The notes beneath the pieces were generated by a model. That model had not been told where the DNA came from and searched no databases. It saw only the letters and a list, made by a program, of their open reading frames with translations. Shown in pieces: positions 1-64,000 of a stretch of DNA of 64,000 bases. Source of the stretch: Deltaproteobacteria bacterium (GTDB taxonomy: Bacteria; Desulfobacterota; DSM-4660; Desulfatiglandales; HGW-15); assembly GCA_019310485.1 (NCBI GenBank), contig JAFDEF010000001.1, forward strand, positions 77,289 to 141,288, read 5' to 3'. The stretch's first letter is position 1. Each line of letters starts with the position of its first letter. The position numbers and the translations under genes were made by a program.

Positions 1-609
1 CTGGGGCCACTTGGATGCGGTGTTATGACGGGTGCCGGTGCGGTCATGAACTCTTTGCGCCCCAAGCCGGGAGCCTCGATTGCCATATTTGGCGTGGGCC
101 CTGTTGGAATGAGCGCGGTTCTGGCTGCCGCCGTTTGTGGTTGTACGACCATCATAGCGGTCGACCTAAACGAAGGACGTCTCGAGAGGGCAAAAGAATT
201 TGGTGCCACCCACACCATCAATGCGAATGAAGTTGACCCGGCTCAAGCCGTCATGGATATTACCGGTAAGGGCGCTGAGTTTAGCCTTGAGTGTGTCGGC
301 AATCCAAAAGTGCTTCGGCAGGCGGTAGATGTTCTACCACGCCTCGGAGTCTGTGGACTTCTTGGGGTTGTGCCTCCTGGAACCGAGGTGGGCCTTGACA
401 TGGACAGGATCATGAACGGTAGGACGGTTCGCGGCATAATCGAAGGTGATGCTATCCCGGATCTCTTTATCCCCAAGCTGATCGAACTTTACAGCCAGGG
501 ACGGTTTCCCTTTGACCGCATGATCACCTTTTATCCATTTGAGGAAATAAACCGGGCGGTAGAAGATATGGAGGAGGGGCGCGTGATCAAGCCCGTTCTC
601 CGATTGTAA
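1..609 (+). CDS. Aryl-alcohol-type zinc-dependent alcohol dehydrogenase, 5' end outside window
   Basis: C-terminal about 200 residues of a medium-chain, NAD(P)-dependent alcohol dehydrogenase. The frame is open from base 1 (LGPLGCGVMTGAGAV), so the catalytic zinc-binding N-terminal domain lies outside the window. The Rossmann motif GVGPVG is followed by an acidic residue (AVDLNEGRL), which suggests NAD preference. The text resembles benzyl/aryl-alcohol dehydrogenases, which oxidise aromatic alcohols to aldehydes. The next gene is an aldehyde:ferredoxin oxidoreductase, so alcohol to aldehyde to acid is a natural inferred sequence. The ORF-track start at 25 is an internal Met. Family is secure; substrate is inferred. 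Confidence 0.85.
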   Translation: MGPLGCGVMTGAGAVMNSLRPKPGASIAIFGVGPVGMSAVLAAAVCGCTTIIAVDLNEGRLERAKEFGATHTINANEVDPAQAVMDITGKGAEFSLECVGNPKVLRQAVDVLPRLGVCGLLGVVPPGTEVGLDMDRIMNGRTVRGIIEGDAIPDLFIPKLIELYSQGRFPFDRMITFYPFEEINRAVEDMEEGRVIKPVLRL

Positions 610-650
610 GTAATGCCGGTGAGATCTACCACCAGTTAGGAGAGATAAGC

Positions 651-2372
651 ATGAAGTTCATAAGAGTAAACATGACTGATAAAAGTATCCGGGTCCAGGA
701 CGTGCCTGAGGAATACTCAGGACTTGGCGGGAGGGGTCTTACATCCATTATGATCAACGCCGAGGTGTCGCCAAAGTGTGATCCTCTGGGTCCGGAAAAC
801 AAGCTTGTTGTTGCCCCGGGCCTTCTAAGTGGTACCCCCCTGCAGAATACCAGTCGAATCTCCATAGGGGCGAAAAGCCCGCTTACAGGGGGAATCAAAG
901 AGAGCAATGCGGGGGGGACCGTAGCGGCTGCCCTGGGTCGTCTGGGTATAACCGGAATAATAATCGAGGGGCAGGCTCAGGAACGCGATCTCAGCATCCT
1001 CAGGGTCGACAAGGAAGGAGAGGCAGGTCTAATCCCGGCCCGGGACTACAAGGGAATGCGGACGTATACCTTTGTGGAGAAGATGATTGAGCTTTACGGA
1101 AAGAAGACTTCAGTGCTCTGCATCGGGCCTGCTGGTGAGTATCGGCTCACCGCCGCCTCTATACAGTCTTCTGACATTGACGGTCACCCTTGCCGGGCCG
1201 CCGCCCGAGGGGGACTGGGCGCGGTCATGGGGGCCAAGGGGCTGAAGGCCCTGATTGTAGATCAGCGAGGCCAGAGCCCGGATCCCATAGCCGATCCAGA
1301 GGTCTTCAAGGAGGCGGCCAGGGCCATTGCCAAAGCCGTAAAAGCGCATCCCGAGCCCGGCCATTTAATGCCCACCCTCGGCACTGCCGCCCTGGTCGCT
1401 CCGCTCAATTCCATGGGGGCCTTTCCCAGTTACAATGCTCGAAAGGGCGTGATGAACGGCTGGGAGCAGATCAGCGGGGAGGCCCTGGCCGAGCTCATCA
1501 AAAAACGAGGTGGAAAAACAACCCATATGGGCTGTGCCCAGTGCATCATCCACTGCTCCAACGTATTTGTGGATACACAGGGGAAGTATGTCACCGGCGC
1601 CCTGGAGTATGAGACCATCTGGGCAATGGGCGGCATGACCGGAATCGCTGATCTGGATACCATTGCGCGGCTGGACTTTCTGTGCGATGACATTGGCGTT
1701 GACACCATGAGCACAGGCGTGGGCGTTGCCGTTGCAATGGATGCCGGATATAAGGAGTTTGAGGATGGCAATGCGGCCATAGAGATGGTGGAGGAGATTG
1801 GCAGAGGCACCGAGTTCGGCAGGATCCTCGGAAACGGTCCTGCTGCGGTGGGCAAATACTTCAACCACCCCCGGGTTCCCGTGGTGAAGGGTCAGGGCAT
1901 TGCCGGTTATGATCCGAGGGCCATGCTGGGAAATGGCGTGACCTTTGCCACCTCACCCATGGGGGCCGATCACACGGCGGGAAACGTCATCGGGTTATGT
2001 CTGCAGGGAAAGCTCGATCCATTGAAAGCAGAAGGAGTGGTTGAGATCTCGAGAAACCTTCAAATCGCCATAGCCGCCTTTGACTGCACGGGGCATTGCT
2101 TTATGGCAACTGTTGCCGTGTTGGATCCCGAAGCCGGTGAGCCTTTTCGGAAGGCGCTCAGCGCCAAATTGGGTACTGAGCTTGGACCTGAGGATTTCCC
2201 TGGCGCCATGGGTGTTCGCGTGTTGAAGGCTGAAAGGGAATTTAATAAGAGGGCAGGTTTTACTAACAAGGATGATCGATTGCCCAAGTTTTTCTACGAA
2301 GAGCCCCTTCCACCCCATAACACGGTCTTTGTCATAAGTGACGAGGAACTCGACACTGTGTTTGATTTCTAA
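651..2372 (+). CDS. aor: Aldehyde:ferredoxin oxidoreductase family protein (tungsten/molybdenum pterin enzyme)
   Basis: 573 residues, near the usual AOR length of about 600. Family enzymes oxidise aldehydes to acids with ferredoxin, or run in reverse, using a bis-pterin tungsten (or Mo) cofactor and one [4Fe-4S] cluster in the cytoplasm. The N-terminal cofactor domain shows GLGGRGL and ISIGAKSPLTGG. Cluster ligands are C295, C298 and C302 (CAQCIIHC), plus C483 in DCTGHC, which matches the D-x-x-G-x-C pattern of characterised AORs. A GGAGA-type RBS sits before ATG 651. It lies between an alcohol dehydrogenase and a MoaD-like gene. It is shorter than the BamB-type benzoyl-CoA reductase subunits of the same superfamily, so aldehyde oxidation is the better guess. 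Confidence 0.93.
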   Translation: MKFIRVNMTDKSIRVQDVPEEYSGLGGRGLTSIMINAEVSPKCDPLGPENKLVVAPGLLSGTPLQNTSRISIGAKSPLTGGIKESNAGGTVAAALGRLGITGIIIEGQAQERDLSILRVDKEGEAGLIPARDYKGMRTYTFVEKMIELYGKKTSVLCIGPAGEYRLTAASIQSSDIDGHPCRAAARGGLGAVMGAKGLKALIVDQRGQSPDPIADPEVFKEAARAIAKAVKAHPEPGHLMPTLGTAALVAPLNSMGAFPSYNARKGVMNGWEQISGEALAELIKKRGGKTTHMGCAQCIIHCSNVFVDTQGKYVTGALEYETIWAMGGMTGIADLDTIARLDFLCDDIGVDTMSTGVGVAVAMDAGYKEFEDGNAAIEMVEEIGRGTEFGRILGNGPAAVGKYFNHPRVPVVKGQGIAGYDPRAMLGNGVTFATSPMGADHTAGNVIGLCLQGKLDPLKAEGVVEISRNLQIAIAAFDCTGHCFMATVAVLDPEAGEPFRKALSAKLGTELGPEDFPGAMGVRVLKAEREFNKRAGFTNKDDRLPKFFYEEPLPPHNTVFVISDEELDTVFDF

Positions 2373-2384
2373 TGGGAATCAAGG

Positions 2385-2624
2385 GTGAAGATAAAAGTTA
2401 AATTATACGGAACTCTTCGACATCGGGTTGCCGGCTACCATAGTCCACAGGGCCTGGAGGTTGAAATCCCAGATGAGGCGACCGCGAAGGATCTCCTCGA
2501 TACCCTGAAAATCCCGGGACATCGAGGTGCAGTTTTTATTATGGAAGGCCGTATCTTAAACGCGGACGATAAACTGCGGCATGGAGCGCTTCTCGACGTT
2601 TTTGAGACCATTCACGGTGGATGA
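2385..2624 (+). CDS. MoaD/ThiS-like sulfur-carrier protein
   Basis: 79-residue beta-grasp protein ending in the diglycine HGG that is thiocarboxylated in MoaD/ThiS sulfur carriers. MoaD donates sulfur to form the dithiolene of molybdopterin. It starts with GTG 13 bases after the AOR stop; no in-frame ATG exists nearby and the RBS (AAGGG) is weak, which suggests translational coupling to AOR. MoaD paralogs next to AOR genes are common, and this copy probably serves the tungstopterin supply of AOR. A ThiS or other sulfur-relay role cannot be excluded from sequence alone. Confidence 0.82.
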   Translation: MKIKVKLYGTLRHRVAGYHSPQGLEVEIPDEATAKDLLDTLKIPGHRGAVFIMEGRILNADDKLRHGALLDVFETIHGG

Positions 2625-2872
2625 CACCTTTGCGCCCACTCGGGCACACGTAGGAGATCAGTTCCCCAGTGCGCGACGGCCACCTCTTGTCGGCACCCGG
2701 GACACGCAGGATTTGTGCAAAGTTTAAGAAAAGGAGGGGATATAAAGGGAAAGAAGGCGAAAAGGTGGAGGTAGTGGGCTAAAGCAGTTTATTTAGGGCG
2801 CTAAGGAGTGATGGTATATCGTCCTAGGACAAAACCCAGAATTATCTTTGGAAAGCCAAGAAGGAGGATAAA

Positions 2873-4099
2873 ATGAAAAGCAAAGTATTGCCAGGAATTT
2901 TGGCTTTCGCAGTAGCAGCGTTATTTATGGTTTCCTCTGCTGAAGCCAAAAGGCGTCCTGCCAAGGATAAAATTGTCATTGGCCAGGCTATCGCCCTCTC
3001 GGGCCCACTTGCGGGTGGTGTTGCCATAGCAGGTGGTCCAATCTACGAGTTGTGGGTCGAGGAGGTCAACAAAAATGGCGGGATATATGTGAAGGAGTAT
3101 GGCAAGAAATTGCCTGTGGTGCTGAAAAGATATGACGACAAAAGCGACATAGGCACGATGACGAACCTGTTGGAAAAACTCATTCTAAACGACAAGGTCG
3201 ACTTTGTCTTCCCCCCATGGGGCACGGCCTGGCTATATGCTGCTGCGCAGATAGCCAACAAGTACCATTACATATTGATCGGTGGCCCAGGCGGGGCTTT
3301 GAAACTCAAAGAGCTTAAGCTACCCTATTTCTTTCAGGTTTTGAATTTTTCCGAAACACAGGCTCCCGGTCTTGCCGGCATTTTCAAGGAAGTTGGTGTC
3401 AAGTCGGTGGCGGTGATCTACCGGGGAGATCTCCACGGCGTAGAGTATGGCGATGCCATGGTTCCTTACTTCAAAAAGAAAGGAATAGAGGTCAAAATGA
3501 AGAAAAGCTATCCTCCTGGGATTAAAGACTTGTCGCCACTCTTGAAGGAGGCCAAATCGCTTGGTGTTGATGCCTTTTGTGCTGCTTCATATCCTGATGG
3601 GGGGATGCTTCTGACCGGCCAGTCGATCGAGCTGGGCATCAACTTCAACGCTTTCTTCATTACCGTAACGCCTTTTTCCCCCAACCTTTACAGAGACACC
3701 TTTGGTGTGGATGTGGTAGAAGGCGTAATGGGTGGCGGTGCTTGGAATGCGAAGAGTTCTCCCGGAGCCAAGGAGCTCGTTGACAAATACGTGTCACGCT
3801 TTGGTGTGGAGCCCGACTACTGGGGGGCCTTGTATTATTGGTCATCGCTGCAACATTTCCAGCAGGCCATCGAAAAGGCGGGCACCTTAGACCAAAAAAA
3901 GATAAGAGACGTAATGGCAACATCAACGTTCCAAACGGCTCTGGGGCCATTCTGGTACGATAAGAACCGATACTTTGTAAATCATCCAGGTGAAATTGGT
4001 CAATGGCAAAAAGGTGTGTTTGAGGTTATAGACCCTGGGGAGAAGCGTACCGCGCCCCCTCTATATCCCAAGCCGCCGTGGCCTAAAAAGAAAAAATAG
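2873..4099 (+). CDS. Liv-type ABC transporter periplasmic substrate-binding protein
   Basis: 408 residues with an N-terminal signal peptide (hydrophobic LAFAVAALFMVSS, predicted cleavage after AEA), then a type I periplasmic binding fold starting IVIGQAIALSGPLAGG, typical of the branched-chain amino acid binding family. Strong RBS AAGGAGG seven bases before ATG. It precedes livHMGF-like genes. In anaerobic degraders such Liv-like systems often take up aromatic or other carboxylates. The adjacent alcohol dehydrogenase, AOR and CoA enzymes favour that over leucine uptake, but the ligand cannot be read from sequence. The tail is Pro/Lys-rich (PPLYPKPPWPKKKK). Confidence 0.9.
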   Translation: MKSKVLPGILAFAVAALFMVSSAEAKRRPAKDKIVIGQAIALSGPLAGGVAIAGGPIYELWVEEVNKNGGIYVKEYGKKLPVVLKRYDDKSDIGTMTNLLEKLILNDKVDFVFPPWGTAWLYAAAQIANKYHYILIGGPGGALKLKELKLPYFFQVLNFSETQAPGLAGIFKEVGVKSVAVIYRGDLHGVEYGDAMVPYFKKKGIEVKMKKSYPPGIKDLSPLLKEAKSLGVDAFCAASYPDGGMLLTGQSIELGINFNAFFITVTPFSPNLYRDTFGVDVVEGVMGGGAWNAKSSPGAKELVDKYVSRFGVEPDYWGALYYWSSLQHFQQAIEKAGTLDQKKIRDVMATSTFQTALGPFWYDKNRYFVNHPGEIGQWQKGVFEVIDPGEKRTAPPLYPKPPWPKKKK

Positions 4100-4244
4100 G
4101 CTTGCTTACAAAGCATACTAGCCAGGCTGCCTCAAAGGGCGCGGATACAACAATTCTTGAGGGTGGTTATTTCTTCCACAGGAGTTGTTCCGTGCCTTTT
4201 GACCAGCCACCAGAGCCAGTTGATAAAACCGGGAAGTCATCTCA

Positions 4245-5114
4245 ATGATTGTTAGAGTCCTGGACATAGGGATTGCCGGACTACTGCTGGGCGGAATCTA
4301 CGCATTGATTGCCGTGGGCCTTACTCTGCAGTACGGCGTCGCGCGGGTGTTGAATATAGCTCACGGCGAGTTTATCATGATCGGAGCTTTCATCACCTGG
4401 TCGCTGTATATCATCTTTGGAATTAACCCCTTGCTTTCTCTGGCTATTTGCGGCCCTGCCATATTCACGATTGGCTTTCTGCTTTATAGAACCTTATTCA
4501 GACGCCTTAGAATCTCGTCAGCATCACCAGCCGCCTTTGAGGGAAGCTCAATGTTAGCCTGTTTCGGTCTTCTTTTCATCATTCAAAATCTTGCCATATT
4601 AATATGGGGCGCTGACATAAAGGGATACTCCTATTTGGCCTTTCCGATAAGGTTCTGGGGGCAGACATTTGCAGCCAATCGCTTGATAACCCTCGGATTT
4701 GCACTGGCCATAGGTTTAATCTTCTATTTCTTTTTAACCTGGAGCCGCCTGGGGAAAGCCATTAGGGCAGCTGCACAAGACGCAGCGGCCGCTGAACTGA
4801 TGGGGATAAACATAGATCAGGTGCTTGCCTTATGCTTTGGCTTTGGGGCTTTGATGGCAGGCCTTGGAGGCACCCTTCTAAGTATGTCTTACAAGATTCA
4901 ACCAACGATGGGACTAGAATACACCGTAATCGCGCTGATCGTTATCGTCCTTGGGGGATTGGGAAGCATCCCCGGCAGTTTCATAGGTGGCCTTTTGCTT
5001 GGTCTTGTTGGCAGCATAGTAACCTACATACAGCCAGGTTTATCACTGGTGGCTTATTATCTTCTCTTTATGCTTCTGCTCCTGGCAAAGCCAACAGGGA
5101 TTTTGGGAAAATAG
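4245..5114 (+). CDS. livH: Liv-type ABC transporter permease (LivH)
   Basis: 289-residue integral membrane protein with about eight hydrophobic segments. It has the LivH hallmarks GGIYALIAVGLTLQYGVARVLN near the N terminus and RAAAQDAAAAELMGIN in the cytoplasmic loop that contacts the ATPases. It forms the transmembrane pore with LivM. A GGGAAG RBS precedes ATG 4245. A 145-bp spacer separates it from the binding-protein gene and only four bases separate it from livM, so translation of the permease pair is probably coupled. Confidence 0.92.
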   Translation: MIVRVLDIGIAGLLLGGIYALIAVGLTLQYGVARVLNIAHGEFIMIGAFITWSLYIIFGINPLLSLAICGPAIFTIGFLLYRTLFRRLRISSASPAAFEGSSMLACFGLLFIIQNLAILIWGADIKGYSYLAFPIRFWGQTFAANRLITLGFALAIGLIFYFFLTWSRLGKAIRAAAQDAAAAELMGINIDQVLALCFGFGALMAGLGGTLLSMSYKIQPTMGLEYTVIALIVIVLGGLGSIPGSFIGGLLLGLVGSIVTYIQPGLSLVAYYLLFMLLLLAKPTGILGK

Positions 5115-5118
5115 GTAA

Positions 5119-6069
5119 ATGGATATTGCTAGAGTTATATCGAAAAGATCCTCTGCGCTATGGGCACCATTTCTGATCCTAATCCTGTTAGCTTCTTTGC
5201 CTCTCTGTGCCCCGCAGTATACAATCATATTACTAACCACTATTTTCATGTACATTGTCATCACGGTGAGCTGGACCATGTTCTCCGGCCCTACCGGTTA
5301 CATTTCGCTGGCACCTGCGGCATTCTTCGGGGTAGGCGTATATACCTCGGCTCTCTTAGGGCTTGTATTACCTTTGCCTGCAATTATCGGTATCGGCGGT
5401 CTCGCCAGTTTTTGTCTTGCCCTTTTTGTTGGCGCCTTGACATTGAGGTTGAGGGGCACCTATTTTGTTATGTTCACTTTCGGACTCGTCGAGCTTCTCT
5501 TGCATTTTGTACTTTGGTGGGAAGTGAACATAACGGGCACCACCGGGCGGGTCGTTCCCACCGTGAATAACACGAAAGTGTTTTACTTCATGCTAATTAT
5601 TTTTGTCATACTGATGTTTGCTCTTTACACTATTAGAGGTTCCAGATTCGGATTGGCCTTAGAGGCTATCGGTCAAAATGAAGATGCAGCGGCCCACACA
5701 GGTGTAAATGTAACCATGGTAAAAGTCATCACTTTCGCAATCAGCGCTTTTTTCATGGGGGCAGCCGGGGCTCTTATGGCGACAAGATGGACGTATATTG
5801 ACCCAAAGATTGCCTTTAATCCTCTCCTTTCTTTTATGCCGGTTTTGATGGCCATCTTTGGTGGAATGGGGCAGCTCTACGGCCCCATAATAGGTGCAGC
5901 GATCTTTGCCTACCTGGAAGAATTCTTGATAACCAGATTTCCCTATTACTATATGCTCATTTTCGGCACCATAATGGTAATAGCCATTGTATACATGCCG
6001 GAGGGCCTTGTTGGGTTAATAAGGAGGCTATTGAAGAGCTCCACTGAGGGAAGACATGCCCGTACTTGA
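5119..6069 (+). CDS. livM: Liv-type ABC transporter permease (LivM)
   Basis: 316 residues, very hydrophobic, with the LivM signatures GPTGYISLAPAAFFGVG and LRLRGTYFVMFTFG and the loop EAIGQNEDAAAHTGVNV that docks the ATPase. Second pore subunit of the importer. It starts four bases after livH and its 3' end overlaps livG by 14 bases, so the cluster is tightly coupled. No unusual features. Confidence 0.92.
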   Translation: MDIARVISKRSSALWAPFLILILLASLPLCAPQYTIILLTTIFMYIVITVSWTMFSGPTGYISLAPAAFFGVGVYTSALLGLVLPLPAIIGIGGLASFCLALFVGALTLRLRGTYFVMFTFGLVELLLHFVLWWEVNITGTTGRVVPTVNNTKVFYFMLIIFVILMFALYTIRGSRFGLALEAIGQNEDAAAHTGVNVTMVKVITFAISAFFMGAAGALMATRWTYIDPKIAFNPLLSFMPVLMAIFGGMGQLYGPIIGAAIFAYLEEFLITRFPYYYMLIFGTIMVIAIVYMPEGLVGLIRRLLKSSTEGRHART

Positions 6070-6793
6070 AGGAAAAGGACTGACCAAATACTTTGGAGGC
6101 CTAGTTGCTGTCTCCAACGTGGATTTGCATGTGGATGAGGGCGAAATCGTAGGGCTTATAGGCCCCAATGGAGCTGGCAAGACAACCCTTTTCAATCTGA
6201 TCTCCGGGGCGCTGCCATTGAGATCGGGGACGATATTGTTCAAGGGGCAAAAGATCAGTGGCTTGAAGCCCTATGAAATCTGCAGAAGAGGAGTGGCAAG
6301 GACATTTCAATCGATTAAAGTCTTCCCTGACATGTCGGCTCTTCAGAATGTATTACTGGGCTCTTATTTTGGTGTTTCACCGGGTATGTCATCAATGGAG
6401 GCCCTGAGAGAAGCCAAAGAAATATTAGAGTTTATGGGGTTATCGGCATCGAGTGCGACTCGTGCCAGAGACCTTACACTAGCGAGTCAGAAGCGGCTTG
6501 AAGTGGCCAGAGCGCTGGCAACCAAGCCGCAACTTCTATTAATTGACGAAATGATGGCTGGGTTAAACCCTACTGAGGTAGCCCAGGCCATTGAACTGGT
6601 AAGCAGCATTCGGAAGAACGGGATCACCATTATTATGATTGAGCACGTAATGAAAGCAATTATGAACGTGTGTGAACGCATTATCGTACTGCATCACGGA
6701 CAAAAAATTGCGGAAGGAACCCCTCAGGAGATTGTCTCCAGTGAAACAGTTATCAAGGTATATTTAGGAGAGAGGGCGCGTGCTGCAAGTTAG
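6056..6793 (+). CDS. livG: Liv-type ABC transporter ATP-binding protein (LivG)
   Basis: 245-residue ABC ATPase with Walker A GPNGAGKTT, Walker B LLLIDE and H-loop IEHVM. The Q-loop region ARTFQSIKVFPDMS is typical of LivG. The ABC signature is degenerate (LTLASQKRLEVARAL where LSxGQ would be expected), a looser signature than in most LivG proteins. One composite site may therefore be weak, with the partner LivF carrying the canonical LSGGEQ. It overlaps livM and livF by 14 bases each. RBS GAGGGA before ATG 6056. Confidence 0.92.
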   Translation: MPVLEGKGLTKYFGGLVAVSNVDLHVDEGEIVGLIGPNGAGKTTLFNLISGALPLRSGTILFKGQKISGLKPYEICRRGVARTFQSIKVFPDMSALQNVLLGSYFGVSPGMSSMEALREAKEILEFMGLSASSATRARDLTLASQKRLEVARALATKPQLLLIDEMMAGLNPTEVAQAIELVSSIRKNGITIIMIEHVMKAIMNVCERIIVLHHGQKIAEGTPQEIVSSETVIKVYLGERARAAS

Positions 6794-7484
6794 CGACATC
6801 GACACTTATTATGGCAATATTCAGGCACTATGGGGCGTTTCTTTACGGATCGATGAAGCGGAAATAGTGGCCCTAGTTGGTGCCAATGGAGCGGGTAAAA
6901 CCACTCTTCTCAATACTGTGTCCGGCTTGCTGCACCCGGCCTCAGGGCGTATCGAGTTCTGCGGCAAAAGAATTGACGGCATGGCAGCCTACGCCATCGT
7001 GCAATTAGGTATGTCTCATATACCCGAAGGGAGGAGGCTTTTCCCTGACATGTCCACTCGTGAAAATCTACAGTTGGGAGCATACCCTAGGCGTCTATGG
7101 AAACATAAGGAAAAAACTCTTGAGGAGGTCTACAAAATATTTCCCATATTGAAAGAAAAAGAAAGCCAATTAGCCAGGACATTAAGCGGTGGCGAACAGC
7201 AAATGGTGGCTATCGGTCGCGGCTTAATGTCCATGCCCAGATTATGCATTATCGACGAGCCGTCATCCGGACTCGCACCCGTAGTGGTAGATGAAATCTT
7301 CCAAATAATATTGAGGCTCCGTAACGAGGACATTGGCATTTTTCTGGTTGAGCAAAATGTCCAACAGACCTTGGAGATAGCGGATCGGGCATACGTGCTG
7401 GAAAATGGGCGCATTACCTTGGGAGGAGAAAGTAAAGAGCTTCTACAGCAGGAAGTAATAAGGAAGGCATACTTGGGTCTCTGA
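6780..7484 (+). CDS. livF: Liv-type ABC transporter ATP-binding protein (LivF)
   Basis: 234-residue ABC ATPase with Walker A GANGAGKTT, signature LSGGEQQMVAIGRGL, Walker B LCIIDEPSSGL and H-loop VEQNV. The segment HIPEGRRLFPDMSTRENL is diagnostic of LivF. The start is GTG at 6780, inside livG, with GGAGAGAGG serving as RBS. It is the last gene of the importer. The intact signature fits it being the catalytically stronger half of the LivG/LivF pair. Confidence 0.93.
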   Translation: MLQVSDIDTYYGNIQALWGVSLRIDEAEIVALVGANGAGKTTLLNTVSGLLHPASGRIEFCGKRIDGMAAYAIVQLGMSHIPEGRRLFPDMSTRENLQLGAYPRRLWKHKEKTLEEVYKIFPILKEKESQLARTLSGGEQQMVAIGRGLMSMPRLCIIDEPSSGLAPVVVDEIFQIILRLRNEDIGIFLVEQNVQQTLEIADRAYVLENGRITLGGESKELLQQEVIRKAYLGL

Positions 7485-7598
7485 GCAAGCGCCCGATGAG
7501 CGATAAAAGACGGTGCAATCCGCAGTGAGCAATCCAATTCAGGAACCGAAAGATACGGTGAGAAACATACTTTATTGCAGAAAGGGAGCAGGGAAGCT

Positions 7599-8228
7599 AT
7601 GACAGACTACGAAGCCCTGAGAAGAAGGGTAGAGGAACTAGAGCAAAGAACGTGGGATACTCAGGCAATAAAGGACAGAGTGGACAAACTGGCAGAAGAA
7701 GGAATCCCCAAAAAGATACTCAAGCGGGAGGAAGTCGTCTCCAACAAGAAGCAAATCCTGGATCGCGTTCAGCGAAGAGCTGAAGAGTATAACTTTATTT
7801 TGAAAAACTGTGCTCAGGGTACGGCGCTCGCCTTAATGGAAGAATTCGGGCTCGGCAATATGGAGATCATCAAGGCTTTGACGCCATTCCCCGGCATTGG
7901 GGGAACCGGCGAGATGTGTGGGGGCGTTACCGGCTCGCTAATTACCTTTGGCCTTTATTTTGGCAGCAATGATGCCCTGGACTCGGAATCACACGCACCT
8001 GTCATAATGAGAGCTCAGAAGTTCATGGCTCTTTTTGAAGACGAACTGGGCCACTTACTCTGCTCTGAGATACAGGAGCACGTTATATTTGGAAGAAACA
8101 TGGACCCTGGTGGCGGCGAGGAAAAGATGAAGGCCTTTGCCCAAGCAAAAGGTTTCGAGAAGTGCGGATTAGCTCCAGGTATCGGTGCAAGGCTTTCTGC
8201 TGAATTCATTATCAGCAGCATGGCCTAA
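7599..8228 (+). CDS. C_GCAxxG_C_C family redox-active protein
   Basis: About 209 residues from ATG 7599; the ORF-track TTG at 7575 is less likely because the RBS-like AAAGGGAGCAGGG lies just before 7599. A charged, probably coiled-coil N terminus (residues 1-60) precedes a domain with spaced cysteines: NCAQGTALAL, GGTGEMCGGVTG and LLCSEI. This matches the C_GCAxxG_C_C family, small proteins of anaerobes thought to bind a metal centre or undergo thiol redox chemistry. It sits between the importer and a molybdopterin oxidoreductase, which suggests an accessory electron-transfer or maturation role. Function is not established. Confidence 0.8.
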   Translation: MTDYEALRRRVEELEQRTWDTQAIKDRVDKLAEEGIPKKILKREEVVSNKKQILDRVQRRAEEYNFILKNCAQGTALALMEEFGLGNMEIIKALTPFPGIGGTGEMCGGVTGSLITFGLYFGSNDALDSESHAPVIMRAQKFMALFEDELGHLLCSEIQEHVIFGRNMDPGGGEEKMKAFAQAKGFEKCGLAPGIGARLSAEFIISSMA

Positions 8229-8469
8229 AGCAACCTTAACAGCGCCTTTGTTCTTGTGACGGAATATTCCCACGCACAAGAGTTTACTCCAGCAGGGCTT
8301 TCTGTTCCGCCGAGAAATCCCCCGGAAAAGCACCTGACAAGAAAGGGACACACGCTTTATTTTCTGGCCTCAGTCAGGGTTACAGAGAGCTTTAGTAACA
8401 CAGGATTTATTCTTTATCTATTGCAAGAGTAAAAGCAGTATTTTCTACTTTTGGGGCGGGGAAGAATTG

Positions 8470-10611
8470 ATGCATAAGTTTTCTTATTCAAACGTAAAAA
8501 GGGAGATGGAGGTATATGGCTACGATTCCGTTGTCAAAAGCCATTGCCGTATGTGTCACGGGGGCTGCGGGGTTTATGTCTATGTCAAGGATGGAAAAGC
8601 AGTTAAGATAGCCGGAGATCCGGATTGCCCCATTAACCACGGAACAGTGTGTTCAAAAGGAATCGCATCCATCCAGCTCGCTTACCACCCTGACCGCCTC
8701 ACCTACCCTGTGCGAAGGGTGGGGGCAAAGGGAAGTGGGAAATGGGAGCGTATCTCATGGGATGAAGCCCTGGATACCATTTCGGAAAAAATACTTGATT
8801 ACAAAAAAAGCTTTGGTGCTGAATCCATAGTCATGGGTTACGGCACGGGCAGGGAAAACGAAGGCGTAATTTACCGCTTTGCAAATCTGCTTGGAACTCC
8901 TAATGTTTTAACCGCAGGACACTTCTGCTATGGTCCCCGAATCGCCACAACCATAATAACATGTGGATCAAACCCGATAGTTGATTACGAAAACCATCCC
9001 AAGTGTATTATGGTCTGGGGAAATAACCTTGTTATCAGCAACCCTGATTGTTACAAGGGTGAACCCTTTTCCGTATCACTGGATGCAGGTGCAAAGCTTA
9101 TTGCCGTTGACCCAAGGCTCACCAGAATCGCGGCACGCGCTGATATCTGGCTTCAGCTACGACCCGGGAGCGATACAGCACTGGCTCTCGGGATGCTCAA
9201 CGTAATTGTCAATGAAAAGTTATATGACAGGCAGTTCGTGGAAAACCATGTACACGGCTGGGAGCCATTTGTAGAGCGGGTAAATGAATACCCGCTCGAG
9301 AAAGTGGAGAAGATAACGTGGGTGAGCAAGGAAAAGATCAGGAATGCGGCAAGGCTTTTTGCAACTACAAAGCCTGCCGCTATTCAATGGGGGGTTGCCA
9401 TTGAACAACAAATAAACTGTGCGGATAACAACCGTGCGCTCCTGGCCCTGATGGGCATAACCGGCAACATTGATGCAAAGGGAGGCCAGGTTCTTTTCAG
9501 CGCACCTAAAATAAGAAATGTGAGCCAGTTTGGAGCCCACAAGATGCTTCCCAGAGAGCAGGCTGCCAAGAGGCTTGGTGGAGATCGTTTCAGGCTTGCT
9601 GGAAATTTCGCCATTATAAACCCAAAGTGCGTGTGGGATGCGATCTTGGAAGAAAAACCCTATCCTGTAAAAATGCTTTTCTTTATTAGTTCCAACCCCC
9701 TGATGACACGTGCTAATGCAAGAGCTGTTTATCAGGCCCTTCAAAAGGTCGATTTTATGGTTGTTTCAGATTTTTTCTTAACACCTACGGCCCAACTAGC
9801 AGACATTGTCCTGCCGGCAGCCACCTGGCTCGAGATGGATTACATAGGAGATTTCTGGAAGCGCCACGGCTATATTCTGCCCAGGCGAAAAGTTATCCAA
9901 GTTGGGGAGTGCCGCTCGGATCATGAAATGCTGAATGACTTAGCCCACAGGGTTGGACAAGGTCAGTACTGGTGGGATACCTTTGAGGGGGGATTGGACT
10001 ACATCTTGGAACCCATGGGAATCACATGGAAAGATTTTAAGAAAATGGATTACATCAGGGGAGAAGTCAAGTATCAAAAATACAAGGAAAAAGGGTTTTC
10101 AACACCTACTGGTAAGTTTGAGCTTTACTCCACTTTGCTTGAAAAATGGGGATACGACCCTTTGCCCTGTTTCAGAGAGCCCCCGGAAAGCCCTTATTCA
10201 ACACCTGAACTCTACAAAGAGTATCCCTATATCCTTATCACGGGGAGAAGGCTACCGGGTTTCTTTCACACTGAAAACCGGCAGGTGCCATGGCTTAGAG
10301 AACTTCACAGGGACCCTGTGGTGGAGATCCACCCGGAGACCGCTAAAAGGGAAGGAATTGAAGAGGGTGACTGGGTAGTCATCGAATCTCCTCGTGGCAA
10401 GGTAAGACAAAGGGCAAAATTCTTCCCTGGCATGGACCAGAGAATTATTTCAGCAGAACATGCCTGGTGGTTCCCTGAAAAAAAAGATCCTGGGCACGGG
10501 TGGGATGAATCAAACATCAACATCCTTACAAACAACTCCTATGACAATTGTGATCCGGCCATGGGGGCAACACATGTGAGAACACTTTTGTGCAAGATAT
10601 ACCGTGAATAG
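8470..10611 (+). CDS. Molybdopterin oxidoreductase (DMSO-reductase superfamily), acetylene-hydratase-like
   Basis: 713 residues from ATG 8470 (an in-frame TTG precedes it; RBS GGGGCGGGGAAG). The N-terminal [4Fe-4S] domain has C26, C29, C33 and C61 (CRMCHGGC ... VCSKG), followed by WERISWDEAL and the bis-MGD domains. C153 in HFCYGP is placed where family members carry the Cys ligand to Mo/W. The C-terminal MGD-binding domain begins near YILITGRR. Layout and text resemble the Pelobacter acetylene hydratase group, but the residue after the second cluster Cys is His where that enzyme has its catalytic Asp, so acetylene hydration is unlikely. No Tat signal, hence cytoplasmic. A ferredoxin subunit gene at 12762 is a plausible partner. 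Substrate unknown. Confidence 0.88.
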   Translation: MHKFSYSNVKREMEVYGYDSVVKSHCRMCHGGCGVYVYVKDGKAVKIAGDPDCPINHGTVCSKGIASIQLAYHPDRLTYPVRRVGAKGSGKWERISWDEALDTISEKILDYKKSFGAESIVMGYGTGRENEGVIYRFANLLGTPNVLTAGHFCYGPRIATTIITCGSNPIVDYENHPKCIMVWGNNLVISNPDCYKGEPFSVSLDAGAKLIAVDPRLTRIAARADIWLQLRPGSDTALALGMLNVIVNEKLYDRQFVENHVHGWEPFVERVNEYPLEKVEKITWVSKEKIRNAARLFATTKPAAIQWGVAIEQQINCADNNRALLALMGITGNIDAKGGQVLFSAPKIRNVSQFGAHKMLPREQAAKRLGGDRFRLAGNFAIINPKCVWDAILEEKPYPVKMLFFISSNPLMTRANARAVYQALQKVDFMVVSDFFLTPTAQLADIVLPAATWLEMDYIGDFWKRHGYILPRRKVIQVGECRSDHEMLNDLAHRVGQGQYWWDTFEGGLDYILEPMGITWKDFKKMDYIRGEVKYQKYKEKGFSTPTGKFELYSTLLEKWGYDPLPCFREPPESPYSTPELYKEYPYILITGRRLPGFFHTENRQVPWLRELHRDPVVEIHPETAKREGIEEGDWVVIESPRGKVRQRAKFFPGMDQRIISAEHAWWFPEKKDPGHGWDESNINILTNNSYDNCDPAMGATHVRTLLCKIYRE

Positions 10612-10636
10612 AATTAACTCTTAAAGGAGGCTGCGG

Positions 10637-10711
10637 GTGAATGACCACATGAACGCAATTTTTCAACCTAATGTCAAAAAAGCACATGAAACAAGTAGGA
10701 GGACACCATGA
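10637..10711 (+). CDS. Possible 24-residue ORF translationally coupled to the HCDH/ECH fusion gene
   Basis: A perfect Shine-Dalgarno AAAGGAGG (10623-10630) sits six bases before GTG 10637. That opens 24 codons (VNDHMNAIF...) ending in a TGA that overlaps the ATG of the next gene as ATGA. ATG 10649 is an alternative start. No hydrophobic segment or known motif is seen. It may be a leader peptide, a translational-coupling device, or the degenerate remnant of an earlier start region. Too short for the ORF track and not recognised as a family. Confidence 0.3.
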   Translation: MNDHMNAIFQPNVKKAHETSRRTP

Positions 10712-12729
10712 CAAACAGTACATTGTACCCCACGTATTTTAATCCATTTCTCATCGAGCCTGGCCGGCCCCTACCTGAAGAAGTGGCAGTCATCGGTGCA
10801 GGCACCATTGGCCCCGATATCGGCTACTACCTCAGAACAGCTTTGCCAAACAAGAAACTCTTTCTGGTGGATATCGCCCAGGAGCCGCTCAAGAACGCGG
10901 AAAAGCGCTTCAAGGCTTACGCCCAAAAGGCCCTGGAAAGAAAAAAAATGACAGAAAAACAGGCACGAGAGGTTTTTAAGAACGTGGTTTGTACCACGGA
11001 TTACGGTCAGATCAAGAACTGCAGCCTTGTGATTGAAGCGGCTACAGAAAATCTGGACCTGAAACGGAAGATATTTGAGACTCTGGAGAGGGTTGTCGCC
11101 AGTGATGCCATTCTCACCTCAAACTCTAGCTCAATCCCGGCCGACAGGATATTCTCCGGGATGAAGTTCCCGGAACGGTCGACCGTCACACACTTTTTTG
11201 CTCCAGCCTGGCGCAGCCTCGCCATAGAGGTGGTCAACTGGGAAAGTGTCAGCACGGAGGTGCTGGACTATATGTTTTGGTTTTTTGCTCACACCGGGAA
11301 AGTGCCTGTCATAACGGACAATGTGATCTCATTTATGCTGAATAGAATCTTCGAGAATTGGGTCAATGAAGCAGGATATTTGCTTGACCAGGCCACGGCT
11401 GCACAGATTGACAAGGTCGCAGAGGAATTTGTGTTTGCGGGTCCCTTTTATGTTGTGAATATGGGTAATGGAAACCCCTTGATCGTTGAGTCCAATACCC
11501 GAAAAATGGAAGAAGGAAAACACTATCAACCGGCACCTATTTTCCGCTCTGTTGAAAAGTGGGCCGTGCCAAGGCCCGGTGCAAAGGTGGAAGTTCCCGA
11601 TGAAGTGAAAACCACGGTCAGAGACAGGTTGCTGGGCATCCTGTTTTCCCAGTCCTTTGACATCGTGGATCGCGGTATCGGGCTCAAGGAAGACCTCAAC
11701 CTGGGTTGTCAGATTGCCCTGGGATTCAGAAGCGGCCCTCTCGACCTCATGAGGGACCTTGGCGAGGATGAGGTGAACAGGATCAGCCAAAAATATGCCA
11801 AGGAGCGCCCCGGCTTTCCGCAGGCAAGTCAGGCCTTTTCCGCTTATCAGGACTTCAGAAGGTGCATTCTGGTTGATGAGAGGGAAGGGGTCAAGATAAT
11901 TACCATCAGGCGACCTCAGGCCATGAACGCCATCAATGATGAAATAAACAGGGAGATTATGGCAGTCCTTAAGGAAGGAGCTGATGACGTCTCGGTCAAG
12001 GGGTTCGTGCTCACGGGTTACGGGCAGCGCGCCTTCTCCGCCGGAGCCGACATCGGTCGTTTCCCGGAGGTCCTCGGGAACAAAGAGGCCGCGGCTCAAA
12101 AGGCCAGAGATGACTCTGCACTTCTGTATTTCATCGACAGACTGGAAAAACCCATTGTGGCGGCCATAAACGGCATGGCCCTTGGAGGGGGTCTGGAGAT
12201 TGCTTTAAGGTGCCACAGCATAGTAGCCGTTCGGAATGCCTTTTTTCAGTTCCCTGAGATCACGCTCGGGATATCTCCCGGCATTGGCGGTTGCGTCGTG
12301 CCCTATCGGAAATGGCCGAAAGGCGCGGCCTCGTTTCACGAAATGATCTGCCTGGCCAAGAAGATTACCGCGCAGGAGGCCGCAGAGATTGGCATGGTTT
12401 CAAAGGTTGTGGATGATTACCCCGGTATGATTGCGGCGGCACTGGCCGAGGTCGCTCGCTTGCAGGCGAAGACGGCCAGAACGCCCGACGGAAAAGTACA
12501 AATACCTGAAATCGTGCTCCCGGATGAACCTATGGCCGGGAAATTGCCCTTGAGCCGGGAGGCGATAGGGATAGTGGCACAGATCATTAAGCGCGCGGCA
12601 GCAGCAGATACTTTTGCAGAGGCCCTTGAGATAAGCTACCAGGGCGCAGGGGAAATTGCCTGTACCGAAGCGGCTAAAGAGGGTATAACCGCCTTCCTGG
12701 AAAAGAGAAGGCCTGAGTTCACGAAGTAG
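10708..12729 (+). CDS. Bifunctional 3-hydroxyacyl-CoA dehydrogenase / enoyl-CoA hydratase (N-HCDH, C-ECH)
   Basis: 673 residues. The N-terminal half is a NAD-dependent 3-hydroxyacyl-CoA dehydrogenase: Rossmann motif GAGTIG, SNSSSIP, catalytic pair H162 (THFFAP) and E174, N212. From about residue 385 comes a crotonase domain: oxyanion motif FSAGADIG, and catalytic E497 (ALGGGLEIAL) and E517 (FPEITLG) at the usual 20-residue spacing. Together they hydrate an enoyl-CoA and oxidise the resulting 3-hydroxyacyl-CoA. Domain order is the reverse of FadB and matches archaeal-type fusions such as the crotonyl-CoA hydratase/3-hydroxybutyryl-CoA dehydrogenase of Metallosphaera. RBS GTAGGAGG before ATG. 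Both active sites look intact; substrate chain or ring is unknown. Confidence 0.93.
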   Translation: MTNSTLYPTYFNPFLIEPGRPLPEEVAVIGAGTIGPDIGYYLRTALPNKKLFLVDIAQEPLKNAEKRFKAYAQKALERKKMTEKQAREVFKNVVCTTDYGQIKNCSLVIEAATENLDLKRKIFETLERVVASDAILTSNSSSIPADRIFSGMKFPERSTVTHFFAPAWRSLAIEVVNWESVSTEVLDYMFWFFAHTGKVPVITDNVISFMLNRIFENWVNEAGYLLDQATAAQIDKVAEEFVFAGPFYVVNMGNGNPLIVESNTRKMEEGKHYQPAPIFRSVEKWAVPRPGAKVEVPDEVKTTVRDRLLGILFSQSFDIVDRGIGLKEDLNLGCQIALGFRSGPLDLMRDLGEDEVNRISQKYAKERPGFPQASQAFSAYQDFRRCILVDEREGVKIITIRRPQAMNAINDEINREIMAVLKEGADDVSVKGFVLTGYGQRAFSAGADIGRFPEVLGNKEAAAQKARDDSALLYFIDRLEKPIVAAINGMALGGGLEIALRCHSIVAVRNAFFQFPEITLGISPGIGGCVVPYRKWPKGAASFHEMICLAKKITAQEAAEIGMVSKVVDDYPGMIAAALAEVARLQAKTARTPDGKVQIPEIVLPDEPMAGKLPLSREAIGIVAQIIKRAAAADTFAEALEISYQGAGEIACTEAAKEGITAFLEKRRPEFTK

Positions 12730-12761
12730 GGGAGCTCAACGTGTTGTATGGAGGATCTTTA

Positions 12762-13241
12762 ATGCAAAAATATGCGCTAATTATTGACAACGAGCGCTGC
12801 TGGGGATGCAAAACATGCGAGGTTGCCTGCAAGCAAGAAAACGGGAAACCCAATGGTGTCAAACTGATCCGGGTTAAAGAAGACGGCTTTAGAGCAGGTG
12901 GAAACGGCCTTGATTTTGTATTTGAAGTGAATGTGTGCAGGCATTGTGAGGAACCCGCATGCATGGAGGCATGCCCGGAAGAAGCGATCGTCAAAAGAGA
13001 AGACGGCATTGTAATTCTGCATGAAGAGAGATGTAGCGGATGTCAGCTCTGCATCGATGCCTGCCCTTATGATGCAATCAGCCTCGATCCGCAGAGCGGT
13101 GTTGCGCAGAAATGCAATCTTTGCTATCAAAGAGTTGACAGTGGTCTCTTGCCTGCATGTGCTGATAATGTGTGTTTGGCACACTGCATCTATTTCGGGG
13201 GCCCAGAAGAGATCAGGGAAAAGATCAGGAAAGGTATTTAG
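12762..13241 (+). CDS. 4Fe-4S ferredoxin-type electron-transfer subunit (four-cluster, DmsB/HycB-like)
   Basis: 159 residues from ATG 12762. The RBS GGAGGA lies seven bases upstream, so the upstream GTG of the ORF track (12741) is rejected. Cysteine sets CWGCKTCEVAC, CRHCEEPACMEAC, CSGCQLCIDAC and CNLCYQRV...CADNVCLAHC give room for four [4Fe-4S] clusters, as in electron-transfer subunits of molybdopterin oxidoreductases. It has no signal peptide and is presumably cytoplasmic. The likely partner is the oxidoreductase at 8470, although the HCDH/ECH gene lies between them. The last cysteine set is spaced unusually and could bind a different centre. Confidence 0.9.
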   Translation: MQKYALIIDNERCWGCKTCEVACKQENGKPNGVKLIRVKEDGFRAGGNGLDFVFEVNVCRHCEEPACMEACPEEAIVKREDGIVILHEERCSGCQLCIDACPYDAISLDPQSGVAQKCNLCYQRVDSGLLPACADNVCLAHCIYFGGPEEIREKIRKGI

Positions 13242-13265
13242 AGCCCCTTAAGGGTAGCTTATCCC

Positions 13266-13607
13266 GTGGATGAGCGAGACATAGAGCAAGGATATGCCAA
13301 CTTTCACCGAAGGCTCAACCATGTCCTTCGGCAGCGGGATGTCAAAGCGTTTAAGGCGCATGTCGCCCGGCATCCTGCTCAGGCAGGCCGCCTTTCCCAT
13401 TGCCTGGGGCTTAGCGATGAGCTCGCTGAAATTGAAATGTACAAGGCAATTCTTGCTAGATCCGCGTTAAAGGATATGCATCGCGATGCTTTGACCTGGC
13501 TCCGTGACAGGGGTATCGAAGCACCACTCTCATTCACGAGAAGAAAGAAAGGAAGAGGAAAAAAGCTTCTTGCGAAAAGAGCACGATCCCGAAGCAGAGG
13601 TCACTGA
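13266..13607 (+). CDS. Hypothetical basic protein
   Basis: 113 residues from GTG 13266, 24 bases after the ferredoxin gene in the same direction. I do not recognise a family. The body is predicted helical (HRRLNHVLRQRDVKAFKAHVARH) and contains a single Cys. The C terminus is strongly basic (RRKKGRGKKLLAKRARSRSRGH), which could bind nucleic acid or simply be read-out of an A/G-rich stretch that also serves as RBS for the next gene. Its position suggests cotranscription with the oxidoreductase genes. It could be a small maturation factor, but nothing in the sequence proves that. Confidence 0.55.
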   Translation: MDERDIEQGYANFHRRLNHVLRQRDVKAFKAHVARHPAQAGRLSHCLGLSDELAEIEMYKAILARSALKDMHRDALTWLRDRGIEAPLSFTRRKKGRGKKLLAKRARSRSRGH

Positions 13608-14064
13608 TATTCCCCCTTGCTTGATATTTATTGACAAGGAAGGCCGATGGTTTCACAAGGGTGCTGAAATGATCCATCGTGAAATCATCCGCCTTTTCTA
13701 CGAGCATATGAGCGTTGACTCCCTCGGAAGGTATGTGATTGAGTGGGCCGGCGAGCGATGTTACGTAGAAGTTGAAGATACTCCTTTTGTGGTCCGGGGC
13801 ATTGAATACCAAGCTCACAGTGAAGACCATGAAGATCGCTTCATGCTTTTTTTAAGTGATGATACCCAGGAACAACTCAAACCCGACACGCTTTATGTGG
13901 GCAAGGAAAACGTACTCTACTGTAAAGTAAAAGATGGCAGGTTTCCAGCCCGCTTTTTGCGTCCTGCCTATTACCAGATGGCCAGGTACATTCTAGAAGA
14001 AAACGGGCAGTTCTTTATTTCCCTTAACGGACGAAAATACGTAATCCCTTGCAGGGAGCAATGA
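13570..14064 (+). CDS. DUF1285 family protein
   Basis: About 164 residues. The core FIDKEGRWFHKGAEMIHREI and YVEVEDTPFVVRGIE match the DUF1285 family, cytosolic proteins of unknown function. Start choice: the ORF-track GTG at 13504 would overlap the previous gene by 104 bases. TTG 13570, preceded by GGAAGAGG about 10 bases upstream, reduces this to 38 bases and starts about 17 residues before the conserved core. Last gene of the plus-strand block; its TGA is followed at once by a dispersed repeat. Confidence 0.75.
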   Translation: MRKEHDPEAEVTDIPPCLIFIDKEGRWFHKGAEMIHREIIRLFYEHMSVDSLGRYVIEWAGERCYVEVEDTPFVVRGIEYQAHSEDHEDRFMLFLSDDTQEQLKPDTLYVGKENVLYCKVKDGRFPARFLRPAYYQMARYILEENGQFFISLNGRKYVIPCREQ

Positions 14065-14181
14065 ACTTCGCCGCTGCAAGCCGCGGGGTATCAATCGGAA
14101 ACCATCTTAACCGCCCCATGGGGCGGGGAATTAAACCCTCGTCCGCCAGAGGCGGATTAATCCGCCTCTAGCGGATTGAAG
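14061..14181 (+). repeat. Dispersed intergenic repeat, copy 1 (second copy at 46343)
   Basis: Starts at the stop codon of the DUF1285 gene. It contains GC-rich hairpins (CCGCCCCATGGGGCGG; TCCGCCAGAGGCGGATTAAT) and shares about 100 bases, including GTATCAATCGGAAACCATCT, with 46343-46444 in the same orientation. This copy carries an extra palindromic block (CCGCCTCTAGCGG). Probably a REP- or MITE-like intergenic element; it may also work as the transcription end of the block. No ORF inside. Confidence 0.8.
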
Positions 14182-14248
14182 CAGGTATGGTATTTGAATA
14201 GACCCTGTTCTGGCTTCATCCGAGTTATTCCTGCAGAGGATAGGTGCC

Positions 14249-16144
14249 TCAGTCAATTGGCCGGAGTATCTCTATCTTTGCACGTTTCTTGAGGTTCCTA
14301 AGCCAATCCTTGTATACCATCTGGCGCTTTGAGTTCAAAAGAGACTCCCGGTAGGTTTCTTTTTCTTTCTCGTATTTTCCCTTGTCAATGCCCTTCTTAC
14401 CTTCCCAGCGAATAACATAAGCGCCTTTGTCGTTTTCGAACACGTTGTCAGGGTATCTTTTCTTTTCGCCAAGGCTGAATGCCGTCTCAATCAGCTTAGG
14501 TTCATACCCGATTTGCGGAACCGGCTCTTGCCTAGAAAAAAACTTGGTGGTTTTAGGCTTGAGACCGTTCTCTTCTGCGAGCTCGGACCACTTGCCCCCT
14601 TTTTTCAATTTTTCCAGGAATTCCTGCGCTGCCTTCTTAGCCTCCATTGCAGCAAGGTAGTTGATATAATCAGCCTTTACCTTTTTTCTCACCTCGTCCA
14701 GGGGTGGAATTTCAGAGGGTTTTTTATCTGCCACCTGGAAAAGATAAAATTTGCCTTTCCATTCGATAAGATCACTGACCTCACCTTTCTCCAGGGAAAA
14801 TAGGGACTGGCGCAGCTTCTGATCACCACCAATGCCCGGTATAGCCTCATTTTGGGCAAAATAAGGTGTATGCTTTGCCGGCACTTTCCGTTCTGATGCG
14901 TATTTTTCAATATCCACGTCATAAGGCATCTGATCAATCAGGGACAGTCCCTTTTCCTGTGCAAGATCCATGGTCATTGTTTTTGTCAGGGCCTTCTTAA
15001 TCTGCTTACGCACCTCATCCAGAGATTTGGTTCTGGCCTCTTTGATATCTTCCACTTTTATTATGTGATATCCAAAGCGCGTTCTAACGAGGTCGCTTAC
15101 CTCCCCCTTTTTCAGCTTGAAAGCCGCGTCTTCAAAAGGCTTGATCATTTGGCCGGCTGAAAAATAACCAAGATCTCCGCCCTTGCTTGCTGTCGGACCT
15201 TCGGAGTATTTCTTTGCAAGCGCGGCAAAGTCCTCTCCCTTTCTTACTTTTTCCAGAACCGCCAGAGCCTTCTTCCTAACCTCTTCAACCTTTTCCTTTG
15301 GGGCATCCGGGCGTAACTTGAAAAGTATGTGCCTTGCCCTTACCTTCTTTTTCTCCCTAAACATTGCAATGTTGTCTTCGTAGTAAGCCTCAATATCCTT
15401 GTCAGTAATCTTGACCTTATCCTTGAAGCTGTCTGGGTCAATCTCGATATAGGCAAGCTTTATCTTGGCAGGTATCCGGTACGCTTCCTTGTGCTTGTTA
15501 AAATATTCCAGCAGCCCAACTTTTTCCACTTTAACGGATTTCTTGAAACGGCTTGGAGAGAAATTGACAAAACTGATCTTGACTTTTTCGTTATAATAGG
15601 TGTAGCGATCCAAAACTTCCTTGTCGGTTACCGGGGAAAAGGTAAAGAGAAATTGAGCAATCTTTTCACGAAGAATTTCCTGTGCAATGCCCGCCTCAAA
15701 ATCCTCCGGTTTCATCCGGTTGTTTTCAAGGAGAGCCCGATACCTCCTTTCATCAAATTGCCCCCTGAATTGAAAAGCCGGATAGGCCATAATTTTCTCC
15801 TGGATCTCTCTTTTTGTCACACTCAGGCCAATCCTCCTCGCCTCTTGGCTAATAAGCTTTTGATCAATCAAGGACTCCAGTGCCCTTCTTTTTAGGTTAA
15901 AAACCTTAATAAGATTATCACTCCAGACATTTTTGTATTGTTTTCGAAGACCTTCAACCAGATTCCTGTATGCTTTTTGATATTCTACTTCGCTTATGAT
16001 CTCTCCATTCACAGTAGCAACCTTGATACCCCTTCTCGCCCTGAAGGAGTAACCAAAGTAAAAAATAAAGACTATGGAAATCATAAAAATCAAGAACTTG
16101 ATCAGCCAGGATTTGGCCTGTTTCCTCATTAGACTCAATACCAT
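14249..16144 (-). CDS. ppiD: PpiD-like periplasmic peptidyl-prolyl isomerase / chaperone
   Basis: 631 residues, matching PpiD length. An N-terminal signal anchor (LIKFLIFMISIVFIFYFGYSF) is followed by a SurA/PpiD-type N domain (NGEIISEVEYQKAYRNL). A parvulin domain follows at about residues 265-370 (VRARHILFKL ... GGDLGYFSAGQM ... RFGYHIIKVEDI), then a second, divergent C-terminal half. It acts at the outer face of the inner membrane on newly exported proteins. RBS AGGAGG nine bases before ATG. Monocistronic, divergent from the NamZ gene with a 250-bp shared upstream region. Confidence 0.9.
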   Translation of the reverse strand: MVLSLMRKQAKSWLIKFLIFMISIVFIFYFGYSFRARRGIKVATVNGEIISEVEYQKAYRNLVEGLRKQYKNVWSDNLIKVFNLKRRALESLIDQKLISQEARRIGLSVTKREIQEKIMAYPAFQFRGQFDERRYRALLENNRMKPEDFEAGIAQEILREKIAQFLFTFSPVTDKEVLDRYTYYNEKVKISFVNFSPSRFKKSVKVEKVGLLEYFNKHKEAYRIPAKIKLAYIEIDPDSFKDKVKITDKDIEAYYEDNIAMFREKKKVRARHILFKLRPDAPKEKVEEVRKKALAVLEKVRKGEDFAALAKKYSEGPTASKGGDLGYFSAGQMIKPFEDAAFKLKKGEVSDLVRTRFGYHIIKVEDIKEARTKSLDEVRKQIKKALTKTMTMDLAQEKGLSLIDQMPYDVDIEKYASERKVPAKHTPYFAQNEAIPGIGGDQKLRQSLFSLEKGEVSDLIEWKGKFYLFQVADKKPSEIPPLDEVRKKVKADYINYLAAMEAKKAAQEFLEKLKKGGKWSELAEENGLKPKTTKFFSRQEPVPQIGYEPKLIETAFSLGEKKRYPDNVFENDKGAYVIRWEGKKGIDKGKYEKEKETYRESLLNSKRQMVYKDWLRNLKKRAKIEILRPID

Positions 16145-16394
16145 TCCGATTTTCCTCCTGGTTCAGAATCACTTATGAACCCTACCATCTCAAGCTGATA
16201 GCAAAAAACCGCAGCATCGGGTGTGGATCCTATCTTTGTGCCTCTTGGTTATGGTTGATATAGCACGTTAACCGGGCAGTATCAATGAAGATTTTGAACA
16301 TTGCTCCGTCTATCTCTATCATGGTAGAGTATTCCTGTCTATGAGAGGCGCGTGAGGGGTTTCAAAAGCCCAAAAAACCCTGGCAGAGCAGAAA

Positions 16395-17576
16395 ATGGCG
16401 AGTATCAAAGTATTAACAGGACTTGAGGTTTTCAAACACGAATACTGGCCTAAACTGAAAGGCTACAATCTTGGTTTGCTTTCCAACCAGGCGTCAGTTG
16501 ACTTCCGGCTTCAACCTGCAAAGAAGGTTATTTCAGAGCTTCTTCCAGGTCACATCAAGGCTCTCTTTGGCCCACAGCACGGATACGGAGTCCAGGACCA
16601 GGATAACATGGTGGAGACTCAGCATTCCTTTGATAAGGAACTGGGTGCACCGATCTTCAGCCTCTATTCAGAGGTCCGAAAACCAACTCCTGAAATGCTG
16701 GAACCTGTTGATATCCTTATTATTGACCTCCAGGATGTTGGTACAAGGGTTTACACTTTTGCTTCCACTGTACTTGCCTGCCTTAAAGCGGCAAGGCAAC
16801 TTGGCAAAAAAGTGATTATCCTTGATCGACCAAATCCACTTGGCGGAGAAACAGTTGAGGGAAACCTCTTGGACCCTGCACTCTTCAGCTTTGTGGGAGC
16901 ATACCGCTTTCCCATGCGACACGCTCTTACCATGGGAGAAATAGCTCTTATCTTTAATTGCGAGCTTGATATTGGTGCAGATTTAGACATTGTCACCATG
17001 AAGGGATGGAAACGCAGCATGATATGGCAGGATACAGAGCTAAGATGGATAATGCCCTCCCCTAACATGCCTATTCCTGAAACAGCCCAGGTATACCCGG
17101 GACAGGTTTTGTGGGAAGGAACCAATATTTCTGAAGGAAGGGGAACGTGCCGCCCATTTGAGATATTCGGTTCACCCTTTATGGACACCAAGGGTATTCT
17201 AAAGCGACTTTTCCCTGAGGCAACGGCAGGGTGTATATTGCAAGAAATAATGTTTCGCCCGACATTCAACAAATGGGAGCAGGAAACATGCAGGGGCTTC
17301 ATGATCCATATCACCGACCAACATGTTTACTGTCCTTATTTTACATCAATCGCTTTACTCCAGGCAGTACTTGCAATTCACCCGGAAGAATTCTCCTGGA
17401 AACCTCCGCCTTACGAATACGAATATCAGAAAATGCCAATCGACATGATCTTGGGTGATTCATCTCTCAGGAAAGAAATTGAAACTGGGACCAGCCCCTT
17501 CCGGATCAGAGAAGGTTGGGTCGAGGACCTAAAGCGCTTTCTTGAGTGGCGGGACTCCTACCTCCTTTATAATTAA
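16395..17576 (+). CDS. DUF1343 family protein, NamZ-type exo-beta-N-acetylmuramidase
   Basis: 393 residues covering the whole DUF1343 domain: LGLLSNQASVD, LFGPQHGYG, DLQDVGTRVYTFASTV, ILDRPNPLGG, and MPSPNMPIPETAQVYPG with WEGTNISEGRGT. The founding enzyme NamZ of B. subtilis releases MurNAc from peptidoglycan fragments, so a role in wall recycling is likely. No signal peptide is visible at the chosen ATG, whereas many homologs are exported; this copy may act on imported muropeptides. Divergent from ppiD and convergent with the small genes at 17606. The catalytic residues were not mapped. Confidence 0.88.
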   Translation: MASIKVLTGLEVFKHEYWPKLKGYNLGLLSNQASVDFRLQPAKKVISELLPGHIKALFGPQHGYGVQDQDNMVETQHSFDKELGAPIFSLYSEVRKPTPEMLEPVDILIIDLQDVGTRVYTFASTVLACLKAARQLGKKVIILDRPNPLGGETVEGNLLDPALFSFVGAYRFPMRHALTMGEIALIFNCELDIGADLDIVTMKGWKRSMIWQDTELRWIMPSPNMPIPETAQVYPGQVLWEGTNISEGRGTCRPFEIFGSPFMDTKGILKRLFPEATAGCILQEIMFRPTFNKWEQETCRGFMIHITDQHVYCPYFTSIALLQAVLAIHPEEFSWKPPPYEYEYQKMPIDMILGDSSLRKEIETGTSPFRIREGWVEDLKRFLEWRDSYLLYN

Positions 17577-17605
17577 GCGTCGTATTACAATCGGTTGAGC
17601 TCTTA

Positions 17606-17818
17606 TTAGTCTCCTCCCATTGTCTTCAGGAGTCTTTCTCCTATCCTCACATACTCCGGGCCGAGTTTCTTGCTGATCCACTTCCTGGCACTGGGTGATT
17701 TCATACTCATTGAAAGAAGCTCCTTGAGCAGGCGCCTTTCTTTCTTGTTGATCATGAGCAAGGCGCCGGTGGCGTCAGCCAGACCGAGATTTATTTCATC
17801 ACTGTTGCTGTTATGCAT
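17606..17818 (-). CDS. Hypothetical small protein
   Basis: About 70 residues from ATG 17818 (MHNSNSDEINLG). The ORF-track start at 17857 would overlap the neighbouring HTH gene. A weak AAGGG lies upstream. It is helical and lysine/arginine-rich (NKKERRLLKELL, SARKWISKKLGPEYVRIGERLLKTMGG). No family recognised. It follows the excisionase-like gene by eight bases on the same strand, so the pair probably forms an operon. Confidence 0.5.
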   Translation of the reverse strand: MHNSNSDEINLGLADATGALLMINKKERRLLKELLSMSMKSPSARKWISKKLGPEYVRIGERLLKTMGGD

Positions 17819-17826
17819 GGGAACCC

Positions 17827-18000
17827 TTATTTGTTCTTCTGGCCGCCGCTGATCCATTTATCAATAGCCTCTTTATCAAAACGCCAGACGCGCCCAATTC
17901 TAATGGCCGGAATTTTCCCTTCCGCAGCATATTTACAAATTGTAATTTCATGTAATTTTAAGTACTTGGCTAACTCTTTTGTTGTCATTATCTCTGGCAT
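17827..18000 (-). CDS. Excisionase-family (MerR-like) helix-turn-helix DNA-binding protein
   Basis: 57 residues from ATG 18000, with RBS GAGGAG six bases upstream; the TTG at 18027 is less likely. The sequence MTTKELAKYLKLHE...GKIPAIRIGRVWRFDKEAIDKW is the classic excisionase/helix_turn_helix_17 domain, filling the whole protein. Such proteins act as recombination directionality factors or small transcription regulators. The upstream region (18001-18190) is AT-rich compared with its surroundings. With no integrase nearby, a regulator of the downstream small gene is as likely as a mobile-element remnant. Confidence 0.85.
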   Translation of the reverse strand: MPEIMTTKELAKYLKLHEITICKYAAEGKIPAIRIGRVWRFDKEAIDKWISGGQKNK

Positions 18001-18193
18001 AAGAAACTCCTCAATAGTTTGTCCCAATCCAATTTGCTTTTCTTGATTGTTATTCTAATATTTATAATGCTTAAGGCCTATAAAGTCAATAAAAAACTGT
18101 TAATAGTAAACTAAAATATCTTATCTTTATGTATTTAATTTTTATTACCTTTTTCCAAGCTTTATTCTTGACAATTAAGGATAACTATTAACT

Positions 18194-18817
18194 TTGAGAC
18201 GCAAAAATCTCATAACTCTTCTATTAGCTGCCCTAGTTTGCCTCTCTTTTACCCATTCTGCTCGTTACCATCGAGTAAAGTTTGTATATGATGGCGACAC
18301 CATCCTCATAGATACAGGTGAGAAAGTAAGATACCTTGGGATAGATACACCAGAGATAGGACACGAGGGCAAGAAAAGTCAATTTATGGCGTTTGCTGCC
18401 AGAAACTTTAATCGCCAACTGGTAGGTGATGCGCTTGTCAGGCTTGAGTTTGACAGGGAAAAAAAGGACCACTACGGCCGCACCCTTGCCTATGTATTCT
18501 TAGAAAATGGGGAAATGGTTAATGCCGCCATGATAAGGAAGGGGTATGCCCACGTGCTTCTGAAATGGCCTAACTTCAAGTATCGCTCTTTGCTGTTAGC
18601 GTACCAAAGAGAGGCCATGAGAAAAAGGATCGGGATATGGCGGTATAAAACTAAAAAGCCTGAGCCATACTACATCGGGAGCTCATCATCTTACAGGTTT
18701 CACAGGCCCTCCTGTCCTTTTGCAAAAAAAATTCCTCCTCATCATATTGTAAGATTTTCGACTCGCTATCAGGCCTTCTGGGAAGGATTCAGCCCCTGCA
18801 GGGAGTGCAACCCGTAA
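18194..18817 (+). CDS. Exported thermonuclease (SNase-like) with C-terminal Cys-containing motif
   Basis: 207 residues from TTG 18194; no closer ATG exists and the N terminus gives a good signal sequence (LITLLLAALVCLSFTHS, possible lipoprotein Cys). The SNase domain follows: VYDGDTILI, VRYLGIDTPEIGHEG and DHYGRTLAYVF carry the Arg/Glu/Arg catalytic set of staphylococcal nuclease. The tail (YRFHRPSCPFAKKI ... FSPCRECNP) is the Ada-type zinc-binding-like module often seen at the end of such nucleases. It cleaves DNA or RNA outside the cytoplasm. The upstream DNA is AT-rich. Confidence 0.88.
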   Translation: MRRKNLITLLLAALVCLSFTHSARYHRVKFVYDGDTILIDTGEKVRYLGIDTPEIGHEGKKSQFMAFAARNFNRQLVGDALVRLEFDREKKDHYGRTLAYVFLENGEMVNAAMIRKGYAHVLLKWPNFKYRSLLLAYQREAMRKRIGIWRYKTKKPEPYYIGSSSSYRFHRPSCPFAKKIPPHHIVRFSTRYQAFWEGFSPCRECNP

Positions 18818-19316
18818 AAGCAGATACTCACGCAAATCCAGGGTATAGTTCCGGTATCAATAATGAAACCACTTGGTTTCGGAAATTGCCCGCTTACCAG
18901 CTAGGTATCAGATGTAAGGCGCCCAGGAGCAACGAGTGAAGCGTATAAAGCAATACGGTGCAAAGGAGGAGAGTCGAGGGTTTACCCGCCCCGCCTTTAT
19001 GGAGGGTTTACCCGCCGCCTTTATGGCGGGTTTACCGGCTTCTATGCAGGGCCTGCGCGCACAGGCGGGCAACGCAGCAAATGAAGCCTTGATGGTTGAT
19101 CAGGGACTCGGCTTTATACTTGACTGAAGACCAGAGCTGTTATAATTGACCTCGTGGACTTGGCCTGCGACTTTATTGTGTTCGCAATAGCCCGGGATAA
19201 TATTAAACGGATGCTCGATGACTACTGAGGAGATTGTACTATCCTTCTCTCAGTTGCATGAGGAAACAGCCTCCGGGTTTCTGAATTGAGTTCCCGGCAG
19301 GAGTGTTTCTTATAAG
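18818..19316. other. Gene-free intergenic region with short GC-rich repeats
   Basis: About 500 bases between the nuclease and the ClC gene. The ORF-track protein at 18936 is mostly translated repeat and is not accepted. The only structure seen is the direct repeat at 18977-19036. The last 60 bases contain CAGGAG, which may serve the ClC start. No RNA gene recognised. Confidence 0.7.
18977..19036 (+). repeat. Tandem GC-rich direct repeat, 2.4 units
   Basis: Unit AGGGTTTACCCGCC(CC)GCCTTTATGG occurs at 18977-19002 and 19003-19026, followed by a partial unit to 19036. Each can fold through CCCGCC/GGCGGG. The same core (CCCGCCGTCTTTGTGGCGGG) recurs at 61510-61529, so this belongs to a dispersed palindromic family in this genome. 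Confidence 0.8.
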
Positions 19317-21590
19317 GTGACTCCCTTGAAACTAACGCAATTGAGTAATTTGCGCCACTTCGGGCTCAAAACAGAACAATTAAGCACGGCAGGAAAACAT
19401 CTTTTCTATTTCTTGCTTATTGGTGTCATTGCCGGACTGGGCTCAATTGTTTTCCACTACCTTTGCCAGCTTGGTCTCTATTTTTTCATGGGCCAAATGG
19501 CAGGATACAACCCTCCTGCGCCCGGTGGTGAAGCTCCCCTTTTCCACGCCGCTGGTGTACCTTTCAGACGCTGGATGCTGTTCTTGCTGCCTGCAATAGG
19601 AGGCATTATAAGCGGGTGGCTTGTGTACACATTCGCTCCTGAAGCTGAAGGCCATGGAACCGATGCTGCTATTGATGCATATCATAACAAAGGCGGCTTT
19701 GTACGAGGCCGGGTTCCTATCATTAAAACCATTGCCTCTGCAATAACGCTTTCCTCAGGGGGCTCAGGAGGTCGTGAGGGACCCATTGCCCAAATTGGGG
19801 CTGGGTTCGGCTCTTTCATGGCCACCAGGCTAAAGCTTTCCGACAGGGAGCGGCGCGTTATGCTGGCCGCAGGAGTGGGCGCCGGTATTGGCAGCATATT
19901 CAGGGCCCCGCTTGCAGGAGCTCTTTTTGCGGCTGAGGTGCTTTACAGAGAGCCCGAATTTGAATCAGAGGTGTTAATCCCGGCCGGAATTTCTTCTGTT
20001 GTGGCCTATTGTGTTTTCTGCCTTGTATTTGGCTGGGGTTCGCTCTTTGAAACGCAGGACTTCGTTTTTCAAAATCCTGCCGAACTCATTCCATACACAG
20101 TCCTTGCTTTTGTTGTTGTGGGAGGGAGTATTCTTTATGTCAAAAGCTTTTACGGAGTGCAAGACTTCGCACACCGCCTAGCAATTCCCAATCATTTTAA
20201 GCCCGCCATAGGGGGACTCTGTACGGGCGCCATCGGTCTCTTTCTCCCACAGACCCTTTCCTTTGGATATGGCTTTGCCCAGCTTGCACTGGACAATAAG
20301 CTACCCACAATGTTTCTTGTTGGTCTGGCATTTGGCAAGATATTTACAACGTCTTTTTCTATAGGCTCCGGGGGCAGCGGAGGCGTTTTTGGTCCCTCTG
20401 TTGTGATCGGCGGGGCATTCGGGGGGATTGTCGGTCGGATTTTCCACCACCTTGCGCCTGGCATTGTCACTCAACCCGGCGCTTTTGTGGTAGTGGGCAT
20501 GGCCGGCTTTTTTGCTGCAGCATCAAATGCACCGATTGCGACAATCATGTTTGTAAGTGAAATGACCAACTCTTATCATCTTCTTCTCCCCAGCCTTCTT
20601 GTGTGCTCACTCGCCTTCCTGGCATCCAGGAGATGGACCATATATGTCAAACAGGTCCCTTCAAAGATAGACTCAAATGCGCACCGAGGGGACTTTTTTG
20701 TGGATGTGCTTGGAGCTATAAGGGTGAGGGAGCTTCTGCCTCTTATAAGAAAAGCTACCACGATTCCGGAGGATATGACTTTCAGCTCTTTCAAGAAGCT
20801 TTTCAGCTCCACTGAAGAGCAGTACTTCCCGGTGGTAGATAGAGATAACAAGCTCACCGGCATCTTTTCTATAAACGATATTAGAAACGTTCTCTTTGAT
20901 GAAGCAATTGAAGACCTGGTTGTAATGAAAGATATTGCAAAGCGCGACATCATTGTCACTACTCCGTCGGAAGACCTGAATGAGGTGCTGCGGAAGTTTA
21001 CCATACGAAATATTCAGAGACTGCCTGTGGTTAAAGACGAAGATCAAAGAGCATTGCTCGGTATGCTGGATCGTCGGGAAGTCATTCAATACTACAACCA
21101 GAGGGTAAACGAACTGAAGTCTCGCCAGCAAAGGGCTGTTGTTGAATCTGACCGTGAAGTCAACCTGCTCAAGAACGTGTCTGTAAGGGAAGCCATGAAC
21201 CGGAAAATCAAAACCATACCTTCTGACATGCCCTTCAGGGACGTGCGAAACCTTTTTGCGGTGAGTAAATTCAGAAGCTTTCCTGTTGTCGAGAGCAAAG
21301 GCAACCGTCTCGTAGGTATGCTTTCCTTCTCAGATTTTGCAAAATTTCCCACGGGAAAACCCAGGGAAAACCGCACAGCAAAGGATCTTGCAACCCTGGA
21401 TGTAGTCACTGTGTCAGAGGACGATAGCTTGTTCGTGGCTCTTGGCAGAATCAATCAGGGGGACTATGCCATTCTTCCCGTGGTGAGCAAAGACGATCCC
21501 CGCGAGCTTGTGGGAGTGATAAGCAGAAGGGACATAGCCAGGGCCTATGATAACATTATCATCAGAAGAGGCACTGTGGAAGGAACATAG
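19317..21590 (+). CDS. ClC-family chloride channel/transporter with four CBS motifs
   Basis: 757 residues from GTG 19317. The membrane domain (about 1-440) shows the ClC filter motifs: GSGGREGPIAQIGAG with the gating Glu, and GSGGSGGVFGPSVVIGG. The cytoplasmic part (about 460-750) has four CBS motifs in two pairs, e.g. YFPVVDRDNKLTGIFSINDI and FPVVESKGNRLVGMLSFSDF. Paired CBS domains bind nucleotides and gate activity. It moves Cl- (or another anion), possibly with H+ exchange. It converges on the ybgF end of the tol cluster with a 7-bp gap. Four CBS motifs are more than the two most bacterial ClC proteins carry. Confidence 0.92.
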   Translation: MTPLKLTQLSNLRHFGLKTEQLSTAGKHLFYFLLIGVIAGLGSIVFHYLCQLGLYFFMGQMAGYNPPAPGGEAPLFHAAGVPFRRWMLFLLPAIGGIISGWLVYTFAPEAEGHGTDAAIDAYHNKGGFVRGRVPIIKTIASAITLSSGGSGGREGPIAQIGAGFGSFMATRLKLSDRERRVMLAAGVGAGIGSIFRAPLAGALFAAEVLYREPEFESEVLIPAGISSVVAYCVFCLVFGWGSLFETQDFVFQNPAELIPYTVLAFVVVGGSILYVKSFYGVQDFAHRLAIPNHFKPAIGGLCTGAIGLFLPQTLSFGYGFAQLALDNKLPTMFLVGLAFGKIFTTSFSIGSGGSGGVFGPSVVIGGAFGGIVGRIFHHLAPGIVTQPGAFVVVGMAGFFAAASNAPIATIMFVSEMTNSYHLLLPSLLVCSLAFLASRRWTIYVKQVPSKIDSNAHRGDFFVDVLGAIRVRELLPLIRKATTIPEDMTFSSFKKLFSSTEEQYFPVVDRDNKLTGIFSINDIRNVLFDEAIEDLVVMKDIAKRDIIVTTPSEDLNEVLRKFTIRNIQRLPVVKDEDQRALLGMLDRREVIQYYNQRVNELKSRQQRAVVESDREVNLLKNVSVREAMNRKIKTIPSDMPFRDVRNLFAVSKFRSFPVVESKGNRLVGMLSFSDFAKFPTGKPRENRTAKDLATLDVVTVSEDDSLFVALGRINQGDYAILPVVSKDDPRELVGVISRRDIARAYDNIIIRRGTVEGT

Positions 21591-21597
21591 TTCTTGG

Positions 21598-22509
21598 CTA
21601 TTTAAGGGTGGATAGTCTTCTCTGGGCGATCTTTGCCTCGTTGGAATTGGGGTACTTTTTGATAATCTTTCTCAGAAGGAGCTTTGAGCTGATCTTATCG
21701 TTGATTTTCAAAAAGGCTTCAGCCTGTCTCAACAAAGCGTTGGGTACCTTGTTGCCATTCGGGTATTTCTTTATTACCTCCTGATATGCCAGGATAGCTT
21801 TCTCGTAATTCTTCATCGCCATGTAACTCTCGCCGATCCAGAACTGGGCATTATCTGCAAGATCCGAGTTAGGGTAGCGCTCGAGGAATGTCTTGAAACC
21901 GTTCATCGCGTCCTCAAAACGGCCCTCCTGAAAAAAGGCAAGAGACTTATTATAAAGTATCTCTTCTTCAGATTTTTTCTCCTTTGCAGGGGGAACTTGA
22001 GCCTGCCCCTCTGATGGGAGCTTAACAGGCCCTCTAACGACGCTGCCCTCTCCGGGTTTGGCAAGGGTTTCAAGCCCCAAATAATCCTGCTGCTGTTTCA
22101 CGATTGTTTCAAGCTTTGCCACTTTCTTTGTTAGTTCCCTCACTGATGCCCTCATCGCATCCTGCTCGCTCAGGTCTCTCTCAACAGCCCCTTTGATAAC
22201 ATGTTCATTATTCTCAACCCTTCCTGAAAGTGCCCTAACCTCATCCTGTAGCCTGTCTATATCAACCCTGAGCTGGGCCTGGTTGGAGCGGATCCCGCTC
22301 AGCCTGGCATCGAGATCACGCTCCAACTTTGTATCAATTTCCTTCTCAAGTTTGTCGACTCTCTTGTTGAGAGACAGGATCCGGTCGTTAATGTAAGTGA
22401 ACTGTTCATCATAGACGCACGAAGACAGCGCTATAACGAAGAAAATGATGATCGATAGGCATAGGTACCATAAGCTTTTGTTGTCAAGCTTCCGTTGGCT
22501 CATCTTCAT
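21598..22509 (-). CDS. ybgF: Tol-Pal system protein YbgF/CpoB with TPR repeats, lipoprotein
   Basis: 303 residues. N-terminal membrane segment ending in a lipobox-like FVIALSSC, then a long heptad coiled coil (about 45-150), a Pro/Lys linker, and three TPR-like repeats from about residue 185 (EILYNKSLAFFQEGRFEDAMNGF). CpoB coordinates peptidoglycan synthesis with outer-membrane constriction through Tol-Pal. Most Gram-negative CpoB proteins are soluble periplasmic; this one looks lipid-anchored. An alternative start is the second Met (22503), better spaced from AAAGG. Last gene of the tol cluster. Confidence 0.88.
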   Translation of the reverse strand: MKMSQRKLDNKSLWYLCLSIIIFFVIALSSCVYDEQFTYINDRILSLNKRVDKLEKEIDTKLERDLDARLSGIRSNQAQLRVDIDRLQDEVRALSGRVENNEHVIKGAVERDLSEQDAMRASVRELTKKVAKLETIVKQQQDYLGLETLAKPGEGSVVRGPVKLPSEGQAQVPPAKEKKSEEEILYNKSLAFFQEGRFEDAMNGFKTFLERYPNSDLADNAQFWIGESYMAMKNYEKAILAYQEVIKKYPNGNKVPNALLRQAEAFLKINDKISSKLLLRKIIKKYPNSNEAKIAQRRLSTLK

Positions 22510-22650
22510 AGACCTTTATTATTGAAGCTTGTAGAGGACCAGGGCTCATCCAGGTCTCTGTGCCGTCCGCTCTGAACGGTTTTTTTGTAAAAGCGCACCC
22601 AAACCTCAAGTTGCAGCAGCGCTTTCCTGGCTCAGCCCATATTTGTACCG

Positions 22651-23262
22651 CTACTTGTAAAGCTTAAATTCGTCACGCCTGTTCTTGGCCCAGGCTTCTT
22701 CATTGTGGCGTGGGTCAGCAGGCCTTTCTTCTCCATAGCTTATAGTGGTCATTCTATCAGCCGAGATACCCAAAGCGTTAAGATATTTAAAAGCCGCATT
22801 TGCCCTTCTTTCTCCAAGCGCCAGGTTGTATTCATTTGTTCCTCTCTCGTCACAATTACCCTCTATCCTGACCTTGTATTCGGGGTGCGCCCGCAGCCAT
22901 GCCGCCTTTTTTTCAAGAACTGCCTGCGCTTCAGGCTTGAGTTCCGACTTGTCGAAATCAAAGTAAATATTTGTTGATTCAAACGCCCTTATTTCAGCTC
23001 TCAGCTTCTGGGCCCTTTCAAGCTCACGTAACCTGGCCTGACGTTCTTCTTCAAGCTTTTTCGCTGCTTCCCTTTTCTCTACCTTTGGGGGAGCTGCTTT
23101 TTCAGGCTTTGCTGTCGGTGCCGGAGTTACTGCAGGAGCGGGCTTGGCCCCCTCCTCCACCTTCACCTGCTTCTTGGCGCACGAAGTTACCATAAGTAGC
23201 GATGCGCAAGCAAAGCTCACTGCCACCAAGACAATCATCATTCTCTTCATCATCCTCATCAT
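22651..23262 (-). CDS. pal: Peptidoglycan-associated lipoprotein Pal
   Basis: 203 residues. Signal peptide with lipobox LLMVTSC, a Pro/Ala/Lys linker, a charged helix, then the OmpA-like domain (about 95-203) with IYFDFDKSEL, EGNCDERGTNEYNLALGERRA and the Asp/Arg residues that bind diaminopimelate in peptidoglycan. Anchors the outer membrane to the wall and is recycled by TolQRA/TolB. The N terminus has several Met codons; AGGAGG upstream best serves the second to fourth Met. Placed between tolB and ybgF as in the standard cluster. Confidence 0.95.
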   Translation of the reverse strand: MMRMMKRMMIVLVAVSFACASLLMVTSCAKKQVKVEEGAKPAPAVTPAPTAKPEKAAPPKVEKREAAKKLEEERQARLRELERAQKLRAEIRAFESTNIYFDFDKSELKPEAQAVLEKKAAWLRAHPEYKVRIEGNCDERGTNEYNLALGERRANAAFKYLNALGISADRMTTISYGEERPADPRHNEEAWAKNRRDEFKLYK

Positions 23263-23451
23263 ACCTCCTGACTTTCAAAATTTTCTCTGTTTGAAACCCT
23301 GAAATATCCAGCCTTATTATCAGAAATCGCAAATTGTGTATATTTACCACCTTCCTCTTATTATTTCAAGAATTTATTGAGAGGACTCAAAAGAGTCTTA
23401 TACCACGAAAACATTCATTCCTCTCAAGAATTTTTCTCTGCCCAGGGTTTT

Positions 23452-24792
23452 TCAGGGCGACCATGAAGGGGATGTCTGCTCTCCCTTGAAAGACGTTATC
23501 TTGGTCTGGTTTTGCCCGTTAGCATTCATGATATAAATATGGTACGCGCCGTCCCTGTTTGAACTGAAAGCAATATACCTGCCATTGGCCGACCAACAAG
23601 GGTCCTCATTGTTTTGCTGATTCTCGGTCAGCTTTCTCAAATTGCTTCCATCAGGACTGACAGTGTAAATATTTCTATCTCCCTCTTCGCCCCCGGCATA
23701 GACTATTCGGTTGAGGCTGGACCAAGCGGGCGAAGTGTTATAGTTTCCTTCGAATGTGAGCCTCTTTTCAGTGCCCTTTTTAAGATCACGCACATAAATC
23801 TGAGGGGAGCCCGATCTATTAGAAACAAAAGCTATCTTGGTCCCGTCCGGAGAAAAGGCAGGAGAGACATCAATACCCCAGTGATTTGTCAATCTTCTCA
23901 GAATATTTCCCTCCAGGTCAATAGAATAAATATCAGGATTATCTCCCTCGCTCAAGGTGAGGGCGGCACTCTTTCCGTCTGGAGCCCAGCAAGCACCAAT
24001 ATTAAGTCCTTTCCTTGCAGAGACTGTTTTCACCCTGCCTGAAACCATATCCTTCAGGTAGAGAACGGGACCTTTTCCTCCCCTGTAAGAATTGTAGAAC
24101 AGTTTATCGCCTTTCGGAGACCATCTCGGCAAGAGGGCGATATTCCGATCAAAAGTTATCCGCTTTAAATTGTAGCCGTCATAGTCGCACACGTAGATCT
24201 CTTTGTGACCCGTGGCTGTTCCCACAAAGGCGAGTTTTGTCAGGAATATGCCCTGGTTGCCGGTCAAACGTTTGATGATCGCATTCCCGACCCGGTGCAT
24301 GAGTGTGCGGTATTGCTTGGCTTTTCCTAGAAACCTTTTTCCAAGTATCTGCCGGCCCCAGAAAACGTCAAAGAGCCTGACCTCAAGCTCCACGCTCTCG
24401 CCTATGCACGTATACCCGGCTTTTAGGAGCAGGTCGGCCCCTATCACGCTCCAGTCCTTAAAATGAATCTCTTCCTGGGTCAGTGCGTCTTTGTCTTCAG
24501 CCAAAAAAGCGCTTTTATCCATCGAGCTGAAATACCCGCTCATCTCAAGGTCATTGGCCACAACCCCTGCGAGCTCAGATGCAAGCTCCGGGTTCTCACC
24601 CTCCCTTGAGAGATTACGAAAATCAGGAATAGCTATCTTGATTTTTTGAATGGACGGGGCATTAATATCAATAAAGATCCTTGCAGAAGCATCGCCCTGC
24701 CAGAACAGAACAATGGTAAGCAAAAGCCCGATGAGGAATGTACCATTATGAACTTTCAAGATCCTTGAGGTCGAACTTGATTTGAATTTCAT
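23452..24792 (-). CDS. tolB: TolB periplasmic beta-propeller protein
   Basis: About 446 residues. The start is put at ATG 24792 with GGAAAAG upstream, because the ORF-track start (24846) overlaps tolA by 101 bases; the chosen start still overlaps by 47. Signal segment LIGLLLTIVLFWQG, N-terminal alpha/beta domain (IKIAIPDFRNLS), then the six-bladed propeller with repeated PD40 motifs (ALLPRWSPKGDKL, VSPAFSPDGTKIAFVSNRSG, DPCWSANGRYIAFSSN). Binds Pal and signals to TolA during cell constriction. Confidence 0.93.
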   Translation of the reverse strand: MKFKSSSTSRILKVHNGTFLIGLLLTIVLFWQGDASARIFIDINAPSIQKIKIAIPDFRNLSREGENPELASELAGVVANDLEMSGYFSSMDKSAFLAEDKDALTQEEIHFKDWSVIGADLLLKAGYTCIGESVELEVRLFDVFWGRQILGKRFLGKAKQYRTLMHRVGNAIIKRLTGNQGIFLTKLAFVGTATGHKEIYVCDYDGYNLKRITFDRNIALLPRWSPKGDKLFYNSYRGGKGPVLYLKDMVSGRVKTVSARKGLNIGACWAPDGKSAALTLSEGDNPDIYSIDLEGNILRRLTNHWGIDVSPAFSPDGTKIAFVSNRSGSPQIYVRDLKKGTEKRLTFEGNYNTSPAWSSLNRIVYAGGEEGDRNIYTVSPDGSNLRKLTENQQNNEDPCWSANGRYIAFSSNRDGAYHIYIMNANGQNQTKITSFKGEQTSPSWSP

Positions 24793-25564
24793 CGATTTCT
24801 TTTCCATAACCTTCCGGGAAAGGGGGTAAAGGGTTAGAACGCTCAATTGCCTTCAAGACAGATTGATCGAAAATAGCGCTTGAAGAATGCTTCTCAAATT
24901 CAGTCCTTATGATCGTACCATCTCTTTTGACCGTCACCAGCACCACTGCTTCGGGTTCCTTTGCAGTGTCAATGGCAACCGGATATGCCCAGTGGCTTTT
25001 GATCCAGGTTTCAACCTCCATCTGGTAGATCTGCATCGCTGCGCTACCAACTGGAAGACCACGCCGCCGCGCAGCGGGCCCAGGCTTTTCACCAACCTTA
25101 CTCTCAAGCCTGGAGATCGCTTTGGTTACGTGCTCTTCCTTTTTTACCTCTGTTCTGATTTTTGAGATCGCCTTATCAATCAGCCTCGAGGGAGAGACCT
25201 CCGGCTTCTTCGTCTTGGATACCGGCTTGTCTATGGTTCTTTTTGCAATAATCAGGGGCTTTTCTTTTTTTCTTGCGCTGGGAATTCTCCTTGCCTTCAC
25301 TACCTTTTTTGCGCGGGAAGAACCTTTCTTAACCCTTACATCAGCTCCCTTCTTGGCTTTCGGAGCGCCTGCTCGCGCAGGAAGTTCCACTAAGTCCACT
25401 TCGTACACAACCCCTTCAGAAAACCTAGGGGTGGGAAGCGATTCAGGAACAAAGAGCAGGGTGCAAAAAACAGCCAGGTGAAAAAGAATCGACACCACCA
25501 CCATGGGCCGCCATCTAATATCGTTAGGTCCTCTGGAGCTTTCTTTATTTGTTGGAACTGCCAT
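24746..25564 (-). CDS. tolA: TolA/TonB-type energy-transducing protein
   Basis: About 272 residues from ATG 25564. One N-terminal membrane span (VVVSILFHLAVFCTLLFV), a long Lys/Arg/Pro-rich periplasmic spacer (about 60-170), and a TonB-type C-terminal domain (VETWIKSHWAYP ... VLVTVKRDGTIIRTEFEKHS). It transmits proton-motive force from TolQR to TolB/Pal. It lies between tolR and tolB. The name TolA rests on position; the C-terminal fold reads as TonB_C, which is usual in this phylum. The 3' end overlaps the tolB start region. Confidence 0.88.
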   Translation of the reverse strand: MAVPTNKESSRGPNDIRWRPMVVVSILFHLAVFCTLLFVPESLPTPRFSEGVVYEVDLVELPARAGAPKAKKGADVRVKKGSSRAKKVVKARRIPSARKKEKPLIIAKRTIDKPVSKTKKPEVSPSRLIDKAISKIRTEVKKEEHVTKAISRLESKVGEKPGPAARRRGLPVGSAAMQIYQMEVETWIKSHWAYPVAIDTAKEPEAVVLVTVKRDGTIIRTEFEKHSSSAIFDQSVLKAIERSNPLPPFPEGYGKEIDEIQIKFDLKDLESS

Positions 25565-25626
25565 AATTATCAAAAAGCAATAGATTCTTGAGACAGGCTA
25601 TAGCAGGACTGAGCCCATCTTGTTTG

Positions 25627-26034
25627 TCAGTCTAGCGGCTCAGTCACCATGCCGAGTTTTGTAACCCCAGCCCTTTTTACTGCTGCCATCACCTTGATCA
25701 CCGAGCCATAGGGAATATCCTTGTCTGCCCGCAAAAGAATCTGCTTGTCTCTCCGATACTTGAGTATCACTTTCATTTTCGTTTCAAGGTTTTCAAACTT
25801 TATCCTGTGATTCTCCAGGAATATCTCTCCCTTCTTATTGATAGTCAAAACAAGCGGTTCCTCTTTTGTCTTGATATTCCTCGTGGCGGTCTTGGGAAGA
25901 TTAACCGTGACCCCCTGCATCATCATGGGGGCAGTAACCATAAAAATAATCAGCAATACAAGCATAACATCCACAAGGGGAGTTACGTTTATGTCGGACA
26001 TATATTTTCTGGGGCTTCCTAATCTATTGTTCAT
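25627..26034 (-). CDS. tolR: TolR/ExbD-type proton channel subunit
   Basis: 135 residues: short cytoplasmic N terminus, single span MSDINVTPLVDVMLVLLIIFMV carrying the conserved Asp that conducts protons, and a periplasmic ExbD/TolR domain (VNLPKTATRN). Works with TolQ to energise TolA. It lies 17 bases downstream of tolQ. Length and motif are standard. Confidence 0.94.
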   Translation of the reverse strand: MNNRLGSPRKYMSDINVTPLVDVMLVLLIIFMVTAPMMMQGVTVNLPKTATRNIKTKEEPLVLTINKKGEIFLENHRIKFENLETKMKVILKYRRDKQILLRADKDIPYGSVIKVMAAVKRAGVTKLGMVTEPLD

Positions 26035-26051
26035 GCTCTCTCCGTACGCCT

Positions 26052-26849
26052 CTATTCTGCCCCGGCCGCCTTTTGCCCTTCCCTTGACGCAACGCTTTTC
26101 CTGGCAATTTGTCTTTCAACGAGGCTCAGAAAATCTGCGCCAAAAAGATCCATTTCAGACCTTAGCTCAGCCACCCTGTTGTTGAAATAGTTGAAAGCAA
26201 CCACTGCCGGAATGGCTGCAGCCAGTCCCGCTGCAGTGGCGATTAGCGCCTCTGATATTCCCGGAGCTACAACAGCCAGGTTAGCTGAGCCCCTCAGGCC
26301 AATATTTCTGAAAGACTCCATAATCCCCCAAACAGTGCCGAACAGACCAATAAACGGCGCAGTATTGCCCGTGGTGGCCAAAAAAGAAAGAGCTTTCTCC
26401 AGCCTGTTGCTCTGGTCAATCGTGGTTTTGTTCATAGACCTTTCCACAACATCAAGCAGTGGTGGCATCACTGAACTTGCCTCCGTTGATGAGCCTGCGG
26501 AACCCTGGATCTTTCTCATCCTCACGATTTCAGAATAACCGGCCCTGAAAAGCTGTGCAACCGGGCTGAATATGAGATCTTCACATTCAGTGTAGAGCTT
26601 GCCAAATGGAATGTTTTCCCAGAAAAGATCAAGAAAGAGTGCATTTTCCTCTTTTGCTTTGCTGAAAAGCCTCCACTTGAGGAAAATAATAGCCCACGAA
26701 GTGATGGAAAAGATCACAAGAATCAGCAATACCACCTTAACCACTATCCCCGCGTGAAGAACCATCTGGATTACGTCACTTCCAAACCCTCTTCCAACCG
26801 ATACTGCTGCAGGAAGGAATACCGTGCCCGAGGCTAGAACTGTATTCAT
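26052..26849 (-). CDS. tolQ: TolQ/ExbB-type proton channel subunit
   Basis: 265 residues from ATG 26849 (GTG 26852 precedes it; RBS AGGAG is better spaced for the ATG). Three membrane spans with the MotA/TolQ/ExbB core: FLATTGNTAPFIGLFGTVWGIM and APGISEALIATAAGLAAAIPAVVAFN. First gene of the tolQRAB-pal-ybgF cluster, so its promoter should lie in 26853-26992. Forms the inner-membrane motor with TolR. Confidence 0.94.
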   Translation of the reverse strand: MNTVLASGTVFLPAAVSVGRGFGSDVIQMVLHAGIVVKVVLLILVIFSITSWAIIFLKWRLFSKAKEENALFLDLFWENIPFGKLYTECEDLIFSPVAQLFRAGYSEIVRMRKIQGSAGSSTEASSVMPPLLDVVERSMNKTTIDQSNRLEKALSFLATTGNTAPFIGLFGTVWGIMESFRNIGLRGSANLAVVAPGISEALIATAAGLAAAIPAVVAFNYFNNRVAELRSEMDLFGADFLSLVERQIARKSVASREGQKAAGAE

Positions 26850-26992
26850 CACAATCTCCTAGATGTAGAAATCTCTTATCTCCATTTAGTTATTCTAATA
26901 GTAGCTGCGTTTAACTTGCAAGGATTATTTGGGAACCCTTGTGTGACGCTGGTTTCAAGGCAGGGTCCATTCCGATACTTAACCCACTGCTT

Positions 26993-27322
26993 TTATCCAA
27001 AAATTGAGCGAAATATCTCGTCATCAGCCTCGAGGCACTTCCTCTTTAGCCGGCTGTATTTCCGAAGCAGATCCTCTCCTTCTCTTGTCAATCGAGATCC
27101 TCGCCTTCTGTTTGTGTCAACCAGCTTCACCCTCATGAACTGCTCAGTTGTTTTGATCTTGCTCCACACTGCTTTATAGGACATTTTCATCACTTTGGCG
27201 GTCTTGTTTATGGATCCGGTCTTGCGGATGTTTTCAAGAATCTCTTTTCTACCCTCGCCAATGATGATATCCCCTTTTTCATCCACGACCCAGTGCCTTG
27301 ACTTCAAACGAAAGGATAACAT
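26993..27322 (-). CDS. ModE-like winged-helix regulator lacking the molybdate-binding domain
   Basis: 110 residues from ATG 27322, with GGGGGG about five bases upstream. The N-terminal ModE/LysR-type HTH is plain: GRKEILENIRKTGSINKTAKVMKMSYKAVWSKIKTTEQ. The C terminus is short and helical and has no Mop (molybdate-binding) domain, as in the small ModE-like proteins of anaerobes. It follows two moeA genes on the same strand, so it probably regulates Mo/W uptake or cofactor genes. How it would sense the metal without a Mop domain is open. Confidence 0.85.
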   Translation of the reverse strand: MLSFRLKSRHWVVDEKGDIIIGEGRKEILENIRKTGSINKTAKVMKMSYKAVWSKIKTTEQFMRVKLVDTNRRRGSRLTREGEDLLRKYSRLKRKCLEADDEIFRSIFG

Positions 27323-27429
27323 TTGCACCCCCCTTTTTGTGGGTCCAAACAGATGCCGAGGTTACATCCAGGAACCCCGCTCGTTACACCATACAGCCGG
27401 GAAAGCTTTCCACAAGTCCTGTCGTAAAG

Positions 27430-29361
27430 CTAGATCTCCACCCATAGCTCTCCGCTTTTAGATGGATCATACCCGCCAAGGGTTCTGACCCTTTGACGAA
27501 AATCTTCAGACCTAATGGTTTCAAGCACCACTTGCAAAAGCCTGTTCTCAAGCATAGAAGAAGGGACGATAAGGTCATATTGTTCTTGCTCAACAGCAAT
27601 AAAATCCAGATCAAGCGCTTTAGCGGCAGCAAAAATTCCCATACCGCAGTCTGCCGCACCGCTCAGCACATCTACTGCAACAGCCATGTGGGTGAACTCT
27701 TCATGTTCATAGCCTTTGATGGATTCAGGACTGATCCCGGCAAGCGCCAACTTATAATCAAGCAAAATGCGTGTGCCAGAACCTGCCTGGCGATTCACAA
27801 AGGTGACATCATCTCTTCCCAAATCTGTAATGTCTTTTATGTCTTTCGGGTTTCCCTTTGCTATGATAAGTCCCTGGTCTCTTAAGACCAGGTGGAACAC
27901 GCTGACCTTCAGCCCTTTCAAGTATTTTTTGATATAGGAGATGTTGTATTCGCCTGTTTCTGTGTCTAGGAGGTGAGACCCTGCCATATGGCATATTCCC
28001 TTTCGGATTGCGATCAGTCCTCCGAGGCTCCCTACATTGCCTGAGGAGATGCGGACCTCATGGCCTTTGCGCCTGACTTCGTCTCCGATGATATCTACAG
28101 TCATATCGTGACTGCCAATTACGACGATCGTGTTCCGCACTTCGTCTTCACTTGCAAGGAGTTCAACCTCCACTTTCTCGTCTTGGGTTATTCCTTCGGA
28201 AAGAGCAGGAATGCGTAAAACACCTTCTGCTTTTGTAAGGGTTGTAATGGAACCGGCCGCCCGTGGAAGCGGAGTGGCTATGTATTTCTCTCCCACCCTT
28301 CCGATATTGACGCGAAGAAATTCCTCGATTCCCAGTTTTGAAGGAATGTCTCTTGAAGGGTGGGCAACTATCTTTTTCGTTTCCGGTTCTTTCATTCCCT
28401 GAAGCTGATACAAAAGGGGCCTCACAAATTGCTGGAAGGAAAGGGCAGCAGAAACCATGTACCCCGGATTACCGACAACGGGTTTGTCTCCAATAATGCC
28501 CAGCACAGTTGGCTTTCCCGGCATCATTGCAACACCGTGGACAAGGACCTCCCCCATATCTCTCACTGCATGCACGGTGTAGTCCTTAGATCCTGCAGAA
28601 GACCCTGCATTGATGATGACAAGGCTGGCATCAGAGTCTACAGCCCTCTTAAGGGCCTTACGGATATCTTCTTCACGGTCTGGCAGGATATCGTAGACCA
28701 CCGGAATAGCCCCGCACTCCTGAACAAGCGCAGCCAGCATAGGAGAATTGGATTCAATAATTTGCCCTTTCCCTAGTCCTTCCGGACTGCGGAGGCTTTT
28801 GTGATCCACCAGTTCTGTCCCTGTTGGAATGATGATCACCTTTGGCTTCTTCCACACCTTCAGGGAAAACACTCCTGCAGATATCATAGCACCCACATCG
28901 TAAGGGGTGATTTTGCGATTCTGAGGCAAGAGCAGCTGTGTTGCGATTATGTCTTCACCTACCTTTCTGATGTTTTGCCATGGGTAGGCAGGCGCCCTTA
29001 TCTCAATGTGGTCCTCGTCAATTTGGTGGACTTTTTCTATCATGATAACTGCATCAAACTCCTCAGGGAGCACCTGGCCTGTGTTAACCCAGGCTGCATC
29101 TTTTCCCAGCTCCAGAATCATCGGATTTCTCTCCGTTGTGCCGTAGGTTCTTTCGGCATTAACGGCAACTCCATCCATAGCAGCAGAGTGGTAGCCTGGA
29201 GCAGACGTCTTTGCGAACACCGGTTCGGAACTTATCCGGCCAAGTGAATTTTCAGTTGGAATCTCCTCAATACCTGCTCGTATGTCCGACCCAAGCCTTG
29301 AAAAAAATATTTTGCGCGCCTCTTCAACGCTTTTCATGGCCAAGTAAACCTGGCGTTTCAA
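27430..29361 (-). CDS. MoeA molybdotransferase fused to a C-terminal periplasmic-binding-protein-like domain
   Basis: 643 residues. MoeA part (about 1-405): SVEEARKIFFSRL, YHSAAMDGVAV, NAGSSAGSKDYT, HGVAMMPGKPTVLG, KPVVGNPGYMVSA; this domain inserts Mo or W into adenylylated molybdopterin. C-terminal part (about 415-640) is a PBP-like domain (VVIGSHDMTVDIIGD, VNRQAGSGTRILLDYKL, ADCGMGIFAAAKAL), the PF12727-type domain presumed to bind molybdate or tungstate. It starts two bases after the upstream moeA stop, so the pair is coupled. The presence of two MoeA versions fits separate Mo and W handling. Confidence 0.93.
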   Translation of the reverse strand: MKRQVYLAMKSVEEARKIFFSRLGSDIRAGIEEIPTENSLGRISSEPVFAKTSAPGYHSAAMDGVAVNAERTYGTTERNPMILELGKDAAWVNTGQVLPEEFDAVIMIEKVHQIDEDHIEIRAPAYPWQNIRKVGEDIIATQLLLPQNRKITPYDVGAMISAGVFSLKVWKKPKVIIIPTGTELVDHKSLRSPEGLGKGQIIESNSPMLAALVQECGAIPVVYDILPDREEDIRKALKRAVDSDASLVIINAGSSAGSKDYTVHAVRDMGEVLVHGVAMMPGKPTVLGIIGDKPVVGNPGYMVSAALSFQQFVRPLLYQLQGMKEPETKKIVAHPSRDIPSKLGIEEFLRVNIGRVGEKYIATPLPRAAGSITTLTKAEGVLRIPALSEGITQDEKVEVELLASEDEVRNTIVVIGSHDMTVDIIGDEVRRKGHEVRISSGNVGSLGGLIAIRKGICHMAGSHLLDTETGEYNISYIKKYLKGLKVSVFHLVLRDQGLIIAKGNPKDIKDITDLGRDDVTFVNRQAGSGTRILLDYKLALAGISPESIKGYEHEEFTHMAVAVDVLSGAADCGMGIFAAAKALDLDFIAVEQEQYDLIVPSSMLENRLLQVVLETIRSEDFRQRVRTLGGYDPSKSGELWVEI

Positions 29362-29363
29362 AA

Positions 29364-30608
29364 CTATACTCCTTTCATTGGCCCAAAAAGAAAGACTCTC
29401 ACCGTATCTCCCTCGTAAAGACCTTCACTGTTTCGATCTATACGAATCAGCCCATCTGAGTCCACCAGGGTTGAGATGAGGCCGGATTTGCCAAATATTG
29501 GGACAGCAATCCAGTCACCGTCTTTCTTCTCAAGCCTCACGCGAATGAAATCGTCTCTGCCACTGGCTGACTCGACATTCCTACTAAGCCTGGCTTCAAC
29601 TTCTCCTCCGGCCTCCGGCGCAGTGTGCAGCTCCCCTGAGAGCCTTTGCATGAAAGGCCTCAAGAAAACCTCTGCCACTACCATGGCTGAGGCTGCATGC
29701 CCGGGGAGCCCGATCACGGCACACGACCCCTTCCTGGCTATGATGGTCGGTTTGCCCGGGCTGATTGAAATTCCATGGACTAGAACCTCGAGCTCCTGGA
29801 TTGATTCAAATACCTTGAGAGTGAGATCCCTTGTCCCAACAGAGCTTCCTCCTGAAATCCACACAGTGTCTGCGAGGGAAAGTCCCCGTTCAAGCATACT
29901 GCGGACTTGCTCAAAGCTGTCTCCGCATAGACCTAAGACAACAGGTTCCGCCCATAGCTGCCTGCAGAAAGCACTCAAGGTGTAAGTGTTAATGTCACGA
30001 ACCTGACCGGGTTGGGGCTTTTTATCAACCGTTATCACCTCGTCGCCTGTTGATATAATAGCCACTCTTGGTTTCTTAAAAGCAGAAATCTCCAAAATCC
30101 CAAGGCTGGCCAAGACACCAAGATCCTGAGGCCGCAGCCTTTGGCCTTTTGGGAGAACCCTCTGTCCTTTTCGGTAATCGTCCTGCGGTTGAATCACGTT
30201 CTCCTGCGGAAACACAGCACGGCTGATCTCCAAAGTTCTCTCATCCAGAACATGGCAATACTCAACCATGACAACACTATCTGCGCCATCAGGCAGCATG
30301 GCGCCAGTGGGAATTTTTACAGCCTGAGATTGCCCTACCCTAAAACCCGGCACCTCCCCCATCTTGACTTCACCTATCACTTCAAAGAGAGCCGGAAGGC
30401 TCTCAGTGGCCCCAAAGGAATCCCTGGCGCGTATCGCATACCCATCCATTGAAGAGCGCAAAAACCCGGGCAGGTCCTCGCCCGAAACGATATCACTGCT
30501 CAACACCCTCCCAAAAGACTCGGGAAGCGATACCTTCTCTTCCCCGACCGGAGGAAACTGCTGCAGTATTTCCAAGACCTCTTCGGTTGTTTTAACCTTA
30601 AAAAACAT
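29364..30608 (-). CDS. moeA: Molybdopterin molybdotransferase MoeA
   Basis: About 414 residues from ATG 30608 (GGAG upstream; the GTG at 30626 has no RBS). Full MoeA layout: LPGFLRSSMDGYAIRA, MLPDGADSVVMVEYC, ISTGDEVI, WISGGSSVGTRDLT, HGISISPGKPTIIA, VIGLPGHAASAMV, and a C-terminal beta domain. Catalyses metal insertion into molybdopterin-AMP. First gene of a three-gene minus-strand unit with the MoeA-PBP fusion and the ModE-like regulator. Confidence 0.94.
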   Translation of the reverse strand: MFFKVKTTEEVLEILQQFPPVGEEKVSLPESFGRVLSSDIVSGEDLPGFLRSSMDGYAIRARDSFGATESLPALFEVIGEVKMGEVPGFRVGQSQAVKIPTGAMLPDGADSVVMVEYCHVLDERTLEISRAVFPQENVIQPQDDYRKGQRVLPKGQRLRPQDLGVLASLGILEISAFKKPRVAIISTGDEVITVDKKPQPGQVRDINTYTLSAFCRQLWAEPVVLGLCGDSFEQVRSMLERGLSLADTVWISGGSSVGTRDLTLKVFESIQELEVLVHGISISPGKPTIIARKGSCAVIGLPGHAASAMVVAEVFLRPFMQRLSGELHTAPEAGGEVEARLSRNVESASGRDDFIRVRLEKKDGDWIAVPIFGKSGLISTLVDSDGLIRIDRNSEGLYEGDTVRVFLFGPMKGV

Positions 30609-30805
30609 GTTCACCCCACTCTCCACTAAGGAGGTAACTCATTTATATCTTATCTGACATAACGGCACAACAAAAATAAACACTCCTTGCTTTCCTTATT
30701 TCTAGGGAATACCAGGTCAAAGGCGGCGTTTTTTTGCATATAATAATTGCCTTAAAGAACCAATTGTCACATAATAGCTATTCTTTAGCTGGCAGAGGAT
30801 TTCAA

Positions 30806-31516
30806 ATGAAACCGAAGAAAATCTATAAAAAGTTTGCATACTGGCTCACTCCGGACGAAGAGGCCAAGCTGAGAGAAGAACTCTCTGCACAGGGGATAAA
30901 GCTTAGATCAGCCAAAGGGATTGTTTGCGGAGGTCTGGATGAAATAAACAAGATCTCGAGTGTTGCGCCCCACATCTGGGACGAAACCTGCGCAAGAAAA
31001 GGAGCTTGGTACAGGGCATCTGGAAAAAATGGTCTTTACCTGATAATCAGTTCCTTTGAGTTGCCCGGCTGGGAGGAGAAACAGGCCTCTGTTATCAGCA
31101 GGTCTGATTTCAAACCGCCCCGGCTTGCAACAACTGATGAAAAAGAGGCCATGGTTGAGGACAAGGAAATCGCCAGCCTAATTCCAAAGGAATGGTTAAC
31201 AGTGGATGAGGTTGAAAAAAGGATCTACCTCAGGTGGGCCAGGCGATTGGGTTCTGATGTTGAGAACTACGATTTCCTTTATTTAACTCATACAGCCAAT
31301 CATGCCAACTTCATAAAACCCCGCTTTTTTGTGAAAGAAGACGAAAGAATTGTCCCCTACTCCCTTGACCATAGCGCGCATCTGTGCTCTTGCTGCCTGG
31401 AATTGTTTCAGGTCTTGGGAAAAGACTTTAAAAAGAAATTCGTTAGCCCTTGCTCAGGTGCCAGCATATTTGCCCGGCTTGAGCCGGACCGTTACTTACT
31501 GGTGGAGAGCCCTTAG
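30806..31516 (+). CDS. Conserved hypothetical protein
   Basis: 236 residues from ATG 30806 (RBS CAGAGGA; the ORF-track start 30734 adds an implausible tail). Not recognised. Soluble, with a basic N terminus (KPKKIYKKFAYW), an acidic/helical middle (IPKEWLTVDEVEKRIYLRWARRLG) and a cysteine cluster near the C terminus (HLCSCCLELF, SPCSGASIF) that could hold a metal or cluster. It stands alone between the divergent moeA unit and the DUF3108 gene 38 bases downstream, with which it may be cotranscribed. Confidence 0.65.
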   Translation: MKPKKIYKKFAYWLTPDEEAKLREELSAQGIKLRSAKGIVCGGLDEINKISSVAPHIWDETCARKGAWYRASGKNGLYLIISSFELPGWEEKQASVISRSDFKPPRLATTDEKEAMVEDKEIASLIPKEWLTVDEVEKRIYLRWARRLGSDVENYDFLYLTHTANHANFIKPRFFVKEDERIVPYSLDHSAHLCSCCLELFQVLGKDFKKKFVSPCSGASIFARLEPDRYLLVESP

Positions 31517-31554
31517 AGAGCATTAATCTCAGGAAGGAAACAATCGAGGAAAAC

Positions 31555-32361
31555 ATGAGGGACCGTTTAGCGCTTTTTTCATGCCTGGTTCTGCTCTCTA
31601 CGCTTCTAGCTGGCAAGTTGTTTGCTGCTGAAAACCCGCTTCCCTTTACTCCAGGGGAAAAACTTACCTTTCAAGTTAGATGGAGTTTTATTCCTGCAGC
31701 AAAAGCCGTGCTCGAAATACACCCGGTAGAGACATTAAACGGGCGAAGGGCCTATCATTTTACCATGATTTCCAGGACGCATAGCCTTGTGGACATTTTT
31801 TACAAAGTTAGGGACAGGATAGAGTCTTACACGGATGCTGAGATGACTCATTCCCAGCTCTACAAGAAGCTTCAAGACGGAAAGAGAAAAAGAAAAGTTG
31901 TGGTGACCTTTGACTGGGCAAAAAACCTTGCACAGTTTTCAAACTTCGGCCAAAAACGCCCTCCTATTTCGATTTTTCCGGGTTCTTTTGACCCGCTGTC
32001 CGTGTTTTACGCGTTCAGGCTTTATCCTTTAGCGGTAGGAAAGGTGTTGAAAGTACCGGTAAGCGACGGAAAGAAATGCGTTATAGGCAAGGCCCACGTC
32101 TTAAGAAAGGAAGAAATCAATTTCAGGGGGACCATTGTTGACACCTTTCTCGTGGAACCTGAGCTGGAGCAAGTGGGAGGTGTTTTTGAGAGGAGCCCAA
32201 AGGCCAAGGTAAAAATCTGGGTTAGCGCAGACAATAAGCGTATTCCTGTAAAATTTGAAAGCAAAGTCGTCGTGGGTAGCTTTGTGGCTGAGCTGGTCTC
32301 CCCCTCGATCCCAGGCCGCCCGGTATCAACAAACAAGGCTTCTGCCGCGCAGCCAAATTGA
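31555..32361 (+). CDS. DUF3108 domain-containing exported protein
   Basis: 268 residues with a clear signal peptide (LALFSCLVLLSTLLAGKLFAAE, cleavage after about FAA). The mature part fits DUF3108: PFTPGEKLTFQVRWSFIPAAKA, a beta-rich middle with FDPLSVFYAFR, and VWVSADN-like KIWVSADNKRIPVKFESKV near the end. Family members are predicted periplasmic or outer-membrane-associated beta proteins of unknown function. RBS AGGAAGG upstream of ATG. Ends about 130 bases before the thiolase operator. Confidence 0.85.
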   Translation: MRDRLALFSCLVLLSTLLAGKLFAAENPLPFTPGEKLTFQVRWSFIPAAKAVLEIHPVETLNGRRAYHFTMISRTHSLVDIFYKVRDRIESYTDAEMTHSQLYKKLQDGKRKRKVVVTFDWAKNLAQFSNFGQKRPPISIFPGSFDPLSVFYAFRLYPLAVGKVLKVPVSDGKKCVIGKAHVLRKEEINFRGTIVDTFLVEPELEQVGGVFERSPKAKVKIWVSADNKRIPVKFESKVVVGSFVAELVSPSIPGRPVSTNKASAAQPN

Positions 32362-32493
32362 CAGGACTTTGCCCAGGGCAAGGACCATTCGGAATACAAC
32401 TGTGGTTGTGCTTGGAACCCAAATTATGAGGTCTCCTAGGAACGTTGTTTTTCCTTTACTTGTTCTTCTTTTTCTAATATAGAATGAACATCC

Positions 32494-32511
32494 AATGAAT
32501 GATCATTCATT
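32494..32511. promoter_or_regulatory. 18-bp perfect palindrome, candidate TetR-type operator of the thiolase gene
   Basis: AATGAATGATCATTCATT reads identically on both strands, 57 bases before the thiolase ATG. The half-sites TGAATGA/TCATTCA resemble operators of TetR-family fatty-acid regulators (the FadR type of Bacillus), which suggests control by acyl-CoA. A T-rich TAATAT box lies just upstream (32475-32480). No regulator gene of that family is in the window. Confidence 0.6.
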
Positions 32512-32568
32512 TATCATCCACTTTCATAGCTTTTTTATAATCCGTTAAGTTTTTGAAAGGAACAAACC

Positions 32569-33822
32569 ATGAAGGATGTTGTTATTGTTTCTGCGTGCCG
32601 AACTGCTATTGGGACTTTTGGCGGGACCCTTCGTGACATGAACGCAGCCACTATCGGCGCTGTTGCCATGAAAGAGGCAATAAAACGGGCGGGAATTGAA
32701 CCGGGCATGATTGATGATGTCCGTTTTGGTTGTTGTATGGAGCCTGCTGATGCTCTAAACGTTGCGCGCGTTGCTGCCCTGATGGCCGGCATACCTGATA
32801 CGGTGGCAGCGGTCACCATCAACAGGGTCTGCACTTCGGCTATGGAGGCTGTGATTTCCGGCATGGCAATGATTCAAGCCGGCATGGCTGAGATCATTCT
32901 TGCCGGAGGAACTGAGCATATGTCGGGGATAGCCTACACTGTGCCAAATGCAAGATGGGGTTGTAGACTCCAGGACCAGATCTTTGTGGATGCTCTGATC
33001 CACGGCCTCCATTGCGGCTCTCACCTTATACCTCATCCAGAAGAAGGTCCTGTAAAGCAGGGGCTGCCACTGGATCTTTTCAAGGGCAAACCCTATATAA
33101 TGGGCCACACGGCAGAGTTTGTTGCGCAACTTCATAACATAAGCCGCAAGGAAATGGATGAAATTGCTCTTCGGAGCCACAACAACGCTGAAAGAGCGAC
33201 TCTGGAAGGAGACTTCAAGGAAGAAATCGTCCCCATCGAAGTACCCCAGAAAAAAGGCAAGCCTCCCCTGATATTTGAAAAAGACGAGCACTTCAGGCCA
33301 GGTTTAACCATGGACCAGCTAGCCAAACTCCCTCCCGTATTTGTGCCTAAAATCGGCAAGGTAACCGCGGGGAACTCCTCCGGTATCAATGACGGCTCAA
33401 GCGCTATGGTAATAATGTCGGCTGAAAAGGCGAGCGATCTTGGCCTTCAAGCAATGGCTAAAATCAGGGCAACAGGCCGTGGAGCATGCCACCCGTCGGT
33501 GATGGGGCTAAGCCCCGTGCCTGCGGTCAGAAATCTTCTGGACAGGAACCCTGATTTAAAGCTCAATGACTTTGAGTTAATTGAGCTAAATGAAGCCTTT
33601 GCAGCACAGTACCTCGGATGTGAAAGAGAGCTCGGACTTAACAGGGAAATTACCAATGTCAACGGTTCCGGTATCGGGCTCGGCCATCCTGTGGGCTGCA
33701 CAGGCACCCGTATTATGGTGACCCTTCTTTATGCCATGAAAAAACGAGGTAAAAGTCTTGGCCTGGCTACCCTGTGCGGAGGCGGCGGCGTGTCCCTTGC
33801 GTGCGCACTTGAAATGCTATGA
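32569..33822 (+). CDS. Thiolase family acyl-CoA acetyltransferase
   Basis: 417 residues with the thiolase triad: C88 (NRVCTSAMEAV), H373 (GLGHPVGCTG) and C403 (TLCGGGGVS), plus ELNEAFAAQ. Cleaves 3-ketoacyl-CoA or condenses acetyl-CoA, in the cytoplasm. The nucleophile motif is VCTSAMEA rather than the common CGSGLKA, so substrate range may be unusual. RBS GAAAGG before ATG. Monocistronic behind an 18-bp palindrome. It could complete beta-oxidation with the HCDH/ECH fusion at 10708, though the two are 20 kb apart. Confidence 0.92.
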   Translation: MKDVVIVSACRTAIGTFGGTLRDMNAATIGAVAMKEAIKRAGIEPGMIDDVRFGCCMEPADALNVARVAALMAGIPDTVAAVTINRVCTSAMEAVISGMAMIQAGMAEIILAGGTEHMSGIAYTVPNARWGCRLQDQIFVDALIHGLHCGSHLIPHPEEGPVKQGLPLDLFKGKPYIMGHTAEFVAQLHNISRKEMDEIALRSHNNAERATLEGDFKEEIVPIEVPQKKGKPPLIFEKDEHFRPGLTMDQLAKLPPVFVPKIGKVTAGNSSGINDGSSAMVIMSAEKASDLGLQAMAKIRATGRGACHPSVMGLSPVPAVRNLLDRNPDLKLNDFELIELNEAFAAQYLGCERELGLNREITNVNGSGIGLGHPVGCTGTRIMVTLLYAMKKRGKSLGLATLCGGGGVSLACALEML

Positions 33823-33911
33823 GAGAACCCGACCCCGGAACAGAAAAAAAGTCATTGCGTCAGAAAACCCCTTCCACCCCTCTCTACTGAATCGAGCTGT
33901 TATGAAAAAAT

Positions 33912-35288
33912 CTAGAAATGTTTAAGGGGTGCCTTCCCAATGGCAATGACATTATATCCCATGTTGAAGAGCTTTTGGTGGTCAAGAATATTGCGGCCAT
34001 CAAAGATGAAAGCCGGCTGGACCATGGTTTTTAGAATCCGCTCATAGTCAAGGCCCTTGTAAAGGTCCCACTCTGTTAGAACCGCAATTGCGTGTGCGCC
34101 CTCTGCTGCCCTGTAAGGATCCTGTTCAAAAGAGACCCTGTCTTCAAAGGTACTCAAGTTCTTTTTGGCATTTTCAAGCGCTTTTGGATCAGTGATCACG
34201 ACCTTTGCGTGCTCCTCCAGAAGACCGTGTGCAATATAAATGGCCGGAGACTCCCGGGTGTCTCCCGTGTTTGCCTTAAAAGCGAAACCGAAAAGGGCAA
34301 TCCTTTTCCCTGCAACCGTATTGAACATGTTTCTCAGCATGTTTTGTATAAACCGGCTCTCCTGCCATTCGTTTATCTCCACGACTGATTCCCAGTACCT
34401 TGCCACCTTTTCAAGCCCGTAGCTCTCGCAAATATAGACGAGGTTCAAGATGTCTTTTTTAAAGCAGGACCCCCCGAAGCCGACGCTGGCCTTCAGGAAT
34501 TTCGGGCCTATCCTGGAGTCCATGCCTATTGCATATGCCACCTCGTCAATATCTGCCTCGGTCTTCTCGCAAAGGGCCGAGATCGAATTTATGGATGATA
34601 TTCTCTGCGCCAGGAATGCATTGGCCACCAGCTTTGAGAGCTCGGAACTCCACACACTGGATTCCACAATTTTCTCCCTCGGAACCCAATTGGCATAGAT
34701 CTCCACGATTTCTTTTCTTGCCTTTATGCCCTCGGGGGTCTCCCTGGAACCCACAAGCACCCTGTCAGGGAACTCGAGATCACGGATGGCTGTGCCTTCT
34801 GCGAGAAATTCAGGGTTGGAAACAACTTCAAAGTGAATGTTCTTTGAATTCTCGTTGAGGATCCTTTCCATTGCAGAGGCCGTCCTAACAGGTAAGGTGG
34901 ATTTCTCCACAACAATCTTGCTGGTGGTGGAACTTGCCAGAATCTCGCGAGCAGTCTTTTCCCAGTATTGAAGGTCAGCAGCCTTGCCCGCTCCCTGTCC
35001 AAAGGTTTTCGTGGGGGTATTTACCGAGACAAAGATTATTTCCGACTCCCTGATACCCTTCTCGATTTCTGGTGAGAAGAAGAGGTTTTTGTTACGTGTT
35101 TCTCTTACAAGTTCATCCAGGCCCGGCTCATAAATCGGGAGGTTGTCGCTGTTCCATGCCCTGATTTTCTCTTTATCTACGTCCACGACGACAAGTTTGT
35201 AATGAGGACATTTGGCGGCAATCATGGCCATGGTCGGTCCCCCTACATAGCCGGCCCCTATGCAAAGTATAGTCTTTTCAAAATCCAT
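33912..35288 (-). CDS. ugd: UDP-glucose 6-dehydrogenase
   Basis: 458 residues from ATG 35288 (AAGGGA upstream; GTG 35306 overlaps the epimerase stop). NAD-binding CIGAGYVGGPTMAMIA, substrate site NPEFLAEGTAIRDL, catalytic Cys in GFGGSCFKKDI. The eukaryote-like version of UGDH (EPGLDELV, FVSVNTPTKTFG). Oxidises UDP-glucose to UDP-glucuronate for surface polysaccharide. The upstream neighbour converts this product to UDP-galacturonate, forming a two-gene pathway. Confidence 0.93.
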   Translation of the reverse strand: MDFEKTILCIGAGYVGGPTMAMIAAKCPHYKLVVVDVDKEKIRAWNSDNLPIYEPGLDELVRETRNKNLFFSPEIEKGIRESEIIFVSVNTPTKTFGQGAGKAADLQYWEKTAREILASSTTSKIVVEKSTLPVRTASAMERILNENSKNIHFEVVSNPEFLAEGTAIRDLEFPDRVLVGSRETPEGIKARKEIVEIYANWVPREKIVESSVWSSELSKLVANAFLAQRISSINSISALCEKTEADIDEVAYAIGMDSRIGPKFLKASVGFGGSCFKKDILNLVYICESYGLEKVARYWESVVEINEWQESRFIQNMLRNMFNTVAGKRIALFGFAFKANTGDTRESPAIYIAHGLLEEHAKVVITDPKALENAKKNLSTFEDRVSFEQDPYRAAEGAHAIAVLTEWDLYKGLDYERILKTMVQPAFIFDGRNILDHQKLFNMGYNVIAIGKAPLKHF

Positions 35289-35302
35289 AGCTTTCAGTCC
35301 CT

Positions 35303-36361
35303 TCACGGATGGTTTTCATAAAACTGTTTGTACCATTTTATGAATTTCTCAACCCCCTGCTCAATGCTGACAGCAGGGGCATAACCAAAATCTTCAACCA
35401 ATTCTTCCACGTCTGCCCAGGTTGCAGGCACGTCGCCCGGCTGCATGGGCAAGAAGTTCTTCTTCGCCACTTTGCCCAGTGCTTTCTCGATCGCTGCTAT
35501 GAATTCCATCAACCCTACCGGAGCGTTATTGCCGATATTGTAAATTCTATAAGGAGATCGTGACCTGGAAGGATCGGGGTTCCTTCCATTCCAGTTCGGA
35601 TGCCCCTGTGGCGGCCGATCAAGTACCCTTATGGTTCCCTCCACGATATCGTCAATGTAGGTAAAATCTCTTTTCATGCGCCCGTTATTGTAGACATCAA
35701 TAGGTTTTCCATCCAGGATCGCTCTTGTGAAAAGAAAAAGTGCCATGTCAGGCCTGCCCCACGGGCCGTAGACAGTGAAATAGCGGAGGCCGGTCGCAGG
35801 AATTCCAAAAAGATGGCTGTAAGCGTGTGCCATTAGTTCGTTGGACTTCTTGCTGGCCCCGTAAAGTGATACAGGGTGATCCACATTATCACGCGGTGAA
35901 AAAGGATATTTCTCATTCAGGCCATAGACAGAACTTGAAGAGGCAAACACCAGGTGTCGCACCGGATGGTGCCTACAACACTCAAGTATATTCAAAAACC
36001 CTGTAACATTGGCCCGAATGTAGCTGTGAGGATTTGCAAGGGAGTAGCGTACGCCTGCCTGGGCAGCCAGGTGGCAGACCATGTCAAATTTTTCAACAGC
36101 AAACAGTTTTTCCAGTTTTGATCCATCCTCCACATTTACCCTGATGAAGCGGTAGGAAGGGTATTCCTTGCTTTCAACCCATTTTCCTGATGCTGCATTA
36201 TTGCGATCAATCCCATCCCTTTCAAGCCTTCCATACTTGAGATTTACATCATAGTACTCATTGATGCTATCAATCCCCACAATTTCATCGCCTCTTTGGG
36301 CCAGTTTCACAGCCACCACAGAGCCGATAAAACCCGCCGTACCCGTAACAAGAACCTTCAT
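35303..36361 (-). CDS. UDP-glucuronate 4-epimerase (SDR family)
   Basis: 352 residues of the extended SDR type: GTAGFIGS nucleotide site, catalytic SSSSVYG and YGASKKSN (Tyr-x-x-x-Lys), and the GAE-type segments NLKYGRLERDG, LRYFTVYGPWGRPDMALF and MKRDFTYIDDIVEG. Interconverts UDP-GlcA and UDP-GalA for lipopolysaccharide or capsule. It is the first gene of the pair with ugd, and its TGA overlaps a possible GTG of ugd. RBS upstream is weak. Confidence 0.92.
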   Translation of the reverse strand: MKVLVTGTAGFIGSVVAVKLAQRGDEIVGIDSINEYYDVNLKYGRLERDGIDRNNAASGKWVESKEYPSYRFIRVNVEDGSKLEKLFAVEKFDMVCHLAAQAGVRYSLANPHSYIRANVTGFLNILECCRHHPVRHLVFASSSSVYGLNEKYPFSPRDNVDHPVSLYGASKKSNELMAHAYSHLFGIPATGLRYFTVYGPWGRPDMALFLFTRAILDGKPIDVYNNGRMKRDFTYIDDIVEGTIRVLDRPPQGHPNWNGRNPDPSRSRSPYRIYNIGNNAPVGLMEFIAAIEKALGKVAKKNFLPMQPGDVPATWADVEELVEDFGYAPAVSIEQGVEKFIKWYKQFYENHP

Positions 36362-36503
36362 ATCCCCGATCTAGAGCTCCCAGCAGTCTTCTTTGCGCTA
36401 CAGAAAATTCCCGCTTTCCTTCAGATAATCCATGCCCAATAACAATATCAAGAAGTTATCGCTTCTGTCATCATTTTTGTGTTCAAGGGCAAGTGGAAAA
36501 AGC

Positions 36504-36543
36504 TTGACACATTTAATTAAGTGGCTTAAGATTTAATTAAGCC
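36504..36543 (+). promoter_or_regulatory. Near-consensus sigma-70 promoter overlapped by direct and inverted repeats (arsR-type gene)
   Basis: TTGACA (36504-36509), a 17-base spacer and TAAGAT (36527-36532). Two identical copies of ATTTAATTAAG (36511-36521 and 36531-36541) are spaced exactly 20 bp, two helical turns. The second is part of an inverted repeat GGCTTAA-N7-TTAAGCC (36523-36543) covering the -10 box. This is the layout expected for repression by a dimeric ArsR protein, probably by the product of the next gene. Confidence 0.75.
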
Positions 36544-36563
36544 TCTGCTTAATAGGTTTTGGA

Positions 36564-37028
36564 ATGCATGAGCTTCTTAGCAATTTCAAGGCACTGGCCG
36601 ATGAGAACAGGCTCAAGATACTCACACTTCTTCTTTCGCAGGACCTGTGTGTGGGCGCCCTTGCTAACAGGCTGGGGATCTCCAAGCCCGCAGTCTCTCA
36701 ACACTTGCAGGTGCTCAGAAAAGCCGGCCTCGTAAAGGGAGAGAAAAGAGGATACTGGACTCATTACAGTGTCGAAGCATCGGCCCTGAGCCGCATTGCC
36801 CGTGAGCTCGATGAGATGGCAACTCAACTGCTAGTGCCTAAAGGTGCGTGCTTTAGGGCTGCTGCTGATAAAGATATTCAGGAAGAAAGGAGGGATTTAT
36901 CAATGTGCAAGGATTGCTGTGAGCATCCGGAAAGGCTGAAGGGTAAACCTGAGGAGTGTACGCCGGAGCAGATCAGGGAATGCCATGGTGACGTTAAAGA
37001 GCACCCCTGCGAAACTGAGTCAGAATAG
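36564..37028 (+). CDS. ArsR-family winged-helix regulator with Cys-rich tail
   Basis: 154 residues. N-terminal ArsR domain (about 5-90): FKALADENRLKILTLLL, SKPAVSQHLQVLRKAGLVKGEKRG. The C-terminal extension carries many cysteines (CKDCCEHPERLKGKPEECTPEQIRECHGD), a likely metal or Fe-S/thiol sensing module. ELCVC metal box is absent, but DLCVGALA occupies that helix with one Cys. ATG 36564 lies 32 bases after the -10 box, so the leader is short. Probably represses its own promoter and may control the ABC exporter downstream. Confidence 0.9.
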   Translation: MHELLSNFKALADENRLKILTLLLSQDLCVGALANRLGISKPAVSQHLQVLRKAGLVKGEKRGYWTHYSVEASALSRIARELDEMATQLLVPKGACFRAAADKDIQEERRDLSMCKDCCEHPERLKGKPEECTPEQIRECHGDVKEHPCETESE

Positions 37029-37043
37029 CCTGAAATAATAGGC

Positions 37044-37083
37044 CGTCCGTCTTCCGGTCCTAGACCGGAAGGTGGACGTTTTT
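37044..37083 (+). terminator. Strong intrinsic terminator or attenuator between arsR-type gene and ABC genes
   Basis: CGTCCGTCTTCCGGTC, loop CTA, GACCGGAAGGTGGACG (16-base arms with a central GT/GT mismatch) followed by TTTTT. It ends only 23 bases before the ABC ATPase start, leaving no room for a separate promoter downstream. Confidence 0.85.
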
Positions 37084-37106
37084 GCTCCAGAATAGGTCAG
37101 AAACAG

Positions 37107-38072
37107 ATGAATATCTTGCAGGCGCAAGACCTTACTAAGAATTACGGCGATTTCAGGGCTGTTGACAGAATAACTTTCTCCATAAATCAAGGGGAAATCT
37201 TTGGTCTTCTTGGACCTAATGGCGCAGGAAAGACCACCACCATCAACATGTTAACCGGCCTTGCAATGATAACCAGCGGCACGGCCACCCTTGGGGGCTT
37301 TGACTGCAACCGTGATCTCAGGAAAGCCCAGCAGCTCATGGGAATCGTGCCGGATGAAAGCAACCTTTACGAGGAAATGGACGGTTTTCAAAACCTCTGT
37401 TTTTGTGGGGCGCTTTACGGCATGCCAAAAGCGAAAAGAGAAAAACGCGCGGCCGAATTGCTGGTTGAATTTGGGCTTGCTGATGCCGGCAAGAAAAAAT
37501 TCAATGCCTATTCCAGGGGAATGAAAAGAAGATTGACCATAGCTGCAGGAATTATACATGAGCCCAGCATCCTTTTTCTCGATGAGCCGACCACCGGTAT
37601 CGATGTTGCAAGCGCCAGGCAGATAAGGAGACTGATTCAGGACCTTAATCACAAAGGCACCACCATTTTCCTAACCACCCATTACATTGAAGAGGCTGAG
37701 CGGCTCTGCCACAGGATTGCTTTCATGGTTGGAGGAAAGATCGTGCGGATCGGGACTCTGCGGGAGCTTATGATGGATGCCCAAAAGGAAAATATTGTTC
37801 AGTTCAGGGCAGTTGGTTCGCTGGAAAAGATTGGCGAGGCAATTTCAAGGGAATTTCCCAGTGTGAGAACCGAATTTTATGGACGTGATCTGGTCCGCAT
37901 TCACTCGCAACAGCCCCTGAACCTTGCTCCGCTGGTTCGCGTTTTTGATCAAAACAATATTTCCGTGTATGAAGCAAAGATTATCCGGCCCTCACTTGAG
38001 GAGGTCTTCGTTAAAGTCACAGGCATTGAAATCGCCAAAATGAAGCAGGAAAAAGAAAAGGTTAAGAAATGA
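37107..38072 (+). CDS. ABC-2 type transporter ATP-binding protein
   Basis: 321 residues. Walker A GPNGAGKTTT, signature YSRGMKRRLTIAAGI (the NatA/DrrA variant of LSGGQ), Walker B ILFLDEPTTGID, H-loop TTHYIEEAERL, and a C-terminal DUF4162-like extension (about 220-320). Powers export of a drug, lipid, ion or polymer. The next gene, overlapping by four bases (ATGA), is the permease. Weak RBS; the strong hairpin just upstream suggests expression by read-through from the regulator gene. Confidence 0.92.
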   Translation: MNILQAQDLTKNYGDFRAVDRITFSINQGEIFGLLGPNGAGKTTTINMLTGLAMITSGTATLGGFDCNRDLRKAQQLMGIVPDESNLYEEMDGFQNLCFCGALYGMPKAKREKRAAELLVEFGLADAGKKKFNAYSRGMKRRLTIAAGIIHEPSILFLDEPTTGIDVASARQIRRLIQDLNHKGTTIFLTTHYIEEAERLCHRIAFMVGGKIVRIGTLRELMMDAQKENIVQFRAVGSLEKIGEAISREFPSVRTEFYGRDLVRIHSQQPLNLAPLVRVFDQNNISVYEAKIIRPSLEEVFVKVTGIEIAKMKQEKEKVKK

Positions 38073-38803
38073 AGGCGTGGATCGCATTCTGGAATATTCT
38101 CAAGAAAGACATGCACAACTACTATCTCAAACCTCCAAATATAAGCTGGGGCATGATTTTCCCTGTTGCCTGGACACTGATGGTTTTCTTGAAATCAGGC
38201 AGGGCACTGGACGTTTTGGGACTGCTTCCCGGAGTCATGTGCCTCTCTGTTTTGTTCGGCACCACTTCCATGCTGGCAGTGACAATTACCTTTGAAAGAA
38301 GGAGCCGTTCTTTTGAAAGGCTCTTGATAGCACCCATTGATCTCAATCTACTGATGCTGGCAAAAACCACGGGGGCAATAGTTTTCGGGATTTTTAACGG
38401 ATTTGTTCCCGTGGGCTTTGCTTTGTTCATGACGCACCTTGGGGGCATCAACTGGCTCCTGGTGCTGGCAACCATTTTTCTTATCGCAGTTACCTCCACT
38501 TTTCTGGGCCTTTTTATTGCAGTCTCAGTGCACGAAGTTTTCGAGGCCCAGACTTTTTCAAATTTTTTCCGCTTTCCCATGATCTTCCTCTGTGGCCTTT
38601 TTGTGCCCGTGCAAGCCCTTCCCATTTTCCTGAGACCCATCTCTTATGCTATACCTCTCACTTACGGTGCCGATATCCTTAAATCCCTGATCAACGGCAA
38701 CGGTCACATTGCGTTGGTTACAAGCTTTCTGGTTCTTATCGGTTTTGGCATTGCGCTCTTTACTGTAAGCACCCATAATGTCAAGCGCAAATGGATCTAC
38801 TAG
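38069..38803 (+). CDS. ABC-2 type transporter permease
   Basis: 244 residues, six predicted spans, of the ABC-2 membrane family (NodJ/DrrB-like): FLKSGRALDVLGLLPGVMCLSVLF, TFERRSRSFERLLIAPI, and PMIFLCGLFVPVQALPIFLRPISYAIPLTYGADIL, the conserved C-terminal part. Forms the export pore with the preceding ATPase. Cargo unknown; the Cys-rich ArsR regulator upstream hints at a metal- or thiol-stress link. Confidence 0.9.
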   Translation: MKAWIAFWNILKKDMHNYYLKPPNISWGMIFPVAWTLMVFLKSGRALDVLGLLPGVMCLSVLFGTTSMLAVTITFERRSRSFERLLIAPIDLNLLMLAKTTGAIVFGIFNGFVPVGFALFMTHLGGINWLLVLATIFLIAVTSTFLGLFIAVSVHEVFEAQTFSNFFRFPMIFLCGLFVPVQALPIFLRPISYAIPLTYGADILKSLINGNGHIALVTSFLVLIGFGIALFTVSTHNVKRKWIY

Positions 38804-38844
38804 GAGGCTGCCGAATGGCATCTGAGCATTTTCCAACAGCCTCC
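38803..38844 (+). terminator. Hairpin after the ABC permease gene, possible terminator
   Basis: GGAGGCTG (38803-38810) pairs with CAGCCTCC (38837-38844) around a 26-base loop, starting at the stop codon of the permease. No T-run follows, so it is either a weak terminator, an mRNA-stabilising stem, or a palindromic intergenic repeat. Confidence 0.4.
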
Positions 38845-39023
38845 GATCAACCCGGTTTTCCGGCAGGCTACTAGAGGCCGCTATGTTTTTTGTTACTGCG
38901 ACACGGCAGCTTGCTCTGAGGCAGGCAAGTCCAGGGGGCGCCAGGTTTTAGCAATAAGGAGTACACAGAACATTTGCAATTCCGAAGGGATGTCTGCGAA
39001 ACAAGGCCCCGCATCTATGCTTT

Positions 39024-39494
39024 TCAAAGGAGGGTCGTTGCCTCTTCCAGGTTCTCAATCTGTTTGCCGAGTGCCGAGGAGTCACTGGCAGCATTGACTA
39101 TATTCACGAAATCCGGATTCTGGCACAGCCTGGCAACCCCGGCAAGCATTTGAAGGTGCGTATCCACTTTTTCTCCGGGCACAACCAGAGCCAAAACTAT
39201 TTTCACTGGTTTGCCGTCAATTGAGTCAAAATTCACAGCACGCAAGAGGCGAACCAGTACCAGTGCGGGCCGGCTTGTTTCGTTGCTTGCGGCATGAGGG
39301 ATGCCGATCCCGTGGCCAATGCCCGTACTCATTGTCTCTTCCCGCTGTTTCATGCCCTCATATAGAAGGGTTGAGTCCTTCACCACCCCTTTGCTTGCAA
39401 ATGCCTCTGCTACGAACCAAAGCACCGCATCTTTATCATCAAGGGGTACATCCAGGTATATGTTTTCAGGTTGAAGGTATTGGTAAATTTTCAT
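39024..39494 (-). CDS. PTS fructose-type EIIA domain protein (PtsN-like)
   Basis: 156 residues from ATG 39494 (the third codon of the track ORF). Single EIIA domain with the phosphorylated His in STGIGHGIGIPHA and the later DTHLQMLAGVARL. Such stand-alone EIIA proteins either feed a sugar PTS or act in regulation (nitrogen-PTS type). No other PTS gene is in the window, which favours a regulatory role. Confidence 0.88.
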   Translation of the reverse strand: MKIYQYLQPENIYLDVPLDDKDAVLWFVAEAFASKGVVKDSTLLYEGMKQREETMSTGIGHGIGIPHAASNETSRPALVLVRLLRAVNFDSIDGKPVKIVLALVVPGEKVDTHLQMLAGVARLCQNPDFVNIVNAASDSSALGKQIENLEEATTLL

Positions 39495-39654
39495 AAGCAT
39501 AATAAATATCAGGATTTCGACAAAGAGTCAAAAAGATCAGAGTACAGTATTTCTTAAACTATCGTTGACGATACTGTGTTTATGCGCTAAAAGAAGTTTG
39601 CTCTACCATCGAAAACACCACGATCTAAACAAACCTTTTTTGGGGGCTCTGCAA

Positions 39655-40274
39655 ATGGAGGGATTGGCATTTTCTTTGGGAAAAGAAGAAGAGAAGGTTT
39701 CGCTGGAGGATTTCTATGACCTGGTCATATTCGGGGGGGACCTGCCGGCCTTACGGCTGCAATTTATGCGGCAAGGGCAAGAGTCAAAACGCTCGTTATT
39801 GAAAAGGAAGAAGTCGGAGGCAAGGCAGCTACAACCGATGTCATTGAAAACTACCCCGGCTTTCCGGAAGGAATCAATGGACATGCACTTGCCCAGCGAA
39901 TGGTGGAACAGGCGAAAAAGTTTGGGGCTATAGTTTACAGGGGCACCCCGACGGATGTGCAGCTCAAAAAGCCACCAAGAACTTTCACACTTGATGGAAA
40001 GACAGTCTCCTGCAACAGCATTATTATCGCAACAGGCACTTCCCCAAAAAAACTGAATGTTCCTGGAGAGGAAAAACTCAAAGGCCGTGGGGTGTCATAC
40101 TGTGCCACCTGTGATGGGCCAATCTATGCGAACGAAGATATTGCTGTAATTGGCTGCGGGAATTCAGGGCTCCAGGAGGGCCTTTTTATCCTGAAGTTTG
40201 TAAAATCAATCACTTTCGTTGAATTTCTACCCGAGATCCGGGCAGAAAAAATTTTGCTTTACGCAAAAATTTGA
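39655..40274 (+). pseudogene. Thioredoxin reductase-like fragment, frameshifted and truncated
   Basis: Residues before the shift read EDFYDLVIFGG. Restoring one G in the 7-G run at 39733-39739 gives GGGPAGLTAAIYAAR and a continuous flavoprotein: VIENYPGFPEGI, IIIATGTSPKKLNVPG, redox motif YCATCDGP and NADPH site VIGCGNSG. The frame then ends at 40274 after EIRAEKI, so roughly the last third of a normal reductase is missing. Joined directly to disulfide-oxidoreductase sequence in another frame. The single-G shift may be a sequencing error; the C-terminal loss cannot be. Confidence 0.85.
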
Positions 40275-40833
40275 GTGCCAGTACTGCGAATTAACCCATG
40301 AATTGTTAAACGAAATTGTTGATCTTTCAGACAAGCTAACGCTTCAAACTTATGAGTTTGTTAAGAACAAGGAAATAGCCGAAAAATACGGGGTGGATAA
40401 GATTCCCGCCATAGTCATCGAGGGGGGAAAAGACTACGGGATCCGTTTCTACGGAGTTCCGGCCGGATATGAGTTTACCACGCTGATCGAAGATATGATT
40501 GACGTATCGAGAGGCACAACAAACCTTTCGGCCGAGACAAAAGAACCCCTTAAGAACCTGGAAAAGAACATGCATATTCAGGTCTTCGTAACCCTCACCT
40601 GACCTTATTGCCCCCGTCCCGTGCGCACTGCCCATCAAATGGCGATAGAAAGCGAGCGTGTGAGAGGAGACATGATCGAATCAGCTGAATTCCCCCAGCT
40701 TGCCAACAAGTATTTTGTTACCGCTGTGCCTAAAGTGGTTATCAACGATGAAGTGGATTTCGAAGGCGCACTCCCAGAGAAAAGCTCCCTTGATAAAGTT
40801 CTCGAAGCTGAAGGAGTGGCAAAGAAAACCTGA
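40219..40833 (+). pseudogene. Glutaredoxin-like protein disulfide oxidoreductase (PDO) with in-frame TGA at active-site Cys
   Basis: Two thioredoxin folds. First fold begins mid-domain at KFCFTQKFECQYCELTHELL (active site CQYC) and continues KYGVDKIPAIVIEGG. Second: HIQVFVTLT, then TGA (40600-40602), then PYCPRPVRTAHQMAIES and AVPKVVINDEVDFEGALPE in the same frame to 40833. In PDO proteins the second active site is CPYC, so TGA takes the place of its first Cys. Either a nonsense mutation in a decaying gene or selenocysteine (U-P-Y-C). The N-terminal part of fold one is absent, which favours decay. No convincing SECIS hairpin is seen by eye. The TTG at 40219 is not a credible start. Confidence 0.75.
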
Positions 40834-40906
40834 TCGCATGGCATTTTGCTACTAAAGGAATTTGGCTTAATAGCTTTGAAAGAGTGCCGGCAACTGCTCT
40901 ATTTTC

Positions 40907-41551
40907 TCAGTATCCAAGGTTTTCGCCTACAAGCTTTACGTGTATGCGATCCTTGATCATGTGCCCTTCAATAATACTCCACATGTTGCAAATTCGCCCT
41001 GGCGCGTTACAATCTGTACACAGGCCTGTCTCCACGCAGGGGGTTCCAACGCTGAGGCGAATTGCATTGGCAGGTGCCGCATAATGCTTTACCCGCGCCA
41101 TAGCAGAATCAAGGTCCGGCGCTACTTTGTTCATACCAACCACCAAGATCACTTTCTTGGGGCCAAAGGTCATCGCCGCAACCCGATTGCCCATACCGTC
41201 GAGATTAACAAGTTTGCCGTCAAGGGTGATTGCATTTGAGCTGGCAATCATAATATCAGCGCTCAAGCCTTTCCGTCTGAGGCTGAGACCTTCTTCTGTG
41301 GACAGGCTGCTTTGGTATGGGTCGATAAGCTCAACTCCCGGAAGTTTTTGGATTTCTTCCCAAAGACCCATACCTGTTGCGGTCATTGACCCGCACCGAA
41401 ATACCGTTGACCCCTCCGGTATCATTGCCAGTATTTCTTCCTTTGCCCGGGCAGCAGAAGAAGCGTAACTGCCCTCCATTCGACGTCTCTTGAGATTGGC
41501 GATAATGCTCTGGGCTACCTTTTCATTCAATGTGATCTGGTGCGTATCCAT
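40907..41551 (-). CDS. LUD-domain (LutC/YkgG-type, DUF162) protein
   Basis: 214 residues forming one LUD domain: VFRCGSMTATGMG, ADIMIASSNAITLDGKLVNLDGMGNRVAAM, KVILVVGMNKV and cysteines in GTPCVETGLCTDCNAPGRICN. The family includes lactate-utilisation subunit LutC, but stand-alone copies in anaerobes have no assigned reaction. The C-terminal Cys set could bind a metal cluster. RBS GGAGGTGG before ATG 41551. Monocistronic; a 16-bp palindrome lies 25 bases upstream. Confidence 0.88.
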   Translation of the reverse strand: MDTHQITLNEKVAQSIIANLKRRRMEGSYASSAARAKEEILAMIPEGSTVFRCGSMTATGMGLWEEIQKLPGVELIDPYQSSLSTEEGLSLRRKGLSADIMIASSNAITLDGKLVNLDGMGNRVAAMTFGPKKVILVVGMNKVAPDLDSAMARVKHYAAPANAIRLSVGTPCVETGLCTDCNAPGRICNMWSIIEGHMIKDRIHVKLVGENLGY

Positions 41552-41576
41552 ATTCCACCTCCATCAACTGTTTTTC

Positions 41577-41592
41577 TGTTGGGCCCAACAGC
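41577..41592. promoter_or_regulatory. 16-bp perfect palindrome upstream of the LUD gene, candidate operator
   Basis: CTGTTGGGCCCAACAG reads the same on both strands and ends 25 bases before the LUD-gene ATG (minus strand). It is followed on that strand by the RBS, so it would lie in the 5' leader or over the promoter start. Could be a repressor site or an RNA stem with too small a loop to be a terminator. Confidence 0.5.
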
Positions 41593-42081
41593 CTTGCATT
41601 GTGAAGAACAATGTGGAGGATTCTGTCAAAGTTTTCTCCAAAAATCAAATTTTTCCGGTCAACCCGGACATCAAGCCCGGATTTGACAGCCAAGCCGAAT
41701 TTAACTATGTTTCCCGTTTCAAGATGGGGCCCGCTTCACAGCAGAGAAAAGACATCTCGCTGAAAAATATGCTCATTGCTCGGGAGCATAAACACCAATT
41801 GAGGGTCAAACTTAAATTTATTACACTTAGGGGCGCATGAAATACCACGCCTTGTGGGAAAGTACCCATATATAGACTAAGGATTTCTGATCCCACCTAT
41901 TTTCTAGATTGCCGCACATCAAGGCGGTTTCAGATCTCTTTAAAACCCGTTCTGCTCTGTGTCCCGGGTTACTCAGCCAAGGCATGCTTGAGGGAAATGG
42001 GAGAAAATGTGAAGCGGATGGCAAGAAAGCAAAAAGGGGCTGCAAGTCGCTGATATCCCTTGCAGACCCTTGGCATTTCAG
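41593..42081. other. Gene-free intergenic region
   Basis: About 490 bases between the LUD-gene operator and tRNA-Cys. ORF-track entries here are short and have no homology I recognise. Any promoter of the LUD gene should lie at the left end. I see no repeat or RNA gene in it; the tRNA-Cys transcript ends here. Confidence 0.6.
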
Positions 42082-42157
42082 TGGAGGCGGCAACCGGATT
42101 CGAACCGGTGAATAACGGTTTTGCAGACCGCTGCCTTAGCCACTTGGCTATGCCGCC
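42082..42157 (-). tRNA. tRNA-Cys (anticodon GCA)
   Basis: Minus strand: acceptor GGCGGCA pairs with TGCCGCC, followed by discriminator T and encoded CCA. Anticodon loop TCTGCAAAA gives GCA (Cys). TPsiC arm GGTTCGAATCC is intact. 76 nt. Confidence 0.95.
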
Positions 42158-42337
42158 CCTGAGAGGCCCCTGAAAAACGCTCTCTTTTGTCCGATTTCCG
42201 CGTCAGACTCAAATTCTAACCAGCATGAGGCTGGTCAATCCTCAAAATACTCCAAATGTATTCCTCCGGTTAGAATTTTCGCCTTCCTTGAACTTTAACA
42301 AAACCGAGTATTTTTCAAAGGCCTCTTTCTGAACAAA

Positions 42338-42413
42338 TGGAGCGGGAAACGGGACTCGAACCCGCGACAACCACGTTGGCAACGTGGGGCTCTACCAACT
42401 GAGCTATTCCCGC
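42338..42413 (-). tRNA. tRNA-Gly (anticodon GCC)
   Basis: Minus strand: GCGGGAATAGCTCAGTTGGTAGAGC start, anticodon loop TTGCCAA gives GCC (Gly), GGTTCGAGTCC TPsiC arm, acceptor closed by TTCCCGC with discriminator T and encoded CCA. 76 nt. It lies 180 bases upstream of tRNA-Cys on the same strand and 43 bases after pgsA; probably one transcript. Confidence 0.95.
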
Positions 42414-42456
42414 ATGCATACCATTTTAAGGCCTCAAAGCACTTTGTCAACAAAAA

Positions 42457-43035
42457 TCAGGAGGGATTTCTGGGCAAAAGCACACGATAAAATTCTTTAA
42501 AATATGCCCATGCAGACCAAAGAGTAAAAATAAGTGCTGCCCACAACAGGACCATGCCAACTTTATGAAAATTGAGCCCTATGTATTTGTAGTGAAGGCA
42601 GAGAAATGCTGTTGCCAGGGATTGGAAAAAGGTCTTGTATTTCCCAAGTGAGCTTGCCTGCATTACAGTCCCTTCCATTACAGCAATACCGCGCAGCCCG
42701 GTGACAGCCATCTCCCTGGCAACGATCAGCATAACAATCCAGGCCGGAATCCGGCCAAGCGGAATAAGCATTATCATTGTGACCGAAACCAGAATCTTGT
42801 CAGCCATTGGATCCAGGAACTTCCCAAGCTTTGTGACATCCCCCCGGCGCCTGGCGAAAAAACCATCCAGAAGGTCTGTAACAAAGGCCGTTCCAAAGAA
42901 AAGCGCAGCAAGAAAACTGCCGAGCTTTCCTGGAAAATAAAGGCATATTAGCACCGCCGGAATACAGGCCAGCCTGAATAAAGTGAGTGAATTCGGCAAA
43001 TTAAATGCGGCTTTTCTGGGGGCATCCTTTTTCAT
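42457..43035 (-). CDS. pgsA: CDP-diacylglycerol-glycerol-3-phosphate 3-phosphatidyltransferase PgsA
   Basis: 192 residues, four to five spans. CDP-alcohol phosphotransferase signature DLLDGFFARRRGDVTKLGKF continuing LDPMADK (D-G-x2-A-R-x8-G-x3-D-x3-D). Makes phosphatidylglycerophosphate, the committed step to phosphatidylglycerol, in the inner membrane. N terminus ATG 43035 with LPNSLTLFRLACIPAV, typical of PgsA. Downstream end of the long minus-strand housekeeping run, before two tRNA genes. Confidence 0.92.
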   Translation of the reverse strand: MKKDAPRKAAFNLPNSLTLFRLACIPAVLICLYFPGKLGSFLAALFFGTAFVTDLLDGFFARRRGDVTKLGKFLDPMADKILVSVTMIMLIPLGRIPAWIVMLIVAREMAVTGLRGIAVMEGTVMQASSLGKYKTFFQSLATAFLCLHYKYIGLNFHKVGMVLLWAALIFTLWSAWAYFKEFYRVLLPRNPS

Positions 43036-43077
43036 TTCCGCTCCACCCAGGGATCAAACTTTTCCCAGCGCAGCTTT

Positions 43078-43659
43078 TTATCTTTTCCCGGAATTATACT
43101 GGCTGTAGTAGTACAGGACCTTTTTAACAAATGCTCTAGTTTCAGGAAATGGAGGGATACCCTGGTACTGTTCAATGCTCTCCGGTCCAGCGTTATACGC
43201 TGCCAGGGCGAGTTTCCTGTTCTTAAAACGCTTGAGCATGAGGCTCAAATACCGGGTTCCCCCAAAAATATTCTCTTCAGGGTTAAAGGGGTCCTCCACC
43301 TTCATTCGGTCCGCCGTATTAGGCATGAGCTGCATCAGTCCCTTTGCACCTTTTTGGGAGACAGCCCTGTGATCAAAGTCTGACTCAGCTTTTATCACAG
43401 CTTTAATAAGCGAGGGGTCAACATTGAACTTCTTCGAAGCCTGCACTATGATTCCCTCGTAGTCCTTAATGTATTGAGACACTTTCTTGCGGTAGGTCCG
43501 GATATAGAGTTTATACCTTTTATCATTTTTCACGTTTGTAAAATGCCAGACCCCGTTTTTGTCGCGATAACGATATATATCACCTGCGGCTGTGCTCAGG
43601 GCAAGTAGCACAAGAAGCGAACAAATTCCTGTAGCATAAATACAGCGTAGCGAAAACAT
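43078..43659 (-). CDS. Lytic transglycosylase (SLT domain) with short N-terminal DUF4124-like segment
   Basis: 193 residues. Signal peptide (ICSLLVLLALSTAAG), then DIYRYRDKNGVWHFTN, a DUF4124-like beta segment common in periplasmic proteins, then an SLT domain: SLIKAVIKAESDFDHRAVS with the catalytic Glu, GAKGLMQLMPNTA and ALAAYNAGP. Cleaves the MurNAc-GlcNAc bond of peptidoglycan with anhydro formation. It starts two bases after the transaldolase stop, so cotranscribed. Confidence 0.92.
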   Translation of the reverse strand: MFSLRCIYATGICSLLVLLALSTAAGDIYRYRDKNGVWHFTNVKNDKRYKLYIRTYRKKVSQYIKDYEGIIVQASKKFNVDPSLIKAVIKAESDFDHRAVSQKGAKGLMQLMPNTADRMKVEDPFNPEENIFGGTRYLSLMLKRFKNRKLALAAYNAGPESIEQYQGIPPFPETRAFVKKVLYYYSQYNSGKR

Positions 43660-43661
43660 TT

Positions 43662-44303
43662 CTAGCCCACTTTTTTCCAGTCAGCCAGGAATTTCTCCAG
43701 TCCAATACCGGTTAGTGGATGATTTATTAGATGCTCCATAACCCCATATGGCATTGTGGCAATATCTGCTCCCATAAGGGCAGCATCCAAAACGTGGAGA
43801 GGGTTCCTTATGCTTGCCACAATAACTTCCGTGTCATAGCCGTAATTTTCGTATATGGCGATAATCTGCTCCACCAACTCCATCCCCCTGTGGCTTATGT
43901 CATCGAGTCTGCCAACAAAGGGACTGATGTATGCTGCTCCTGCTTTGGCTGCCATGAGTGCCTGAACAGGTGAAAAGCAAAGGGTCACGTTGGTCTTTAT
44001 TCCTTCGGCAGATAGCACTTTTACAGCTTTCAAACCTTCTCTAATCAGTGGAATTTTTACAACAATGTTACCTGCAATTTTCACCAGTTCCTTCGCTTCG
44101 GAGATCATCCCTTCCGCATCCCTGCTGACCACTTCAGTATTGACAGGTCCGCTGACTATTCCGCAGATCTCTTCTATCAGTCCTTTGAACTCTCTGCCTT
44201 CCCTGGAGATCAGGGTGGGGTTGGTGGTAACGCCATCCAGCAGTCCAAGTTCACTGGCCTTTCTTATTTGCTCAACGTTTGCCGTATCAAGAAAAAATTT
44301 CAT
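43662..44303 (-). CDS. tal: Transaldolase / fructose-6-phosphate aldolase (short TalC type)
   Basis: 213 residues, the short transaldolase form. [22 protein letters not shown], Schiff-base Lys in [42 protein letters not shown], and VIVASIRNP. Either transaldolase of the pentose-phosphate pathway or fructose-6-phosphate aldolase; the two cannot be told apart here. Overlaps the small upstream gene by four bases (ATGA). Confidence 0.93.
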
Positions 44304-44563
44304 GATTCCCCCCTCTGTGTTTTCTTTTCTGACTCAAATTTTGAAGCGCACTCCTCGCTGCAAAAATAATATGTTTCCCTGTCGATTGTTCTCTTCACAG
44401 CCTCTCGACGCGGTACGTACGTTTTACAATATGGATCCTGCACCATTTCGTCAATGACCCCACCCTCCGGACCTCCACCTACCTGTTTGCCCGGAGTTAA
44501 CAATCCTTTGAGTAGCCTGTAGAGCAGGTAAGCCAAGAAAAGAAAGATCAAAAATCGAATCAT
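44300..44563 (-). CDS. Small membrane-anchored protein with YHS/TRASH-like Cys motif (PP0621-like)
   Basis: 87 residues: one N-terminal span ([19 protein letters not shown]), then [16 protein letters not shown]...[14 protein letters not shown]. The cysteine spacing resembles YHS/TRASH metal-binding motifs and the PP0621 family of short membrane proteins. Function unknown; perhaps metal binding at the membrane. Tight position between folK (three-base gap) and tal (overlap). Confidence 0.78.
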
Positions 44564-44566
44564 TAC

Positions 44567-45058
44567 CTATTCCTTCAACCGGATAAGGTCGCCGTTTGTG
44601 CTGGGAAGATTATCGAGAAGTTTCTCAACGCTCATTCCAAGAACCGGGTGCACCAGGTGCGGAGCAATCTCAGCCAGAGGAACAAGCACGAAGTGCCTAA
44701 GGTGCATAAGCGGATGCGGAACGATCAATTTTTGGCTGTTAATAATTTCGTTCCCAAACAACAAGATATCTAAGTCGATTATCCGAGGGCCCCACCTCGT
44801 GGTCCTTATTCGACCCATTTGTTTTTCGATCAGAAGCAAATGGTCAATCAATTCTTCTGCAGATATTTCCACCTCCAAACTCAGTGCTCCATTAACATAC
44901 CATTCCTGCCCTTCAACGCCTACGGGCCGTGTAAGATACCAACCCGAGCACCTGTAAGGTTTGCAGCCCTGAGTCTCAGCTATCATCTGAACTGCTCTGA
45001 GGCAGTTGCCACGCTTATCACCAAGGTTTGACCCGATTCCTATGTATGCCTTTTTCAT
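44567..45058 (-). CDS. folK: 2-amino-4-hydroxy-6-hydroxymethyldihydropteridine diphosphokinase FolK
   Basis: 163 residues from ATG 45058 (MKKAYIGIGSNLGDK; the TTG three codons upstream is less likely). Motifs of HPPK: VEGQEWYVNGALSLE, RWGPRIIDLDILLFG and PHPLMHLRHFVLVPLAEI. Transfers pyrophosphate from ATP to the pterin in folate synthesis. Directly follows dapL (22 bases). Confidence 0.94.
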   Translation of the reverse strand: MKKAYIGIGSNLGDKRGNCLRAVQMIAETQGCKPYRCSGWYLTRPVGVEGQEWYVNGALSLEVEISAEELIDHLLLIEKQMGRIRTTRWGPRIIDLDILLFGNEIINSQKLIVPHPLMHLRHFVLVPLAEIAPHLVHPVLGMSVEKLLDNLPSTNGDLIRLKE

Positions 45059-45080
45059 CACTCGCAATGACGGCCACTTT

Positions 45081-46247
45081 TCACAACCCAGCGGCTTTTA
45101 TTCTTCCGATGGCTTGTTCCAGCCTTTCTCTTTTCTGGGTTAGAGCTATCCGGAAATACCCTTCCCCCGGTTCACCAAAGCCGTTACCCGGTGTTACAAC
45201 AACTCCTTTCTCAAGTAAGCGCGTTGCCAGTTGTGCCGAAGAATATCCCTCCGGAGCCCTTACCCACAGGTAAAAGCTGGCTTTCGGGATTTCCAGTTCG
45301 AATCCGGCTGCTCGCAGCCCCCCAACCATGAGATCTCTGCGCCTGGTGTATATTTCCCTCATCTCGTCCACGCAGGATTGATCACCACTCAGGGCCTGGA
45401 TTCCGGCTATCTGGACTGCCCCAAACACACCTGAGTCCACGTTACTCTTTATGGCTCCAAGACCCTCCACTGCCTTTTTATTTCCAACAGCAAAGCCCAC
45501 GCGCCAGCCAGTCATGTTGTAAGTCTTTGAAAGAGAGTGAAACTCTATTGCGACATCCTTGGCCCCCCGTGCCTCCAGAAAGCTATGCGGGCGATAGCTA
45601 TCGTAGGCGATTTCGGTGTAAGCTGCATCATGACAAACCAGAATATCGTTCTCCTTTGCAAATGCCACAACCCGCTCAAAGTAGTCCAACTCGGCAACGG
45701 CCGCCGTAGGGTTATTCGGATAATTAATGAACATTATTCTAGCCTTCTTGGCCACTTCTGCTGGAATCATGTCAAGGTCAGGGACGAAATGATTGCTCTC
45801 CAGCAATGGCATGAAATAGGCGCCACCCCCAGCAAAAAGCGTTGCATTGTGGTAAACCGGGTAACCGGGAGTGGGAATAAGGGAAACGTCTCCAGGGTTA
45901 ATAAAAGCAAGGGGGAAGTGGGCTATTCCTTCCTTGCTGCCAATCAGTATAATGACCTCATCATCAGGGTTAAGGTCAACACCAAAACGTCTCTTATACC
46001 AACCGGCAACTGCTGCCTTGAATTCACGCATCCCATCGTAGGCCGGGTAGCGGTGGGTTGAAGGGTCTTCCACAGCCCTCTTCATCGCCTCTACTATATG
46101 AGGGGGTGTGGGAAGGTCCGGATCACCAATGCCCAAGTCAATGATATCTATCCCCGAGGCTTTAACCTCCGCTTTTTTCTTGTCAATCTCCTTAAAAAGA
46201 TAAGGAGGAAGTTTTCTTATTCTTTCCGCTTTGTCGAAAATACCCAT
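45081..46247 (-). CDS. dapL: LL-diaminopimelate aminotransferase
   Basis: 388 residues, PLP fold-type I. Motifs IIDLGIGDPDLPTP, THRYPAYDGMREF, FINYPNNPTAAV, PLP Lys in FHSLSKTYNMTGWRVGFA, and GNGFGEPGEGYFRIALT. Converts tetrahydrodipicolinate directly to LL-DAP with glutamate, bypassing DapD/C/E. Its place next to dapB, dapA, dapF and lysA supports the assignment over a generic aspartate-type aminotransferase. RBS GAGG before ATG. A 260-bp gap with a dispersed repeat separates it from dapB. Confidence 0.92.
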   Translation of the reverse strand: MGIFDKAERIRKLPPYLFKEIDKKKAEVKASGIDIIDLGIGDPDLPTPPHIVEAMKRAVEDPSTHRYPAYDGMREFKAAVAGWYKRRFGVDLNPDDEVIILIGSKEGIAHFPLAFINPGDVSLIPTPGYPVYHNATLFAGGGAYFMPLLESNHFVPDLDMIPAEVAKKARIMFINYPNNPTAAVAELDYFERVVAFAKENDILVCHDAAYTEIAYDSYRPHSFLEARGAKDVAIEFHSLSKTYNMTGWRVGFAVGNKKAVEGLGAIKSNVDSGVFGAVQIAGIQALSGDQSCVDEMREIYTRRRDLMVGGLRAAGFELEIPKASFYLWVRAPEGYSSAQLATRLLEKGVVVTPGNGFGEPGEGYFRIALTQKRERLEQAIGRIKAAGL

Positions 46248-46342
46248 CCTTAACCTCTTTTTCCTTCACGCATACAGGTTGTCCTTCCCTGCTCTAGAAT
46301 CTCTCCTTCTTATCAGCACGCCAAGCCACATCGTAATTCATT

Positions 46343-46444
46343 ATGAACTTCCCCGCCGCAAGCAGCGGGGTATCAATCGGAAACCATCTTAACCGTCCCA
46401 AGGGGCGGGGAATCAAACCCTTGTCCGCCTCTGGCGGATTGAAG
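46343..46444 (+). repeat. Dispersed intergenic repeat, copy 2 (first copy at 14061)
   Basis: Matches 14061-14181 over about 100 bases (ATGAACTTCCCCGCCGCAAG, GTATCAATCGGAAACCATCT, GGGGCGGGGAAT, GTCCGCCTCTGGCGGATTGA). GC hairpins are kept, and some paired positions differ in both arms relative to copy 1. It sits alone in the dapL-dapB gap. Confidence 0.8.
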
Positions 46445-46507
46445 GGTGGAATGCCTTGAGCCTAAGGGGTAGGGCGGCAGGTGACTCGCAGGTGCTTTAG
46501 AACCTTG

Positions 46508-47311
46508 TTACTTGAGACCCAAAACATCCTGCATATCATAAAGACCGGGTGGTTGATCAATGATCCAGGCTGCAGCCTTCAGTGCACCGCGCGCAAAGTT
46601 GTCCCTGTTGTGCGCTCTGTGGATCAATTCCAGCCTTTCCCCAATCCCGCCAAACATTATGGTATGCTCTCCGGTGATATCGCCTGCGCGCCATGTTTGG
46701 ATACCGATCTCTTTATCAGTTCTCTCCCCAATTATTCCCTTTCTCTGGTAAACTGCAACTTCTTCTAGGTTGCGATTCGTGGAAGAGGCAAGTATCTGTG
46801 CAAGGCGCATCGCAGTGCCACTTGGGGCATCTTTCTTGAGCCGGTGGTGAACTTCCAGGATCTCCATGTCATAGTCATTGCCAAGAAGTTTCGCCATGTC
46901 ACCAGCTATTTTGAACATCACGTTGACCCCAACGCTCATGTTAGGCGACATGACACAGCGGATAGTCTTTGCGATATCCTGTACTTCCCTGAGCAAGTCA
47001 GCACTTATGCCAGTTGTACCAATAACCATTGCAAGCCCGTGGGATGCAGCCTCCTTCATGTTCTGTAACGTGGCCTCAGGCGTCGTAAAATCAATCAATA
47101 CCTCCCCCGAATCTATGACATCCCTCACTGACCCGCTGATTTTCATCCCAAGGCGTCCAGAGCCGGCAACTTCTCCCGCATCCTGCCCTACACTTTGATG
47201 ATCAGGCCGCTCAAATGCGCCCGTGAGCTCAAAGTCCCGGCTCCTGATGATCGCATTAATAATCCGCCCTCCCATCCGTCCGGCAGCGCCGGCAACAATC
47301 ACTTTTGTCAT
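46508..47311 (-). CDS. dapB: 4-hydroxy-tetrahydrodipicolinate reductase DapB
   Basis: 267 residues. Nucleotide site VAGAAGRMGGRI, IDFTTPEATL, GTTGISADLL, SPNMSVGVNVMF, and the substrate loop EVHHRLKKDAPSGTAMRLA. Reduces HTPA to tetrahydrodipicolinate with NAD(P)H. RBS GAGAGGGGG before ATG. Third of the lysine genes in transcription order before dapL. Confidence 0.95.
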   Translation of the reverse strand: MTKVIVAGAAGRMGGRIINAIIRSRDFELTGAFERPDHQSVGQDAGEVAGSGRLGMKISGSVRDVIDSGEVLIDFTTPEATLQNMKEAASHGLAMVIGTTGISADLLREVQDIAKTIRCVMSPNMSVGVNVMFKIAGDMAKLLGNDYDMEILEVHHRLKKDAPSGTAMRLAQILASSTNRNLEEVAVYQRKGIIGERTDKEIGIQTWRAGDITGEHTIMFGGIGERLELIHRAHNRDNFARGALKAAAWIIDQPPGLYDMQDVLGLK

Positions 47312-47421
47312 GTTCCCCCTCTCCGTCTTTGAATGTCAATCGGTTCAAAGTCCTGGCAAAGCGCAATGCCGCTTCCCACAAGGTGCGCGCGAGGCCATGG
47401 TAAAGTCTCCCTTTTTCTTCC

Positions 47422-48297
47422 TCAATTTATCAGCCCGTAGTCCTTGAGGGCTTTCTTCAGTTTGTCAAGGTTCGCCGGGGCCATCGGGCATAAAGGAAGC
47501 CTCATTTCGCCGTCAATTTTCCCCATTAAAGCCAGGGAGGTTTTAACGGGAATCGGATTGGTTTCAAAAAACATTGCCCGGCACAAGGGGTACAATTTAT
47601 AGAAAAGCTCCCTTGCTCGTTCAATCTCCCCATTTTCATAGGCATTTACCATTTCCGCAGTATCTTTTGGAACTATGTTCGCCACCACGGATATCACGCC
47701 TTTACCTCCGATCGCAAGCACCGGGAGGGTAAGATTGTCATCACCTGAGAGAAGGGTAATTTTTTCACCTGCAAGTTGTACGATGTCCGCCATCTGGCCC
47801 AAATTCCCCGATGCTTCCTTGACTGCTACAATTTCCGGCAGCTCGGCCAGACGCGCCACTGTCTCAGGGAGCATATTAAGCCCTGTTCTCCCCGGTACAT
47901 TGTAAAGCACCTGGGGAAGGGCAACTGCCTTGGCAATTGCCTTGAAGTGCTCATAGAGGCCCTGCTGAGTGGGCTTGTTGTAATACGGGGTGACTTGAAG
48001 CGTCGCGTCCGCACCACTTTTCTTGGCATGCTCTGTCAGCTCTATAGCTTCCGCCGTGCTGTTACCCCCGGTGCCTGCAATAACGGGAACTCTTTTGTTT
48101 GCGGCCTGGATGGCAATATCAATGACCCGGCTGTGCTCTTCCATGCTCAAGGTCGCTGACTCTCCGGTGGTACCGCACGGTACAATTGCGCTTGTTCCGT
48201 TTTCTATCTGAAATTCAATCAGTTCGCGGTACTTCTCCTCGTCCACCTGCCCGTTTTTAAACGGCGTTACTATGGCCACAATGGATCCTTTAAACAT
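47422..48297 (-). CDS. dapA: 4-hydroxy-tetrahydrodipicolinate synthase DapA
   Basis: 291 residues, TIM barrel. GSIVAIVTPFKNGQVD, CGTTGESATLS, catalytic Tyr in VLYNVPGRTGLNM, Schiff-base Lys in VAVKEASGNLGQ, and LLSGDDNLTLP. Condenses pyruvate and aspartate semialdehyde, the committed step to DAP/lysine. RBS AGGAGGG before ATG. Confidence 0.96.
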   Translation of the reverse strand: MFKGSIVAIVTPFKNGQVDEEKYRELIEFQIENGTSAIVPCGTTGESATLSMEEHSRVIDIAIQAANKRVPVIAGTGGNSTAEAIELTEHAKKSGADATLQVTPYYNKPTQQGLYEHFKAIAKAVALPQVLYNVPGRTGLNMLPETVARLAELPEIVAVKEASGNLGQMADIVQLAGEKITLLSGDDNLTLPVLAIGGKGVISVVANIVPKDTAEMVNAYENGEIERARELFYKLYPLCRAMFFETNPIPVKTSLALMGKIDGEMRLPLCPMAPANLDKLKKALKDYGLIN

Positions 48298-48337
48298 GAT
48301 GCCCTCCTCTTTTGAAAAAAGTAGATTTAACGGCTTC

Positions 48338-49153
48338 CTAAAGAGCCTCTTCGTTTAACCTGCCCTCATAAATGAGAGAGGTAGTTCCTTCAAGCCACAC
48401 CTCCTCAAACAACATGCCTTTTTTCTTGAAATAGATTTTCAGCTCCTCTCCCCCCCGGGTCTTTACTCTTACCGGGGAATGGACCATATCCCTGGCTGAC
48501 GCCACCACTGCCGAGGCAATTGCACCTGTGCCACAGGCAAGGGTTTCGTCTTCAACCCCCCTTTCATAAGTCCTCATCTCTATCAGGTCAGAGGAAACAA
48601 TATTGATGAAGTCTGCATTAGTGCCGGCCGGAGAAAAACTCGGATCAATCCTAACAGCCCTTCCCTGCTCAACAACAGGGTGGGCTTCAAGGTTATCAAC
48701 TTGCACGACTACATGAGGAACCCCTGTGTTGACAAAGTCAACACTCTTCCACCCGGGTTTATGCTGGATGTCAATGTCGGTTTCAAGCCCAGAGGGAGAC
48801 GGCGTCAGAACCTTTACCATCCTGCCCGCCACTTCAGCGGAGACCGGTCCGGCAAGAGTTTGAAACGTCATTTTCTGCCCTGCAATTCCTTTCATAAAAG
48901 CGAAGCGTGCAACGCATCGTGCCCCATTTCCACACATCTCCGCTTCGCCCCCGTCAGCATTTAAATAATGCCAGCGAAAATCGTAATTCTGTGATTCGCT
49001 CACAAAGATCGTGCCGTCAGCGCCAACCGACTCTCTTCGCCTGCACACCTTTCTGGTAAAGCTTCCCATTTCATCTTCAGGAACCCTTCCCTGGCGGTTG
49101 TCAATGAGGATGAAGTCGTTTCCGCTGCCGCTCATTTTCCAGAACTCAATCAT
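48338..49153 (-). CDS. dapF: Diaminopimelate epimerase DapF
   Basis: 271 residues. Catalytic cysteines in AEMCGNGARCVARF and ETLACGTGAIASA, with N-terminal MSGSGNDFILID. Interconverts LL- and meso-DAP for cell wall and lysine. Its start overlaps lysA by eight bases, so translation is coupled. Confidence 0.96.
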   Translation of the reverse strand: MIEFWKMSGSGNDFILIDNRQGRVPEDEMGSFTRKVCRRRESVGADGTIFVSESQNYDFRWHYLNADGGEAEMCGNGARCVARFAFMKGIAGQKMTFQTLAGPVSAEVAGRMVKVLTPSPSGLETDIDIQHKPGWKSVDFVNTGVPHVVVQVDNLEAHPVVEQGRAVRIDPSFSPAGTNADFINIVSSDLIEMRTYERGVEDETLACGTGAIASAVVASARDMVHSPVRVKTRGGEELKIYFKKKGMLFEEVWLEGTTSLIYEGRLNEEAL

Positions 49154-50435
49154 GTATATCCCTCTTGTGTAAGTTCCTCCACTTTAGAAAATCGGGGATT
49201 GTTTCTCCCCTTACAAGATCTTCATATGTCTCCCTGGACCTGATTACGTAATAGTTTTCACCCTTGACCATGACCTCTGCAGCACGGGGCCTGGAATTGT
49301 AGTTCGATGACATACTGAACCCATAGGCTCCAGCGCTCATAACCGCCATCAATTCACCTACCTCAAAGGCCGGAACCTCCCTGTCCCTGGCCAAAAAATC
49401 GCTGGACTCACAAATGGGACCTACAATATCGGCCTTAATCTTCTTGTGATCTTTGAATTTAACAGCTTGAATGGCATGAAATGACCCGTAAAGGCTTGGG
49501 CGTAGTAAATCATTCATGGCTGCATCTACGATGACAAAAGTTTTCTCCGGGGTCTTCTTGGTATAAAGAGTTCTTGTCACAAGGATGCCCGCGTTGCCCA
49601 CAATAACTCTTCCCGGCTCCAGTATTACAGTAAGCTCCTGGGTATCCAGTTCTGCCTTGACTGCCTGCCCATACTCCCGAGGATGGGGAGGGGTTTCTTT
49701 ATCATACGTAATACCAAGTCCTCCACCCAAGTCGAGATAACTGATATTAATGCCCGCATCGCGTAAGCTGACTATAAGTTTCTTGAGCCTGCGCAGAGCC
49801 TCCACAAAAGGGCTGATCAGGGTAACCTGGGAGCCAATGTGACAGGAGATGCCCGCCACTACCAGATTTCTTAGTCCGGCAGCAACAGTATACTCCTCGA
49901 GTGCATCCTTTATATCAATGCCAAACTTATTTTCCCTAAGACCAGTGGAGATGTAGGGGTGAGTTTGAGGGTCAATATCAGGGTTAACCCTGATTGCCAC
50001 GCGCGCCTTTTTGCCTAGCTTCCCGGCGACCTGGTCGAGCAGCAGCATCTCCTGGGAAGATTCCACGTTGAACATCAGTATATCTGATTTAAGGGCGTAC
50101 TCAATATCTTCGACTCTTTTTCCCACTCCTGAATACACTATTTTCCCGGGTTCTATCCCGGCCCGCAGCGCCCGAAAGAGCTCACCTCCTGATACTATAT
50201 CCGCACCCCCACCTTCAAGAGCAAACAGTCGCAAGATTGCCAGGTTGGAGTTGGATTTTACAGAAAAGCAGGTCAGATGCGCTACGTCTTGAAATGCACC
50301 GTCAAAAGCCTTGAAGTGCTGTCTGAGCGTCGCGTGGGAGTAAAGGTAAAGCGGGGTACCAACCTCATCTGCTATATTAGAGACAGGAACCTCTTCACAG
50401 CAAAGCTCATTTCCTTTGTACTGAAAATGGTGCAT
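49146..50435 (-). CDS. lysA: Diaminopimelate decarboxylase LysA
   Basis: 429 residues. PLP Lys in CFSVKSNSNLAILR, GISCHIGSQ, LDLGGGLGITY, EPGRVIVGNAG and GPICESSDFLARDR (catalytic Cys). Decarboxylates meso-DAP to lysine. Follows the small lipoprotein gene by 12 bases and overlaps dapF. Confidence 0.95.
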   Translation of the reverse strand: MHHFQYKGNELCCEEVPVSNIADEVGTPLYLYSHATLRQHFKAFDGAFQDVAHLTCFSVKSNSNLAILRLFALEGGGADIVSGGELFRALRAGIEPGKIVYSGVGKRVEDIEYALKSDILMFNVESSQEMLLLDQVAGKLGKKARVAIRVNPDIDPQTHPYISTGLRENKFGIDIKDALEEYTVAAGLRNLVVAGISCHIGSQVTLISPFVEALRRLKKLIVSLRDAGINISYLDLGGGLGITYDKETPPHPREYGQAVKAELDTQELTVILEPGRVIVGNAGILVTRTLYTKKTPEKTFVIVDAAMNDLLRPSLYGSFHAIQAVKFKDHKKIKADIVGPICESSDFLARDREVPAFEVGELMAVMSAGAYGFSMSSNYNSRPRAAEVMVKGENYYVIRSRETYEDLVRGETIPDFLKWRNLHKRDIHD

Positions 50436-50447
50436 AATTTATTGCCT

Positions 50448-50894
50448 CTACCTCACAACAATCTTCAGAGTGCCGGAACGAGGCCCAAGAGTTCCTTCCG
50501 GCCCGATAAGCTGTACCTTAAAAAAGTAAACCTTCGGCCTCGAATGTATTGGAAAACGGCACAAGAAATTCTCGCCACTTGCCACTTCTTCCCCAAACTC
50601 CCTGTAGGCTCTAAACAGCAATGGGCAGCCCTCGCAGGGCTTATCGCTAAGTGGGTAAGTGACATAGTAAACCCTTGCACCTTTAACCATAGCAGCTTTC
50701 TTCTCGGCTCTGCTCAGGTCCATGATCTTCCCTTCCAGAAAAACCGCATCCCTTTCGCATTTTCCGCGTAGATCCACTACACTGAGGTTAAAGGTTTTCT
50801 GTGGTAAGAACGGGGGGCCTTTCTTACCACAGGAAAGACCTCCGAGCAAAACTCCTCCCACCAGCAAAAACATCACAAGCTTTAACAGCTTCAA
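50448..50894 (-). CDS. Small lipoprotein with LptM-like GKKGPPFLP motif
   Basis: 148 residues. Lipobox LGGLSC followed at once by GKKGPPFLPQK, resembling the CGxKGPLYxP start of LptM (YifL) lipoproteins. The rest (about 35-148) reads as a beta-sandwich domain, possibly fibronectin type III-like (RVYYVTYPLSD, VYFFKVQLIGPEG). In enterobacteria lptM lies next to dapF; here the gene sits directly before lysA-dapF, so the linkage is kept. LptM helps LptD assembly; whether this longer protein does is unknown. Overlaps the argH stop by four bases. Confidence 0.75.
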   Translation of the reverse strand: MKLLKLVMFLLVGGVLLGGLSCGKKGPPFLPQKTFNLSVVDLRGKCERDAVFLEGKIMDLSRAEKKAAMVKGARVYYVTYPLSDKPCEGCPLLFRAYREFGEEVASGENFLCRFPIHSRPKVYFFKVQLIGPEGTLGPRSGTLKIVVR

Positions 50895-52273
50895 GACTCC
50901 AGTTCCCTTATCGCTTTCTTGAGCTTTCTTTTCACAGCCGAATGGCCGGTGCCTCCGTATAAGCTCCTCCTTTTCACGCTCTGGACAGGGTCAAGCCATT
51001 TCTTCACGTCATCTTCTATAAGATTGGAAAAGCCCTTCATTTGTTCTATGCTGAGCTCACTTAACTCAATGTTCCGATCCGCGGCAAAAAGGACCATCTT
51101 CCCCACGAGCTCGTGAGCATTCCGAAACGTTGCACCCTTCCTAACAAGGTAGTCAGCCAGGTCAGTAGCCACAAGATGACCTTCATTCACTGCCTTTTTC
51201 ATCTGGTGCGCATTAAACACGATCTCCTTTAAAAGCCGTGTGAGCATAGCAATGCATTCTTCAACAGTGTCCACCGTGTCAAAAAGCGCTTCTTTATCTT
51301 CCTGCATATCCTTGTTATAAGCAAGCGGGAGACCTTTCATCACGGTAAGTAACGCCATCAGGTGCCCGTAAACCCTTCCCGTCTTCCCCCTGACAAGCTC
51401 AAGCAAATCAGGGTTTTTTTTCTGCGGCATGATACTGCTTCCAGTGCAAAAAGCATCGGGCAGGGTGACGAAATTGAACTCTCTTGTAGACCAAAGGATA
51501 ACCTCTTCACTGAGGCGGCTTAGATGCATCATAAGCACTGATGAAGCAAAAAGAAATTCGAGAACAAAGTCACGATCACTCACTGCATCCATGCTGTTTT
51601 CAGAAATGCCCGCAAAACCTAATTCTTTTGCGGCCATTTTCCGATCAAGCTTGAAGCTTGACCCTGCCAGTGCCGCACTTCCCAGGGGAAGTATACTAGC
51701 TCGTTTAAGATTGTCAGAAAACCTCTGCCTATCTCTTTTGAGCATCTCGTAATAAGCCAGCAGATGGTGGGCAAGAAGGACCGGCTGCGCACGCTGCAGA
51801 TGCGTGTAACCTGGAATAATAACCCCGAAATTCTTTTCTGCAGTTCGGATCAATGCTCTTTGCATTTCCTTAATCAGGGATTTAATCCTCTCGCCAGCCT
51901 CTCTCACGTAAAGACGCATATCGAGACTGACTTGATCATTACGGCTTCTGCCTGTGTGAAGCTTTTCTCCAGTTTCTCCCACTTTCTCAACCAGAGCCCT
52001 TTCTACAAAGGTATGGATGTCTTCGCTCCCCTCGTCAATAGAAAGCTCTCCACTCTCAATTTCCCTTTTCATCTTTTCAAGCGCATCTATTATGCGCGAG
52101 GCTTCCCTGTCCGAAAGAACGCGCTCCTTGGCCAGCATTCGACAATGGGCAATGCTCCCCTGAATATCCTGAGCATAAAGCCTCTTGTCAAAACGTATTG
52201 AGGAATTGAAGCGATCAAGAAGATCGTCGGTTTTTTCTCGAAAGCGGCCTCCCCATAGCTTTTTTTGAACCAT
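50891..52273 (-). CDS. argH: Argininosuccinate lyase ArgH
   Basis: 460 residues from ATG 52273 (RBS AAAGG; GTG 52279 is too close to it). KLWGGRFREKTD N terminus, HTGRSRNDQVSLDMRL, TGSSIMPQKKNPDLLELVRGK signature. Splits argininosuccinate into arginine and fumarate. argF and argG, often between argD and argH in this phylum, are not in the window; a 149-bp palindromic element occupies that spot. Confidence 0.95.
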   Translation of the reverse strand: MVQKKLWGGRFREKTDDLLDRFNSSIRFDKRLYAQDIQGSIAHCRMLAKERVLSDREASRIIDALEKMKREIESGELSIDEGSEDIHTFVERALVEKVGETGEKLHTGRSRNDQVSLDMRLYVREAGERIKSLIKEMQRALIRTAEKNFGVIIPGYTHLQRAQPVLLAHHLLAYYEMLKRDRQRFSDNLKRASILPLGSAALAGSSFKLDRKMAAKELGFAGISENSMDAVSDRDFVLEFLFASSVLMMHLSRLSEEVILWSTREFNFVTLPDAFCTGSSIMPQKKNPDLLELVRGKTGRVYGHLMALLTVMKGLPLAYNKDMQEDKEALFDTVDTVEECIAMLTRLLKEIVFNAHQMKKAVNEGHLVATDLADYLVRKGATFRNAHELVGKMVLFAADRNIELSELSIEQMKGFSNLIEDDVKKWLDPVQSVKRRSLYGGTGHSAVKRKLKKAIRELES

Positions 52274-52305
52274 ATCCACGCCTTTCCATCAGCTTTCTTG
52301 AGAGT

Positions 52306-52454
52306 CGCAAATTTGATGGCTTCGTAAAAAGTCCAATTTCTGCGTTGCACTTCGTCTCGTTGTGATTGCGGCGTACGCTAAGTACGCCTCATCACACGAG
52401 CCTCGTGCGCCTTGACCTTAAAGCTTTTTACTTTGCCGTCCCAATTTTGAGTCC
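52306..52454. repeat. Long imperfect palindrome (MITE-like intergenic element)
   Basis: A nearly 150-base hairpin: ends AAATTTGATGGCTTCGTAAAAAG and CTTTTTACTTTGCCGTCCC are inverted copies, and the centre is GGCGTAC-GCTAA-GTACGCC. Such elements with a GGCGTAC...GTACGCC tip are, from memory, common in deltaproteobacterial genomes. It carries no ORF and lies between argD and argH. Confidence 0.85.
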
Positions 52455-52496
52455 TGCCGAGTTCGGCAAGTTTTGGAAAAACACCTTTTGCTATTC

Positions 52497-53696
52497 CTAT
52501 GCACTCAATTCCTCCCCAAGGGCTTCACAAAGACGGTCAATCTCAGCCTCTTGTATTATGAGCGGTGGGACAAATCGGAGCACTTTCTCCTGCGCCGCAT
52601 TGATCAGGAACCCTTTTTCAAGGCAAGAATCAACAATCGGGGCTGCAGGTCGATCCAGCTCGACTCCTATGATCAAGCCAAGCCCTCTTATCTCTTTAAT
52701 AGTACTGCAGCTCTTTTGAAGTTCTTCAAGTCTTCCCCTGAAGTAAGCCCCCATCTTGCTGCAATGATCAATCCAGCCATCGTTTATGAGACTGTTTAAG
52801 ACAGCCTTGGAAACAGCACTCACAAGGGGAGTTCCCCCAAAAGTGGATGCATGGCTTCCCGGGCCAAAAGCGCTGCTCATCTCCTCGATGCTCAACATCG
52901 CACCAATAGGCAGTCCGTTTCCGAGCGCCTTTGCCAGGGTCATTATATGAGGACTCACCCCGTAGTGCTCGTAGGCAAAAAGTTTTCCTGTGCGACCCAT
53001 TCCCACCTGAACTTCATCAAATATCAGCGTCACATTTTTCCTTTCACATATCTCCTTAACCCCTTTTAGATAATCAGGAGCGGGACAAACAACACCCCCC
53101 TCTCCCTGGATTGGCTCCAACATAACTGCACAGGTGGAACTTCCGACAGCTTTCTCAAGCGAAGCAAGATCGTTGAAAGGTACAAACTTAAATCCATTGA
53201 GGAGCGGATCGTACCCTTTCTGGATTTTCTCCTGTCCCGTAGCTGAAAGAGTTGCCATTGTCCGCCCATGAAAAGAGCCAACCATTGAGATTATTTCATG
53301 CCTACCTGCGCCGTGTTTCTCTCGGGAGTACCTTCTTGCCAGCTTTATAGCCGCTTCGTTAGCCTCGGCACCACTGTTACAGAAAAACACTCGATCCGCG
53401 AAGCTGTTTTGGACCAAAAGTTCCGCCAGCTCTACCTGAGGCCTCGTGTAGTAGAGGTTGGAGACGTGCACCAGTGTCTTTGATTGAATTTCCAGCGCCT
53501 TGCTCACTACAGGTGAGCTGTGCCCAAGTGCGCAAACAGCAATCCCTCCAACAAAATCAAGGTATTCTTTACCGTCTTCATCCCAGACTTTGCAGCCCTC
53601 GCCTTTCACGAACACAACAGGTGGCCGCTTGTAAGTTGGAAAAAGATACTTTTCAGCAAGAGTTACCGTATTCTTTTTCTGATCATCTTTGTTCAT
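52497..53696 (-). CDS. argD: Acetylornithine aminotransferase ArgD
   Basis: 399 residues from the second in-frame ATG (53696). The first ATG (53705) is only one base from GGAGG, while 53696 is ten bases away. Class III aminotransferase: DFVGGIAVCALGHSSP, VFFCNSGAEANEAAIKLAR, GSFHGRTMATLSATG, LIFDEVQVGMGRTG, PLP Lys in TLAKALGNGLPIGA. Arginine synthesis; may also act on succinyl-DAP, but dapL makes that unneeded. Confidence 0.94.
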   Translation of the reverse strand: MNKDDQKKNTVTLAEKYLFPTYKRPPVVFVKGEGCKVWDEDGKEYLDFVGGIAVCALGHSSPVVSKALEIQSKTLVHVSNLYYTRPQVELAELLVQNSFADRVFFCNSGAEANEAAIKLARRYSREKHGAGRHEIISMVGSFHGRTMATLSATGQEKIQKGYDPLLNGFKFVPFNDLASLEKAVGSSTCAVMLEPIQGEGGVVCPAPDYLKGVKEICERKNVTLIFDEVQVGMGRTGKLFAYEHYGVSPHIMTLAKALGNGLPIGAMLSIEEMSSAFGPGSHASTFGGTPLVSAVSKAVLNSLINDGWIDHCSKMGAYFRGRLEELQKSCSTIKEIRGLGLIIGVELDRPAAPIVDSCLEKGFLINAAQEKVLRFVPPLIIQEAEIDRLCEALGEELSA

Positions 53697-53828
53697 AACC
53701 TGCATTCCTCCGGAAATGAGTGGCTTATAGCCATAGCCAGTTTACCGCTCGCACACAGGAGGCGTTAGTGACTGCAAATCCACAAATGAATTTTAGGCAC
53801 TCTTAAGTTTCCAATTCAAAAATGAGAA

Positions 53829-53869
53829 TTTTTGCGCAAGGTCAAGGAAATCAAGGGATTGCGCAAAAA
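53829..53869. repeat. 11-bp perfect inverted repeat between argB and argD
   Basis: TTTTTGCGCAA (53829-53839) and TTGCGCAAAAA (53859-53869) around 19 bases. It follows the argB stop on the minus strand. No T-run follows the stem on that strand, so a regular terminator is doubtful; an mRNA-processing stem or protein site is possible. Confidence 0.6.
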
Positions 53870-53888
53870 GGCCATTTATGGATGGAAA

Positions 53889-54833
<945 letters not shown>

Positions 54834-54945
54834 CTACCGGATCAAAGTTCCTGGAGGAAACTTCTTCTGGCACTTTCTTTCCTTTTACAAGGGTCTTTTT
54901 AAACCGGAAACCTTCTTTTGCCCAAAGTCTATCTATGGATGAGAG

Positions 54946-56346
54946 CTAGAGTATGTACTGGCTCAAGTTTTCGTCTTCAAGAATATCTTTTAACTTATCT
55001 GATACGTATTTCCGGTCTATGACTATCTTGTTTTCATCCATATCGGGAGCATCAAAGGAGATCTCGTCCAGCAGTTTCTCCATTACCGTATGGAGCCGCC
55101 TGGCGCCGATATTTTCCATGCGCTCGTTGACTTTGCTGGCAATGGATGCGATCTCTCTGACTGCGGATTCTTCAAATGACAATTCGATTCCCTCTGTTTC
55201 AAGGAGCGCTTTGTATTGGGTTATGAGGGCGTTCTTAGGCTCTTTTAGAATCCGCACAAAGTCTTCTTCTGTCAAGGAGTCCAGCTCCACCCGGATGGGG
55301 AAGCGTCCCTGGAGCTCAGGCAAAAGATCTGAAGGCTTGCTAACATTAAAGGCGCCGGCTGCTATGAATAAAATGTGATCAGTCTTGACCATGCCGTACT
55401 TGGTAGTCACCGTGGAACCCTCCACAATTGGTAAAAGGTCTCGCTGCACCCCCTCCCTTGAAACATCGGGACCATATTTGGAGTCAGACCCTGCTACCTT
55501 GTCCAGCTCGTCAAGAAAAATGATGCCGTTTTGTTCCGTCATCCTGACCGCTCTTTCAGTCACCTTTTCCATGTCAATGAGTTTCTGGGACTCTTCCTGA
55601 AAAAGAAGCTCCAATGCTTCAGGGATTTTTACCCTCCTCTTCTTTTTCCGGGTAGGGAAGATGTTTCCAAAAACCTCCTTGATGTTGAACTCCATCTCCT
55701 CAAGTCCGGCACCGGAGAAAATCTCAACCATCGGGATATTCTTGTTGGCAGTTTCAAGCTCCACGTAGCGATTATCAAGCTTGCCGCTTCGAAGGAGTCG
55801 TCTCAGCTTTTCCCTGGTCGAATCAGCTTCTGCCTTATCTGCTCGCACGACCTCCAGAACTTTTTCCCTGTCCCCTTCATCTCCTTCTTGAGCCTCTTCC
55901 CTCCTCCTAGGGAGTAGAATATCAAGGAGCCTTTCCTCTGCCAGCTCCTGTGCCTTTATTTTCACCTTTTCCTGCTCTTCTTTTTTGGCCATATTAACTG
56001 CCAGCTCCGTAAGGTCTCTGATCATAGATTCCACATCGCGGCCGACATAACCCACTTCAGTGAATTTTGTGGCCTCAACTTTGAGAAAAGGTGACCTTGC
56101 CAAGTTTGCCAGACGCCTGGCAATCTCCGTTTTTCCCACCCCTGTAGGGCCAATCATGATAATGTTTTTTGGAGCAATTTCATCCCTCAGCTCTTTCGGC
56201 ACCTGCTGCCTTCTCCACCTGTTTCTGAGCGCAACAGCCACCGAGCGCTTCGCCTGATCCTGCCCCACGATATATTTGTCCAGCTCTGAGACAATCTCTC
56301 GCGGAGTAAGGACCTTTACCAGATCATCTTTGAAATCCTTTGCCAT
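54946..56346 (-). CDS. hslU: HslU, ATPase subunit of the HslUV protease
   Basis: 466 residues from ATG 56346 (AAAAGGA upstream; the track start 56403 lies inside hslV). [21 protein letters not shown], Walker [15 protein letters not shown], pore motif YVGRDVES, Walker [11 protein letters not shown], and the C-terminal [13 protein letters not shown] that inserts into HslV. Unfolds substrates for HslV. Follows hslV by four bases. Confidence 0.96.
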
Positions 56347-56350
56347 ATGC

Positions 56351-56905
56351 TTATTCCTTTTCCCCGATTTCCCGGACAACAATCTTTTCATTCGTGTAAA
56401 CACAAATGGAGGCAGCTATTTTCATGGCCTCCCGGGCAATGGATAAAGCATCGAGGTTGGAGTGCGCAAGCAAAGCACGCGCGGCCGCCAGAGCATAAGG
56501 TCCGCCAGACCCTATTGCCGCAACCGACTCATCCGGCTCAATAACGTCCCCTGTGCCCGAAATTATCAGCGTATGTTCTCGGTCCATGGCAAGAATCAAG
56601 GCTTCCAATCTTCTCAGAATCTTATCGGTTCGCCAGTCTTTTGCCAGTTCTACGGCAGCCCGAGTCAGGTTCCCTTTGTACTGTTCCAGCTTACCCTCCA
56701 GTCTCTCAAACAGGCTAAATGCATCAGCAGCCGTACCCGCAAAACCAACGAGTACAGAATCTTTATACATAAAGCGCACCTTCGTGGCCTTGTGCTTCAT
56801 TATCGTTTCGCCGAGACTCACCTGGCCGTCTCCCGCCATCACGGATCTCCCGTCTTTTCTTACTGCCAGAATCGTGGTAGCCCTGATAGGGTCCTTTAAG
56901 GTCAT
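56351..56905 (-). CDS. hslV: HslV, peptidase subunit of the HslUV protease
   Basis: 184 residues. The catalytic Thr is at position 10 ([12 protein letters not shown]), so a nine-residue propeptide must be removed, longer than the single Met of E. coli Hsl[41 protein letters not shown] and [16 protein letters not shown] are standard. xerC-hslV-hslU is the same order as codV-clpQ-clpY of Bacillus. RBS GGAGAAGCT before ATG. Confidence 0.96.
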
Positions 56906-56939
56906 AGCTTCTCCTCTTTTGCCGCTGCCTTTTCCGCCA

Positions 56940-57866
56940 CTATTTGCTCCGCGGATGGGCCTTGTCGTAGACCTCCATGAGCCTGTCCAGGCTCACATGA
57001 GTATATTTCTGGGTGGTAGAAAGACTAGTGTGGCCGAGGATTTCCTGAACCGACCTCAGATCTGCACCCCCGTCCAGCAAATGGGTGGCGAAGGTGTGCC
57101 TCAGTGAGTGAGGTGTTATCTGCCTTGCCATCACACCCTGTCTATCATACTTTTCCACAATCTTTTCAACCCCTCTTGCGCTGAGCCGCTCTCCTCGAAA
57201 ATTCAGAAAAAGGGGAGAGTCTCTAAGATCCGCCTGCTTTTTCTTTCTCATGGGCATGGTGGAATCAATGTATTCTCTCAATGCTTTAATGGCCTCTCTT
57301 CCCACTGGTACGACTCTCTCTTTATTACCTTTTCCCAGAACTCTGATCACGCGCTGGTTGTAATCAATGCTGCATAAGTTGAGGCCCGTAAGCTCGCTTA
57401 CCCTTATCCCGGATGAGTAGAGCACTTCCAAAATGGCCCGATCCCTGAGACCAAGCGGCTTTCTCTTGTCAGGTCTTTCAAGGAGCCTGAACATTTCATC
57501 TACAGGGAGATAGGCTGGAATGTATTTTTCTATCTTTGGACTCGATACCTCTGCCGCAGGATTGGATTTAAGGGTTCCTTTCCTCTCTAGAAACGAAAAG
57601 AAGGATCTCAACGCTGAAAGCCTGCGCGCAATTGAGGATCGGCTGTAGCGCCCGTAAAGATCGCTCAGGTACTCCCTTACAAGATAAAAATCAAGTGATT
57701 CAAGAGATTGCTCACCTTTTTGTGAGCCTGCCTGCAATGCTCTCTTTTCCAAAAAAGACTGAAAATCCCTCAGATCAATTCCATAGTTACGAATCGTGTG
57801 CTGAGAATACCCCTTCTCCGTCTTAAGGGAATTCAAAAACTTATCTATGAGTTGGCCTATACTCAC
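56940..57866 (-). CDS. xerC: Tyrosine recombinase XerC
   Basis: 308 residues from GTG 57866. N-terminal SAM-like domain ([26 protein letters not shown]) and catalytic domain with Arg in [13 protein letters not shown]-x-x-R in [17 protein letters not shown], and Tyr in [22 protein letters not shown]. Resolves chromosome dimers at dif. Housekeeping context with hslVU argues against a phage integrase. First gene of the run; upstream is the 375-bp region shared with the EF-G-like gene. Confidence 0.92.
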
Positions 57867-57994
57867 TTTCTTCTATTATCTCTGCTCAATAATATGGAAT
57901 AAAGGCTATGAAGTTAGTGCTTTCTTTTATGAATTTACTAAACTAACATAATTGCCGTAAATCTCAATGAAAAAATCTCTTCTTCATTCTTCAC

Positions 57995-58022
57995 TTGACT
58001 TTAGTGATATGCTTCATATAGT
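57995..58022 (+). promoter_or_regulatory. Candidate sigma-70 promoter of the EF-G-like gene
   Basis: TTGACT (57995-58000), 16-base spacer, TATAGT (58017-58022) in an AT-rich stretch. It gives a leader of about 210 bases before ATG 58242, containing the hairpin at 58059. The rest of the 57867-58241 gap holds no gene that I see. Confidence 0.5.
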
Positions 58023-58058
58023 TTAAGGATTTTGGTAAATTTATCTTCCCGTTGGAAC

Positions 58059-58102
58059 CCCACAATTTTCCGCGAGCTTTTCTTGCCGGTTGTGGGATTT
58101 TT
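58059..58102 (+). terminator. Terminator-like hairpin in the leader of the EF-G-like gene
   Basis: CCCACAA (58059-58065) and TTGTGGG (58090-58096) followed by ATTTTT. Seven-base stem with a 24-base loop, 140 bases before the start codon and downstream of the candidate promoter. Could be an attenuator or the end of an unseen small transcript. Confidence 0.45.
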
Positions 58103-58241
58103 CAATAGAATCTTTGCAGAATGTAAATTCTAATCTAAGGTCCCAAGGAGTGTCGGACCCTGGTCTAACGGTAGGTATTTCCGAATCTTCCCATTGCAGT
58201 CAAATCATGCTGCGGGGCAATGCCTTGAAAGGAACTTTGAC

Positions 58242-60320
58242 ATGGAAAGAAAGAGCGAACAGCTGAGAAACGTAGGTCTTGTAGCCCACGTGGGCTCAGG
58301 AAAAACATCCCTTGCCGAGGCCATACTTTTTAACGGCAAATTGATTAACAGGCTCGGCAGGGTGGACGATGGCACCTCCCAAATGGATTTTGAGCAAGAG
58401 GAGATAAAGAGAAAAATCACTATCAGCACTTCGTTTCATCACAGTAACTGGAAAAAGCACATCATAAATGTCATAGATACGCCGGGAGACGATAATTTTC
58501 TCTCTGATACAAGGTCCTCCCTCCAGGCTGCTGATGGCGTCGTTGTCCTAGTGGATGCCACGGCCGGAGTGAAGGTCGGAACAGAGAAAGCTTGGAACTT
58601 TGTGGATGAACAGAACCTCCCCCGGATCGTTTTCATCAACAAGATGGACCGGGAACGAGCGGATTTTGGGGGAACTGCAAAAGAAATCTCCCAAGCGTTT
58701 GACGTGAAAGGGACTCCTGTCTTCCTGCCCATAGGCTCAGAGGATAAGTTTGAAGGTCTCGTTGATATAATCAGGATGAAGGCATACCACTACAAAAAGG
58801 ATGGAACAGGAGAATACGAAGAATCTGCACCTCCTGAGGAAATGGAAACAGAGATCCGTGATTGGAGAGAAAAGGCGATCGAAAACATCGTAGAAGTTAA
58901 TGACGACCTCATGGAAAAATATCTTGAGGGCGAGGAACTGCCTTTAGAGGAACTGGAGAGGACATTTGTTGAGGGCGTTAAATCAGGGCTTCTGGTTCCA
59001 ATTCTCTGCGGGTCCGCCGTGCTGAATATTGGAGTGCTGCAATTAATGAACCTTATTGTGGAGTGCCTTCCATCGCCTCTTGAAAGAAAACTCCCACCTG
59101 CCTTAAGGCCTGGAACCGATGAAACAGTTGAGAGAAAACCAGACCCTCAAGCTCCGTTTTCCTCCATTGTCTTTAAAACAATTGCCGACCCTTTTGCAGG
59201 CAAGCTCAGCATCCTAAGAATTTTTTCAGGCACACTCACGCCTGACTCCGTCATCTATAACCCTAACAGAGAGACTGTTGAAAAGTTCGGGAACATTTTC
59301 TTCCTCGAAGGCAAGAACCAAAAATCTGTGCAGTTGGCTGTCCCCGGGGACATAGTGGCGCTGGCTAAGCTGAAGGAAACGCAAACGGGCGACACTCTGT
59401 GTGACCAAAACGATCCGATCATCTTTAAGGCCACAGAGCCACTCCCCCCTGTCATATCCTATGCTGTAGAAGCCAAAGTAAAAGGGAGCGAGGACAAGGT
59501 CTTCACCTCTCTTGCCAAGCTACTTGAAGAGGATCCCACGCTGAGGCTGGAGAGAGACCAGGCCACATCTGAGATAATCCTTTCAGGTACAGGGCAAATT
59601 CATCTGGAGACAACGTGTGAGAAACTTAACCGCAAGTTCGGAGTTGAAGTCAATCTTAAACCGGCAAAAGTTCCCTACAGGGAAACCATCAAGTCGCCTG
59701 TTAAAGGGGTGATATACAGGCACAAGAAGCAGACGGGGGGCAGGGGCCAATTCGCCGAAGTTCATTTCGACATCTTCCCGCTGGAAAGAGGTGCAGGGTT
59801 TGAGTTTGAAGAAGCTCTCGTGGGCATGAACGTGCCGAGAAACTTTGTTCCTGCTGTTGAAAAAGGGCTGCACGAGGCTCTGAAGACTGGTGTTGTGGCA
59901 GGCTACCCACTTGTTGACCTCAAGGTGCGTTTTTATGATGGAAAGTCCCATGATGTGGACTCCTCAGAGATGGCTTTCAAAATAGCTGCCAGTATGTGTC
60001 TTAAGAAAGGGGTCCAGGAAGCAAAGCCCGTTATTCTTGAGCCCATTGTGGGAATGGAAATTAAGGTTCCAGAAGATGTTATGGGCGATGTTATGGGTGA
60101 TCTCAACAGCCGTCGCGGCAGAGTGCTGGGCGTGGACAGCGAGGGCAAATACCAAATCATAAAGGCTCGTGCCCCACTGGCGGAGGTACTTCAGTATGCC
60201 CTTGATCTAAATGCCCTAACAGGTGGAAGAGGCACTTTCAAAATGGAAATGGCTGACTACGAAGAGCTTCCTGCTCAGCTGACCGAGAAAGTCGTTGCTG
60301 AGGCCAAAAAGGGAAAGTAA
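58242..60320 (+). CDS. Elongation factor G-like GTPase (FusA2-type paralog)
   Basis: 692 residues from ATG 58242 (GGAA upstream; the track start 58194 adds an unlikely tail). Five EF-G domains: P-loop AHVGSGKTSLAE (15-26), switch I KITISTS, switch II DTPGDDNF, NKMD, and C-terminal ILEPIVGMEIKVPEDVMGDVMGDL. The canonical His after DTPG, which positions the hydrolytic water in EF-G/EF-Tu, is Asp (D83). I associate this with a distinct EF-G-like branch in Desulfobacterota, so it is probably not the housekeeping translocase; no rpsL/rpsG/tuf genes are near. Role unknown. Confidence 0.9.
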   Translation: MERKSEQLRNVGLVAHVGSGKTSLAEAILFNGKLINRLGRVDDGTSQMDFEQEEIKRKITISTSFHHSNWKKHIINVIDTPGDDNFLSDTRSSLQAADGVVVLVDATAGVKVGTEKAWNFVDEQNLPRIVFINKMDRERADFGGTAKEISQAFDVKGTPVFLPIGSEDKFEGLVDIIRMKAYHYKKDGTGEYEESAPPEEMETEIRDWREKAIENIVEVNDDLMEKYLEGEELPLEELERTFVEGVKSGLLVPILCGSAVLNIGVLQLMNLIVECLPSPLERKLPPALRPGTDETVERKPDPQAPFSSIVFKTIADPFAGKLSILRIFSGTLTPDSVIYNPNRETVEKFGNIFFLEGKNQKSVQLAVPGDIVALAKLKETQTGDTLCDQNDPIIFKATEPLPPVISYAVEAKVKGSEDKVFTSLAKLLEEDPTLRLERDQATSEIILSGTGQIHLETTCEKLNRKFGVEVNLKPAKVPYRETIKSPVKGVIYRHKKQTGGRGQFAEVHFDIFPLERGAGFEFEEALVGMNVPRNFVPAVEKGLHEALKTGVVAGYPLVDLKVRFYDGKSHDVDSSEMAFKIAASMCLKKGVQEAKPVILEPIVGMEIKVPEDVMGDVMGDLNSRRGRVLGVDSEGKYQIIKARAPLAEVLQYALDLNALTGGRGTFKMEMADYEELPAQLTEKVVAEAKKGK

Positions 60321-60324
60321 CTGT

Positions 60325-60834
60325 ATGAATGAGGTATTTACAGCAGGTATTCTAACTATAAGTGATAAAGCCAGCGCGGGAAAAAGGCAAGATAGCAGCG
60401 GCAAAGTCGCCGCCCGGATGCTTGAAAAAGAAGGATTCAGCGTAGTCAAACAGATGATTGTTCCGGATAGCATTGACCGGATCCGGGACACATTACTTGA
60501 GTGGGTGGACAGGGAGCGGCTGGCCTTGATCGTTACTTCAGGAGGCACAGGCCTGAGCCCAACTGATGTGACCCCTCAGGCTATGGAAAAGGTCATCGAC
60601 TATCAGGTCCCGGGAATCGCGGAATCCATGAGGGCTGCCAGCCTTAAGAAAACCCCACATGCCATGCTCTCGCGGGCAATGGCGGGCGTACGAGGAAGCT
60701 CATTGATCATCAATCTTCCAGGGAGTCCCGGCGGAGTGGAAGACAATCTGGCCGTTGTACTGCCTGCCCTAAAGCACGCACTCTCCAAGCTTGCGGGAGA
60801 TACCTCGGAGTGCGCGCCTCCGCCCCAAGCCTAG
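60325..60834 (+). CDS. mogA: Molybdopterin adenylyltransferase MogA/MoaB-type
   Basis: 169 residues from ATG 60325, four bases after the GTPase stop (the track start 60295 overlaps it). AGILTISDKASAGKRQDSSG, VTSGGTGLSPTDVTPQA, INLPGSPGGVEDNLAVVLPAL match MogA. Adenylylates molybdopterin before MoeA inserts the metal. Links to the moeA genes at 27430-30608 by pathway, not by position. Confidence 0.92.
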   Translation: MNEVFTAGILTISDKASAGKRQDSSGKVAARMLEKEGFSVVKQMIVPDSIDRIRDTLLEWVDRERLALIVTSGGTGLSPTDVTPQAMEKVIDYQVPGIAESMRAASLKKTPHAMLSRAMAGVRGSSLIINLPGSPGGVEDNLAVVLPALKHALSKLAGDTSECAPPPQA

Positions 60835-60847
60835 CCCGCTCTTGCAC

Positions 60848-61171
60848 TCAGGGGGAAACTATAATTTCGTCAATCCATGCAAGGTATTCACGACTTCCTC
60901 TCTGCACCGGAACGGCCACAATCTCCGCCACTTCGTAGGGATGAGCAGCCTTGATAGCTTCTTCAAGCTGATCGTAGAGGAAATCTTTGCTCTTTATCAG
61001 GCACAGCCACTCATCGGATCGCTCAATCTTTCCCTTCCACCAGTAATCGCTTGTAATCGGCCCTATCACCTGGACACAGGCCGCGAGTTTCTTTTCAAGG
61101 ACCTCTTTACCGATTTTTTGAGCATCCTCCTTTGTACCGGTTGTTACAAAAACCTGAATATAGCCTCCCAT
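60848..61171 (-). CDS. cutA: CutA family divalent-cation tolerance protein
   Basis: 107 residues from ATG 61171 with GGAAGGAG six bases upstream (TTG 61177 rejected). YIQVFVTTGTKEDAQKIGKEVLEKKLAACVQVI, YWWKGKIERSDEWLCLIKSK and HPYEVAEIVAVPV are the CutA signatures. Small trimeric ferredoxin-like fold; linked to copper tolerance by genetics, biochemical role unclear. Converges on mogA. Confidence 0.94.
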   Translation of the reverse strand: MGGYIQVFVTTGTKEDAQKIGKEVLEKKLAACVQVIGPITSDYWWKGKIERSDEWLCLIKSKDFLYDQLEEAIKAAHPYEVAEIVAVPVQRGSREYLAWIDEIIVSP

Positions 61172-61311
61172 TTCCAACTCCTTCCCTAACTTCCCTGCAC
61201 ATCCATAGTTGCCCGCACTCGCAACACAGCGCCTTTAGCCCATTTCCCGTTTCAGGCCACGTAGGGTGGACAGGGCCATCTCGCTCCACTACCCCTGCCC
61301 CCAGTATTCGA

Positions 61312-61604
61312 GGGAGGGGCATGAAACCTTTTCTGAGTGACCGGCGGCAGGGCGCCATGTTTTGTGACTTATCAGTGGGGGAAACCCCTGGCCAGGTTCT
61401 CACCAATTAAGTCAGTCTGAGTTTTTAAGGCACCTCCAAAGATCCCATTGCACACCGTGGTTCTCATATAGACGGTGAGGAGCTGGAACAGTGGGAGGGG
61501 GCAAACTTGCCCGCCGTCTTTGTGGCGGGGCTCCCCCGCAGATAAGTCACAAAAAGCACCAGCCCGGGAGACTTGGAACCGAAGAAAAGGTTTTATGGCC
61601 CTCC
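61312..61604. repeat. Pair of 77-bp imperfect inverted repeats around 138 bp
   Basis: Left arm 61312-61388 and right arm 61527-61604 are inverted copies sharing GAAACCTTTTCT/AGAAAAGGTTTT, TTTTGTGACTTATC/GATAAGTCACAAAA and a GGGGG...CCCC end. The right arm runs through the last codons and stop of the 61593 gene. The interior holds CCCGCCGTCTTTGTGGCGGG, the core found at 18977. No ORF in the 415-base gap (61172-61592) is credible. Could be a MITE-like unit or two inverted insertions of one repeat. Confidence 0.75.
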
Positions 61605-64000
61605 AAGCCTCTCCCTGGTTTCATCAAATTTCCTCGCCACCAGCTTCTCAAACTCCTGACCCAGGAAAGGCCGGTTGGTAAAGAGGCACCACTTGGTGCT
61701 TTCCCAATAATCGCTCAGCTCGTGAATATCACTGAGCATTTCAAGAGTGGTGGTTATCTCTTCAAGCTTCTCCCGCTTCAGGTGATCCTTTCTCAGCTCA
61801 TAAAGATCTGTTAACCTGTGTCTCTGCTCATCAGTAAAGCCAATTTCCAGTGACTGCTCAAGAAGATCTTCGTAAAGCCTATGCACCCTGGCAAAATCCT
61901 TCTCTGCCCCCATTTGCCTTTTTGTCTCATTCAGCATCAGGTCTATGATTTGTTTAAGCCTCTGGTTGAACGCTTTCTCAAGCTCCAGTTCATAGTCCTC
62001 AGTAAAAAAGGGGGTAGCTCTTAAGGATTTTAGAGTTGAGTGAAAGTAATTCTTAAGCGCATCGACACTGTTTATGGAAGACATGCGGGAGATCTTACGT
62101 GCGATATTGATCCTGTCCACAAAATCAATCGCTACAACTCGCTTAGGGTCATTCCTGGTGAGAACAATCCCTGTTTTTGATTTGAAAAGGTAGTTTAGCC
62201 AGGAGGCGTCTTCCCAAATTTGTTGTATGGACAGGCTGTTAAGAGAATCGTTAACCGCTTCGTAGCGTTTCTCTATTTGCTCCGCCATCCCAGTGAAATC
62301 CAAGTATACCGGCCTGCTGTTCTCCTTTAGCTTCTTTGAAGACATCACAGCTAGCAGGAGAAGCTTGACCAGATTCGGGTAGTTCAAGAACTTGCTCACT
62401 TCTTCAAAGCCAAACACGCGGATCCGGTCCTCGATGAGCTGTTCCAGCACAAAATGTCTGGCCATTTCAGGGAGAAGCTGGAGACCATTATAGATTCTCA
62501 GAGCTTCAAACAGCTCCTTTTCAAAGGTAGCATAACCGATCCCTGTAAAATTCCTTTTCCTGTAAATGTATTTTAGTGGCACCTTTAACATCATGTTGGC
62601 AAGGTCAACATATTCAGCATACCTTACCCCCCTCAGCCTGAAAATCCTTTCCATGGCATATATCATGCGCCCTGCCTTAATATAGCGCTGCTTTTCCGAT
62701 TCCTCCCACTTGTAAGAATCCAGGGAGGCTTGAGGGTGAGAATCCCCGGATTTTTTTTGGCTTTTATATCCTTCAACTGCGTAAAAGGCGTGACCTTTGC
62801 TCGCGAATATGTCCTGAAGGTAGCCCTCAGCTGTTTGCTCTCCTGCTATAATCTCCTGGCACAGCCTCCTAAGCTGGAAAAGACGAGCAGCCAGATCTTC
62901 AAGGATAAGGTCCTCACCCATAGCAGAAAACATGATCAAAGAGCTGACAAAGATCGCGTCGAACAGGTCTTTGTCACCCAAATCGATCACTTCCTGCATG
63001 GCATAATATGAGTATCCCCCTCTAATTATCTGGTGGATGAGGTTATGGTACTTTACTAGTAAAATTAAATAATCATTTGCTTTCTTCTCGCTCACGTACC
63101 GAAGTGCGATTTTTTCTTTCTCCAGGACCAGAGCTCCTGCCTGAGCGTGATCTACAGGGTTTATCTCCTTTTTATATTTTTCACGCAGAGCGGGAACCAG
63201 CCCGAGATCCCTAAAAACAAAAGACTTCACGAATGCATCGAAAAGCGGGGGGTTTTTCTTCAAGCTCTGTACCAGATTTTCCAGTGTATCTATTTGAAAT
63301 TCGTTAAGACCCACTGTTCCTGCCGCCATGGGCCCGAATTCTTTTTGGGCCAGCTTGTGGAGAAGGTGAATATCTTGAAAATTCTTTTTGTCCTGCCCTA
63401 TCAGGGCCTGGATTTTCTGCATGCTTTTCAGAACATGCTCCATAATAGATGATCGCAGGTAGCTTTTTTCCGGAAGTCTTGACTCTCTCAGGCCCATGAA
63501 TTCGGGAAGTATAAAACTCAAAAGCAGGGGAGAATGATGATAAAGGGAATCCAACTGAGAGTACAGTTGCTCAGGCCGGAATACACATTCGACAAACTTC
63601 GCCCTAACATATTCTCTCAGTCTCTTGGCGGACTCAAACCATTTTATTTGCCTGCTGGGTAACTTGAGGCCGGGATCTGCCTCAGAAACGAGTTTCAAAT
63701 GGCTCCGGTAAAATCCCTCTAAGTTGGAAAAAAGTATTTCCATTTGCTCGAATTCTTGAACAGGAATCTGCGATAAAATGTTGGCTCCAGTATACCCGCT
63801 GCACAGCTTCTCAAGGGATTTAAGATTCGTGTCCATGTCAACATAATGGACGTCTACCGCCCCTGTCTCGGGATTTACACTTAACATAAAACCCGTGCCA
63901 ACGACAAAAGAAGTTCCTTGTTCGTAAAGCTGTCCGCTGAATCTGGACAGTGCACTGGGGCTGAGGTAATTTACGTTTATGGCCCCAGCCTCTTCTTCCA
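61593..64000 (-). CDS. Large protein of unknown function, 5' end outside window
   Basis: At least 802 residues: the frame stays open past the Met at 63887 (EEEAGAINVNYLSPSALSRF upstream) to the window edge, so the true start is outside. Mostly helical, soluble, without signal or membrane segment. An N-terminal part with VGTGFMLSVNPETGAVDVHYVD could be a small sensor-like fold. The C-terminal half is rich in charged helices (RQMGAEKDFARVHRLYEDLLEQ). It may belong to an uncharacterised family restricted to this phylum (possibly the TIGR04442 type, from memory, unverified). The stop codon lies inside a repeat arm. Confidence 0.7.
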   Translation of the reverse strand, partial: EEEAGAINVNYLSPSALSRFSGQLYEQGTSFVVGTGFMLSVNPETGAVDVHYVDMDTNLKSLEKLCSGYTGANILSQIPVQEFEQMEILFSNLEGFYRSHLKLVSEADPGLKLPSRQIKWFESAKRLREYVRAKFVECVFRPEQLYSQLDSLYHHSPLLLSFILPEFMGLRESRLPEKSYLRSSIMEHVLKSMQKIQALIGQDKKNFQDIHLLHKLAQKEFGPMAAGTVGLNEFQIDTLENLVQSLKKNPPLFDAFVKSFVFRDLGLVPALREKYKKEINPVDHAQAGALVLEKEKIALRYVSEKKANDYLILLVKYHNLIHQIIRGGYSYYAMQEVIDLGDKDLFDAIFVSSLIMFSAMGEDLILEDLAARLFQLRRLCQEIIAGEQTAEGYLQDIFASKGHAFYAVEGYKSQKKSGDSHPQASLDSYKWEESEKQRYIKAGRMIYAMERIFRLRGVRYAEYVDLANMMLKVPLKYIYRKRNFTGIGYATFEKELFEALRIYNGLQLLPEMARHFVLEQLIEDRIRVFGFEEVSKFLNYPNLVKLLLLAVMSSKKLKENSRPVYLDFTGMAEQIEKRYEAVNDSLNSLSIQQIWEDASWLNYLFKSKTGIVLTRNDPKRVVAIDFVDRINIARKISRMSSINSVDALKNYFHSTLKSLRATPFFTEDYELELEKAFNQRLKQIIDLMLNETKRQMGAEKDFARVHRLYEDLLEQSLEIGFTDEQRHRLTDLYELRKDHLKREKLEEITTTLEMLSDIHELSDYWESTKWCLFTNRPFLGQEFEKLVARKFDETRERLGGP

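Follow-up and report, generated by a model that had tools for sequence, protein, structure and literature searches.

A probable former selenocysteine codon in a decaying thioredoxin reductase-protein disulfide oxidoreductase gene pair

In a 64,000-nucleotide stretch of a deltaproteobacterial genome (hereafter the window; assembly GCA_019310485.1, contig JAFDEF010000001.1, positions 77,289 to 141,288), a thioredoxin reductase gene and the protein disulfide oxidoreductase (PDO) gene behind it form a locus that is probably a recently dead selenoprotein gene, with a former selenocysteine (Sec) codon left in a decaying reductase-PDO pair. In disulfide exchange, PDO works together with thioredoxin reductase. 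An earlier note on this DNA had offered the choice 'selenoprotein or nonsense mutation', and the first option stood in the past tense only: the Sec machinery of the genome, the TGA of relatives and a constraint that is as strong behind the codon as in front of it speak for a former Sec, while the deleted start and N-terminus, the broken reductase and the failure to find a SECIS element speak against a live selenoprotein. The features of the locus are as follows.

39655-39740, forward strand: N-terminal piece (MEGLAF...YDLVIFGG) of the thioredoxin reductase, sharing its frame with the ORF at 39565-39933
39733-39739, forward strand: seven consecutive G, where the reductase changes frame (from the sequence, the change of homology frame and the list of homopolymers)
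39735-40256, forward strand: middle part of the thioredoxin reductase, including CATC (tblastn with the L069, L090 and L127 reductases)
40246-40258, forward strand: deletion junction; reductase homology stops at 40256 and the 'FTQ' of PDO starts at 40258
40249-40833, forward strand: PDO (TIGR02187 PDO_seleno_TRX) without the first ca. 21 model positions and without a start codon
40276-40287, forward strand: first active site, C-Q-Y-C, intact (translation, alignment)
40600-40602, forward strand: in-frame TGA in the nucleophile codon of the second active site, where relatives read UPYC (sequence, translation, codons of homologues)
40603-40662, forward strand: expected region of a bacterial SECIS, in which none was found (best permissive hairpin, -0.8 kcal/mol)

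The frame from 40204 to 40833 is open except for the TGA at 40600-40602, as seen from the sequence and its translation, and it closes with another TGA at 40831-40833. Homology to PDO begins at ca. 40249 ('KFCFTQKFECQYC'), and the preceding 40204-40248 is former reductase sequence in a different frame. The internal TGA takes the place of the leading Cys in the second CPYC site and is followed by P-Y-C. The earlier note had called this TGA the sole interruption and had placed it at the nucleophilic Cys of the site; both statements proved correct, the codon being Cys (TGT or TGC) in 54 and TGA in 13 of the 67 homologues tallied from a comparison set of 69 loci from named genomes.

The window PDO scored 262.6 bits against the NCBIfam model TIGR02187 'PDO_seleno_TRX' (curated cut-off, 185) and shows the CxxC of the first half and the [CU]PYC of the second half as CQYC and TGA-P-Y-C, respectively; it covers positions 22-209 of the 209 in the model, and is thus neither full-length nor provided with a start codon. 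Pfam thioredoxin domains match at the same places. The alignment with the Pyrococcus-type PDO (PDB 1A8L) starts at residue 25 of the latter, which likewise consists of two thioredoxin-fold halves with one CxxC site each but has Cys at both sites and possesses the N-terminal part missing from the window copy. TIGR02187, 'homolog of AhpF N-terminal domain', is a listed selenoprotein family with UxxC, of which ABB15282.1 is an example of a Sec-containing PDO (PMC13188914), and PDO of the TIGR02187 type also appears in PMC1794560. The window copy falls in the same family and has its TGA at the same UxxC position, but differs in lacking the N-terminus, the start and the SECIS and in belonging to a broken gene pair. 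The window copy is a damaged member of this known redox-protein family.

The damage extends over both genes. The first ca. 80 nt of the reductase are in one frame and the part from ca. 39735 to 40256 is in another, and tblastn with intact reductases matched this other frame only from 39729-39738 on. Homology ends after residue ca. 220 of ca. 344, and the reductase piece scored 114.7 bits against TIGR01292, the cut-off of which is 343. Since the points flanking the junction are 472 nt apart in L069, ca. 470 nt are missing from the window, a loss that covers the C-terminus of the reductase, the intergenic gap and the start of PDO. The sole possible start before the first CxxC is a TTG at 40219, which has no visible ribosome-binding site. 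These data uphold what had been said of the missing N-terminal part of PDO, in which the first ca. 21 model positions are absent, and of the adjacent reductase, which is frameshifted and truncated. With a frame change and a ca. 470-nt deletion, the assembly shows lesions that abolish the products, and we conclude from the sequence that the reductase-PDO locus is a recent pseudogene; in principle, the lesions could be assembly errors. Judged by ORF layout alone, the remaining genes of the window seem intact. No second PDO copy was found in the genome at E 0.001 or better, and two further relatives of the reductase are present elsewhere in it.

Sec decoding is expected to work in this organism, since tRNA-Sec, selB, selA and selD are all present. 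A search for these genes had been proposed as a check, and it recovered the complete set: a tRNA-Sec scoring 69 bits with the anticodon TCA, selA, selB and a selD (L129) which itself encodes a selenoprotein, with a TGA at 1531 within GSG-U-ASK and a SECIS of the canonical bacterial type (UCCAGG-GGA-CCUGGA, loop GGA at +21, -8.0 kcal/mol). Two features of bacterial selenoprotein genes are thus found here, namely selA/selB/selC/selD in the genome and an in-frame TGA aligned with the redox Cys or Sec of homologues.

A search of 61 genomes yielded eight PDO homologues, all from the same order as the window, 47-52% identical to the window copy and with an in-frame TGA; all eight have U-P-Y-C at the same codon, and a reductase gene lies close to PDO in each. 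No copy closer than these eight was found in 85 genomes of the class or in 395 genomes of the phylum. The phylum search also found PDO-reductase fusions, two of which (the AhpF-like L124 and L125) carry UPYC. The 13 TGA copies of the codon tally comprise nine in one deltaproteobacterial clade and four in Chloroflexota, and seven of the nine are apparently the copies already found in the order of the window, so that the two sets overlap. The fusions bring the other TGA copies to 15; the four from Chloroflexota and the two fusions make up six copies more distant than the eight of the same order. Because many copies have TGT or TGC and thirteen have TGA, the PDO family is, on its codons, a mixed Cys/Sec family.

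By sequence and in the tree, the closest homologues of the window PDO are the Cys-type PDO of L044 (labelled as a Thermoproteota MAG; 61-63% identity) and those of the WOR-3 MAGs L051, L054 and L057 (branch support 99/94), all of which have TGT where the window copy has TGA. The reductase-PDO pairs found within the order of the window (L087, L096, L097, L098 and others) share with the window the order of reductase then PDO and the TGA at the same codon, but they are intact, have a hairpin of the GUGCG-GUU-CGCAC type at +14 to +26 and stand in another branch of the family. The codon in close homologues, which had been suggested as a test, gave a divided answer, TGT in the nearest ones speaking against Sec and TGA in all eight of the same order speaking for it. 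Whether Sec had been inherited from the Sec clade within the order of the window was considered, and this grouping was rejected (p-AU 0.011; 0.079 under a simpler model). Since the nearest homologues have Cys and the grouping with the Sec clade was rejected, Sec in the window PDO would be an independent gain. Well-supported branches force at least three changes between Cys and Sec at this codon, and the window locus adds to the evidence of repeated exchange between the two at one PDO codon.

Conservation of at least 90% was seen in 44 PDO columns, and the window copy preserves every one of them, 26 before and 18 after the TGA. The divergence from L044 at codon positions 1, 2 and 3 was 0.30, 0.17 and 0.69 before the TGA and 0.33, 0.16 and 0.63 after it; codon-position divergence served in place of dN/dS because third positions differ by 63-69% from the nearest homologue. 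The similar divergence on both sides and the intact conserved columns indicate that the sequence beyond the TGA was still translated, and under selection, until a short time ago. Few neutral changes have accumulated since selection on PDO was lost; a rough estimate is that so clean a record would survive 0.05 changes per site in less than 1% of cases. The earlier note had named two outcomes that would tell against Sec, a genome without Sec machinery and close relatives with Cys combined with relaxed selection downstream of the TGA; the genome does have the machinery, and the downstream constraint is strong in spite of the TGT of the nearest relatives, so that neither applies in full.

These observations bear on the possibility that a Cys-type PDO which never used Sec was broken by the deletion and then acquired a nonsense mutation by chance at its second active-site Cys. 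This is unlikely, even though the codon is TGT in the nearest homologues, no SECIS follows the TGA and nonsense mutations would be free to arise in a gene that is dead anyway. Single-base changes can create a stop by 84 routes across the 194-codon PDO frame, and only one of the 84 falls at the TGA codon; together with the little time since selection ended, this makes a chance hit at exactly this codon improbable. The body of PDO, in which no other decay is seen, leaves little time for neutral hits. Moreover, Sec is decoded in this genome, and TGA recurs in the family at exactly the same codon. The improbability of a random nonsense mutation here, argued in the earlier note, is thus borne out, and the TGA is probably an old Sec codon and not a random mutation. 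As a matter of judgement and not of a computed posterior, a former Sec is considerably the better of these two explanations.

As had been reported, no clear SECIS follows the TGA: the published bSECIS model is matched by no hairpin, none combining four unbroken pairs with the required loop, and Rfam gave no credible match in this stretch. Each of the 15 other TGA copies had a permissive hairpin score of -5.6 kcal/mol or lower, as against the -0.8 kcal/mol of the window, but so did roughly every second Cys copy (Cys median, -5.9 kcal/mol). The missing SECIS weighs only moderately, because TGA and Cys copies overlap in this score and are weakly separated by it (p 0.003). The GUGCGCAC stretch was considered as a SECIS remnant and set aside: with the usual Ala of the family adjacent, the hairpin would reach only -3.1 to -4.7, and it is uninformative since 30% of random synonymous sequences score as well. 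In the fusions, one stem pair of the SECIS-like hairpin changes on both sides between L124 and L125 (CCGCAGC/GCUGCGG to CCACAGC/GCUGUGG), a compensatory change which supports that hairpin.

The lack of a bSECIS-like hairpin also counts against a PDO that is still alive, its lesions being assembly errors or its shortened form using an alternative start, with UGA read as Sec through a non-standard SECIS. Such a PDO would agree with the intact and strongly constrained body and with the Sec machinery, and one lesion does lie at a homopolymer, a common type of assembly error. Yet the loss of ca. 470 nt is no homopolymer error, the rest of the window is whole by ORF layout and the lone TTG lacks a visible ribosome-binding site, and we regard a live gene as quite improbable, more so than a chance nonsense mutation. 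An N-terminally trimmed PDO whose UGA is still Sec by means of a new SECIS class or another context signal is scarcely credible.

For the recently dead selenoprotein gene, both Sec insertion in this lineage and the reality of the lesions are what we infer, and its history was probably as described below. In the ancestral unit, an NADPH-dependent thioredoxin reductase would have preceded a PDO whose second site used Sec as its nucleophile. Electrons would have passed from the reductase to the CxxC sites of PDO, the Sec of U-P-Y-C attacking the disulfides of substrates, and a SECIS hairpin of the mRNA, together with SelB and tRNA-Sec, would have let UGA be decoded as Sec. Loss of ca. 470 nt would then have fused the middle of the reductase to PDO just upstream of the first CxxC, taking the C-terminus of the former and the start of the latter, and the reductase additionally would have changed frame at the G run. 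Today the TGA would terminate translation, provided that ribosomes get to it in the first place. The locus would thus show what is probably a selenoprotein gene shortly after it died, in a genome still making selenoproteins, its SECIS gone while the PDO protein sequence stays clean, and automated annotation would report unrelated ORF fragments in its place.

Some irregularities were seen among the PDO homologues and elsewhere in the window. L102, from a Chloroflexota MAG (Ardenticatenales), has U-A-Y-C instead of U-P-Y-C. The Sec-type PDO of L009 (G052) has an extra TAG at the Q of FTQ, with masked stretches nearby, and is perhaps a second broken copy. In L110, from a Thermoplasmata MAG, the second half of the PDO homologue is in a different frame, possibly by a frameshift or a sequencing error. 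On the minus strand of the window, a tRNA-Cys(GCA) and a tRNA-Gly(GCC) lie side by side at 42082-42157 and 42338-42413.
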